From assembly GCA_002712305.1 (NCBI GenBank), contig PATE01000045.1:41368-74354 (forward strand): a stretch of 32,987 nt of DNA, read 5' to 3'. Positions 1 to 32,987 of this stretch are shown piece by piece. Source of the stretch: Gemmatimonadota bacterium (lineage in GTDB: Bacteria > Latescibacterota > UBA2968 > UBA8231). The notes beneath the pieces were generated by a model that was given only the letters and a program-made list of their open reading frames with translations, was not told the DNA's origin and searched no databases. Position 1 is the stretch's first letter, and each line of letters starts with the position of its first letter. The translations under genes were made by a program, and so were the position numbers.

Positions 1-33
1 GGCCGCCGCAGCCTCGTCCCGCTTTGGTTCACC

Positions 34-63
34 TTGACACATGCGACAGGTCCCGGTTATCTA
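34..63 (+). promoter_or_regulatory. Predicted sigma70-type promoter for cytochrome c gene
   Basis: A perfect -35 hexamer TTGACA (34-39) is followed after 18 bases by TATCTA (58-63), which keeps the first three bases of the -10 consensus. Transcription would begin near 70. This argues that the cytochrome starts at 118 or 124 and not at the TTG that overlaps the -35 element. Seen in sequence; activity is inferred. Confidence 0.45.
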
Positions 64-117
64 CGAAAGATGATCGTCCTGACAAACCTCACGATGCCAC
101 GCCGACTAGCCTGCGGG

Positions 118-870
118 ATGACGATGATCCGCACAAGCGCTCTGTTGCTCACCATCCTGGCCCTTTCTGCTCCCGACGCGGTCCTCGCTCAAAAAGGTGC
201 TCGCGGCACAGCCGCCGAGGGCCGAGTGCTTTTTCATTCTCCGGCACTGAGCACCAATGGCCTGGCGTGTATCAACTGCCACAGTGATTTCGACGAGCAA
301 CGCGAACCAGATGGTCTGATGAGGGCAGGGCATCCTCTCTACAATGCAACCCAGCGCGCCACATTCTGGGGGCAGCAGGAAAACGATCCGGATCGATATC
401 AGAGCATCGGTGACGCCGCCGTCGTCTGCGTGGAACACTTCATGAAGAACCCGGACAAGCTAACGGCTCGTCAGGTCGAATCCTTGAGCGAATACCTCAA
501 GTTCAAAAGCCCTCGCCCGCTCACCGACGCCCTGGCCTTGACTGCAGCAGCCGACAAGACCGGCCAGTATCTGGGGCATGACGGGGGGGACCGAATCCGC
601 GGCCGAGAGTTGTTCTATTCTGCCTGCCACGTGTGCCACCCCAATGCCAACGGCGGAATCGGCGTGCCGATTCCGAGAGACAAGGACCCCGCCTTCTATG
701 CCCGCAAAGTGCGCGAGGGAGACGGACTGGGGGCGGTACTGAGCGGTCTCGATGCCAATGCCTTTGCTCTGTCCGCGGGTAACTTCATGCCCTTCTTCGG
801 TGCAGATAGACTCTCCAAGTCCGAACTGCGCGACATCATCGCTTACCTTCGCAGCCTCCCCGCCCAGTAG
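118..870 (+). CDS. Diheme c-type cytochrome, exported
   Basis: Periplasmic electron-transfer protein of about 250 residues. A signal peptide (MTMIRTSALLLTILALSAP, cleavage near AVLAQ) is followed by two c-type heme sites: CINCH at about residues 51-55 and CHVCH at about 170-174, both CxxCH. A Met-containing stretch near the C terminus (NFMPFF) could supply an axial heme ligand, and the end (ELRDIIAYLRSL) matches the last helix of small cytochromes c. The frame stays open upstream to a TTG at 34, but that would put about 28 non-signal residues before the signal peptide and overlaps a promoter, so ATG 118 (or 124) is preferred. The neighbour converges on it after 21 bases, so it is probably a single-gene transcript. 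Its redox partner cannot be told from the sequence. Confidence 0.85.
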   Translation: MTMIRTSALLLTILALSAPDAVLAQKGARGTAAEGRVLFHSPALSTNGLACINCHSDFDEQREPDGLMRAGHPLYNATQRATFWGQQENDPDRYQSIGDAAVVCVEHFMKNPDKLTARQVESLSEYLKFKSPRPLTDALALTAAADKTGQYLGHDGGDRIRGRELFYSACHVCHPNANGGIGVPIPRDKDPAFYARKVREGDGLGAVLSGLDANAFALSAGNFMPFFGADRLSKSELRDIIAYLRSLPAQ

Positions 871-891
871 TCGGCCACAAGCATCTCCCAC

Positions 892-1638
892 CTACACAGG
901 CCGCGACCTTTCAAGCAGGGGCGCACAGGTCTGGCAGGCTTGGTCGTATTCCTCGACGGAATCGATTTCTGCCCATGGCAGATCCGTCACATCTGCGATT
1001 GACAACCGTCTTTGCTCCACCAGCGGGCCGTAGGCTGCCGTGGGAAACGTGTCGAGTGTATCGTTGGCCACCATGCGCTCGACTTCCTCACGCACCAAGT
1101 CGCCGTCGGAGGGCTTGAGGAGGATGATCTGGGCACTGACTGCCTGCGTCGTGAGAGGATCGAGCTGTTTGCTGATGGCCTCCACACGCTCCTCTGAATC
1201 GAGACGGATGTTCATCTCACCTGCCAGTCGCGGCCGCTGCGTGTCAGCGGCGATGCAGGACCCACCCATCTGCGTCATTCGGTGAGGCAGTCGTGCATCG
1301 AAGAGGATGTCGCAGTTGCACAGGAATGTCCCTTGTCGCCCCCAGTCACCGAGCGTCAGGTAGAGGGAGTAGATGGAGTTGGTCGATTCCCAGCGCTCGT
1401 TGTTCACATATGTGACGTCCAAGCCATATCGGCTCCCGTCCCCGCAGTGCTCCCGGACCATGTGCTCGAGATACCCGACCACGAGGCAGACCCGGGTTAC
1501 ACCCGCCTCTGCCAGCGAATGGATCTGGTGGTCGAGGAGGGTGCCCGTCGCACCGATCGCCACCAGGCACTTTGGGCATTGGGCGGTGAGAGGGCGCAGG
1601 CGGGTACCGGCGCCAGCAGCGAGAATGACGGCATCCAT
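892..1638 (-). CDS. Sugar/alcohol-phosphate nucleotidyltransferase (LicC-like)
   Basis: A 248-residue NTP-transferase-fold enzyme that would activate a phosphorylated alcohol or sugar with an NTP. The N terminus carries the nucleotide-binding signature LAAGAGTRLRPLT followed by PKCLV. A region reading ESTNSIYSLYLT resembles the substrate loop of choline- and inositol-phosphate cytidylyltransferases, and CNCDILF occupies the place of the usual metal-binding GD/GDN site. It starts at ATG 1638 with no strong ribosome site visible. It diverges from the operon at 1968, whose first gene is a paralogue, so both probably serve the same lipid headgroup pathway. Family assignment is firm. The substrate, and CTP as donor, are inferred from the adjacent CDP-alcohol phosphatidyltransferase. 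Confidence 0.85.
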   Translation of the reverse strand: MDAVILAAGAGTRLRPLTAQCPKCLVAIGATGTLLDHQIHSLAEAGVTRVCLVVGYLEHMVREHCGDGSRYGLDVTYVNNERWESTNSIYSLYLTLGDWGRQGTFLCNCDILFDARLPHRMTQMGGSCIAADTQRPRLAGEMNIRLDSEERVEAISKQLDPLTTQAVSAQIILLKPSDGDLVREEVERMVANDTLDTFPTAAYGPLVEQRRLSIADVTDLPWAEIDSVEEYDQACQTCAPLLERSRPV

Positions 1639-1754
1639 GAAATCGACTCGAGGATTTGGGTTGGCCGGATGTGCGACCGGCGATCAAATATAGGACCCGA
1701 CCACCCACGACGCCCAGCAGCCGTTTTGGGGTGTGTCAAACATGTCCTATCTCG

Positions 1755-1783
1755 TTGACCACACGTAGGTTAATGGCTATCTT
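1755..1783 (+). promoter_or_regulatory. Predicted sigma70-type promoter of the lipid operon
   Basis: TTGACC (1755-1760, 5 of 6 consensus) is separated by exactly 17 bases from TATCTT (1778-1783, 4 of 6). It lies upstream of the seven-gene operon beginning at 1968 and gives a leader of about 175 bases that includes the hairpin at 1802-1843. Confidence 0.6.
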
Positions 1784-1801
1784 AAATTAGTTGCCTCGTG
1801 G

Positions 1802-1843
1802 GTGCCTTCGGCCTGAGTCCATGACCAGCCGGAGGCCCTTTTT
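1802..1843 (+). terminator. Terminator-like hairpin in operon leader (possible attenuator)
   Basis: The arms GTGCCTTCGGC and GCCGGAGGCCC pair over 10 of 11 positions (one GU, one mismatch), with a loop of about 14 bases and a run of five T directly after. This is the form of an intrinsic terminator. It sits only about 20 bases after the predicted transcription start and before any gene, so it cannot end an upstream plus-strand gene transcribed from this promoter. Attenuation or a short leader RNA are possible roles; both are inferred. Confidence 0.5.
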
Positions 1844-1967
1844 CCGTACGTGTAACTGCATGATGCCGGCGAGCATCGGGCATCGACCATCCGAAGGTGG
1901 ATGATTCCATCAAGCCCTGCCGCCAACCCCCACACCGATCGATGCCCTTGCGTCCCGAGTCCTCCCG

Positions 1968-2735
1968 TTGAAAGCCCTGATTCTGGCCGCCGGACGTGGC
2001 CGACGCTTGTGGCCCTATACCCGGCAGACGCCCAAGTGCCTGCTGACGATCGAACCCCAGGTATCGATCCTGCAGCGTCAGATCTCACTGCTGAGTGCCG
2101 CGGGCGTCGATCGTATCGTCGTCGTGGCGGGGTTTGGCTTCGAGCAAGTGCGCGCCTCGACCGCCGGTGATTCCCATGTGAGGGTGATGTACAATCCATT
2201 CTACGCCGTCGCCGACAATCTCATCAGTCTTTGGGCCGCCCGGGCCGAGATGGACGACGATCTTCTCATCGTCAATGGTGACAACGTCTTCCACCCGGAC
2301 ATGCTGACGTATCTGCTGCAACCTGTCGCTTCGAACTGCCAGTTGCTTGTTCAGAGAAAGCCACGGTATGACGACGACGACATGAAGGTGACGATTCGTG
2401 CAGGGTCGTTGCAGGCGATCGGCAAGGAACTGCCCGCCGAGTGTATCGATGCCGCGTCGGTGGGACTGCTGGGTTTCAGGGGAGCGGGCGTGGGGCAACT
2501 GCACGAGATCCTCGAGGAAGCGGTGCAGGTCGAGGGTGCCATGAGCAGCTACTATCTCGACGGCATCCAGCGCCTTGCCCAGGGCGGGATCAGCATTCAG
2601 TGTGTGGATTCGGAGCAGGTGCCCTGGGCCGATATCGACACGCCCCAGGATCTGGCAAAGGTTCGCGAGCAACTCGATCGTTTTGGCTCGCACGGAAGCC
2701 TCACCCAACCCTCTGCTGCACCGAGGCTCGCATGA
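1968..2735 (+). CDS. Nucleotidyltransferase, first gene of lipid operon
   Basis: A 255-residue NTP transferase that activates an alcohol- or sugar-phosphate, probably as its CDP derivative. The signature LAAGRGRRLWPYT followed by PKCLL is at residues 5-25. ADNLISLWAAR matches the substrate-loop region of LicC-like cytidylyltransferases, and VNGDNVFH holds the metal-binding aspartate. Near the C terminus, PWADIDTPQDLAKVRE is typical of the family. Translation starts at TTG 1968, directly before the first conserved strand. Its stop codon overlaps the next gene's ATG (ATGA at 2732-2735), implying translational coupling with the phosphatidyltransferase that would use its product. It is paralogous to the divergent gene at 892-1638. 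The exact alcohol is unknown. Confidence 0.87.
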   Translation: MKALILAAGRGRRLWPYTRQTPKCLLTIEPQVSILQRQISLLSAAGVDRIVVVAGFGFEQVRASTAGDSHVRVMYNPFYAVADNLISLWAARAEMDDDLLIVNGDNVFHPDMLTYLLQPVASNCQLLVQRKPRYDDDDMKVTIRAGSLQAIGKELPAECIDAASVGLLGFRGAGVGQLHEILEEAVQVEGAMSSYYLDGIQRLAQGGISIQCVDSEQVPWADIDTPQDLAKVREQLDRFGSHGSLTQPSAAPRLA

Positions 2736-4144
2736 ATCTGGCGGGCCTTCTTGTCTTCGACGACAGTGATGACGGTCGTCAGATCGCAGAGCGATCCTTC
2801 GGTGGATTGCGCCTTTTGGAGCGTGGGATTCGTACCATGGCCCGTGCCGGGGTGCGGCGCCTGCTCGTGGTGACGGCGCCAGGTACAAGAACGACGGTCG
2901 GCAAGGTGACGGACCGCCTGGATCTCGAGCTTGAATTTGTGGAGTGGGGCACCAAACCGCATATGCGTTTCGGGGCGGGCGAAGACGTTCTGTGCCTGTT
3001 CGGAGACCACGCTCACCATCACACGTCGCTGAGCGACCTTGTCGCCGACGGCACCGGCGCCGACGAGGTGGTGATCCAGGTGGCACCCGCCTCGCAGCAG
3101 ATCGAGCTGCTGGTGGCACAGGTGAGCGACTTGGATGCGGGCCACCAGATGCAGTTGGCATGGGCCCCCGGCCCTGTCGAAGAAGCAAGCACGGGGGCTT
3201 TCCTCGTCGATGGCGCATTGACGCCCCATGAAATCTCAACCTCCGGTGCCCCTCTGATTGACTTCCTGAGGGTCCGCAGTGCCGGATGGGCGTTGCGAAC
3301 CAAGGCCGGCGAGGCCCACCTGTGGCGGCGCGTCATCGATCGCCGCACGGCCCGCGCCGCCCGAGCCATGCTCTTTGGCCAGGTGACGAAAGCCACCAGT
3401 GGCCCGATTTCCCGGCATCTGAATGCTCGCATGTCGATCCCGATCAGCAAGCTTCTGATCGAGACGGGCATCTCTCCACACATGGTCACCGTACTGTTTG
3501 TGATGTCCACCGGACTGACCGCAGCCTATCTGATGTCACATCCCATGCCACACTGGCGCCTGGCCCTCGCCGGATTCCTGTGGCAGATGGCAGCCGTCCT
3601 CGACCGCTGTGATGGCGAAATCGCCCGTGTGAAACTGTGTGAATCACAGTTTGGCGCCTGGTTCGATACCGTGACTGACAATATCGCCTACCTGAGTGCC
3701 TACGTGGCCTTCCTCGTTGCAGTGACCAAGCTGCATCCGGATCAGCCCTTGTTCCTTTACGCAGGCTACTCCGCCATTCTGGCCATGCTGCTGAGTCTGG
3801 GCATCATGTACCACTACGCATTGAAGACGGGCAATGGTTCCCTGCAGAAATACCTTGTGGGATATGCGGCACTACCGCCCGAACAGAAGGGCGTACTGTA
3901 TCGGCTTCTCGAACGTTATTCGTTCGTGGCGAAGCGAGATTTCTTCGCCTTCGTCCACTTCGTCTTTGCCATCCTCAATCAGTTTGACATGATCTATCTG
4001 TACACTGTGGGTGGTCTGCATCTGATGACATTGGGTGTCGTGATCTCCCAGCGAAAGATGCTGACCTACCACGCAGAGAATGGCTCGATGGAGCCCTCGC
4101 CTGGGCAGTCTGCGACGGGCGCCGCGGCGCAGGATTCCCGATGA
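2732..4144 (+). CDS. CDP-alcohol phosphatidyltransferase with degenerate NTase-like N-terminal domain
   Basis: A 470-residue membrane enzyme that transfers a phospho-alcohol from a CDP-alcohol to an acceptor. The CDP-alcohol transferase signature DG-x2-AR-x8-G-x3-D-x3-D is complete at residues 294-316, preceded by the segment SIPISKLLIETGISPHMVT, which is typical of the di-myo-inositol-phosphate-phosphate synthase branch, and followed by several membrane helices. The N-terminal 230 or so residues have the layout of a nucleotidyltransferase (a domain that is fused and active in IPCT/DIPPS enzymes), but the GxGxR loop is replaced by FDDSDDGRQ, so it is probably inactive for nucleotide transfer. 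ATG 2732 overlaps the previous stop. An open frame to 2441 lies inside the previous gene and is rejected. Product identity is inferred, not shown. Confidence 0.88.
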   Translation: MNLAGLLVFDDSDDGRQIAERSFGGLRLLERGIRTMARAGVRRLLVVTAPGTRTTVGKVTDRLDLELEFVEWGTKPHMRFGAGEDVLCLFGDHAHHHTSLSDLVADGTGADEVVIQVAPASQQIELLVAQVSDLDAGHQMQLAWAPGPVEEASTGAFLVDGALTPHEISTSGAPLIDFLRVRSAGWALRTKAGEAHLWRRVIDRRTARAARAMLFGQVTKATSGPISRHLNARMSIPISKLLIETGISPHMVTVLFVMSTGLTAAYLMSHPMPHWRLALAGFLWQMAAVLDRCDGEIARVKLCESQFGAWFDTVTDNIAYLSAYVAFLVAVTKLHPDQPLFLYAGYSAILAMLLSLGIMYHYALKTGNGSLQKYLVGYAALPPEQKGVLYRLLERYSFVAKRDFFAFVHFVFAILNQFDMIYLYTVGGLHLMTLGVVISQRKMLTYHAENGSMEPSPGQSATGAAAQDSR

Positions 4145-4169
4145 AGAGCTCACGGATGAAGAGTTGACG

Positions 4170-5213
4170 GTGAAGATTCTCCGGTTCCTGCTTCCCGGGC
4201 TTGGCCTTCTGCTGCTCGGTTATCTCATCGGTACCCTGGGATTGGGCGAGATCCTGTCTAACCTTGCCGTGATGAAATGGGCCTTCCCCCTCGTGCTGCT
4301 GCTGGCCACCGGCTGGCATGTGACCAATTCCATCGCATGGTCCTTCGCCTTTCCGTCAGGCGCCTTCCGGCCAGGCCTGCTGACACTGATTCGGGCGAAA
4401 CTGGCCGGCGAAGCAGTCAATCAATTGACGCCCCTGGCCAATCTCGGAGGCGAACCGCTCAAGGCCTTTCTCCTGCGCCATCAATCCCCCACGTCACGTG
4501 GCCTGGCATCCGTCGTGATCAACAAGACGGGTCAGGTGTTCACGGGACTCGCTTTTACGGCGATTGGGCTGTTGTTGGTGGTGCTTCACTGGGAGTTGCC
4601 GCAGGCCTTGCCCGTCCCCGTGCAGGGCGGATTGCTGGCTCTCTTCTGTTTTGCCGCGCTGTTGCTGGTACTGATGGTGCGCAAGCAGCGGCACATGTTC
4701 ACATCATTGCTGAACTTCCTCAAGCGCTTTGGCCTGCATCTGGAGGCCCTCGAGAGCCGGATGGCCAAGGCCGTCCGCATCGACGAGAACATCTCCCGCT
4801 TCTATCGAGAATCAAAGGGCCGCTTCTGTCTGGTCATGCTGTTTCACGCCGCCGGCTGGATGTTGGGCGCGTGCGAAACCTTTGTGATCCTTCGTGCGCT
4901 GGGTGCGCCGATCGCCTTCGATGTGGCGTTCTTGATCACGGCGCTGACCCTGCTGATCAACAGTCTGTTTTTTTTCATGCCGTCAAACATCGGCGTGCTG
5001 GAAGGCGGTCAGGTATTTCTCTTCCTGACCCTGGGACTCGACCCGGCGATGGGCCTGTCTCTCGGTATCATCAAGCGCATGCGCAAGATCTTCTGGATCG
5101 GCCTGGGTTGGCTCTTTCTCGCCCAGCTGAGTCGTTCGTTTCACTCGATGACCGCCTTCCCATCGACAGATGACTCGACCATGGGTGTCGTCTCCCGCGG
5201 GGAAGCCTCGTGA
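4170..5213 (+). CDS. UPF0104/HpnL-like integral membrane protein (lipid flippase-type)
   Basis: About 347 residues with seven to eight hydrophobic helices. It carries hallmarks of the lysylphosphatidylglycerol-synthase transmembrane family (UPF0104, including HpnL): a conserved segment reading NQLTPLANLGGEPLKAF, and MPSNIGVLEGG before the last helices. Members are implicated in lipid flipping or lipid modification. No aminoacyl-transferase domain is attached. GTG 4170 is chosen because GAAGAG (4158-4163) stands six bases before it and the protein then begins with its first helix. The frame is open back to ATG 4080, which would overlap the previous gene by 65 bases and add Arg-rich sequence. 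Its place between a phosphatidyltransferase and export genes suggests it moves the new lipid across the inner membrane (inference). Confidence 0.8.
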   Translation: MKILRFLLPGLGLLLLGYLIGTLGLGEILSNLAVMKWAFPLVLLLATGWHVTNSIAWSFAFPSGAFRPGLLTLIRAKLAGEAVNQLTPLANLGGEPLKAFLLRHQSPTSRGLASVVINKTGQVFTGLAFTAIGLLLVVLHWELPQALPVPVQGGLLALFCFAALLLVLMVRKQRHMFTSLLNFLKRFGLHLEALESRMAKAVRIDENISRFYRESKGRFCLVMLFHAAGWMLGACETFVILRALGAPIAFDVAFLITALTLLINSLFFFMPSNIGVLEGGQVFLFLTLGLDPAMGLSLGIIKRMRKIFWIGLGWLFLAQLSRSFHSMTAFPSTDDSTMGVVSRGEAS

Positions 5214-6559
5214 TGCCGCGCATCTGGTGGCGGAGGCCGATGTATAGCCTGCTGACCGGCACATTGCTGTTGTGCGCCGCAACGTCGCAGGCCGAACCCG
5301 CGACGTACGATCTGCCGACGCTCATCGACCGCGCCCTGGAGCACAACGCCGAGATCCTGGAGAGTCGTGCCAAAGTCGCCGAAGCACGTGCGACACAGCG
5401 TCAAGCGCGCGGAGCCTTTGTCCTTCCCCGTCTGCGCCTGGAGAGTTATGGTGGCCTCACGCCAGATGCGAAAGGCGACGTGTTCAACCCTCCTTCGGAT
5501 ACATCGGGTGTTCGCGCTCTGGGCCCCTTCGCCCGTGCTCAACTCGAATTTATCCAACCCCTGTATACCTTCGGCCGGCTGACCCATCTGCACAGAGCAG
5601 CTGAGGCGGGGGTTTCCGCCCAGCAGGCGCAACTTGCCGATTCACGAGGTGAAATCATTCACCAGGTGAAGGAGCTGTACTACGGAATCCTCCTTGCTCA
5701 GGATCTGACCAGCCTGGCGCGGCGTCTGAGAGACGAACTCGCCACCTGGGAGGATGAAGTGACCCTCGATAACCCTGACATCCCCGTATCAGCGCCGTAC
5801 AAACTGCAACTGGCCCTGCTTGAGTTGGAGAACCGATCGGCTCAGTTGGAGGATGGACTCCGCTTCGCGCGATCTGCCCTGGCCTGGAAAACGGGGCTTT
5901 CGGAAGCGGACGACTTCGTCCTCGCCGACGAGTTGTCCCCCACCGATACCGCCCTTCCCTCGATCGAGGAACTTCACTCGCGAGGTCTACAGCAGCGGCC
6001 CGAGTGGCGCCACCTGCAGGCAGGACTGGCGGCGCGCCATGCCCAGGAACAGGCAGCGCGTAGCGCCTACTATCCGCAGGTGTTCCTCAGCGGCGGGATT
6101 CGGTATGCCGTGGCGCCGGGGCGAACCGATCAGCACAACCCGTTCGTCAAAGACGAGTTCAATCTCTTCAACGGTGGCGTCTTTCTCGGGCTGCGTCAGT
6201 CCTTCGAGTGGGACATGCTCGGTGCCGATCTCGACAAAGCCCGCGCCAAGAGGCTCCAACTCGAGGCGCTGCAGACCACGGCGGCCCAGGGGATTCGTGT
6301 GGATATCCGTCGTGCCTACGACGAATACCACGCCTCCACACGAGAGGTGGCCACCGCACTCAAGGCCCGCAATCTGACCCGGGAGTGGCTGCAATTGGCG
6401 CAGGACGAATACGAGTTGGAACCCGGATCCGTGAAGGAACTCGTGAGTGCCTTCGAGGCCTTGGCGGCCTCCGAGGAGTCCTACTACCGCGCCCTGCATC
6501 GGGATCATCTTGCCCTCGCCGAGTTGGAGCGTGCTATCGGAGGACCGGTGAATCCATGA
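5213..6559 (+). CDS. TolC-family outer-membrane efflux channel
   Basis: About 448 residues with a signal peptide ending near ATSQAEP and then two repeats of the outer-membrane efflux protein fold. Markers are TYDLPTLIDRALEHNAEI at the N terminus, the strand-turn FIQPLYTFGRL in the first half and LRQSFEWDMLGADLDKARAKRLQ at the equivalent position in the second, with long amphipathic helices after each. Such proteins form trimeric channels across the outer membrane and periplasm. Start codons GTG 5210 and ATG 5213 overlap the stop of the previous gene. A GGGGAAG ribosome site just upstream suits ATG 5213. No membrane-fusion adaptor gene is present in the cluster. The RND protein four genes on is not of the tripartite drug-efflux type, so the usual partner is missing. 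Confidence 0.87.
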   Translation: MPRIWWRRPMYSLLTGTLLLCAATSQAEPATYDLPTLIDRALEHNAEILESRAKVAEARATQRQARGAFVLPRLRLESYGGLTPDAKGDVFNPPSDTSGVRALGPFARAQLEFIQPLYTFGRLTHLHRAAEAGVSAQQAQLADSRGEIIHQVKELYYGILLAQDLTSLARRLRDELATWEDEVTLDNPDIPVSAPYKLQLALLELENRSAQLEDGLRFARSALAWKTGLSEADDFVLADELSPTDTALPSIEELHSRGLQQRPEWRHLQAGLAARHAQEQAARSAYYPQVFLSGGIRYAVAPGRTDQHNPFVKDEFNLFNGGVFLGLRQSFEWDMLGADLDKARAKRLQLEALQTTAAQGIRVDIRRAYDEYHASTREVATALKARNLTREWLQLAQDEYELEPGSVKELVSAFEALAASEESYYRALHRDHLALAELERAIGGPVNP

Positions 6560-7902
6560 ACGGCTACCGGATCATGACAAGATGTGCTGCAGTTGCAGTC
6601 CTGATACTGGGTTGGGCTTCGTCCTCTCTGGCAAGCCGCGCCGACGGACACACGTGGTTCGTGGAGCAACTGACGCACCTGAACGAAGCTCGCGCCCAGT
6701 CGAATCCCCAATCGCTGGCCGTAGATCTGGTGGAACGCCTGGTTCGGGTTGATCGCTTCTCACAGCGCGCTTTCGACGACTACCTCGAACGCAGCCTCGA
6801 AGACTATGAGCAGTTCCTGGCGCCGGAGGAATTGCTCCATCTCGTCGAACAACACCGCCTCCAGCTTCACGATGCCATCCGTACACGACTGATCGCTGAC
6901 CTTAACGGTTGGCTGGGCGGAGACGAGGGTCGTGAGTGGCAATTGGTGGACGCGAAATTCGACAAGGGCACAGGGCATGTGACCGTGTCGGCCGATACTC
7001 ACGCCGTCACACTGTATCTGCGTCGACAAGATGGGCAGTGGTCGGTCACCGACGCAGGTACCCAGCAGATCAGACTCAGCGATCACTATCGCCGACTCGT
7101 GGCTGACATTCTCGACAGCGACTATTCACTGGCCGTGTTGAAGGCACGACTGAAGGAGCGCCATGACGTCGTGATCGAGGATTTCTCCCGTTCCAGGCCT
7201 GGCGTTCTGCCCGAGGGCTGGGGGTGGCGTCGCAAGCGTGACGATCGCAAGGCGAAGTTGTATCGCGTTCAGGAAACGGCGAACAAGCGATATCTTGCGG
7301 CCCAGGACACAGGCGCATCGGTCATTCTGCTGAAGTGGTCGCACTGGAATCCACACGAGCATCCCATTATGACCTGGTGCTGGAGGGCCGATGCCCTGCC
7401 ACCGGGCGGCGATGAGCGCTTCAGTCACACCAATGACAGCGCCGCCGGCATCTACGTGATCTACAGCCAGAACTGGCTCGGTCTTCCAAAACAGATCAAG
7501 TATGTGTGGAGTACCACCCTCCCAGAGGGTACCGTCGACCGCCGGGACATGATTGCCCGCCCTTATTTCTTCGTCCTGGAGAGTGGCGAAAAACACAAGG
7601 GTGAGTGGGTCTTCGAAATGACGGATGTTGTGAAGGACTATGAGAGGGTTTTCGGATCATCTCCGAAGGATCGTACATTGGGGATTGGACTGCTCACCGA
7701 TGCAAACTCCACCGACTCCTATGCTGCGGCCTACTACGCAGACATCCGCGTATGGCCTCGTGAAGCGCGAGAGGATGGGCAGATCACCGACTACTGTGGA
7801 GATCTGCGGGAACCGGCCACGGGGCATGGCGGTCAAAGCCGCACCACATTTGCGGTCAACTCCACTGAAGCCGGCGCTGCAGCGAAGGCGGCGGGAGAAT
7901 GA
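6556..7902 (+). CDS. MlaC-like plus DUF3047 fusion, exported
   Basis: A 448-residue secreted protein. A signal peptide (residues 1-26, ending SSLASRA) is followed by a helix-rich region at about 30-200 whose pattern (LVERLVRVDRFSQRAFDDYL, a middle of charged helices, then a beta section) resembles the MlaC/Tgt2 lipid-carrier domain. From about residue 206 to 405 comes a DUF3047 domain: IEDFSRSRPGVLPEGW at its start, the tryptophan-rich core MTWCWRADALPPGGDE, and YYADIRVW at its end. ATG 6556 overlaps the previous stop (ATGA), and its own stop overlaps the next gene in the same way. DUF3047 has no assigned function that I know of. The MlaC resemblance is judged by eye and is weaker than for the next gene. 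A periplasmic lipid-handling role is inferred from context. Confidence 0.75.
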   Translation: MNGYRIMTRCAAVAVLILGWASSSLASRADGHTWFVEQLTHLNEARAQSNPQSLAVDLVERLVRVDRFSQRAFDDYLERSLEDYEQFLAPEELLHLVEQHRLQLHDAIRTRLIADLNGWLGGDEGREWQLVDAKFDKGTGHVTVSADTHAVTLYLRRQDGQWSVTDAGTQQIRLSDHYRRLVADILDSDYSLAVLKARLKERHDVVIEDFSRSRPGVLPEGWGWRRKRDDRKAKLYRVQETANKRYLAAQDTGASVILLKWSHWNPHEHPIMTWCWRADALPPGGDERFSHTNDSAAGIYVIYSQNWLGLPKQIKYVWSTTLPEGTVDRRDMIARPYFFVLESGEKHKGEWVFEMTDVVKDYERVFGSSPKDRTLGIGLLTDANSTDSYAAAYYADIRVWPREAREDGQITDYCGDLREPATGHGGQSRTTFAVNSTEAGAAAKAAGE

Positions 7903-8525
7903 AGATGAAACCGATACCGACAGTCGTGATGATCTTTGCCGTAACACTCGCCTTCGCCGAAGAAGGTGACACGGCGGCTTTCTCGGCGCCCACGGCCTAC
8001 CTGAAACAACTGGATTCAAACGTGCAGGCCATTGTCCGAGCCGACGGAGCTGACACCCTTTCGGCGCAGGAAAACGCCCAGGTCCGTACACTGATCAATG
8101 GTGCCTTCGACTTTGAAGAGCTGAGCCGACTTTCCCTCGGCGATCACTGGAATGAGCGCACAGCCCAGGAGCGCGACGAATTTGTCAGGATCTACCAGGG
8201 GATCATCGAACGGCGCAACTTCGACATCTTCGTCCAATACTATCGAGAGGGCGAGATCAACTATGTCGACGAGGCCATCGATGAGGGCGGCCGGGCTCGC
8301 GTCGAGGCCCAGGTGCCGATGAAACGAGAGACCAAACAGATCGTCTACGCCCTTCACCAGCCAGCGGGCCAGGACTGGCGGATCTACGATCTATCCATCG
8401 ATGGAGCCAGCACCGTCACCGGGAATCGCCGAACCTATGGCCGCTACATCGCTCGCCACTCCTTCGACAAGCTGATGGAGCGCCTGCGCGCTCAACTGTC
8501 GGCGCTACAGCAAACCGACGAATAG
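7899..8525 (+). CDS. MlaC/Tgt2-family periplasmic lipid-binding protein (HpnM-like)
   Basis: A 208-residue exported protein with a short signal peptide ending near AFAEE. It carries the family's core motif: FDFEELSRLSLGDHW at about residues 67-81, then TAQERDEFVRIYQGIIERR. A beta-rich section (ARVEAQVPMK, WRIYDLSIDGAS) and a final helix follow. MlaC proteins shuttle single phospholipids between inner-membrane and outer-membrane complexes; the related HpnM belongs to hopanoid export loci. ATG 7899 overlaps the previous stop by four bases. No MlaD, MlaE or MlaF gene is nearby. The next gene is an RND transporter, as with HpnM and HpnN, so this carrier probably accepts lipid from or hands it to that transporter (inference). 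Confidence 0.88.
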   Translation: MKMKPIPTVVMIFAVTLAFAEEGDTAAFSAPTAYLKQLDSNVQAIVRADGADTLSAQENAQVRTLINGAFDFEELSRLSLGDHWNERTAQERDEFVRIYQGIIERRNFDIFVQYYREGEINYVDEAIDEGGRARVEAQVPMKRETKQIVYALHQPAGQDWRIYDLSIDGASTVTGNRRTYGRYIARHSFDKLMERLRAQLSALQQTDE

Positions 8526-8547
8526 CCCTTCAGGTATCTGACCCTAC

Positions 8548-10926
8548 ATGCGCAGCTACGAACGAATCGTCCACTACGTCTTCCACCATCACATCAGCAT
8601 TATTCTGGTGTCGCTGGTGCTGTCGATCGTGGCGGGTTCGTTCGCGGCCCAACTGAAGATCAAGGCAGACTCGGCGAATCTGCTCCCTGACGACTATGTC
8701 AGCGTCCGCGAATTGAATCGGATCAAGGAACGCGTCGGAGGGATTGGACCACTGATGGTCATCGTCAGTGGTGACGACCTGGCTGCCTGCGTCGACTTCA
8801 TGCATGCCCTGGCCGACTCTCTCGACGGCAGTCCCCTGATCAGCTCCGTGATCCGCGGCCGCACAGCGGAGATGGAGTTTCTCAGCAAGAATCGGCTCCT
8901 CTACATGGATCTGGAGGATCTTCAGGAACTCCATCAGCGAGTTGCCGACAAGATCGAGCTGGAGACGTTGAAAAAGAACCCCTTCTACATGGGGTTCGAA
9001 GAGGAAGAGGAAGATCCCCTCGACGTCAGTGACATCGAGGCCAAATACGAACACTACGAGCTGAGTGGGTACGATCGAGACTACTACCTGACCGAGGAGG
9101 GCACTGGCGTCATCCTCCGATTGTATCCCACGGGGGTCATTACCGACTCCAAGTTCACCAAGAAGCTGCTCGGACAGCTCGACCAAACCATCGAAGCTCT
9201 CGATGCGAAACGTTATCACCCCAGCCTCGAGGTGATCTACAAGGGCAGCTTCAAGAATGCATCGACCCAGTATACGGTCGTGCTCCAGGATCTGAAGTCG
9301 ACGGCCCTGTATGCACTCTTCGGGGTCATCGTTCTGATCAGTCTCTACTTCCGACGCCTTCTGTCGCCGCTGTTTATCGTCTTTCCGCTGTTAATGAGCC
9401 TGTCCTGGACTTTCGGCGTCACCTTTTTCGTCATCGGCAACCTGAATCAGATTACCGTCTGTCTCTTCGCCATCCTCTTCGGGCTGGGCATCGACTTCGG
9501 GATCCACATCTTCGCCCGATACCGCGAGGCTCGGCGGCGGGGCATGGATATTGAGCAGGCTCTGGTGGAAACCGTCTGCCACACGGGCAGTGCGCTGACG
9601 ACGACGGCACTGACAACGGCGGTGGCCTTCTTCTCGCTCTTATTCTCTGACTTCAAGGGATTCAGCGAGTTTGGGTTCATCGTCGGCACAGGCATCCTCT
9701 TCTCTCTGGTTGCCATGGTGGTCGTTTGTCCTGCGTTCATCGTGTTGGCCGAACGACTAACCCTCATTCGGTTTCAGCAGGCCAGCGTTCCAGAGCATCT
9801 CATCCGGCGTGGGCGTTACCCGGTGCCCCATCTCACCCTGTTGCTGGGTGTGCTCGCAACCGCCTACTCCCTCTACCACATCAGCGACCTTCGTTTTGAG
9901 TGGGACTTCAGGAAGCTGAAACCGGAGGTCGAGACGACGGGCCCGGAGGCGAGCCTCCCCGACAAGTTGAAGGAGACACGCTCACCGGCAATTGTGCTGA
10001 CGGAGAGTCGCGCCGAGGCGATGGCCGTCGTGGCTGAAGTCGAACGAATCCGGACCGAACGCGGCGACAGTTCCACCGTGTTGTCCGTGCAAAGCGTCTA
10101 CTCCTTCCTGCCTGCCGACCAAGAACAGAAGCTTGACCTGATCACCGATCTGCAGACGATGATCGATACCAACATTGAGTTGCTGGACCAGAAGGATCGA
10201 AGTCGTGTCGATTCATTGCGCCAATACTTCGATGTCCAGGAGTTGGCCCTGACGGATCTGCCGAGGGAAATGACCAAGAGTTTCTCGAGCAAGGAAGGCG
10301 AAATCCTGAACTTCGTGCAGATCAACGCCTCCGTGCCGCTGCGCGATGGTCGCAACTCTATCAACTTTGCCCGTGAGGTGAAGGTCATCGAGACCGAACT
10401 GGGCACGTTCTACGCCTCCAGTTCCCACATCATCTTTGCGGAGATGCTGGAACTGATGCTCGACGACGCCGTCATCGCCGTCATCGTCACACTCCTGGTA
10501 GTGGGCGTCGTGCTGGTCATCGACCTGGGTAGCATTTTGAGCGCCGCTCTCGTGCTCACTCCCCTGCTGACAGCACTGGCGTGGGTGACGGGGCTGATGT
10601 ATGTGCTCGACTTCCGCATCAACATCTACAACATGGTCGCCTTCCCCACGATCATCGGCATGGGGATCGACAATGCCGTCCACATCTTTCATCGATATCG
10701 CGAAGCTGGCGTGGGATCTCTTCGATTGGTCATGCGCACGACGGGAATGGCCTTGCTGGCCACGACGCTGACAACGATGGTGGGCTTCGCGGGACTGGTC
10801 CCCGCCCATCACCCGGCACTGTATTGGATCGGCACCGTATCTCTACTGGGATTGGGATGCGCTTTCATCACCGCCGTGTCTCTGCTGCCTGCATTGCTAC
10901 AGTTGATCGAGAGACGTTCGGATTAG
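8548..10926 (+). CDS. RND/MMPL-family lipid transporter (HpnN-like)
   Basis: A 792-residue inner-membrane protein with the duplicated RND layout: one helix near residue 15, a periplasmic domain (about 40-255), five helices, a second helix and periplasmic domain, then five more helices. The two halves carry matching motifs, GLGIDFGIHIFARYREA near residue 312 and GMGIDNAVHIFHRYREA near 704, each followed by a TTLTT-type turn (ALTTTALTTAVAF and LLATTLTTMVGF). These fit proton-driven HpnN/MMPL-type lipid exporters rather than AcrB-type drug pumps, which are about 1,000 residues. It ends the operon, 22 bases after the MlaC gene. Substrate is inferred from context as the lipid made by the upstream enzymes. 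Confidence 0.88.
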   Translation: MRSYERIVHYVFHHHISIILVSLVLSIVAGSFAAQLKIKADSANLLPDDYVSVRELNRIKERVGGIGPLMVIVSGDDLAACVDFMHALADSLDGSPLISSVIRGRTAEMEFLSKNRLLYMDLEDLQELHQRVADKIELETLKKNPFYMGFEEEEEDPLDVSDIEAKYEHYELSGYDRDYYLTEEGTGVILRLYPTGVITDSKFTKKLLGQLDQTIEALDAKRYHPSLEVIYKGSFKNASTQYTVVLQDLKSTALYALFGVIVLISLYFRRLLSPLFIVFPLLMSLSWTFGVTFFVIGNLNQITVCLFAILFGLGIDFGIHIFARYREARRRGMDIEQALVETVCHTGSALTTTALTTAVAFFSLLFSDFKGFSEFGFIVGTGILFSLVAMVVVCPAFIVLAERLTLIRFQQASVPEHLIRRGRYPVPHLTLLLGVLATAYSLYHISDLRFEWDFRKLKPEVETTGPEASLPDKLKETRSPAIVLTESRAEAMAVVAEVERIRTERGDSSTVLSVQSVYSFLPADQEQKLDLITDLQTMIDTNIELLDQKDRSRVDSLRQYFDVQELALTDLPREMTKSFSSKEGEILNFVQINASVPLRDGRNSINFAREVKVIETELGTFYASSSHIIFAEMLELMLDDAVIAVIVTLLVVGVVLVIDLGSILSAALVLTPLLTALAWVTGLMYVLDFRINIYNMVAFPTIIGMGIDNAVHIFHRYREAGVGSLRLVMRTTGMALLATTLTTMVGFAGLVPAHHPALYWIGTVSLLGLGCAFITAVSLLPALLQLIERRSD

Positions 10927-11002
10927 TCTATCCATCCACACTCCTGGCCAGAGCGATCGGTGGCCAGCTGCAAGCGGTGGTTGATCGTCAAAGGACTTTG
11001 AC

Positions 11003-11034
11003 AAAAAACGGCCCGTCGGTGACGACGGGCCGTT
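11003..11034 (-). terminator. Intrinsic terminator of tRNA-Gly
   Basis: The arms AACGGCCCGTC (11007-11017) and GACGGGCCGTT (11024-11034) are perfectly complementary with a six-base loop. The A run at 11003-11008 reads as a U tract on the minus strand, immediately downstream of the tRNA gene. No T run follows on the plus strand, so it is not a good terminator for the RND operon. Confidence 0.85.
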
Positions 11035-11051
11035 GATATGACGCCGAGAAA

Positions 11052-11127
11052 TGGAGCGGGAGACGAGACTCGAACTCGCGACAACCACGTTGGCAACGTG
11101 GGGCTCTACCAACTGAGCTACTCCCGC
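11052..11127 (-). tRNA. tRNA-Gly (anticodon GCC)
   Basis: The reverse complement folds as a full 76-base tRNA. The acceptor arms GCGGGAG and CTCCCGC are perfectly paired. The D arm reads TAGCTCAGTTGGTAGAGC, the anticodon stem-loop CCACG-TTGCCAA-CGTGG has anticodon GCC, and the T arm contains GTTCGAGTC. Discriminator base T is followed by an encoded CCA. It is flanked by its own promoter and terminator and points away from the lipoprotein gene at 11152. Confidence 0.96.
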
Positions 11128-11142
11128 TTGGAGCAGAAATGG

Positions 11143-11171
11143 AATATAGAGGTGGCCAAAAATAGCGTCAA
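11143..11171 (-). promoter_or_regulatory. Predicted promoter of tRNA-Gly
   Basis: On the minus strand TTGACG (complement of 11166-11171) is followed after exactly 17 bases by TATATT (complement of 11143-11148). The -10 ends 15 bases before the mature tRNA 5' end. The -35 box lies within the first codons of the divergently read lipoprotein gene. Confidence 0.65.
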
Positions 11172-14100
11172 GATGATCGTCCTGTTCGCTGCCCTGATTT
11201 CAGTGGTCCTGACGGGATGCTCAGACTCGTATCAGACCGATCTGTCGCAGTCCCAGACCCGATCCCGGTGGCACAACAGCCAGGGCGTCGTCTACATGGA
11301 TCAGCACAACTACACGGCAGGTCGCAGTCAGTTCGAGAAGGCCCTGGCCTTGGACTCTCTGTTCCCTACAGCTCATGCAAATCTGGGAATTGCCCTCTAC
11401 AGCCTTGGGAAATTCGACAGCGCACGCGCCGAGCTGGTCGCCTGTCTCGCACTGAACCCGAAGCATCTGCACGCCAACTATACCCTTGGCCTGATCGACC
11501 TCGCTGGAGGCGACAACTACGAACGGGCGCTGGCCTCATTCCAACAGGTCGCCGATATCGATGGCGACGACCCTCTCGTCCAGTATCACCTCGGACGGAC
11601 CTTGGCGAAACTGGGTCGTTCAGACGATGCTCTGGCCGCCTATGGCAGGGCGATTGAGCTGGATGAGAATCTTCTGTCCGCCCACTACGCCAGAGCACAC
11701 GAGTTGCGTCAGTTGGGCCGGACCGAAGACTGGCGGCAGGCTCTGTCCGTCTTCGACCGGCTGTCGAAGGCTGGGTTTGAGGGTGTGAGCACGACCTACC
11801 AGGGCCAGGGGAAGTACGCGGAGGCTCGTGTGGAGGGACACTTCGGATCGGGCGGTGATGATCGAATGTCGCCGATTCACCTAGCTGATCCTGTTCCGAT
11901 CACGGGCTTGCACAGGGCCCACGTGGCGGTGGACACCGATGGCGACGGATTGGCAGAGTTGATCGGCCCCTCCCCAGATGGGAATACGCTGCAGATCCTC
12001 GCGAAGCAGTCCAATGGGTGGACCGCGGCATCGTCGTGGTACGTGCCGCCAGGCATCCAGGCACACACGACACTGATCGGTGATATCGATGATGACGGCG
12101 ATCTGGACCTGCTCGTCTCAAGCGGCCAACTCGGTTCTGATCCGACAAACAAGCTGTTGCGCCAGCAGAACGGCCGGTTCGTGGCCGAGGCCCTCGGCTT
12201 GGAAGGCAGCGCCCACGCCCTGGGAGATATCGACCACGACGGTGACTACGATGTGGTGAGCTTCTCATCGGGACTGCGTCTGGCCTCAGGGAACGGCACC
12301 GGAGGCTTTTCGGACATCACAGATGAGGCCCTTGGCTTGGAGTTTCTGTCCCCAAGTCGCGCCGTGTTCACCGATACCGACAACGATCGGGACGTGGACC
12401 TGATCGCCGCCGGTTCGAGGATGGCCCTGTTCTCCAACAATCGGGACGGCACGCTCACAGATCTGGCCACCGAACGACAACTCACACAACTCGACAGCGC
12501 CCTCGATCTGGCCGTCTTCGATCTGCTTCCCGACGGGCACCTCGATGTGGTTGGCCTGGGGCCAGATGCGCTGCAGGTGGCCAGCAATGACGCGGGGAGA
12601 GGGTATTCGATCCATCAGCAGATGCCGGTGGAGGACGCACACACGGTGAGGGTTGCTGATCTCGACAACGATGGCGATCTCGACCTGGTTCTGGGAGGAG
12701 ACGACCAGGTCCAGATCGTGTTGTCGTCGGCGGGGCAACTGCAAGCGCCGCAGCCCATCGCGACAGGTAGGCCTGCATCAACGGTGGTCGTCAACGACCT
12801 GGATGGCGACGGGCGAATCGACATCGTGGCCGGCAACCAGGTGCTGATGAACGAGACTAAGAACCTCGGACACTGGGTCAATATCAGCCTGTCGGGCCTC
12901 AACAGTGTCGCCGACGGAGTGGGCTCAAAAGTCGAGATCCATACCTCGACGACGCAGCAGAAACGTGAGGTTCGAGCCGGTGCGGGTGACGGGAGGACTC
13001 TGCACGTCGGGATCGGGTCCGCCGATTCGGTGGAGTTCATTCGGATCCTATGGCCCAGCGGCGTTCGCCAGGCTGAACTGGCAACGGCGGCAGACCAGAT
13101 GCTGCACTTTGAGGAACTGAATCGAAAGGGCACATCCTGCCCGATCCTGTATGCGTGGGATGGGACCGACTACCGATTCGTCTCCGACTTCCTCGGTGGG
13201 GCCATCATCGGGTATCTGACCGAGCCGGGCCAATACTACCCGCCAGACACCGATGAATACGTGCGTATCCCGCATCTGCAACCACGCCAGGGTCGCTACG
13301 AACTCCAGATCGGCAACCAGCTGGAAGAGATTCTCTATCTGGACGCAGCCGAGCTTGTGGCCGTCGATCATCCAATAGGGACAACGCTGTTCCCGAACGA
13401 GCGACTGCTTTCATCTCCCCCTTACCCGTCGCACCAACCCTATGCGTTGGCAGATCTGCGCCCGCCACAGAGGGTGACAGATCACGCTGGACGGGACGTG
13501 ACGTCAGCCCTGGTGGCCGTCGATGACGAATGGTATACGGACTTTGATCATCGCCCGATCCACGGTTATGCGGCGCCCTACAGCCTTACATTGGATCTTG
13601 GAGATCTGAGTTCGTGGGAGCACCCGGTCCTCGTCGCCCACGGGTGGGTCGACTATGCGCATTCCACGAGCAACTGGGCCGCCTCACAGCGAGAGCTCTC
13701 GCTGTTCCCGCCACGTCTGGAAGTCGAGGATGCAAACGGCACATGGCGACTGATCACGACAGACATGGGCACCCCTGCTGGTCTGCCCAAGGACATGGTC
13801 TTCGATCTGTCCGACGCCCTGACAGAGGACGTCGATCGTGTGCGCCTTCGGATCACAACATCCATGTCCATCTACTGGGACCAGTTCCAGGTCGGCCGCT
13901 CCGTCGGACAATACAGCGTGCAGCGAGCGCGATTCGACGAAGCGGACCTGCATTGGCGGGGCTATCCGGTCCATGAATCGATCCATGGCACCTTCGCCTT
14001 CCGCTACGATCATTCGCAGGTAAACACAGAGGCGCCTTGGGGAACACACGCAGGAGCATACACGCGATTCGGCGACGTGAGCGAACTCACCGATCAGATC

Positions 14101-14391
14101 GACGATCGGTTCGCCATCATGTTTCACGGGGATGAGCTGACATTGACCGTCGGCGCGGACAATTTTGGCCCGGTCCGGGAAGGATGGACGCGCTCTTTCC
14201 TGTTCTATGCGGATGGATTCGGCAAGGATATGGACTTTCACTCGGCCCATTCTCTGACAGTGGAGCCTCTTCCCTTTCACGGGATGAGTCGGTATCCATA
14301 CGGCCCAGATGAAACCTATCCACAGTCACCGGAGCATGTCAGCTATCGCCTCGACTACAACACACGCAGAATCAAGGGATTCTACGAGTAG
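11152..14391 (+). CDS. TPR / FG-GAP / ASPIC-UnbV lipoprotein
   Basis: About 1,079 residues. A lipoprotein signal with lipobox LTGC puts the lipidated cysteine at residue 23. Tetratricopeptide repeats cover about 40-215 (for example AHANLGIALYSLGKFDSARAE). A seven-bladed-type FG-GAP/VCBS region (about 245-565) follows, with calcium-loop motifs DTDGDGLAEL, DIDDDGDLDLL, DIDHDGDYDVV, DLDNDGDLDLV and DLDGDGRIDIV. An ASPIC/UnbV domain spans about 573-650 (ADGVGSKVEI, LWPSGVRQ), then a long beta-rich C-terminal region begins near GTSCPILYAWDG. Such proteins are envelope-anchored or surface scaffolds of unknown ligand. GTG 11152 gives a positively charged n-region; ATG 11173 is the alternative. An open frame to 11038 runs through the tRNA gene and is rejected. 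No own promoter is evident. Confidence 0.85.
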   Translation: MAKNSVKMIVLFAALISVVLTGCSDSYQTDLSQSQTRSRWHNSQGVVYMDQHNYTAGRSQFEKALALDSLFPTAHANLGIALYSLGKFDSARAELVACLALNPKHLHANYTLGLIDLAGGDNYERALASFQQVADIDGDDPLVQYHLGRTLAKLGRSDDALAAYGRAIELDENLLSAHYARAHELRQLGRTEDWRQALSVFDRLSKAGFEGVSTTYQGQGKYAEARVEGHFGSGGDDRMSPIHLADPVPITGLHRAHVAVDTDGDGLAELIGPSPDGNTLQILAKQSNGWTAASSWYVPPGIQAHTTLIGDIDDDGDLDLLVSSGQLGSDPTNKLLRQQNGRFVAEALGLEGSAHALGDIDHDGDYDVVSFSSGLRLASGNGTGGFSDITDEALGLEFLSPSRAVFTDTDNDRDVDLIAAGSRMALFSNNRDGTLTDLATERQLTQLDSALDLAVFDLLPDGHLDVVGLGPDALQVASNDAGRGYSIHQQMPVEDAHTVRVADLDNDGDLDLVLGGDDQVQIVLSSAGQLQAPQPIATGRPASTVVVNDLDGDGRIDIVAGNQVLMNETKNLGHWVNISLSGLNSVADGVGSKVEIHTSTTQQKREVRAGAGDGRTLHVGIGSADSVEFIRILWPSGVRQAELATAADQMLHFEELNRKGTSCPILYAWDGTDYRFVSDFLGGAIIGYLTEPGQYYPPDTDEYVRIPHLQPRQGRYELQIGNQLEEILYLDAAELVAVDHPIGTTLFPNERLLSSPPYPSHQPYALADLRPPQRVTDHAGRDVTSALVAVDDEWYTDFDHRPIHGYAAPYSLTLDLGDLSSWEHPVLVAHGWVDYAHSTSNWAASQRELSLFPPRLEVEDANGTWRLITTDMGTPAGLPKDMVFDLSDALTEDVDRVRLRITTSMSIYWDQFQVGRSVGQYSVQRARFDEADLHWRGYPVHESIHGTFAFRYDHSQVNTEAPWGTHAGAYTRFGDVSELTDQIDDRFAIMFHGDELTLTVGADNFGPVREGWTRSFLFYADGFGKDMDFHSAHSLTVEPLPFHGMSRYPYGPDETYPQSPEHVSYRLDYNTRRIKGFYE

Positions 14392-14405
14392 CTCCCACTG
14401 AATGT

Positions 14406-15089
14406 CTAGGTCTCCTCATCGATGATCTCGTCGAGGGCGCAGCGGAAACCGATATAGTCCGTCGAGGCGCCGGACATGGCCATGTGACGGCTCTTGGCAC
14501 GGATTCCCATTCTGTTCTCATGGTATCCGCCACCACGATGGCACTTCTGATGTCCACCATCGGGGCCCTTGGGATCTGACTCAGGGCTGGTCTGGTAGTA
14601 TTTGTCATCGTACCAGTCGTTGACCCATTCGCTGACGTTGCCGCACATGTCCCAGGCGCCCAGACCGCTCTTGCCATTTGGATACCTATCGACGGGCGTC
14701 GTCTTGCCGTCAGGATTGTCGAAATTGGCGTAGTCAGCATTGGAAGACCCCCGCCAGGCATACTCATCACGGCCATCGTCGAGAGCTGCTCTTTCCCACT
14801 CCGCCTCGGAGGGCAGGCGCTTCTGGACCCAGTCACAGTATGCCTTGGCATCATCCCATGAGACGTTGACCACAGGGTGATCAGCGAGGCGGGCGTCGGG
14901 GAAGGTGTTGTTGCGCCAGTGGCTGGGAGAACGATGCCCGGTGACCTGAACGAATTCCTTGTATTGCAGATTCGTCACTTCATACTTATCGATGTAGTAT
15001 CCCTTGAGGCTGACCAGGTGTTCGGGATTCTCGTCATCGCGGCCGGGGGTATTGGCTCCCATCCGCAGCTTCCCAGGCGGGATCAACAC
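14406..15089 (-). CDS. FGE-sulfatase (SUMF1-like) domain protein, probably non-catalytic
   Basis: A 227-residue formylglycine-generating-enzyme-like domain. Family landmarks run in order: LIPPGKLRMG, YYIDKYEVTNLQYKEF, HPVVNVSWDDAKAYCDWV, RLPSEAEWERAA, DMCGNVSEWVNDWY, RGGGYHENR and IGFRCA. The redox cysteine pair that true formylglycine-generating enzymes carry after the RGG motif is absent here (GIRAKSRH instead), so sulfatase activation is unlikely; a binding or structural role is possible. No signal peptide is present. GTG 15089 overlaps the end of the upstream gene by seven bases in another frame, so the two are translationally coupled. In-frame codons above the GTG would read QSDGDVLIPPG, so an ancestral single fused protein is conceivable. 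Confidence 0.82.
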   Translation of the reverse strand: MLIPPGKLRMGANTPGRDDENPEHLVSLKGYYIDKYEVTNLQYKEFVQVTGHRSPSHWRNNTFPDARLADHPVVNVSWDDAKAYCDWVQKRLPSEAEWERAALDDGRDEYAWRGSSNADYANFDNPDGKTTPVDRYPNGKSGLGAWDMCGNVSEWVNDWYDDKYYQTSPESDPKGPDGGHQKCHRGGGYHENRMGIRAKSRHMAMSGASTDYIGFRCALDEIIDEET

Positions 15090-15358
15090 ATCTCCATCGG
15101 ATTGAATTGCTCCTGAAGCTCGATCCGCCGCTCTTCGAACTCCTCCAACTCACTGCGGGCATAGGCCATCTTACTCTGAATCGATGACAGCGTAGATTCC
15201 CCGTTGTCGATCTCTTTGCTGATTTCATTGCGACGAGTCGAGACCTGAGAGACAGTGGGCATGATCTTGCCAAGTTTGCGGCGATAGTCGACGAATATCT
15301 GAATCCAGATGACGGCAACCATCAGAATTCCAATGGCAACTGGCCAATCTCCGGCCAA
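15083..15358 (-). CDS. Small membrane-anchored coiled-coil protein
   Basis: 91 residues: one membrane helix at about 5-22 (VAIGILMVAVIWIQIFV), then DYRRK and a charged heptad-like helix to the end (SELEEFEERRIELQEQF). The start is TTG 15358, fixed by an AGGAGG ribosome site nine bases upstream. It has no recognised family. Its layout, and the (V/I)DYR(R/K) following the helix, match the 102-residue protein at 17647-17955 on the other side of PBP1A, suggesting paralogues. Its stop overlaps the start of the FGE-like gene, so both products are probably made together and perhaps form a membrane-tethered complex (inference). Confidence 0.75.
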   Translation of the reverse strand: MAGDWPVAIGILMVAVIWIQIFVDYRRKLGKIMPTVSQVSTRRNEISKEIDNGESTLSSIQSKMAYARSELEEFEERRIELQEQFNPMEMC

Positions 15359-15367
15359 AACGATGTA

Positions 15368-15373
15368 CCTCCT
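15368..15373 (-). promoter_or_regulatory. Ribosome binding site fixing a TTG start
   Basis: The minus strand reads AGGAGG, a perfect Shine-Dalgarno core, nine bases before TTG at 15358. No ATG or GTG in the correct frame is better placed, so this decides the start of the coiled-coil gene. Confidence 0.75.
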
Positions 15374-15411
15374 AAGAGCGGATCAAAGGCGACACCCGAA
15401 ACCGGGCTGCG

Positions 15412-17520
15412 ATGAATCGTAACCTCGCAACAAAAATAGCTCTCGCCGCCGTCGTGTGCACCTGCTTGTACACGATCGGTGGCGTGTTTGTCTACGCCAT
15501 GTTCAGCAGCAATCTGCCGAACATCGACGAATTGGAGACAACCCAACCAAAACGAGTGACCCACGTCTACGCCGCAGACGGTCAACATCTGATGGATTTC
15601 CGCGAGGAAAACCGCGAGATCATCCGGGAATTTGATGAAATCCCGCTGGCCATGCGGGACGCGCTGATCTCGATCGAGGATCGTCGGTTCTTCTCCCATT
15701 GGGGGATCGACCTACGACGCATCTTCGGGGCCATCTACCGAAACATTATCTACCTCGACCCCACCAAGGAAGGTGCCAGCACGATCACGCAGCAACTGGC
15801 GCGCAATCTGTACCACAAGGTCGGCGGCCAGCGGTCGAATGCCTCGCTGGAGGGTGTGCTGGCCACGTATGCGAGAAAGGTTCGCGAACAGATCGTGGCC
15901 GTTCACGTTGAGCGCCTCTACACGAAGCGCGAGATCCTGGTGATGTATCTGAACACCGTGTTCTTCGGGCATGACGCGTGGGGCCTGAAATCGGCGGCGC
16001 GGTTGTATTTTGACAAGGAGATCGGCGATCTGCGGGTCGAAGAGTGTGCACTGCTCGCAGGTTTGCTGAAAGCACCCAATTCCTACAGCCCGCACGTGAA
16101 TCCAGCACGTGCCCAGGAGCGCCGAAACCTCGTTCTGCTCAACATGATTCGCAGCGGCAAACTGACAAAGTCTCAGTTTCTGCAGTTGAAAGACGAACCG
16201 GTCAGGGCTCGACGCGGTCAGCGGGCCGACACGTACGGGCTGGCCCCCTACTTCGTCGAGTATCTACGCAAGGATCTCAACGAGGAATACGGTGGGGCCC
16301 TCTATCGCGACGGTTTTTCTGTAGAGACGACGGTGGATGCTCAACTGCAGCAGATCGCTGAGCGTCATTTCAACGTTCGTCTGCGCGAGGTTCAGCAGAA
16401 GGTCGATGCCGTCTTCGAACCGGCCGACTCGGCCGAAGCAGCCAACCCTCCCATCGTGCAGGCCGCCTTCGTCGCCATGGACCCGACCAACGGGCATATC
16501 CTGGCGATGATCGGTGGTCGTCAGTTCCGGGAGAGCGAGTTCAACAGGGCGACGCAAGCCCTGCGCCAGGCGGGTTCGTCCTTCAAACCCTTCGTGTACA
16601 CAGCGGCCATCGACAATGGACGATTCCCGGTGGATGTCTTCGATGACAATGCCATTGTCGTCGAAGAACAGAATGGTGACATCTGGGATCCGGAAAACTA
16701 TGACCGGAAATTCAAGGGCGAGATGACATTGCGCCGGGGCTTCAAAGAATCGCGCAATATTATTGCCGTAAAGTTGGCCCGCGAGATCGGTCCGGGACGG
16801 GTCAGACAATACGCGCGCGCTATGGGGATCTCGACGCCGATTCCAGAGGTGTATGCCATCGGGATCGGCGTGTCATCCGTTCGCCTGCTGGAGATGGTCG
16901 CCGCCTACGCCGTGTTCCCGAACAAGGGAATTCACGTCGAGCCCTCGGGGATCTCGTCGATCATCGATTCGGACGGCAACGTGATCTTTGAGTCGACACC
17001 CACGCGGCGTGAGGTACTGCGTCCATCGGTGGCCGTGGTGATGACCGATCTGATGCGTTCGGTCATGGACGAAGCGGGGGGCACCGGCTACGGTGCCCGG
17101 ACACGATACAACTTCCGCGTCGCTGCAGCGGGCAAGACGGGCACGACCAACGACTATCGGGACGCCTGGTTTATCGGATTCACTCCGCATCTCGTAGCCG
17201 GCGTGTGGGTCGGCGTTGATGACCCGACGCATACCCTGGCCCGCCAGGCAGGTGCCTCAGCGGCCCTACCCATGTGGGCGGGGTTCATGAAGGATGTCTA
17301 TACAGAAGTCAAACGTTTCCGTGACCGGCGACGGGAAACCTTCGACTATCCCGAGAATCTGGTGGCCTACCACTCGGTCTGCGCCGACAGTCACAAGCTG
17401 GCAACCCGCTACTGCCCGCGGCAGTCGGATGAGATCTTCCTCGCCGATGGGATCCCGCCCATCAACTGTCCGCTACACGGCGTCGCAGATACGCCAACGC
17501 GCCGACAGCGTCGTTTCTGA
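15412..17520 (+). CDS. Class A penicillin-binding protein (PBP1A type)
   Basis: A 702-residue bifunctional peptidoglycan synthase. A single N-terminal membrane helix (about 8-30) is followed by the glycosyltransferase domain with IEDRRFFSHWGID near residue 88 (catalytic glutamate), GASTITQQLARNLY and KREILVMYLNTVFFG. The transpeptidase domain has the SxxK tetrad S389-S-F-K392, the SRN motif S447-R-N449 and the KTGT motif at K575. The C-terminal tail holds cysteines (VCADSHK, RYCPRQ, INCPLHG), as in several bacterial PBP1A proteins. It polymerises glycan strands and cross-links peptides on the outer face of the inner membrane. ATG 15412 stands 53 bases from the divergent coiled-coil gene. It ends at a hairpin terminator shared with the convergent operon. 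No outer-membrane activator lipoprotein is adjacent. Confidence 0.94.
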   Translation: MNRNLATKIALAAVVCTCLYTIGGVFVYAMFSSNLPNIDELETTQPKRVTHVYAADGQHLMDFREENREIIREFDEIPLAMRDALISIEDRRFFSHWGIDLRRIFGAIYRNIIYLDPTKEGASTITQQLARNLYHKVGGQRSNASLEGVLATYARKVREQIVAVHVERLYTKREILVMYLNTVFFGHDAWGLKSAARLYFDKEIGDLRVEECALLAGLLKAPNSYSPHVNPARAQERRNLVLLNMIRSGKLTKSQFLQLKDEPVRARRGQRADTYGLAPYFVEYLRKDLNEEYGGALYRDGFSVETTVDAQLQQIAERHFNVRLREVQQKVDAVFEPADSAEAANPPIVQAAFVAMDPTNGHILAMIGGRQFRESEFNRATQALRQAGSSFKPFVYTAAIDNGRFPVDVFDDNAIVVEEQNGDIWDPENYDRKFKGEMTLRRGFKESRNIIAVKLAREIGPGRVRQYARAMGISTPIPEVYAIGIGVSSVRLLEMVAAYAVFPNKGIHVEPSGISSIIDSDGNVIFESTPTRREVLRPSVAVVMTDLMRSVMDEAGGTGYGARTRYNFRVAAAGKTGTTNDYRDAWFIGFTPHLVAGVWVGVDDPTHTLARQAGASAALPMWAGFMKDVYTEVKRFRDRRRETFDYPENLVAYHSVCADSHKLATRYCPRQSDEIFLADGIPPINCPLHGVADTPTRRQRRF

Positions 17521-17554
17521 ACAGAGCTGGCATCTTGGCCCTTGGGCCGGAATT

Positions 17555-17590
17555 AAAAAAAAGGGCGTGACCGACTTTCTCGGTACGCCC
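17555..17590. terminator. Bidirectional intrinsic terminator between PBP1A and the MotE-like operon
   Basis: The arms GGGCGTGACCGA (17563-17574) and TCGGTACGCCC (17580-17590) pair throughout except for one bulged G, around the loop CTTTC. Eight A at 17555-17562 give a U tract on the minus strand, and CTTCTTGTT follows on the plus strand. It therefore ends the minus-strand operon strongly and may end PBP1A transcripts as well. Confidence 0.82.
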
Positions 17591-17646
17591 CTTCTTGTTG
17601 AAGCTCGATCTGTCTGATGGTCAGTGAATCGTTGGGAGGCCTGCAG

Positions 17647-17955
17647 CTACTCTTCGAGTTTGTATTTGGTCGGTTTGCGACGCTTCTCGCGTTCGCGATA
17701 CTTGTCGACCTTCGGCTTCAGCTCTTCCAGTTCCTTCTCGAGCTCCTCGATTTCCTTCTGCTGCGATCCCACTTGCTCCTTCGTCTCTTCCGTCGCGTTC
17801 TGCTCCGCCTGGATCTTTGTCTCACAATCGCGGATCTCGGCCTTCGCCAGGTCGGCCTTCGGCTTGAGCCCGGCAGAAACCTTGCGATAGTCGATAACGA
17901 TGAGGAAGAGGAATCCCCCGGCTCCGGCGGCGATGCAGATGAATACCCAAGCCAT
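17647..17955 (-). CDS. Small membrane-anchored coiled-coil protein (second copy)
   Basis: 102 residues: a membrane helix at about 2-22 (WVFICIAAGAGGFLFLIVI), the motif DYRK, then a long charged coiled coil (EIEELEKELEELKPKVDKYRERE) ending in a Lys/Arg-rich tail. ATG 17955 is preferred over an upstream in-frame start at 18015 because GGGGTAG stands just before it and the membrane helix then lies at the N terminus. It is the last gene of the minus-strand operon, 85 bases after the MotE-like gene and before the bidirectional terminator. Its layout resembles the 91-residue protein at 15083-15358. Function unknown; its company points to the cell envelope. Confidence 0.75.
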   Translation of the reverse strand: MAWVFICIAAGAGGFLFLIVIDYRKVSAGLKPKADLAKAEIRDCETKIQAEQNATEETKEQVGSQQKEIEELEKELEELKPKVDKYREREKRRKPTKYKLEE

Positions 17956-18040
17956 GTCTACCCCGTAGCGGTCGTCGCGTCCTGCACAGCGGGGAATCGC
18001 CCCTTGCGCGTGCACGACGTTGGATGGTCAGGTAACAGCG

Positions 18041-18616
18041 TCACTCCAGTTCCTTCATCAGATTGGTGATCCTGGCGGCGAACTCTGGATCCATAGACGC
18101 CATGATCTTTGCCATGTGCTGAGCCTGAAGCTGCCGCATCAACAGACCGACGGTGGTGTCATCCAAGGTTCCCGTCTGCAGGATTTCGGCAGCCGGTGCC
18201 GGTTTCAGCTTGTTGTAGAAGGTAGCCAGCTCTGCGATTCGCTCTGTGCGCCGGGCACCCAAGGCTGAATCCGCCACCATTCCGATCCGCGCTTCTTGCT
18301 CGTCTAACTCCGTAGCTCTTGCTGCGAGACTGGACTGCAGGAGGGCGAGCCTGTCCAACTGCTCCTCCAGACTGTCCTGCTTCGTTTCGTATTCGCCTCG
18401 GTATGTCTCCAACAGCGAGGCGAGTTGCCCAAGCTTGTCTTCTTCGTCGACGAAGCTCTGATCCAGACGACTCGGGTCTGAGTCGCCGCCGCTGAGCATG
18501 CTCTGCAACTCCTCCGGCGACTTCACGGTTTCGGTGAAGAAGAGCATTGCCAGCATGGCTGCCGTGAAAGACACGAACATGCCGATGATCAGCAACGGAA
18601 CCAGCAGGAATTTCAC
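18041..18616 (-). CDS. MotE-like protein: membrane helix, coiled coil, MgtE-N-like domain
   Basis: 191 residues with a membrane helix at about 4-27, a long coiled coil (about 55-112) and a C-terminal domain reading LATFYNKLKPAPAAEILQTG, then MRQLQAQHMAKIMASMDPEFAARITNLM. That repeated helix pattern is the MgtE-N/FliG-like fold found in MotE, a stator chaperone of flagellar systems. No flagellar gene lies in the window, so a role outside motility is possible. It starts at GTG 18616 with GGTGAG just upstream. It sits 47 bases after the secreted protein gene and 85 bases before the small coiled-coil gene, in one apparent operon. The family call rests on the fold pattern; the function here is inferred. 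Confidence 0.7.
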   Translation of the reverse strand: MKFLLVPLLIIGMFVSFTAAMLAMLFFTETVKSPEELQSMLSGGDSDPSRLDQSFVDEEDKLGQLASLLETYRGEYETKQDSLEEQLDRLALLQSSLAARATELDEQEARIGMVADSALGARRTERIAELATFYNKLKPAPAAEILQTGTLDDTTVGLLMRQLQAQHMAKIMASMDPEFAARITNLMKELE

Positions 18617-18663
18617 CGACTCACCATCCTCAACGGCGTGATGTAAACACCATCACCCCCGCT

Positions 18664-20364
18664 CTAAGGTGAAAAAAATACGAAAAAGAGTCCCCCAACA
18701 ATAAGCCCGGATAAACCGGCCTCCAGGACACGCTGATTTGCCGGCACAATCGCCTGATCGACAGCGTCTGCGCCACCTAATAGTGCTGCAGCGTCTGAGC
18801 CGACCTCATCTTCGGCACGGGACTCAATTCGGCGGGCCCAAAGAATCTGGCGATCGGCACGCTCACCATCGATCAATCGTGCATTCACTTGCACACGAGT
18901 ATTGCGCGCCTGTCGTGACCCGAATGGATTCAATTTGGATCCTTGAGGTTCGTAAACGGCCCCGGCAGAGGCCACCTGAAAGACCAACTCATAGGAAGCC
19001 CCCTCATCATCCAGTGGCAGCCGATCGCCACGCAGCAGCAGAGCCTCCGTGATCGCCTCCTCTACGAGCCAGTTGGCATCGTGTCGCCCTTCGGCCTTGA
19101 GTCGGACCGTCGAACCGGCCGGGACAGGCAGATCGGCCAGGGCAGATGTCCACGATTCTGTCAGCCCGCCCCGGGCGAGTTCCAGATCGGTCGGTGGACG
19201 AGCAGCAGCGTCCGTCGACACCAGTTCACCGTCGACGACGGGAAGAATACTGACGGTGGCCACCTGAATCGGCTCATCCCGATCATAGGGGATCACCTGG
19301 GGCCGGAAGGCCAGCGGTCCCGATCGCCTCGGCACCAGTCGCATCGTGATTGACAATTCCTCCCCCGGGGATAGTTCGCGATCGGCGATCGACACTTGAG
19401 CACGTCCCGCCTGCGCATCGAAGTCCACCGTCGCGCCCTCGGCGGCGGCAGATCTGAGACCGTCCACGATGAAGCGTAGATCCTTCACCCTCATGGGGCG
19501 GCTTCCATCGAGGGACCAGACACACGTGACCGTGCCGTCTTGATCGCGTTGAAGTCCCGTTCCCTGCACATGAAGCTGTGGAAGGGGGAGGATGGAAATC
19601 TGTTGAGGTGACAGGACGGAGTGAGTAAGCCGCTCACTGACGGCGGCTCCTGAGATCTCCAGCGCCGTGGCGGGCGCTGATTGGCCGACATGGGCCGTGA
19701 CCTGATACGAGATCTGGCTCTGGCCAGGCTGAGGCCATGGAGGCTCGGACGTTGCATCAGTGCGCACGTGAGTCGACCACTCGATATCCAGTCCCGAAAG
19801 CGACCGGGAATCTTCGTTCATCACGTCGATCGTCACCTCAACCGACTCTCCGACATACCACTTCTTAGGTGAAATCGCCCAACGGGCCGCCAGTGACTCT
19901 TCCACACTCAAGGACCAGGTAGGCTGATGCAGCGAGGTCGATTCGGTGTCCAAGGTGGTGGCGAGTGTAGCATGCCAGTCCAGCAGACCCACGGCATGGG
20001 CCATCAGCGTAAGCTGCAGGGTGTCGGTTACGGAGGTGCCGATGGGATCTTCGAGATAGTCCACGTTGATCTCGTCGCTGCTGAATCGGACCCGTCCCCT
20101 CGCCGAGGTGACCGCCTCGATCTTGGCGCCAGGCGCCACTGTGAGCGTCGCACTCGTGATGGCCTCGCCATTGCCCGGGAAATACGTCAGAAGCAGGGAA
20201 ATGGACTGCGGCATGTGCACAGCCACAGCAGGCGCATCAAAACGTGGAGAAACAGTGCTGACGGCGTCAGCCGTCCTCGGCGCCGAGACTGCGATGGTGA
20301 GCAGGAAGCAGAAAGCGCAGATAGGCAGCAGAGGACGGAGCGCGCGCCAAGCCCGGAAGAGCAT
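18664..20364 (-). CDS. Large exported protein of unknown function with C-terminal membrane helix
   Basis: About 566 residues. A signal peptide (hydrophobic PICAFCFLLTIAVSA, cleavage near TADA) is followed by mostly beta-strand sequence suggestive of several immunoglobulin-like modules. One holds the CARDB-like phrase KKWYVGESVEVTIDVMNEDS near residue 190. A mixed alpha/beta section follows (about 435-540), then a hydrophobic helix at the very end (LSGLIVGGLFFVFF). No catalytic motif or named family was recognised. ATG 20364 places the signal peptide correctly; an earlier in-frame TTG at 20409 adds 15 uncharacteristic residues. It leads the operon with the MotE-like and coiled-coil genes, behind a promoter with a perfect TTGACA. 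A periplasmic, inner-membrane-anchored partner of those proteins is the likeliest reading (inference). Confidence 0.72.
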   Translation of the reverse strand: MLFRAWRALRPLLPICAFCFLLTIAVSAPRTADAVSTVSPRFDAPAVAVHMPQSISLLLTYFPGNGEAITSATLTVAPGAKIEAVTSARGRVRFSSDEINVDYLEDPIGTSVTDTLQLTLMAHAVGLLDWHATLATTLDTESTSLHQPTWSLSVEESLAARWAISPKKWYVGESVEVTIDVMNEDSRSLSGLDIEWSTHVRTDATSEPPWPQPGQSQISYQVTAHVGQSAPATALEISGAAVSERLTHSVLSPQQISILPLPQLHVQGTGLQRDQDGTVTCVWSLDGSRPMRVKDLRFIVDGLRSAAAEGATVDFDAQAGRAQVSIADRELSPGEELSITMRLVPRRSGPLAFRPQVIPYDRDEPIQVATVSILPVVDGELVSTDAAARPPTDLELARGGLTESWTSALADLPVPAGSTVRLKAEGRHDANWLVEEAITEALLLRGDRLPLDDEGASYELVFQVASAGAVYEPQGSKLNPFGSRQARNTRVQVNARLIDGERADRQILWARRIESRAEDEVGSDAAALLGGADAVDQAIVPANQRVLEAGLSGLIVGGLFFVFFSP

Positions 20365-20412
20365 GGTCAAACTCGCTTGAACTCCTTTAGACACATGTAC
20401 TTGCGTCAATCT

Positions 20413-20441
20413 ACCTTAACATGGGGTGAAGAGACTGTCAA
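20413..20441 (-). promoter_or_regulatory. Predicted promoter of the minus-strand MotE-like operon
   Basis: The minus strand carries a perfect TTGACA (complement of 20436-20441), a 17-base spacer and TAAGGT (complement of 20413-20418; three of six consensus, keeping TA and the final T). It would give a leader of about 40 bases before ATG 20364. Confidence 0.5.
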
Positions 20442-20488
20442 GCACTCGAAAACGACCGACCAAAGCCCCAGGTCCAAGGGTATCCTTC

Positions 20489-20518
20489 TTGACGCTCGAA
20501 CTCGAGTCGGGGTAGGTT
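20489..20518 (+). promoter_or_regulatory. Predicted promoter of the DUF2953-GerW pair
   Basis: TTGACG (20489-20494) and TAGGTT (20513-20518) are 18 bases apart, about 65 bases before ATG 20586. The -35 is strong and the -10 is weak. Confidence 0.4.
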
Positions 20519-20585
20519 GTTTCGCCGGGGCTCGTCTCGAGAGCCCATTGCCAGTAGATGACCCTCCTCCAACCTCAACACGCCC

Positions 20586-21485
20586 ATGATCGCTGACTTC
20601 CTGCCCGTGTTGCTCCAGGTCTTGCTCTGGGTCCTGCAAACCCTCCTGGTGCTTCTCGGCGCGGTGATGGCGGTACTCGTGGCTTTTGTCGTGTTGCCAG
20701 TCGTGGTAAGGGTAGAGGCTGGCCGAGGACCAGAGTCGGATGCCACGCCCGATGTGGATGCCGTTGTGGCACCGTGGTTTGGGGCCTTGGCCGTCGGTGT
20801 GCGCCAGGTCGTGGACGGTTGGGAAGGCAGGCTGCTGCTGCTGGGACGGTTTTGCCTGTATCGTCGGCTGGTGGTGACAGAAGAGGGCTCGGAGGTGCCG
20901 GCCCCCCCCGAGCCCCGATCTGAGGTGATCAGCCCAGATCCAGTCACTCCATCCCCAGCCCCTTCGTCTGCGCGAGCCAAGTCTGGGACAAGCACATCCA
21001 GGCCAACGCCACGGCCGACCACCGAACCCACCGGCGACACAGCGGCTGCCACGCCCTCGCCAGTGGCAGCGGATGACTCACCTGCGGAACCAGGACTACT
21101 GATGCGGATACGTGAAGGATGGCATGACGTGCGCCCCTTCCTGCCGCCCACGAAACGGCTGTTGAGAAGTCTGCTTCGGGTGATCGGCCTGCGACGAGTC
21201 CAGATTGACGCCACGGTGGGCCTCGACGACGCAGCGGCAACCGGGAAGCTCATGGGCCAGGCCCAGGCGATCAGGCCTTTTCTTCCGCCATGGACCCACG
21301 TCGCGATTCAAGCGGATTTCGTGCGGCCCTCGACCCACGGGAGCGCGAGTTTGATCCTGCATGTGTATCTCGCGCGACTCGTGGCGGCGGCGGGTCGCTT
21401 CGGGCTGCACGCCGGATACCTGTGGTTGCGTAGATGGTGGCGACTGAGACAGACTGCTCGTACACTGTCTGCGGTGACCGATTGA
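20586..21485 (+). CDS. DUF2953-like membrane protein
   Basis: 299 residues. A strongly hydrophobic N terminus (about 5-42, one or two helices) is followed by a short globular stretch and a Pro/Ser/Thr/Ala-rich linker at about 108-168. The C-terminal domain reads RVQIDATVGLDDAAATGKLMGQ, the pattern by which DUF2953 proteins are recognised, and ends in basic, hydrophobic sequence. In Firmicutes the DUF2953 gene (ytfI) lies directly before gerW/ytfJ, and here the next gene, nine bases on, is a GerW homologue, which supports the assignment. The low-complexity linker is unusual for the family. Biochemical role unknown. Confidence 0.72.
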   Translation: MIADFLPVLLQVLLWVLQTLLVLLGAVMAVLVAFVVLPVVVRVEAGRGPESDATPDVDAVVAPWFGALAVGVRQVVDGWEGRLLLLGRFCLYRRLVVTEEGSEVPAPPEPRSEVISPDPVTPSPAPSSARAKSGTSTSRPTPRPTTEPTGDTAAATPSPVAADDSPAEPGLLMRIREGWHDVRPFLPPTKRLLRSLLRVIGLRRVQIDATVGLDDAAATGKLMGQAQAIRPFLPPWTHVAIQADFVRPSTHGSASLILHVYLARLVAAAGRFGLHAGYLWLRRWWRLRQTARTLSAVTD

Positions 21486-21494
21486 AAGGACGTT

Positions 21495-21887
21495 ATGGCG
21501 ACATCTCTTGAATCCCTCGTCGAACGCGTACTCGGCGAGTTGCATCATATTCTTCAGACCCGAACCGTCATCGGTGAACCGGTAACGGCCGGGCCTGTGA
21601 CGTTGATCCCCGTCTCGAAGATCTCCATGGGATTTGGAGCCGGCGGCGGAGAAGGCAAGCAGCACTCCGGTACAGGCGGTGGCGCCAGCGTCGAGCCCAT
21701 CGGCTTCATCGTCGTCCACGAGGACGGCAAGGTCGAAATGATGACGCTGAAGGAAAAGGAAGTGAGTTGGGGGCAGTTGGTGGAAATGGTGCCAGACGCG
21801 GTGTCGAAGATCAAGGGGTTCGTTGACAAACGGAAGACTGATGGCAGCGACGACGACACCGACGAAGAAGAGGCGTCGGAAGCCTGA
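21495..21887 (+). CDS. GerW/YtfJ-family protein
   Basis: A 130-residue protein of the GerW (YtfJ) family. Landmarks are TRTVIGEPVTAGPVTLIPVSKI near the N terminus, a glycine-rich loop (GFGAGGGEG...GTGGG), GFIVVHEDGKVEMM, and an acidic tail. GerW was described in spore formers as needed for germination, but the family is widespread in non-sporulating bacteria, where its role is unknown. ATG 21495 has an AAAGGA ribosome site just before it and lies nine bases after the DUF2953 gene, so the two are co-transcribed. No sporulation gene is visible in the window, and the surrounding genes indicate a diderm envelope. Confidence 0.88.
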   Translation: MATSLESLVERVLGELHHILQTRTVIGEPVTAGPVTLIPVSKISMGFGAGGGEGKQHSGTGGGASVEPIGFIVVHEDGKVEMMTLKEKEVSWGQLVEMVPDAVSKIKGFVDKRKTDGSDDDTDEEEASEA

Positions 21888-21898
21888 GGCTCTTACCG

Positions 21899-21927
21899 CC
21901 TACTGAGGATCGCCCTACTGAGGATCG
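21899..21927. repeat. Short tandem duplication at the end of the ydjM-like gene
   Basis: The 14-base string CCTACTGAGGATCG occurs at 21899-21912 and again at 21914-21927 (period 15). The second copy holds the last codons and stop of the minus-strand gene, and the first duplicates them just downstream. The protein is not altered. Confidence 0.85.
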
Positions 21928-22421
21928 TCTGGAAACAGATGAAAAAGGCCGTCAAGCAGCAGATGCGTATACCACCCGACGACGGCCGCCACGAAGTAGA
22001 CGACACCGAGAGATCCTACCTGTCCATAAAATGACGTGACGCTTAGCGGATCGGTGCGGAATGCAAACGCGGCCCCCAAGCCCAACAGGCCCGGCCCCAG
22101 CAGGGGCATCCAGCGGCCGTGGGTCCATCCTCGGTGATGATCCAGAAGGGGCAGCATCGCCAGGATCGCAAGCCAGATCCCCAGTCGCGACTCCCCCATC
22201 CACACCAGCCCCACGAGGGCGACGACAACGGCTCGATAGAACCAGCGGCGCGGCAAGGAGTCTGTGTCCACGTCGGGGAATAGCGAGAAGAAGACACCCG
22301 TCCCAGCCACGACCCACCAGTTGAATTCAGCTGGACCGTGCAGGTGCCCGGTCAGCGTGCCGACTCCGGCAACGGAGGCACCGGCCACGACACCACCCAG
22401 CAGATGACCACGAGCCCGCAA
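21915..22421 (-). CDS. YdjM/DUF457-family inner-membrane metal-dependent hydrolase-like protein
   Basis: 168 residues with four or five hydrophobic helices. Conserved polar motifs are RGHLLGG at the start (a histidine), LFPDVDTDS, LLDHHRGWTHG and a late THLLLDGLFHLFPDD. These Asp/His pairs between helices mark the DUF457/YdjM family, called membrane-bound metal-dependent hydrolases, although no physiological substrate is established. The start is TTG 22421, eight bases after the rlmN stop, so it is probably the second gene of an rlmN transcript. The last codons and stop are duplicated just downstream. Confidence 0.8.
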   Translation of the reverse strand: MRARGHLLGGVVAGASVAGVGTLTGHLHGPAEFNWWVVAGTGVFFSLFPDVDTDSLPRRWFYRAVVVALVGLVWMGESRLGIWLAILAMLPLLDHHRGWTHGRWMPLLGPGLLGLGAAFAFRTDPLSVTSFYGQVGSLGVVYFVAAVVGWYTHLLLDGLFHLFPDDPQ

Positions 22422-22429
22422 ATGCGATC

Positions 22430-23557
22430 TCAGGCCCGCTGTGGAGTGGCGGACACGGCGCTCTGGGCGTCAGTCACGCGACGATGCAGTTGCCCACAGG
22501 CGGCATCGATGTCGCGACCTCGACTGTCCCGGCGCGTCACCGTGTGTCGCGTCGCGTTCTTGAGTCGCCGCGTGAATCGATCAAGTCGTGCCGAAGAAGG
22601 TCGACGGTAAACGCGGTCGCTTATCTGCAAGCCCGGTGCCAGTTCATTGTAGGGGATCAGGTTGATCTTGCAGGGAATCGACGAGGTGAGTACCGCGAGA
22701 CGATCTGCATCTGCATCCAGATCGGTGACCTGGTCCATCAACACATACTCGAAGGTGACTCGCCGGCCTTTGCGATCGAAATAGGTCTTGGCCGCCGCCA
22801 TCAGATCGGCGATGGGCCACTTTCGATTGATGGGCATGATCTGTGACCGAGTCTCGTCCTCGGTTGCATTCAAAGAGATCGCCAACCCTACGTTGAGATC
22901 GTCCTCGGAAAGCCGAAGGATTCCGGGCACATGGCCCGCTGTGGACACGGTCATCTTTCGTCCACCGATCTGCAACTGCCCATCCGACGCCCGTGCTAGG
23001 CGCAGTGCACAGGTCACCTGTTCGTAGTTCAAAAGGGGTTCACCCATTCCCATCATAACGATGTTCGTCAGCCGCTCACCACGGCGTTGGGCCTCCTGGT
23101 GCAATCGATGCAACTGCTCTACGATCTGCCCTGCATGTAGATTGCGCACGAAGCCCATCTGAGCCGTCGCACAGAACTTGCAGTCGAGGGCGCATCCTAC
23201 CTGCGATGACAGACAAGCGGTGCGTCGATCCCCGTCGATGATCAATACCGCCTCGACTTGCCCGAGCCCTTGGCCATTTCCCCCTTGGCCCAGGTCAAAG
23301 AGAAACTTGACCGCCTTGCCCGTGTCGGAGGCACTGCTTTCCAGCAGTTCAAGTCCTGGCATCTGGGCCCCGGCCTCAGCCAGGACCTGACGAAAGCGAG
23401 CTGGCAGATTCGTCATGCCATCCAGATCACGTGCCTGGTGAACATGAAGCCACTCAAACAGCTGATCACCGCGGTAGGAGGGTTCACCCAGATCTGTCGC
23501 GAGCTGGCGCAATTGGTCGGGGAGCAGACCCTTCAGGTCGTGCAGGGGAATGGTCAC
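22430..23557 (-). CDS. rlmN: 23S rRNA (adenine2503-C2)-methyltransferase
   Basis: A 375-residue radical-SAM enzyme that methylates A2503 of 23S rRNA and A37 of some tRNAs. The 4Fe-4S motif CxxxCxxC is at C122, C126 and C129 (GCALDCKFCATAQMGF). The GEPLLNY motif follows, and the catalytic C-terminal cysteine C354 lies in GRDIDAACGQL, essentially as in E. coli RlmN. Length is normal for the family. Translation starts at GTG 23557 (MTIPLHDL). It is divergent from the M23 peptidase gene and probably co-transcribed with the YdjM-like gene. No antibiotic-resistance Cfr variant features were looked for beyond this; RlmN is the straightforward reading. Confidence 0.95.
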   Translation of the reverse strand: MTIPLHDLKGLLPDQLRQLATDLGEPSYRGDQLFEWLHVHQARDLDGMTNLPARFRQVLAEAGAQMPGLELLESSASDTGKAVKFLFDLGQGGNGQGLGQVEAVLIIDGDRRTACLSSQVGCALDCKFCATAQMGFVRNLHAGQIVEQLHRLHQEAQRRGERLTNIVMMGMGEPLLNYEQVTCALRLARASDGQLQIGGRKMTVSTAGHVPGILRLSEDDLNVGLAISLNATEDETRSQIMPINRKWPIADLMAAAKTYFDRKGRRVTFEYVLMDQVTDLDADADRLAVLTSSIPCKINLIPYNELAPGLQISDRVYRRPSSARLDRFTRRLKNATRHTVTRRDSRGRDIDAACGQLHRRVTDAQSAVSATPQRA

Positions 23558-23598
23558 GGAAATCGCCGCGGATGGTGAGGGTCAATCTCTACATTTGC

Positions 23599-23627
23599 TT
23601 GACGCAAAATGCGCGTAGGTGTATAAT
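23599..23627 (+). promoter_or_regulatory. Near-consensus sigma70 promoter of the M23 peptidase gene
   Basis: TTGACG (23599-23604), a 17-base spacer and a perfect TATAAT (23622-23627). This is the strongest promoter match in the window, about 60 bases before ATG 23690. An inverted repeat overlaps its -10 (see 23619-23634). Confidence 0.8.
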
Positions 23628-23634
23628 AATACAC
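23619..23634. promoter_or_regulatory. Inverted repeat over the -10 box (possible operator)
   Basis: GTGTAT and ATACAC are perfect inverted 6-base arms separated by AATA, and they cover the whole -10 hexamer. A dimeric repressor site is one possibility; part of the symmetry follows from the TATAAT itself, so confidence is limited. Confidence 0.35.
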
Positions 23635-23689
23635 GGTTTGCGCACATATCGCCAACGGCAAACTCCACCCGATCTCCCGACGAAACCCA

Positions 23690-25111
23690 ATGAAGAATCC
23701 GACGCGAGAACCCCTCGCGACGACGAGCAAGTCCCGTGTGTCCATGCCAGGCGCCCCGGCGAAAAGCTCCCTGGTGTTTTGGGGATTCTTAGCCTGTCTG
23801 GTCGGGCTGACCTGGTTGCGGATCGATCTGCACAAGGCAGGTGGGTCTCTCGTGAAGTCGGCCAATGCCATGCCATCGGCTCCCGCCGAAGAGGAAGGTG
23901 TCGTCATTCCTCTGAACACCGGTCCGGCGGCGGCCGTGCCGCTTGCGGTGACAGCCGATACAGTCACTGCAGCAGCCGTCGTCGAGCGGGTGATCGAGGA
24001 TACGCTGGGGCGGGCGGGTTCGATCTACCTGTCGCTGAAGCAACACAAGGTTCCCGAACTACAGATCGCCCGTCTGGGGAATGCCCTGCAGGTGGTCTTC
24101 GATGCGAAGAAATCACGACCCGACGACGCCTTCTCACTGACCCTCGACTCGGCCAACGTGGTGGTTCGTTTCGAATACACCCCGGCCCAGAGACCCGAGT
24201 ATCCCATCCTCGTCGAACGTGAAGGCGATCGCCTCGTCGCCCGGCAATCCAAGCGTCCGCTGATCGACATCAATCAAGTGCTCCGTGTCGTGATCAAGGA
24301 CAATCTGTCCAATGCGATCCGGGATGTCGGAGAAAGCGATGCCCTCACCGACATCGTGGCCGATGATATCTTCGCCGCCGTCATCGACTTCCACACCGAT
24401 CCTCGCGAGGGAGACGAACTCGAACTCATCGTCGTCAAGTCCTATCTCGACGATCGTTTCATCCGCTACAAAGAAGTGCGACTCGCCCGATACCGCGGCC
24501 AGGTAGCAAACCATACGGGCGTCCTGTACAGCGATCTCGAAGGGCGCGATGGGTACTACGATGAAGGGGGCCAATCTCTGGCGCGCATGTTTCTGCTCAA
24601 GCCGATGGACTATCGCAGAATCAGCTCCCGATTCAGCCGTCGACGTTTCCATCCGATCCTGAAGAGGAATGTTCCCCATCTCGGCACCGACTACGCCGCC
24701 AATCAGGGGACACGGGTCCATACCACGGCCCGAGGTCGAGTCACCCATGCCGGCTGGAATGGCGGATACGGGAAGATGGTGGAGGTCTCTCATCCCAATG
24801 GATATCGCACTCGATACGCCCATCTCAGTCAGATTCACGTCAGAAAAGGTCAGTCCGTCGAGCAGAAAGATGTAATCGGCCGCGTCGGTGCTACCGGACG
24901 CGCCACCGGCCCTCACCTGCATTACGAGTTGATTCGCAATGGGCGGCACATCGATCCGACTATCGTCAACAAGAGCGGGCGCGGAGATCCCCTGGGCCCG
25001 CAAAGCCTGCCTGCCTTTGCGGTTCACCGCGACCGACTCCTTGCCCAGTTGCCTGCAGCGAAGGCAGAAGAAACGATTCAGTTGGCGGATGTCGGCGCCG
25101 TTGGCCCTTGA
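23690..25111 (+). CDS. M23-family peptidoglycan endopeptidase (MepM-like)
   Basis: A 473-residue membrane-anchored metalloendopeptidase likely to cut peptide cross-links in peptidoglycan. A cytoplasmic N terminus is followed by a membrane helix at about 26-45. A region at about 95-300 has the layout of the substrate-occluding N-terminal domains of MepM/Csd3 enzymes (LSNAIRDVGESDALTDIVADD, EGDELELIVVKSYLDDRFIRY). The LytM domain (about 300-430) has zinc ligands H330 and D334 (HLGTDYA) and the HxH pair H409/H411 (GPHLHYE), plus RYAHLS and GATGRATG. All catalytic residues are present. ATG 23690 lies about 60 bases after a near-consensus promoter. It probably acts with synthases such as PBP1A in wall growth (inference). 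Confidence 0.9.
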   Translation: MKNPTREPLATTSKSRVSMPGAPAKSSLVFWGFLACLVGLTWLRIDLHKAGGSLVKSANAMPSAPAEEEGVVIPLNTGPAAAVPLAVTADTVTAAAVVERVIEDTLGRAGSIYLSLKQHKVPELQIARLGNALQVVFDAKKSRPDDAFSLTLDSANVVVRFEYTPAQRPEYPILVEREGDRLVARQSKRPLIDINQVLRVVIKDNLSNAIRDVGESDALTDIVADDIFAAVIDFHTDPREGDELELIVVKSYLDDRFIRYKEVRLARYRGQVANHTGVLYSDLEGRDGYYDEGGQSLARMFLLKPMDYRRISSRFSRRRFHPILKRNVPHLGTDYAANQGTRVHTTARGRVTHAGWNGGYGKMVEVSHPNGYRTRYAHLSQIHVRKGQSVEQKDVIGRVGATGRATGPHLHYELIRNGRHIDPTIVNKSGRGDPLGPQSLPAFAVHRDRLLAQLPAAKAEETIQLADVGAVGP

Positions 25112-25144
25112 CAACCCTCGCCATCACGGACTGTCTTAGCTCTC

Positions 25145-25567
25145 ATGGATGACGGATTCCTCCAGGAAATCGAAGCGGTCGCCGAAGCGGACGGCCGATA
25201 CTCACGCGCCGCTTATCTGTTCATTTTCGACGCCCTCAAGCACACGGTAGAAAAGCTGGGCAAGACGTCGATGCCCAGTGAGCAGCGACATGTCTCTGGG
25301 CGTGACCTGGTGTACGGAATCAGCGAATATGCCCTCAACCGATTCGGCCCGATGACCCTCACGGTCTTTGAGCACTGGGGTGTCACGCAGACACGTAATT
25401 TTGGTGAGATCGTGTTCAACCTCGTCGAGGGTAACCTGATGAGTCGCACCGACGACGACTGCATCGAAGATTTCGATGGCGTCTTTGATTTTGCCCACGA
25501 GTTGGACTGGGGCCGACGTCGCGATGAGTTCAGGCGCTCTGCTACAGCTTCTGCTGCGTCCCCATGA
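25145..25567 (+). CDS. Minf_1886-family protein
   Basis: A 140-residue cytoplasmic protein with no signal or membrane helix. The sequence YSRAAYLFIFDALKHTVEKLGK, then HVSGRDLVYGISEYALNRFGPM, TVFEHWGVTQTRNFGEIVFNLVE and DFDGVFDFAHELDW is the conserved pattern of this small family, found in Verrucomicrobia, Planctomycetes and relatives. Its function is not known. It starts at ATG 25145, 33 bases after the M23 gene, and larC starts about 64 bases later, so the three could share a transcript. The last 15 or so residues are Arg/Ala/Ser-rich and not conserved. Confidence 0.85.
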   Translation: MDDGFLQEIEAVAEADGRYSRAAYLFIFDALKHTVEKLGKTSMPSEQRHVSGRDLVYGISEYALNRFGPMTLTVFEHWGVTQTRNFGEIVFNLVEGNLMSRTDDDCIEDFDGVFDFAHELDWGRRRDEFRRSATASAASP

Positions 25568-25630
25568 TTGCCCGCCCTTTTCGCGCTGCCCTTTCGGCCT
25601 GGTTCTGATCGGGCCCCACCGTCCATGCCA

Positions 25631-26968
25631 ATGATCGCCTACTTTGACTGCCAGTCCGGCGCGTCGGGGGACATGATCCTCGGTGCCCTTGTGGACGCCG
25701 GTCTACCCCTGGCCCAACTGCAGCAGCCCATCGACCAACTTGACATTGGAGCACGGCTACGTGCAGAGCGCGTGATGCGATGCGGTGTGTCCGCCACACG
25801 AATCAGCGTCGAGATCGCGGACCAAGAGGTAACACCGGCCAAGGAACACCACCTTGCAGCGGAGGTCATTTCGGGCTCGTCCCACGATCATCACCATCAC
25901 GGGCACACGCATGAGCATGGCGGGCACGAGCATGGTACACACGAGCATAGTGAACGGGCGCAAGCCGAACACGACCATCACCATGCAGGTCATGCGCATA
26001 CCCGGGTTGCAGCCCTTGTCGAGCAGATCGAGGACAGTTCACTCGATACGCAGATCAAGCACGATGCGGTTCGGATCTACCGTCGACTGGCCGAAGCTGA
26101 AGCGTCCGTCCACGGCGCAGACGTCGAGACGGTGGGACTGCACGAGGTAGGCAGCGCCGACGCGCTCGTCGACATCGTCGGTGCCATTGCAGGCCTGGGC
26201 GCGCTGGGTGTAGATCGTGTCTTCTGCTCCGCCCTTCATTGCGGCAGTGGAATCGTTCGGTGCGCTCACGGACAATACCCGATTCCCGCTCCAGGTGTCG
26301 TGGCATTGTGTCACGACGTGCCCTTGGTTCAGACCGACGTCGCTGCCGAGTTGTTGACCCCCACGGGGGCAGCAATCCTTACCACGCTGACTGAAGGATA
26401 CGGCAGCGATTGCCCACCGATGAAACTGCAAGCCGCTGGGTACGGGGCGGGAGGGCGGGATCTGCCCGTGCGACCGAACGTCCTGCGAGTGCGCCTGGGT
26501 GAGTTTGATGAAAAACCCGCCGTCGAGAACTGCGTGCTTGTCGAAGCAAATCTCGACGACATGAACCCCGAGGTCTTTTCGTTTCTCTTTGACCGCCTTC
26601 TCGAATCAGGAGCCCGGGACGTCTTCGTGACCGCGATTCTGATGAAGAAAGGCAGGCCTGGTCACCTGCTCAGTGTCTTGACAGATCCCTCGGATGTCGA
26701 TCAGATCGCCCAGATTGTCCTCTCCGAAACCACCAGTCTCGGCGTACGGAGCCACGAGGTGGCCCGGCAAACACTGCCGCGCAGATGGGATACGGTCTCC
26801 ACACCCTATGGGGATGTCCGCGTGAAAGTCACCTCAGTGGGCGGCCGTACCCGCGGTGCACCCGAATACGAAGATTGTGCTCGACTTGCCAAGGCGCACC
26901 GGATCCCGATCTTGACGGTGTATTCGGCGGCCACAGCAGCCCATGTTGCCGATGAGACGACCCTATGA
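25631..26968 (+). CDS. larC: Nickel-pincer cofactor biosynthesis protein LarC
   Basis: About 445 residues. LarC inserts nickel into the pincer nucleotide cofactor used by lactate racemase and related enzymes, in a CTP-dependent reaction. Markers are the start IAYFDCQSGASGDMILGALVDAGLP, VDTVGLHEVGSADALVDIVG-type sequence in the middle (residues about 165-185), LTPTGAAIL, and VLVEANLDDMNPEVFSFLFDRL in the C-terminal half. A His-rich stretch (about 80-118, with HDHHHHGHTHEHGGHEHGTH) probably binds or stores nickel, a common LarC insertion. Unlike the Lactobacillus gene there is no frameshift between halves. ATG 25631 matches the family N terminus; ATG 25625 is also possible. No larA, larB or larE is in the window, so the partner enzymes and the client racemase must lie elsewhere. 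Confidence 0.93.
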   Translation: MIAYFDCQSGASGDMILGALVDAGLPLAQLQQPIDQLDIGARLRAERVMRCGVSATRISVEIADQEVTPAKEHHLAAEVISGSSHDHHHHGHTHEHGGHEHGTHEHSERAQAEHDHHHAGHAHTRVAALVEQIEDSSLDTQIKHDAVRIYRRLAEAEASVHGADVETVGLHEVGSADALVDIVGAIAGLGALGVDRVFCSALHCGSGIVRCAHGQYPIPAPGVVALCHDVPLVQTDVAAELLTPTGAAILTTLTEGYGSDCPPMKLQAAGYGAGGRDLPVRPNVLRVRLGEFDEKPAVENCVLVEANLDDMNPEVFSFLFDRLLESGARDVFVTAILMKKGRPGHLLSVLTDPSDVDQIAQIVLSETTSLGVRSHEVARQTLPRRWDTVSTPYGDVRVKVTSVGGRTRGAPEYEDCARLAKAHRIPILTVYSAATAAHVADETTL

Positions 26969-27777
26969 TGATGGAGCCGCCCATGCAGATCTGCCGACGA
27001 GGCCACCCACTGTTGCTCGCCGCTGTCTGTCTGCAGCTCCTCGGTCTGCCATTGCTCTCAGAGGGTCAGTCGACGCTGCAGTTAGGGCGTGGCGCCCTCG
27101 GTGAATTCGGCGCCGCCATTACCCTCCCCGAGGTCGAGGGCCAGGCTACGCGCCTGATGCTGGGTGACGCCCACGGATTCCTCCACGTCTACGAGCAACG
27201 AAGTGAGGCGGAAGCCTTCGATGAGATCTGGGTCAGTGAATACTTCGAGGGCCCCATCGCCGGTGTGTTCATCGCCGACATCAATCTCGACAAGCTCGAC
27301 GAGATCATCCTGTTCACCGAATCTGGGCGATTCCATTTCCTCGATGTCCGTGACTACCACACGATCTGGTCGAATCCACCGACCGACTACAAACGCATTT
27401 CGGCCATGCATCTGTACAATGTCGATGACGATCCTCAAGAGGAGATCCTGTTCGTCGGCGACGGGCGCCTCATCGTCTACGACGGGCGCGACCAGTTCGA
27501 GGAATGGCGTTCTGACCAGGACAACATCACTGCAACGGAAATGCTCGTAGGTGATGTGGATGGCGACGAGGTGGAGGAGATCATCCTCAACGATGGGTTC
27601 ATCTTCGATGCCCGCTATCGTGACCTCGAATGGCAATCGCCGGAATCCTTCGGAGAACGGATTGGGCTTCTCGATATCGATGATGACAGCATCCCCGAGG
27701 TCATCGGCGAGTTCTCCGGCCGACAGCTACGAATCTTCGACATCGATCTGCGCAGGATGAAGGCGTCCCGCCGCTAA
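26965..27777 (+). CDS. Exported FG-GAP/VCBS-like beta-propeller protein
   Basis: Up to 270 residues with a signal peptide (hydrophobic LLLAAVCLQLLGLPLL, cleavage near SEGQS). Four or five repeated strands then carry calcium-loop-like acidic motifs: IADINLDKLDEIIL, LYNVDDDPQEEILFVG, VGDVDGDEVEEIIL and LLDIDDDSIPEVIG. This spacing fits a small FG-GAP/VCBS propeller. ATG 26965 overlaps the larC stop (ATGA); ATG 26983 is an alternative that keeps the signal peptide. It is translationally coupled to larC although it is secreted and larC is cytoplasmic. No catalytic residues were recognised. It resembles the propeller part of the large lipoprotein at 11152 only in general fold. Confidence 0.78.
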   Translation: MMMEPPMQICRRGHPLLLAAVCLQLLGLPLLSEGQSTLQLGRGALGEFGAAITLPEVEGQATRLMLGDAHGFLHVYEQRSEAEAFDEIWVSEYFEGPIAGVFIADINLDKLDEIILFTESGRFHFLDVRDYHTIWSNPPTDYKRISAMHLYNVDDDPQEEILFVGDGRLIVYDGRDQFEEWRSDQDNITATEMLVGDVDGDEVEEIILNDGFIFDARYRDLEWQSPESFGERIGLLDIDDDSIPEVIGEFSGRQLRIFDIDLRRMKASRR

Positions 27778-27799
27778 AAAAGGCAGGCCCGGCCCGTTG

Positions 27800-27828
27800 T
27801 TGACACCCGCCTCGTAGCGGCGTACTTA
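27800..27828 (+). promoter_or_regulatory. Possible promoter of the sugar-phosphate isomerase gene
   Basis: A perfect TTGACA (27800-27805) is followed after 17 bases by TACTTA (27823-27828), a poor -10 that keeps only the TA start. It lies in the 136-base gap before ATG 27914. Weak evidence. Confidence 0.28.
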
Positions 27829-27913
27829 CAACGAAACAACACCGCACCCCTCGTTCGATGGCACGTCAAGACCCGGCGCTTGCCCCCATCCACATTTCAG
27901 GAGAGCACGACAG

Positions 27914-28906
27914 ATGGCGCGACCCGTAACCCTCTTTACTGGACAGTGGGCCGATCTTGGCATCGAAACGATGTGCGAGAAGGCCGTCAGCTTTGGGTAT
28001 GACGGTCTGGAATTGGCGTGCTGGGGCGATCACTTCGAGGTCGACAAGGCCGACGACGCATACTGCGCCTCTCGCCGCGAACTCCTGGAAAAACATGACC
28101 TTCAGTTGTTCTCCATCTCGGCGCATCTTGCCGGGCAGGCGGTCTGTGACAATATCGATGCCCGCCATGAAGCGATCCTGCCTCCCCATGTGTGGGGCGA
28201 TGGTGAGCCCGAGGGCGTCAGGCAACGAGCGGCTGACGAGTTGGTGGCCACGGCTGCCGCAGCGGCTAGACTCGGTGTAGATGTCGTGAATGGCTTCACT
28301 GGCAGTTCGATCTGGCATCTGCTCTACTCCTTCCCTCCTACGCCAGATTCGATGATCGACGAAGGGTTCGCCGATTTTGGACGCCGCTTCACGCCGATTC
28401 TGGATCAGTTCCAGAACCACGGTGTGAAGTTCGCCCTCGAGGTGCATCCAACAGAGATCGCCTTCGATATCGCCTCGGCAGAACGTGCGATCGAAGCGGT
28501 GGACGGCCATCCAGCTTTTGGGTTCAACTATGACCCATCCCATCTCGGATACCAGGGCGTTGACTACGTCGAGTTCATCTACCGTTTCTCCGATCGGATC
28601 TTTCACGCCCACATGAAAGATGTGGGGTGGTCGATCTCCGCCACAGAAGCCGGTGTCTTTGGTGGCCACCTGGCCTTTGGAGATCGTCGCCGATACTGGG
28701 ATTTCCGTTCATTGGGCCGCGGCAATATCGACTTCGAAGAGATCATTCGTGCCCTGAATCGCATCAACTACCAAGGTCCCCTCTCGGTGGAGTGGGAAGA
28801 CGGCGGAATGGATCGCGAAGACGGGGCCGCCGAAGCGTGTGCCTTCGTCAAGGAAGTCGACTTCGAACCCTCGGACGCAGCCTTCGACGCTGCTTTCGCA
28901 GAGTAG
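27914..28906 (+). CDS. Sugar phosphate isomerase/epimerase (AP-endonuclease-2-like TIM barrel)
   Basis: A 330-residue cytoplasmic TIM-barrel enzyme of the xylose-isomerase-like family. The divalent-metal site typical of the family can be traced: E176 (FALEVHPTE), D207 and H210 ([11 protein letters not shown]), H231/H233 (FHAHMKDV) and E293 (SVEWEDGG). Members isomerise or epimerise sugars, inositols or keto-sugars; this sequence is closest in feel to the inosose/hydroxypyruvate-isomerase-like group, but the substrate cannot be read from sequence. ATG 27914 has a good AGGAGAG ribosome site eight bases upstream. It is followed 22 bases later by an unrelated secreted protein. A link to inositol metabolism and the CDP-alcohol gene cluster is only a speculation. 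Confidence 0.87.
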
Positions 28907-28928
28907 GCTTTTTGTTGCGAGGCAGTCC

Positions 28929-29603
28929 ATGATGGTGGTGACCCTACCTCGGCGACACCCAAGGCGATGGGCCGTCCACATATGGTTGTTGGCAGTCCTG
29001 CTTGTTCAGGTAGGAGCCGGCCCCGGATCTGTTGAGGCACAGGTCCTCACAGAAGCCGAGCAGGACTCCGTCTCGTCCTATCTGAGATCGGCCATGGCTG
29101 GCCCAAAGGAGAGAGCTTATCTCCAGGTCCTGACGCAGGCTGTCATTCAGCCCGATTCTACAGACACAGCTGTCGTGTACGACATCATCGTTCGATATGA
29201 TCCGGAGCGCTTCCACGACCCGCACCTGGGTCTTTACCCACTGACCTTCGAGGACCAGTTCATTCAATGGGGAAAAAGAGTCGCCCTGTTTACTCGCAGC
29301 ACACGATGGCCCAGTGCCCGTTACTACCTGCAGAATCTGGCCAGCGGGGACGAGGCGTGGGTATACACGAGCGAAACGAGACTGCTCTATCCGAAACAGG
29401 ACAAAGGTCTTCCGGGCCCCATATCGACCGACAACAGTGCAGGTCGTCGACAATGGCTGCGCCTGATGCACAGGACCGAGGTCGCCACCGACCTGCAGGC
29501 GATGACTCGCTGGCTTCGACTACTGCGACGCGAACCCCGAGATATCGTGTTGCTGCGCAGCGCCGCACAGATCGCGGCACGCGACAGCAGCCAAACCCCT
29601 TGA
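28929..29603 (+). CDS. Exported protein of unknown function
   Basis: 224 residues. Basic n-region (RRHPRRW), hydrophobic core (IWLLAVLLVQVGA) and likely cleavage at VEAQ make a clear signal peptide. The mature part has helices (AEQDSVSSYLRSAM) and a mixed section with repeated tryptophans; no known motif was recognised. ATG 28929 (or 28932) is preferred over an in-frame start at 28839, which lies inside the preceding gene and would bury the signal peptide. Its stop overlaps the TTG start of the ABC solute-binding lipoprotein (TTGA at 29600-29603), so it is translationally coupled to it and may assist that transporter in the periplasm (inference). Confidence 0.65.
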   Translation: MMVVTLPRRHPRRWAVHIWLLAVLLVQVGAGPGSVEAQVLTEAEQDSVSSYLRSAMAGPKERAYLQVLTQAVIQPDSTDTAVVYDIIVRYDPERFHDPHLGLYPLTFEDQFIQWGKRVALFTRSTRWPSARYYLQNLASGDEAWVYTSETRLLYPKQDKGLPGPISTDNSAGRRQWLRLMHRTEVATDLQAMTRWLRLLRREPRDIVLLRSAAQIAARDSSQTP

Positions 29604-31192
29604 AAAAACTGGCTTCGACGGCACGCCTCGCGGCGCTGACCGCCTGCAGCGTCCTGCTCTTCGGCTGTGGCGGCGGTAGCAGCAGCGGTACATCAGACAC
29701 ACTGGTTTTCGGTCGAGGATCCGACAGCGTCGGCCTGGACCCCGCCCTCGAAACAGACGGCGAGTCCTTCAAAGTCTGCGACAATCTGTACGAAACCCTC
29801 GTCACCTACGCACCCGGATCTACGCAGGTCATCCCACAGCTTGCTCACAGCTGGTCTGTGGATGAGGCGGGCCTTGAGTGGACCTTCCATCTGCGGACGG
29901 ACGTGTCCTTTCACGACGGGACCCCTTTCAACGCAGAGGCGATGCTGTTCTCGCTCGGGCGCCAGTTCTTCCCCGACCATCCCTTCCACAAGTTAGCCGC
30001 AGGATCCTACCAGTATTGGAAGGATATGGGGATGGATGACATGATCGCCGACATGACGGCCCCGAACGACTCTACCTTCGTCATCCAACTGGCCACACCC
30101 AACGCCCCCTTCCTATCCAATCTAGGGATGAACTTCTGTGCAGCCGTGAGCCCCACAGCGGTTCGAAAACATGGCGCCGACTACTTCAAACACCCCGTTG
30201 GCACGGGCCCCTTTCGTTTCGTCGAATGGCTGAAGGATGAGCGCATCATTCTGGCTCGTAACGACACCTATTGGGGTACCGCCCCTCAGATCGGTCGCCT
30301 CGTCTTCCGAGCGATTCAGGATCCGTTGGTTCGCTACCTCGAGTTGCGCGCTGGTAGCCTGGATGGCATGGACAACCTGAGCCCGGAGTTCCTCGACGAG
30401 TTGCGGGCAGATGATCAGATCAAACTGTTGACGCAACCAGGGATGAACATCGGCTATCTGGCGATGAACATGGAGAAACCTCCCTTCGATGACGTGCGGG
30501 TTCGTATGGCCGTCAATCACGCGGTCAACAAGCAGTCCCTGGTGGACAATTTCTACGGTGGGCTGGCCGAGGCAGCCAAGAATCCGATTCCACCAATGAT
30601 GTGGAGCTACAACGACGACATTGAACCCTACGCCTACGATCCTGATCGAGCTCGGCAACTTCTGGCAGAAGCCGGTCTGGCGAATGGTTTCGAGACCGAG
30701 CTGTGGGCGATGCCTGCCGCACGTCCGTACATGCCACAGCCCGAGAAGATTGCTCAAGCCATCCAGGCAGACCTGGCACAGGTCGGTATCGACGCACGGA
30801 TCGTGTCACTGGAATGGGCAACGTATCTCGACAAGGTGTTCAAGGGCCATCACGACATGTGCCTGTTGGGATGGACTGGAGACAATGGAGATCCGGACAA
30901 CTTTCTCTATGTATTGCTCGACAAGCTGGCAGCCATCAAACCGGCGCAGAACGTGGCTTTCTACAAAAGTGACGAACTGCATGAGATTCTCGTAGCAGCG
31001 CGACGTGAAACCGACCTGACGCATCGCACGCAGATGTATCGCCAGGCGCAGGAGATCATTCACGACGACGCACCGTGGGTGCCACTGGTACATGCGACCC
31101 AAACCATGGCCTTCCGCGAAGGTGTCGAAGGATTCCAGCTGCATCCGACGGGCAGCAAGTGGTTTCAGACCACTCGGTTGACGCCGCGGTGA
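29600..31192 (+). CDS. ABC transporter solute-binding lipoprotein, family 5 (DppA/OppA type)
   Basis: A 530-residue lipoprotein that captures peptides, nickel complexes or similar solutes for an ABC importer. The signal ends in the lipobox LFGC with the lipidated cysteine at residue 23, followed by a Gly/Ser linker. Family-5 landmarks are LDPALETDGESFKVCDNLYETLV, WTFHLRTDVSFHDGTPFNAE, GTGPFRFVEWLKDERIIL, FDDVRVRMAVNHAVNKQ, YDPDRARQLLAEAG and a late WTGDNGDPDNFL. Length is normal. The start is TTG 29600, overlapping the previous stop; the open frame to 29267 is a shadow inside the upstream gene. The next gene, 18 bases on, is the matching DppB-type permease. The ligand cannot be specified. Confidence 0.92.
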   Translation: MKKLASTARLAALTACSVLLFGCGGGSSSGTSDTLVFGRGSDSVGLDPALETDGESFKVCDNLYETLVTYAPGSTQVIPQLAHSWSVDEAGLEWTFHLRTDVSFHDGTPFNAEAMLFSLGRQFFPDHPFHKLAAGSYQYWKDMGMDDMIADMTAPNDSTFVIQLATPNAPFLSNLGMNFCAAVSPTAVRKHGADYFKHPVGTGPFRFVEWLKDERIILARNDTYWGTAPQIGRLVFRAIQDPLVRYLELRAGSLDGMDNLSPEFLDELRADDQIKLLTQPGMNIGYLAMNMEKPPFDDVRVRMAVNHAVNKQSLVDNFYGGLAEAAKNPIPPMMWSYNDDIEPYAYDPDRARQLLAEAGLANGFETELWAMPAARPYMPQPEKIAQAIQADLAQVGIDARIVSLEWATYLDKVFKGHHDMCLLGWTGDNGDPDNFLYVLLDKLAAIKPAQNVAFYKSDELHEILVAARRETDLTHRTQMYRQAQEIIHDDAPWVPLVHATQTMAFREGVEGFQLHPTGSKWFQTTRLTPR

Positions 31193-31210
31193 CCCCACCA
31201 GCCTAAGCTC

Positions 31211-32221
31211 ATGCACGGCTTTATCCTGCGTCGATTGGCGCTGCTAGTGCCAACGTTGGCGGGGATCTCCGTCGCCGTTTTTCTGATGATCCATCTCGTA
31301 CCCGGCGATCCAGCGCAGGCGATGCTTGGCGAACGGGCCAACGCGGAGACGCTGGCCGCCCTCCGATACGAGATGGGACTCGATCAACCCCTCTATCGGC
31401 AATTCGGCCGTTTCGTCAGTGATCTGCTGCACGGCGATCTGGGTCGCTCGTTCCGTACCCACGAGAAGGTGACGACGGAAGTGTTTCGTCGTTTCCCTGC
31501 CACCTTCGAACTCACCATGGCAGCCATGGCGTTCGCCATCACCGGTGGACTCGGCCTCGGATTGCTCGCCGCCGTTCGGCGGGGCAGCACCATCGATTAT
31601 TTGAGTATGGGCGTTGCGACGGCGGGGATATCCATGCCCGTCTTCTGGCTTGCGCTGGTTCTCATCCTGCTGCTGGCCGTTCAGTTTCCCCTGTTCCCGA
31701 TCTCCGGCAGAGTCTCGTCGCACACGTTCATCGAGTCACAGACGGGGATTTCCTTCATCGATGCGCTGTTGGCGGGTGACCTGCAGGCATTCTCAGATGT
31801 GGTGCGCCACCTCACCCTACCGGCGATTACACTCGGGACGATTCCCCTCGCCGTTATCGCACGCATGACGCGCTCGAGTCTGCTGGAGGTGCTTGGCGAG
31901 GACTACATTCGCACGGCCTGGGCCAAGGGGCTGCCGCGCCGACTTGTGCTTCTGCGACATGCGGTACGAAATGCCTTTATTCCCACGCTGACTGTCATCG
32001 CCCTGGAGTTCGGCTATCTCCTCGGCGGGGCCATTATCACCGAGACCATCTATGCCTGGCCCGGTATCGGTCGTTGGCTTTTCCTGGCGGTGCTGGCGCG
32101 AGATTTTCGTGCAGTTCAGGGCGGGGTTCTGTTGTTGGCGATTCTCTTCATTCTGATCAATCTGCTCGCCGACGTGCTCTACGCTCTTCTTGATCCCCGG
32201 ATTCGATACGATCGACGCTGA
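31211..32221 (+). CDS. ABC transporter permease, DppB/OppB type
   Basis: A 336-residue inner-membrane permease with six helices. The N-terminal family signature is seen (RRLALLVPTLAGISVAVFLMIHLVPGDPAQ, ending ADVLYALLDPRIRYD). The cytoplasmic EAA loop for the ATPase is present around GEDYIRTAWAKGLPRRLVLLRHAVRNAFIPTLT. It works with the solute-binding lipoprotein just upstream. These importers normally need a second permease (DppC) and two ATPases. The next gene lies on the other strand after 47 bases, so the partners are not adjacent and must be encoded elsewhere if the transporter is functional. ATG 31211 has no strong ribosome site. Confidence 0.92.
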   Translation: MHGFILRRLALLVPTLAGISVAVFLMIHLVPGDPAQAMLGERANAETLAALRYEMGLDQPLYRQFGRFVSDLLHGDLGRSFRTHEKVTTEVFRRFPATFELTMAAMAFAITGGLGLGLLAAVRRGSTIDYLSMGVATAGISMPVFWLALVLILLLAVQFPLFPISGRVSSHTFIESQTGISFIDALLAGDLQAFSDVVRHLTLPAITLGTIPLAVIARMTRSSLLEVLGEDYIRTAWAKGLPRRLVLLRHAVRNAFIPTLTVIALEFGYLLGGAIITETIYAWPGIGRWLFLAVLARDFRAVQGGVLLLAILFILINLLADVLYALLDPRIRYDRR

Positions 32222-32268
32222 CGAGACACCCTAGACACAGCGGCACCGCACGACGACGAGACATCAGC

Positions 32269-32987
32269 TCAGAGTGCCAGCCCCTTGAAGAAAGAAGCCG
32301 CTGACAGTCCCTGATCCACTCGCCATTCGCCATATCGAATCTCGATCGATCGCAAACCACTCTCGATCCTGACGTGGCGAGGCAGATAGATGCCTGTGTC
32401 ACCCACCGGCTCGTATTGCCCCAACTGTCGACGCCAGCGTCGCTGGCCGGTCGCATCGACCCCCTCTTCCGCCACAACCCACCCTGACAACACATCGACC
32501 CACAGACGACGCTGACCTCCGGCGGGGTTGTGGATGACGGCGACAGCACGATCGGCGCGGGGGAATTCGACACTCAGCGAATCCCGTGAGTGGACAGGCA
32601 CCACGAGGCCGAGTAACGCCTCGCGTGGACTCTGACCGGAGAAATTGATACCGAGCAGGTCGACGAGACCGCGTCTCGCATCGAGTCGGACAAGCCGTCC
32701 TTCGGACAGAGACCACAAGGTATCGGCATGAAAAACGGCGGTCAGGACATGACGAAACAAGGGACCACGCACATCGATCCGCATCAACTGTGGAGGCAGA
32801 TACTGCACCGATGCGCTGGCCGACTGGTCTGTCTGTTCATCTGTCACGGTCACCTGCGCCGCGGCAGTCAGATCGTGGATCTCTTCAAACAGGGTCGTCG
32901 GCTCTCCAAGCAGGCCGGAGATGTCGGTTGTGGGAATCCATCCGGGTCGGCGCACGGGCGCCGGAGGCGGCGCACATGACTGATGCA
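32269..32987 (-). CDS. LolB-like envelope protein, 5' end beyond the window
   Basis: At least 228 residues, with the frame open to the window edge. The sequence is a LolA/LolB-type single beta-sheet protein by pattern: an initial helix (FEEIHDLTAAAQVTV), strands alternating hydrophobic residues (QLMRIDVRGPLFRHVLTAVFHADTLWSL, LPRHVRIESGLRSIEIRYGEW), and FKGLAL at the end. GTG 32955 could start it, but upstream in-frame codons read HQSCAPPPAPVRRPG, a cysteine and proline linker as in lipoproteins, so the true start and signal peptide probably lie outside. The lipobox is not classical (H-Q-S before C). It would be an outer-membrane lipoprotein or lipid-binding protein. The family call is tentative. 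Confidence 0.62.
   Translation of the reverse strand, partial: HQSCAPPPAPVRRPGWIPTTDISGLLGEPTTLFEEIHDLTAAAQVTVTDEQTDQSASASVQYLPPQLMRIDVRGPLFRHVLTAVFHADTLWSLSEGRLVRLDARRGLVDLLGINFSGQSPREALLGLVVPVHSRDSLSVEFPRADRAVAVIHNPAGGQRRLWVDVLSGWVVAEEGVDATGQRRWRRQLGQYEPVGDTGIYLPRHVRIESGLRSIEIRYGEWRVDQGLSAASFFKGLAL

Follow-up and report, generated by a model that had tools for sequence, protein, structure and literature searches.

Lipopolysaccharide (LPS) is the lipid that Gram-negative cells usually carry in their outer membrane. How outer-membrane bacteria live without it, which lipid covers their surface and how this lipid is delivered are open questions. They are raised by a locus from a Gemmatimonadota bacterium (GTDB Latescibacterota; UBA2968; UBA8231), found in a window of 32,987 nucleotides, which is the whole stretch of DNA analysed (assembly GCA_002712305.1, contig PATE01000045.1, positions 41,368-74,354 of the forward strand). 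Positions 892-10926 of the window hold eight genes, seven on the plus strand in one operon and a divergent nucleotidyltransferase gene on the minus strand (Table 1). All eight lie where a preliminary description had placed them, and the four overlapping junctions that it reported are exact 4-bp ATGA/GTGA stop/start overlaps (2732, 5210, 6556 and 7899). The start of the HpnL-like gene is uncertain, with in-frame starts at 4080, 4164 and 4170.

Table 1. Genes of the operon and the divergent nucleotidyltransferase gene, in window coordinates.
Product	Position	Strand	Family or basis
NTPa, divergent nucleotidyltransferase, LicC/MurU/cytidylyltransferase-like, active-site motif intact	892-1638	-	PF00483/PF12804
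NTPb, nucleotidyltransferase, probable phospho-polyol cytidylyltransferase, first operon gene	1968-2735	+	PF12804
CDP-alcohol phosphotransferase, AF2299/IPCT-DIPPS type, degenerate N-terminal nucleotidyltransferase-like domain	2732-4144	+	PF01066
HpnL-like / LPG_synthase_TM membrane protein, probable lipid flippase	~4170-5213	+	PF03706, E 4e-30
TolC-like outer membrane channel protein	5210-6559	+	PF02321 OEP, E 3e-33, two stretches
Predicted periplasmic fusion, MlaC-fold domain + DUF3047 jelly roll	6556-7902	+	PF11249, AF2 model
MlaC-family periplasmic lipid carrier	7899-8525	+	PF05494, E 1e-27
HpnN-like MMPL/HAE3-type RND transporter	8548-10926	+	PF03176, E 2e-38

Judged by its genes, the host class appears to be an LPS-less diderm lineage, which has kept outer-membrane assembly genes and lacks lpxC and lpxB. 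We compared 47 species-level genomes of the class with 17 other Latescibacterota genomes. LpxC is present in none of the 47 versus 16 of the 17, and LpxB in none versus 11 of the 17. Omp85 is present in all 47 class genomes. The locus bamA-skp-lpxD-lpxC/fabZ-lpxB is reduced to bamA-skp-fabZ in the class genomes examined, in which BamA is thus kept. The LptD Pfam model was discarded as an LPS marker because it also failed to match in most Latescibacterota that do have LPS. The correlation with LPS loss comes from a single clade and not from independent events. The absence of LpxC and LpxB across all 47 class genomes is new here; our searches of the open-access literature on Latescibacterota with LPS, LpxC or inositol lipid turned up no account of either LPS loss or the operon. 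A single-cell study from 2015 reported LPS genes in its Latescibacteria, the lineage of those cells may not be the host class (PMC4454575). The preliminary description had missed the loss, and the significance of the operon changes because a whole class is without lipid A genes.

The CDP-alcohol transferase is found in all 47 class genomes and the HpnN-like RND protein in 46. In 32 of these genomes no more than 5 kb separates the two, and the genes come in two different arrangements. The gene order of the operon recurs in other genera of its own family, and two other families have the order HpnL-TolC-[NTase+transferase]-MlaC-RND. The set is therefore far beyond what chance would assemble, and accidental adjacency does not explain the coupling, since these two families hold transferase, MlaC and RND genes side by side in rearranged form. 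Fisher tests on the co-distribution are descriptive only, as the genomes are related. Routine splitting of homologous operons had been named in the preliminary description as evidence against its reading, and here the outcome is mixed: transferase and RND are separated in genus g7 (11 genomes) and in family f2, against the two families in which the coupling survives rearrangement. In family f7 relatives of both proteins co-occur with LPS genes, so their presence does not depend on LPS loss.

The nearest solved structure to NTPb is phosphocholine cytidylyltransferase (1jyk) and its active-site motif is kept. Its residues R13, K23 and D105 match the active-site residues R16, K26 and D112 of IMPCT (4JD0) and are conserved in NTPa, an equivalence read from the motif. 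NTPa keeps the GxGxR, PK and D motif, its nearest solved structures are MurU and phosphocholine cytidylyltransferase, and it occurs in five genera of the family (g1, g3, g4, g5 and g6).

The transferase matches the profile of IPCT-DIPPS (4mnd) over its full length (E 3e-39), and its predicted model superposes on AF2299 (Z 27.1) and 4mnd (Z 23.4) with residues 2-447 covered. The model consists of an N-terminal nucleotidyltransferase-like domain and a six-helix transferase domain. The class I motif DxxDGxxARx8GxxxDxxxD (D1-D4) is intact, reading DRCDGEIARVKLCESQFGAWFDTVTD, and is invariant or nearly so across 22 relatives. The N-terminal domain lacks GxGxR...PKP, this segment being deleted in all nine own-family sequences aligned, and the motif is retained in the fused enzymes of families f3 and f4 and of Myxococcota. 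The transferase's own cytidylyltransferase domain therefore looks dead in this family. Neither the transferase (84 bits) nor NTPb (66 bits) reaches the cut-off of the IPCT-DIPPS equivalog NF041135 (580 bits).

Inositol-1-phosphate synthase (MIPS) adjoins many transferase relatives outside the phylum; in the host genome it does not adjoin the operon. It is present in 25 of 25 own-family genomes and in none of the 39 others of the phylum, including those with a fused enzyme. Its distribution tracks the family alone and is confounded with phylogeny, and we therefore rejected it as proof of an inositol substrate.

The MlaC protein scores 97.4 bits against PF05494 (gathering score 26), and the HpnL-like protein exceeds the TIGR00374 cut-off. 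The nearest solved relatives of the RND protein are 5khn and HpnN (6wu0); it matches TIGR03480 with an E-value of 1.7e-87, yet falls below the cut-off of that model. The DUF3047 fusion had no significant match when its sequence was compared with the PDB, so its structure was predicted instead (AF2, pLDDT 85.6). In the predicted structure, residues ~28-202 adopt the MlaC fold, superposing on E. coli MlaC (7vr6) with Z 15.2 and an rmsd of 2.5 over 157 residues, and residues ~202-406 form a jelly roll similar to sugar-binding jelly rolls (Z 10-14). The MlaC-like half of the fusion, named in the preliminary description, is not seen by Pfam and is supported by this model. The presence of two MlaC-fold carriers and an MMPL-type RND protein favours a lipid cargo. 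No periplasmic adaptor (MFP) of tripartite RND pumps was found among the operon genes, which do include the TolC-like and MMPL-type RND proteins.

We therefore hypothesised that this is a core envelope-lipid operon of an LPS-less class. Its products would synthesise a phospho-polyol (glyco)lipid and move it to the outer membrane, where it would probably take over part of the role of LPS; we give this an even chance of being correct. NTPb, and probably NTPa, would charge a phosphorylated polyol with CTP, and the membrane CDP-alcohol transferase would place the phospho-polyol on a membrane lipid acceptor. The HpnL-like protein may flip the product. In many lineages a GT4 enzyme with a neighbouring gene probably glycosylates this product as well. 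The RND pump would then pull the lipid from the inner membrane and pass it to the two MlaC-fold periplasmic carriers, of which the one with the sugar-binding-type jelly roll would be suited to a polar headgroup. The carriers would deliver it to the outer membrane, where the TolC-like protein is the putative partner. A specialised phospho-alcohol lipid delivered to the outer membrane was already the proposal of the preliminary description and is still the best-supported reading, favoured by the retained coupling and the MlaC-fold carriers, although some lineages split the set. Sequence and structure prediction establish which genes are present, their folds, motifs, conservation and coupling, and the lack of lpxC and lpxB beside a retained bamA; the substrate with its headgroup, the lipid nature of the product, the transport direction and the role as LPS substitute are inferred. 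That the entire diderm class has replaced LPS with an undescribed phospho-polyol (glyco)lipid, through one co-inherited transferase/HpnL/RND/MlaC-fold system with one jelly-roll-fused carrier, is a more tentative proposal, which we consider possible and rather doubtful.

Instead, the enzymes could yield a soluble phosphodiester, for example di-myo-inositol phosphate, or another compatible solute or secreted small molecule, which TolC and RND export or merely adjoin. We consider this unlikely. The closest structural relatives of the transferase, AF2299 and the DIPPS enzyme AfDIPPS, do not act on lipids (PMC4634129), which is a point against a lipid product. The MIPS genes beside its relatives outside the phylum also suit a soluble product, and TolC channels can pass soluble molecules. 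Compatible solutes, however, are normally retained inside cells, and here the MlaC-fold carriers, flippase-like protein and lipid-type RND protein share the operon and are linked in the second arrangement too. Similar enzyme pairs are moreover associated with lipids in Bacteroides (PMC9246714).

Equally, the product could be an ordinary phosphatidylinositol-like phospholipid, with phospholipids balanced between the two membranes and LPS not replaced. The occurrence of MIPS throughout the family agrees with this, MlaC proteins handle phospholipids, and the alternate inositol-lipid cluster of Bacteroides and Prevotella (MIPS, NTP transferase, CDP-alcohol transferase and HAD hydrolase) pairs a nucleotidyltransferase with a CDP-alcohol transferase, which are thought to use CDP-inositol and diacylglycerol (PMC9246714). 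The host genome, however, encodes a separate PIPS-like enzyme (L172), and the other families that carry the cluster lack MIPS. A more specialised surface lipid is suggested by near-universality in an LPS-less class and by adjoining glycosyltransferase and Wzx-type genes, so we regard a phosphatidylinositol-like product as improbable.

In several lineages, among them the LPS-bearing family f7, the transferase gene has GT4 glycosyltransferase and Wzx-type flippase genes as neighbours. The transferase might accordingly make the lipid anchor of a capsule or surface glycan, a glycolipid that the RND, MlaC and TolC proteins export. Among the operon genes we recognised neither a polymerase nor any typical gene for capsule export, and no GT4 gene lies next to the window's own operon, which makes an anchor of this kind very unlikely. 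The idea overlaps with that of an exported phospho-polyol (glyco)lipid. Hopanoid transport was rejected as scarcely credible: the best NCBIfam names are HpnL, HpnM and HpnN, but all three scores fall below the cut-offs (HpnN, TIGR03480, 294 against 752 bits; HpnM, TIGR03481, 71 against 160; HpnL, TIGR03476, 146 against 196), a clear squalene-hopene cyclase match occurs in only one of the 47 class genomes, and the host's own genome has no match, so the HpnL and HpnN of the preliminary description do not reflect hopanoids.

The nearest known analogue of the proposed phospho-polyol lipid is the ceramide diphosphoglycerate CPG2, which supports life without LPS in Caulobacter crescentus. Its genes encode the cytidylyltransferase CpgD (structurally like inositol-1-phosphate cytidylyltransferase), the nucleotidyltransferase CC_1153, the CDP-alcohol-domain enzyme CC_1159, the flippase CC_1166 and LptC2/F2/G2 (PMC12275187, PMC11324152). 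In both loci a pair of nucleotidyltransferase genes shares one region with genes for a CDP-alcohol-domain enzyme and a flippase, a likeness read from the described functions of the proteins, and NTPb and NTPa carry the active-site Arg, Lys and Asp expected of a CPG2-type cytidylyltransferase. In Caulobacter the backbone is ceramide and transport is proposed to use a second Lpt set, whereas here RND, two MlaC-fold proteins and TolC are present in the operon; neither the operon nor the remaining main ORFs of the window include dedicated LptC2/F2/G2 genes. LptF/G are retained in 45 of the 47 class genomes and could carry a replacement lipid instead, which is a point against export by the operon.

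The pairing of nucleotidyltransferase and CDP-alcohol transferase is shared with the Bacteroides/Prevotella cluster, for which no export genes are reported, whereas this operon lacks a HAD phosphatase and MIPS. With AF2299 and IPCT-DIPPS the transferase shares its two-domain architecture and fold, including the AF2299-like N-terminal domain; those enzymes are not reported with export genes, and the IPCT domain is active in IPCT-DIPPS and degenerate here. An MMPL/HAE3-type RND protein beside a MlaC/HpnM-family protein is also found in HpnN/HpnM hopanoid and Bst sterol transport. Here, in contrast, the operon includes biosynthetic enzymes and a TolC-like channel, the second MlaC-fold protein is fused to a jelly roll, and there is no sign of hopanoid synthesis. 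A MlaC-family carrier is common to this operon and the Mla system, with a second MlaC-fold domain here. The operon lacks MlaD/MCE, MlaE/F ABC and MlaA, a scan of the window's main ORFs also found none of them, and the RND protein takes the inner-membrane place.

If replacement of LPS by an exported phospho-polyol (glyco)lipid is confirmed, the operon would represent a further kind of outer-membrane surface-lipid route, beside Lpt and MCE/AsmA-type systems. RND pumps and MlaC-type carriers, known mainly from work on hopanoids or on the recycling of phospholipids, would then be linked to export of a dedicated lipid. The 47 genomes form a natural clade that has lost the lipid A genes and in which one conserved gene set for synthesis and export is nearly universal, so that a replacement lipid can be tested for directly, together with the machine that would transport it. 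DUF3047 by itself is widespread in the host class and is not a specific marker. In genus g7 the separated CDP-alcohol/HpnL part retains its own DUF3047 gene.

The cluster consists of a nucleotidyltransferase gene, NTPa, divergent from seven plus-strand genes encoding in order a second nucleotidyltransferase (NTPb), a CDP-alcohol transferase, an HpnL-like protein, a TolC-like protein, a MlaC-like/DUF3047 fusion, MlaC and an HpnN-like MMPL/RND transporter. The gene list in the preliminary description is correct, and the stop/start overlaps that it reported at four junctions are all exact 4-bp overlaps. The transferase/HpnL junction is likewise tight, the HpnL start being uncertain. The names HpnL, HpnM and HpnN come from models whose cut-offs these proteins miss; safe names for them are LPG_synthase_TM/flippase-like, MlaC and MMPL/HAE3-type RND. 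A cytochrome c gene adjoins NTPa and is kept beside the cluster in several genera of the family, nothing suggests a functional link between them. Downstream of the operon, a tRNA-Gly(gcc) gene overlaps the start of a 1117-aa TPR/FG-GAP/UnbV ORF on the opposite strand, so the true start of this protein is probably further downstream.

Coordinates of features in the window and, where prefixed, in other loci (L) or contigs (C) of individual genomes (G000, the window's own genome)
Feature	Position	Strand
Cytochrome c gene	34-870	+
NTPa	892-1638	-
Operon, seven genes	1968-10926	+
NTPb	1968-2735	+
4-bp overlaps	ATGA 2732, GTGA 5210, ATGA 6556, ATGA 7899	+
HpnL start, alternatives	4080, 4164, 4170	+
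TPR/FG-GAP/UnbV ORF	11038-14391	+
tRNA-Gly(gcc)	11052-11127	-
Inositol-1-phosphate synthase, two frames	L161 (G000:C32), about 7514-8828	
Second CDP-alcohol transferase	L174 (G000:C49)	
Genes downstream of RND, other families	L105:14750-17043, L095:14738-18009, L055:3697-7029	
RND and fused transferase, MAG nzgw603	L104:7326-11338	
DUF4202/HD-like protein	L138:2887-3453	
Second HpnN-like RND gene	G003:C111, G015:C35, G017:C163, G011:C252, G008:C48, G014:C123	

Of the 47 genomes in the host's class, which belongs to Latescibacterota, every one has the transferase and 46 have the RND protein; the two lie within 5 kb of each other in 32/47, and in two further class genomes (G005, G028) contig ends cut the cluster short. 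Within the family the cluster is found in genera g1, g3, g4, g5 and g6, the DUF3047 protein of g4 being without its MlaC-like half, and in the 11 genomes of g7 it falls into two parts, transferase-HpnL-DUF3047 and TolC-MlaC/DUF3047-MlaC-RND. Two other families usually have the order HpnL-TolC-[nucleotidyltransferase+CDP-alcohol transferase fusion]-MlaC-RND, which varies locally. In the rest of the phylum clear relatives of the transferase and RND protein occur only in the two genomes of family f7; in the genome that was examined the two are not linked, and the transferase has a GT4 glycosyltransferase and a Wzx-type flippase as neighbours. Neighbouring GT4 genes are likewise present at the transferase clusters of g7 and of class families f2 and f3; in g4 and g6 the two nucleotidyltransferases are separated by Wzx-type genes.

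The class that carries the cluster lacks the lipid A genes lpxC and lpxB. LpxC is found in 0/47 class genomes versus 16/17 others of the phylum, and LpxB in 0/47 versus 11/17, counts that are not independent, as the genomes share one history, so that their p-values are descriptive only; four of the genomes lacking both are single contigs (G018, G024, G027, G030). LPS-bearing relatives (L188, L191) have the order clpC-bamA-skp-lpxD-lpxC/fabZ fusion-(lpxA region)-Gfo/Idh-lpxB, in which the putative lpxA region matched no model. In class members (L186, L189, L190) a stand-alone fabZ comes after clpC-bamA-skp and the lpx genes are missing; in the window's own genome (L184) a fabZ reading frame, read by eye, directly follows skp. 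Because Omp85 is present in 64/64 phylum genomes and LptF/G in 45/47 class genomes, all 45 without LpxC and LpxB, the class is diderm as judged by gene content. By analogy with the Thermus, Deinobacterium and Thermotoga controls, LptF/LptG in class families f1-f4 may transport another lipid.

The GxGxR...PK...D nucleotidyltransferase motif is intact in both NTPa and NTPb; among their closest relatives of solved structure are MurU, the phosphocholine cytidylyltransferase LicC and inositol-1-phosphate cytidylyltransferases. In the CDP-alcohol transferase the DxxDGxxARx8GxxxDxxxD motif is perfect; the profile of the enzyme matches Archaeoglobus IPCT-DIPPS (4mnd) across both domains (E 3e-39), and AF2299 is the closest structure to its predicted model (Z 27.1). 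In every aligned member of the family the N-terminal cytidylyltransferase domain of the transferase no longer has the GxGxR...PKP segment, which fused homologues in other families keep. This loss suggests that in the window's family the separate NTPb and NTPa genes have probably taken over cytidylyltransferase activity. Elsewhere, the window's own genome encodes another CDP-alcohol transferase, whose N-terminal NTase-like domain is degenerate. In many archaea and bacteria outside the phylum a DUF4202/HD-like protein (similar genes in 16 loci) is encoded near the NTase-CDP-alcohol transferase fusion.

The DUF3047 protein had no assignment other than its Pfam family; its AF2 model is good (mean pLDDT 85.6). 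In this model the N-terminal domain has the MlaC fold (Z 15.2 to 7vr6), and the C-terminal jelly roll resembles carbohydrate-binding modules, the glucuronyl-epimerase beta domain and CFAP20-like proteins. Fold is not function, but the union of a lipid-binding with a sugar-binding-type fold would suit a protein that carries a lipid whose headgroup is polar and perhaps glycosylated. Several genomes of the family also have a further full-length HpnN-like RND gene, which is more distantly related.

Most likely, NTPb and NTPa would make a CDP-polyol, from which the transferase would place the phospho-polyol on a membrane lipid and HpnL would flip the product; the RND pump would then load MlaC-fold carriers, and these, partnered by the TolC-like protein, would deliver the lipid to the outer membrane. 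Fused-enzyme relatives outside the phylum often adjoin inositol-1-phosphate synthase, which is present in 25/25 genomes of the window's family. Inositol is only a candidate for the polyol, because the other families having the cluster lack this synthase. In the window's own genome the synthase gene, intact in relatives, lies in two frames, reflecting either an assembly error or real damage.

Every part of the operon has known relatives. The alternate inositol-lipid cluster of Bacteroides/Prevotella is a precedent for such enzyme pairs serving lipids (PMC9246714), although AF2299 and AfDIPPS process no lipids (PMC4634129). The Caulobacter ceramide diphosphoglycerate region similarly includes two nucleotidyltransferases, a CDP-alcohol-domain enzyme and a flippase, and the product of the pathway supports survival without LPS (PMC12275187, PMC11324152). 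Replacement of LPS by an anionic CDP-alcohol-derived lipid is a functional idea with this one experimental precedent. We found no description in the open-access papers searched of an RND, MlaC and TolC export set joined in one operon with genes of putative lipid synthesis and fixed across an LPS-less class.

Other Latescibacterota families have, after the RND gene, genes for a conserved protein without a Pfam match (motif YTSLWGAFKDSPYE), for a GMC oxidoreductase and sometimes for a Gfo/Idh oxidoreductase; these proteins may modify the lipid. In the Deltaproteobacteria MAG nzgw603 an RND gene lies directly before the NTase-CDP-alcohol transferase fusion, a possible independent pairing outside Latescibacterota.

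Follow-up and report, generated by a model that had tools for sequence, protein, structure and literature searches.

An MlaC-DUF3047 fusion protein encoded in an operon predicted to make, flip, and export a polar lipid

The open reading frame at positions 6556-7902 of the window, by which we mean the whole 32,987-nucleotide stretch of DNA analyzed here, encodes a true fusion of an MlaC domain to DUF3047. In our best reading, the surrounding operon would serve the synthesis, flipping, and outer-membrane export of a lipid with a phospho-headgroup, and the fusion would be a second periplasmic carrier or adaptor. That the window contains an operon dedicated to making, flipping, and exporting a polar lipid, with the fusion as its second periplasmic component, we judge about as likely as not. 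We computed the fusion itself, the predicted folds of its two halves, the operon and its conservation, and the absence of MlaA from the window's family and of a hopene cyclase from the window's genome; the cargo, the direction of transport, lipid binding, and the contacts between partners we infer.

Our survey covered 64 genomes of one phylum, mostly drafts, including the window's own genome (G000, 90.9% complete) and 25 genomes of the window's family, 19 of them with the fusion. A scan of the genome collection with the whole fusion found a single close relative; among named records, a Gemmatimonadetes MAG is closest, at 72% identity. The operon runs from a nucleotidyltransferase through a CDP-alcohol phosphotransferase, an HpnL-like flippase, TolC, the fusion, and MlaC to an HpnN-like RND transporter:

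892-1638, minus strand: NTP-transferase of the MobA/NTP_transf_3 type, divergent from the operon (Pfam PF00483/PF12804; synteny)
1968-2735, plus strand: NTP-transferase, head-group cytidylyltransferase-like (PF12804, E 4e-14)
2684-4144, plus strand: CDP-alcohol phosphotransferase with a nucleotidyltransferase-like N-terminal region (PF01066, E 1e-8; start by inspection)
4182-5213, plus strand: HpnL-like/LPG-synthase-TM flippase-like protein (PF03706, E 2e-30)
5210-6559, plus strand: TolC-family outer-membrane channel (PF02321, E 3e-33)
6556-7902, plus strand: MlaC-DUF3047 fusion protein, 448 aa (Pfam, profile tests, AlphaFold model, orthologues)
7899-8525, plus strand: single-domain MlaC, HpnM-like (PF05494, E 1e-27; TIGR03481, 71 bits, cut-off 160)
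8548-10926, plus strand: MMPL/HAE3-type RND transporter, HpnN-like (PF03176, E 2e-38; TIGR03480, E 2e-87, 294 bits, cut-off 752)

In the family loci that we read, the genes from TolC to RND keep their order, and the single-domain MlaC is the only MlaC gene of G000 above the Pfam cut-off. The flippase-like protein scores under the cut-off of the HpnL model TIGR03476 (145 bits; cut-off 195.65) and over that of TIGR00374 (67.3 bits; cut-off 43.2). The product of 1968-2735 aligns with the first domain of the IPCT/DIPP synthase model NF041135 (E 2.6e-18) and that of 2684-4144 with its second half (E 5e-24), both below the cut-off (66 and 85 bits; cut-off 580 bits). Pfam and NCBIfam scans of the operon proteins found no HlyD-type domain.

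The divergent NTP-transferase stays near the operon in many relatives (L034, L035, L038, L042-L045, L060, and L065). In relatives, its surroundings also include a second gene of the CDP-alcohol phosphotransferase-like kind and one resembling a polysaccharide flippase, which might form a parallel branch of synthesis, at these loci:

L042:10272-11525
L044:16827-17999
L038:11187-12761
L065:1439-3019

On the 3' side of the RND gene, where several relatives also have large ORFs, the ORF listed at 11038-14391 encodes a TPR/FG-GAP/ASPIC-UnbV protein; it crosses a tRNA on the opposite strand (11055-11127), and its true start is probably later, at about 11179.

Within and around the fusion gene, we assigned the following features:

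6539-6543, plus strand: GGAGG, Shine-Dalgarno-like, 5' of the fusion start (read in the sequence)
6556-6559, plus strand: ATGA overlap of the TolC stop and the fusion start (read in the sequence, exact)
6556-6633, plus strand: signal peptide, residues ~1-26 (by inspection only; Sec-type, no lipobox cysteine seen)
6640-7161, plus strand: predicted MlaC-fold domain, residues 29-202 (Z 16.2 to 5UWA; profile tests)
7168-7815, plus strand: DUF3047 domain, residues 205-420, predicted beta sandwich (PF11249; domain model; fold matches)
7899-7902, plus strand: ATGA overlap of the fusion stop and the MlaC start (read in the sequence, exact)

The first-pass annotation had described a fusion gene coupled by ATGA overlaps to TolC and to a true MlaC gene, and this description stands: the frame runs from ATG 6556 to a stop ending at 7902, both overlaps are exact, and the adjoining gene is a PF05494 match. 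A mechanical ORF list opens the same frame at GTG 6208; orthologue starts sit near ATG 6556. The fusion is an open frame in 19 genomes of the family, and a divergent fusion occurs in G044, a member of another family; hence it is no assembly artifact. An NCBIfam scan of the fusion protein gave no match.

The same annotation read an MlaC pattern in the N-terminal half. In the window sequence by itself this pattern is weak evidence, since the half has no match to the Pfam MlaC family (PF05494, cut-off 26 bits) even at E 1 and reaches only 8.0 bits against an MlaC HMM, where the best of 694 scored shuffles reached 6.9. The pattern is borne out at the level of the family. We built a profile from 19 orthologous fused N-halves, without any MlaC protein, and aligned it by hhalign with 17 operon MlaC proteins at a probability of 96.8 (E 2e-10), versus at most 0.6 for the controls (seven other profiles including operon proteins, reversed MlaC, and 10 column shuffles). 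Against the PDB, the four top matches of this MlaC-free profile are MlaC/Ttg2D chains (E 4e-5 to 1.2e-3), and across the 64 whole genomes it matches only the fusions (the family's and that of G044) and the MlaC gene of the same operon. The G044 fusion (L047) itself exceeds the Pfam MlaC cut-off (56.2 bits in one search, 58.7 in another). An AlphaFold model of the fusion (pLDDT 86.6, pTM 0.83) gives the N-terminal half an MlaC fold and not an unrelated one: residues 26-202 superpose on E. coli MlaC (5UWA) with Z 16.2 over 158 residues at 2.4 A.

The C-terminal half is a clear DUF3047, as the first reading had it: PF11249 covers residues 224-398 (E 4e-29) at 102 bits, above the Pfam gathering cut-off of 27. 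Compared with solved structures by sequence, DUF3047 has no significant match. Modeled alone, the domain is predicted (pLDDT 93.8) to be a beta sandwich of the carbohydrate-binding type. By structure it most resembles the sandwich domain of D-glucuronyl C5-epimerase (Z 14.1), followed by CFAP20 (Z 12.9), a complex I assembly intermediate chain (Z 11.4), and CBM11 (Z 11.2, 148 residues, 3.4 A), and then by CBM30, CBM4, and CBM16. We know of no sugar binding by CFAP20 or the complex I assembly factor, and CBM-like folds are common. The predicted fold is thus like the sandwich domains of CBM11, CBM30, CBM4, and the epimerase (Z ~10-14), but identity to them is ~12%, and sugar binding by DUF3047 is a prediction from the fold only.

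Eight polar positions (N91, D92, K113, Y114, S117, S141, D180, and T184 in domain numbering) are near-invariant even in distant DUF3047 proteins. Together with the epimerase match, they would suit an enzyme acting in the periplasm on the exported lipid, whose head group it would modify while the MlaC domain presents the lipid. However, the matched domain is only part of that epimerase, and no known catalytic motif was recognized; we regard such an enzyme as rather unlikely. No function has been described for DUF3047, and the only paper that we found to name it is a metagenome correlation study (PMC3597751).

The first-pass annotation had tied DUF3047 to lipid transport, and the gene neighborhoods uphold this for one clade and not for the family at large. 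In the operon clade, DUF3047 lies beside TolC and/or MlaC in 19 fused and 6 unfused cases, plus the divergent fusion in G044. Among family genomes with MlaC, an operon-type DUF3047 adjoins MlaC in 24 of 24; the one family genome without MlaC (G002) is also without DUF3047. Five genomes of genus g4, and G025 from another family, have a DUF3047 without the MlaC domain in the slot of the fusion. The G025 locus (L046) reads HpnL, TolC, DUF3047, and MlaC, then a radical SAM gene, with no RND gene adjoining. In genus g7, the fusion stays within the TolC-fusion-MlaC-RND order, and a second locus has an unfused DUF3047 after a CDP-alcohol phosphotransferase and an HpnL-like flippase (four loci read: L051, L052, L055, and L067). 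On the other side, 13 DUF3047 loci outside the operon clade have no MlaC, TolC, RND, or flippase match nearby, so that a tie to lipid transport does not hold for the DUF3047 family as a whole. Annotated neighbors of these outside copies include asparaginase, tryptophan synthase, glycosyltransferase, and DUF481-like genes.

After DUF3047 copies outside the clade stands a gene of ~435 aa with weak DUF481 matches (L050:1661-2959 and L063:8434-9756), and in L053 and L056 a similar-sized gene without a Pfam match. G000 has a second, divergent DUF3047 gene on contig C71 (L054:7935-8957) with no lipid-transport match nearby. A plasmid search for DUF3047 gave eight weak matches; among the three that we opened, the Ilyobacter one has polysaccharide genes nearby and mprF ~3.4 kb away. 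Family f7 (L083 and L090) has adjacent frames for TolC and MlaC, and neither an RND nor a DUF3047 match was seen nearby.

A related operon is found class-wide without DUF3047. In families f3 and f4 (L079-L082 and L084-L089), TolC is followed by a fused nucleotidyl/CDP-alcohol phosphotransferase, MlaC, and RND, and therefore the core can do without DUF3047. An HpnL-like gene precedes TolC in f3, and none was seen next to TolC in the f4 loci. Downstream there are usually genes for a 267 aa membrane protein, a GMC oxidoreductase, and an inositol-2-dehydrogenase-like protein. The f3 fused enzyme matches NF041135 over its full length (E 6e-73, 246 bits, under the cut-off of 580).

In phylogenetic trees, the operon-linked DUF3047 domains form one clade (support 94/96), and the unfused g4 copies nest among the fused ones with modest support (86/79), which suggests, by tree position, that the MlaC domain was lost in g4. 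No operon MlaC falls within the clade that the fused MlaC domains form, and the G044 domain lies between the two groups on a long branch; the fused domain hence looks like an old paralogue and not a fresh copy of the neighboring MlaC. In six pairs compared, the fused MlaC domain is 28-56% identical where DUF3047 is 62-90% identical; it is the least conserved operon part in all six, and DUF3047 is among the better conserved. Because the fused MlaC domain diverges fastest and is absent in g4 and G025, lipid holding by it may be non-essential, and this fast divergence and loss argue against a strictly required relay; for the two MlaC-type proteins in tandem, the first-pass annotation had suggested a relay or two cargo forms.

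The fusion might also be an incidental in-frame merger of neighboring genes, with a function no greater than that of its parts. The unfused DUF3047 in the same slot in g4 indicates that a merger is not needed, but the separate clade of the fused MlaC domains and the retention of the fusion across five genera of the family, together with the divergent fusion in G044, make an incidental merger very improbable.

We compared the operon with known lipid transport systems. The Mla pathway (MlaA-MlaC-MlaFEDB) shares the MlaC fold, which here occurs in two consecutive genes; in contrast to that pathway, the window's family is without MlaA, and in the operon an RND pump stands where that pathway has the MCE/ABC complex. 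MlaA was found in 0 of 25 family genomes with positive controls. MlaE homologues occur in 23 of the 25 and could be taken to favor canonical Mla phospholipid recycling with a variant MlaC. However, MlaC genes over the cut-off occur in the family only in this RND operon and not beside MlaE: G000 has its MlaC gene on contig 66 and its MlaE genes on contigs 115 and 25, and elsewhere they lie on other contigs or far apart. The operon is therefore not the six-part Mla pathway, and canonical recycling has only a slight chance of being correct. A published survey likewise places MlaABC mostly in Proteobacteria (PMC10665443).

The HpnL/HpnM/HpnN system has the same three kinds of protein (flippase-like, MlaC-type, and HAE3 RND) in one operon, and the window's versions each come nearest to the corresponding model (HpnL, HpnM, and HpnN, respectively). 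A hopanoid export system with an extra domain would account for this likeness, but all three scores are below the NCBIfam cut-offs, and the window operon adds TolC, the CDP-alcohol phosphotransferase, and MlaC-DUF3047. Hopene cyclase had no match in G000, and no match in the 64 genomes exceeded the cut-off; the single strong match (G042, 5.9e-83) lies outside the window's family. We rejected hopanoids as cargo on this negative search: they are unlikely because G000 is without a hopene cyclase, and we give a hopanoid export system very little credence.

Two further systems are built around a pump of this kind. In AmeABCD of Castellaniella defragrans, one outer-membrane protein and two periplasmic proteins accompany an HAE3 RND pump; AmeA is DUF1302, AmeB DUF1329/LolA-like, and AmeC COG4447 (PMC6394551). 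The window operon has the same plan with other parts (TolC, MlaC-DUF3047, and MlaC); a Pfam scan found no DUF1302 or DUF1329 protein in it, and OEP, MlaC, and DUF3047 instead. BstABC sterol transporters have an HpnN-like RND pump, BstA, and two binding proteins, and lie beside lipid-synthesis genes; BstB is PhnD-like, BstC is all-helical, and the bound lipid is a C-4 methyl sterol (PMC10942540). The window operon resembles them in its HpnN-like RND and its putative lipid-synthesis genes and differs in the types of binding protein.

Two AmeABCD periplasmic proteins were proposed as adaptors of the HAE3 pump (PMC6394551), and the fusion too might be an adaptor and no carrier, one that replaces an HlyD-type protein and bridges TolC and the pump or MlaC, with the MlaC fold a mere scaffold. 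The absence of an HlyD-type domain from the operon proteins scanned, the overlap of the fusion gene with tolC, and the contrast between a fast-evolving MlaC domain and a conserved DUF3047 all favor this. But f3 and f4 keep TolC, MlaC, and RND without DUF3047, so that coupling to TolC there needs no DUF3047, and the unfused DUF3047 of g7 goes with the CDP-alcohol phosphotransferase and flippase, not with TolC. A pure adaptor is in our view unlikely.

The synthesis genes bear on the cargo. The CTP activation of a phosphorylated head group that we predict for the window enzymes is the kind of reaction known from IPCT/DIPP synthase (NF041135) and CpgD; CpgD serves an unusual lipid, and its top structural match is inositol-1-phosphate cytidylyltransferase (PMC12275187). 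Unlike both, the window enzymes are linked to flippase and export genes. The f3 enzyme resembles IPCT/DIPP synthase in fusing the cytidylyl- and phosphotransferase, but it scores below the equivalog cut-off. Because it matches the model over its full length, it points to a phospho-cyclitol lipid as the putative cargo, on matches below NCBIfam cut-offs. We also tried PEP mutase (PF13714) as a marker of a phosphonate head group and rejected it, the family being too broad (controls positive in 11 of 14).

Under the lipid-export reading, the head group, a phosphorylated compound that is probably based on inositol or another cyclitol, would be activated by the nucleotidyltransferase as its CDP derivative, and the CDP-alcohol phosphotransferase would join it to a lipid alcohol. 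The HpnL-like protein would flip the lipid product, and the HAE3/HpnN-like RND pump would lift it out of the inner membrane. The single-domain MlaC could then ferry the lipid over the periplasm, with TolC as the probable outer-membrane element. The fusion would combine an old, fast-evolving MlaC paralogue, as a lipid-holding or spacer domain, with a conserved DUF3047 beta sandwich that most likely links the carrier to the exit by reading either the head group, which is sugar-like, or the TolC end. The fully specified version, a trans-envelope machine in which a head-group-reading MlaC-DUF3047 and MlaC pass a phospho-cyclitol lipid from the HAE3 RND pump through TolC to the outer membrane without MlaA, we put forward as a long shot.

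For most phyla, the route by which lipids get to the outer membrane is still an open question, and the host of the fusion belongs to a poorly known group of uncultured bacteria. Here, one operon seems to couple the synthesis, flipping, and export of a single lipid, with MlaC and an RND pump, in a family that lacks the MlaA-based pathway. For DUF3047, the analysis supplies a fold prediction and, within one clade, a specific pathway that can be tested. We suggest that this gives DUF3047 its first testable role, in an operon that appears to make and export an unusual membrane lipid.
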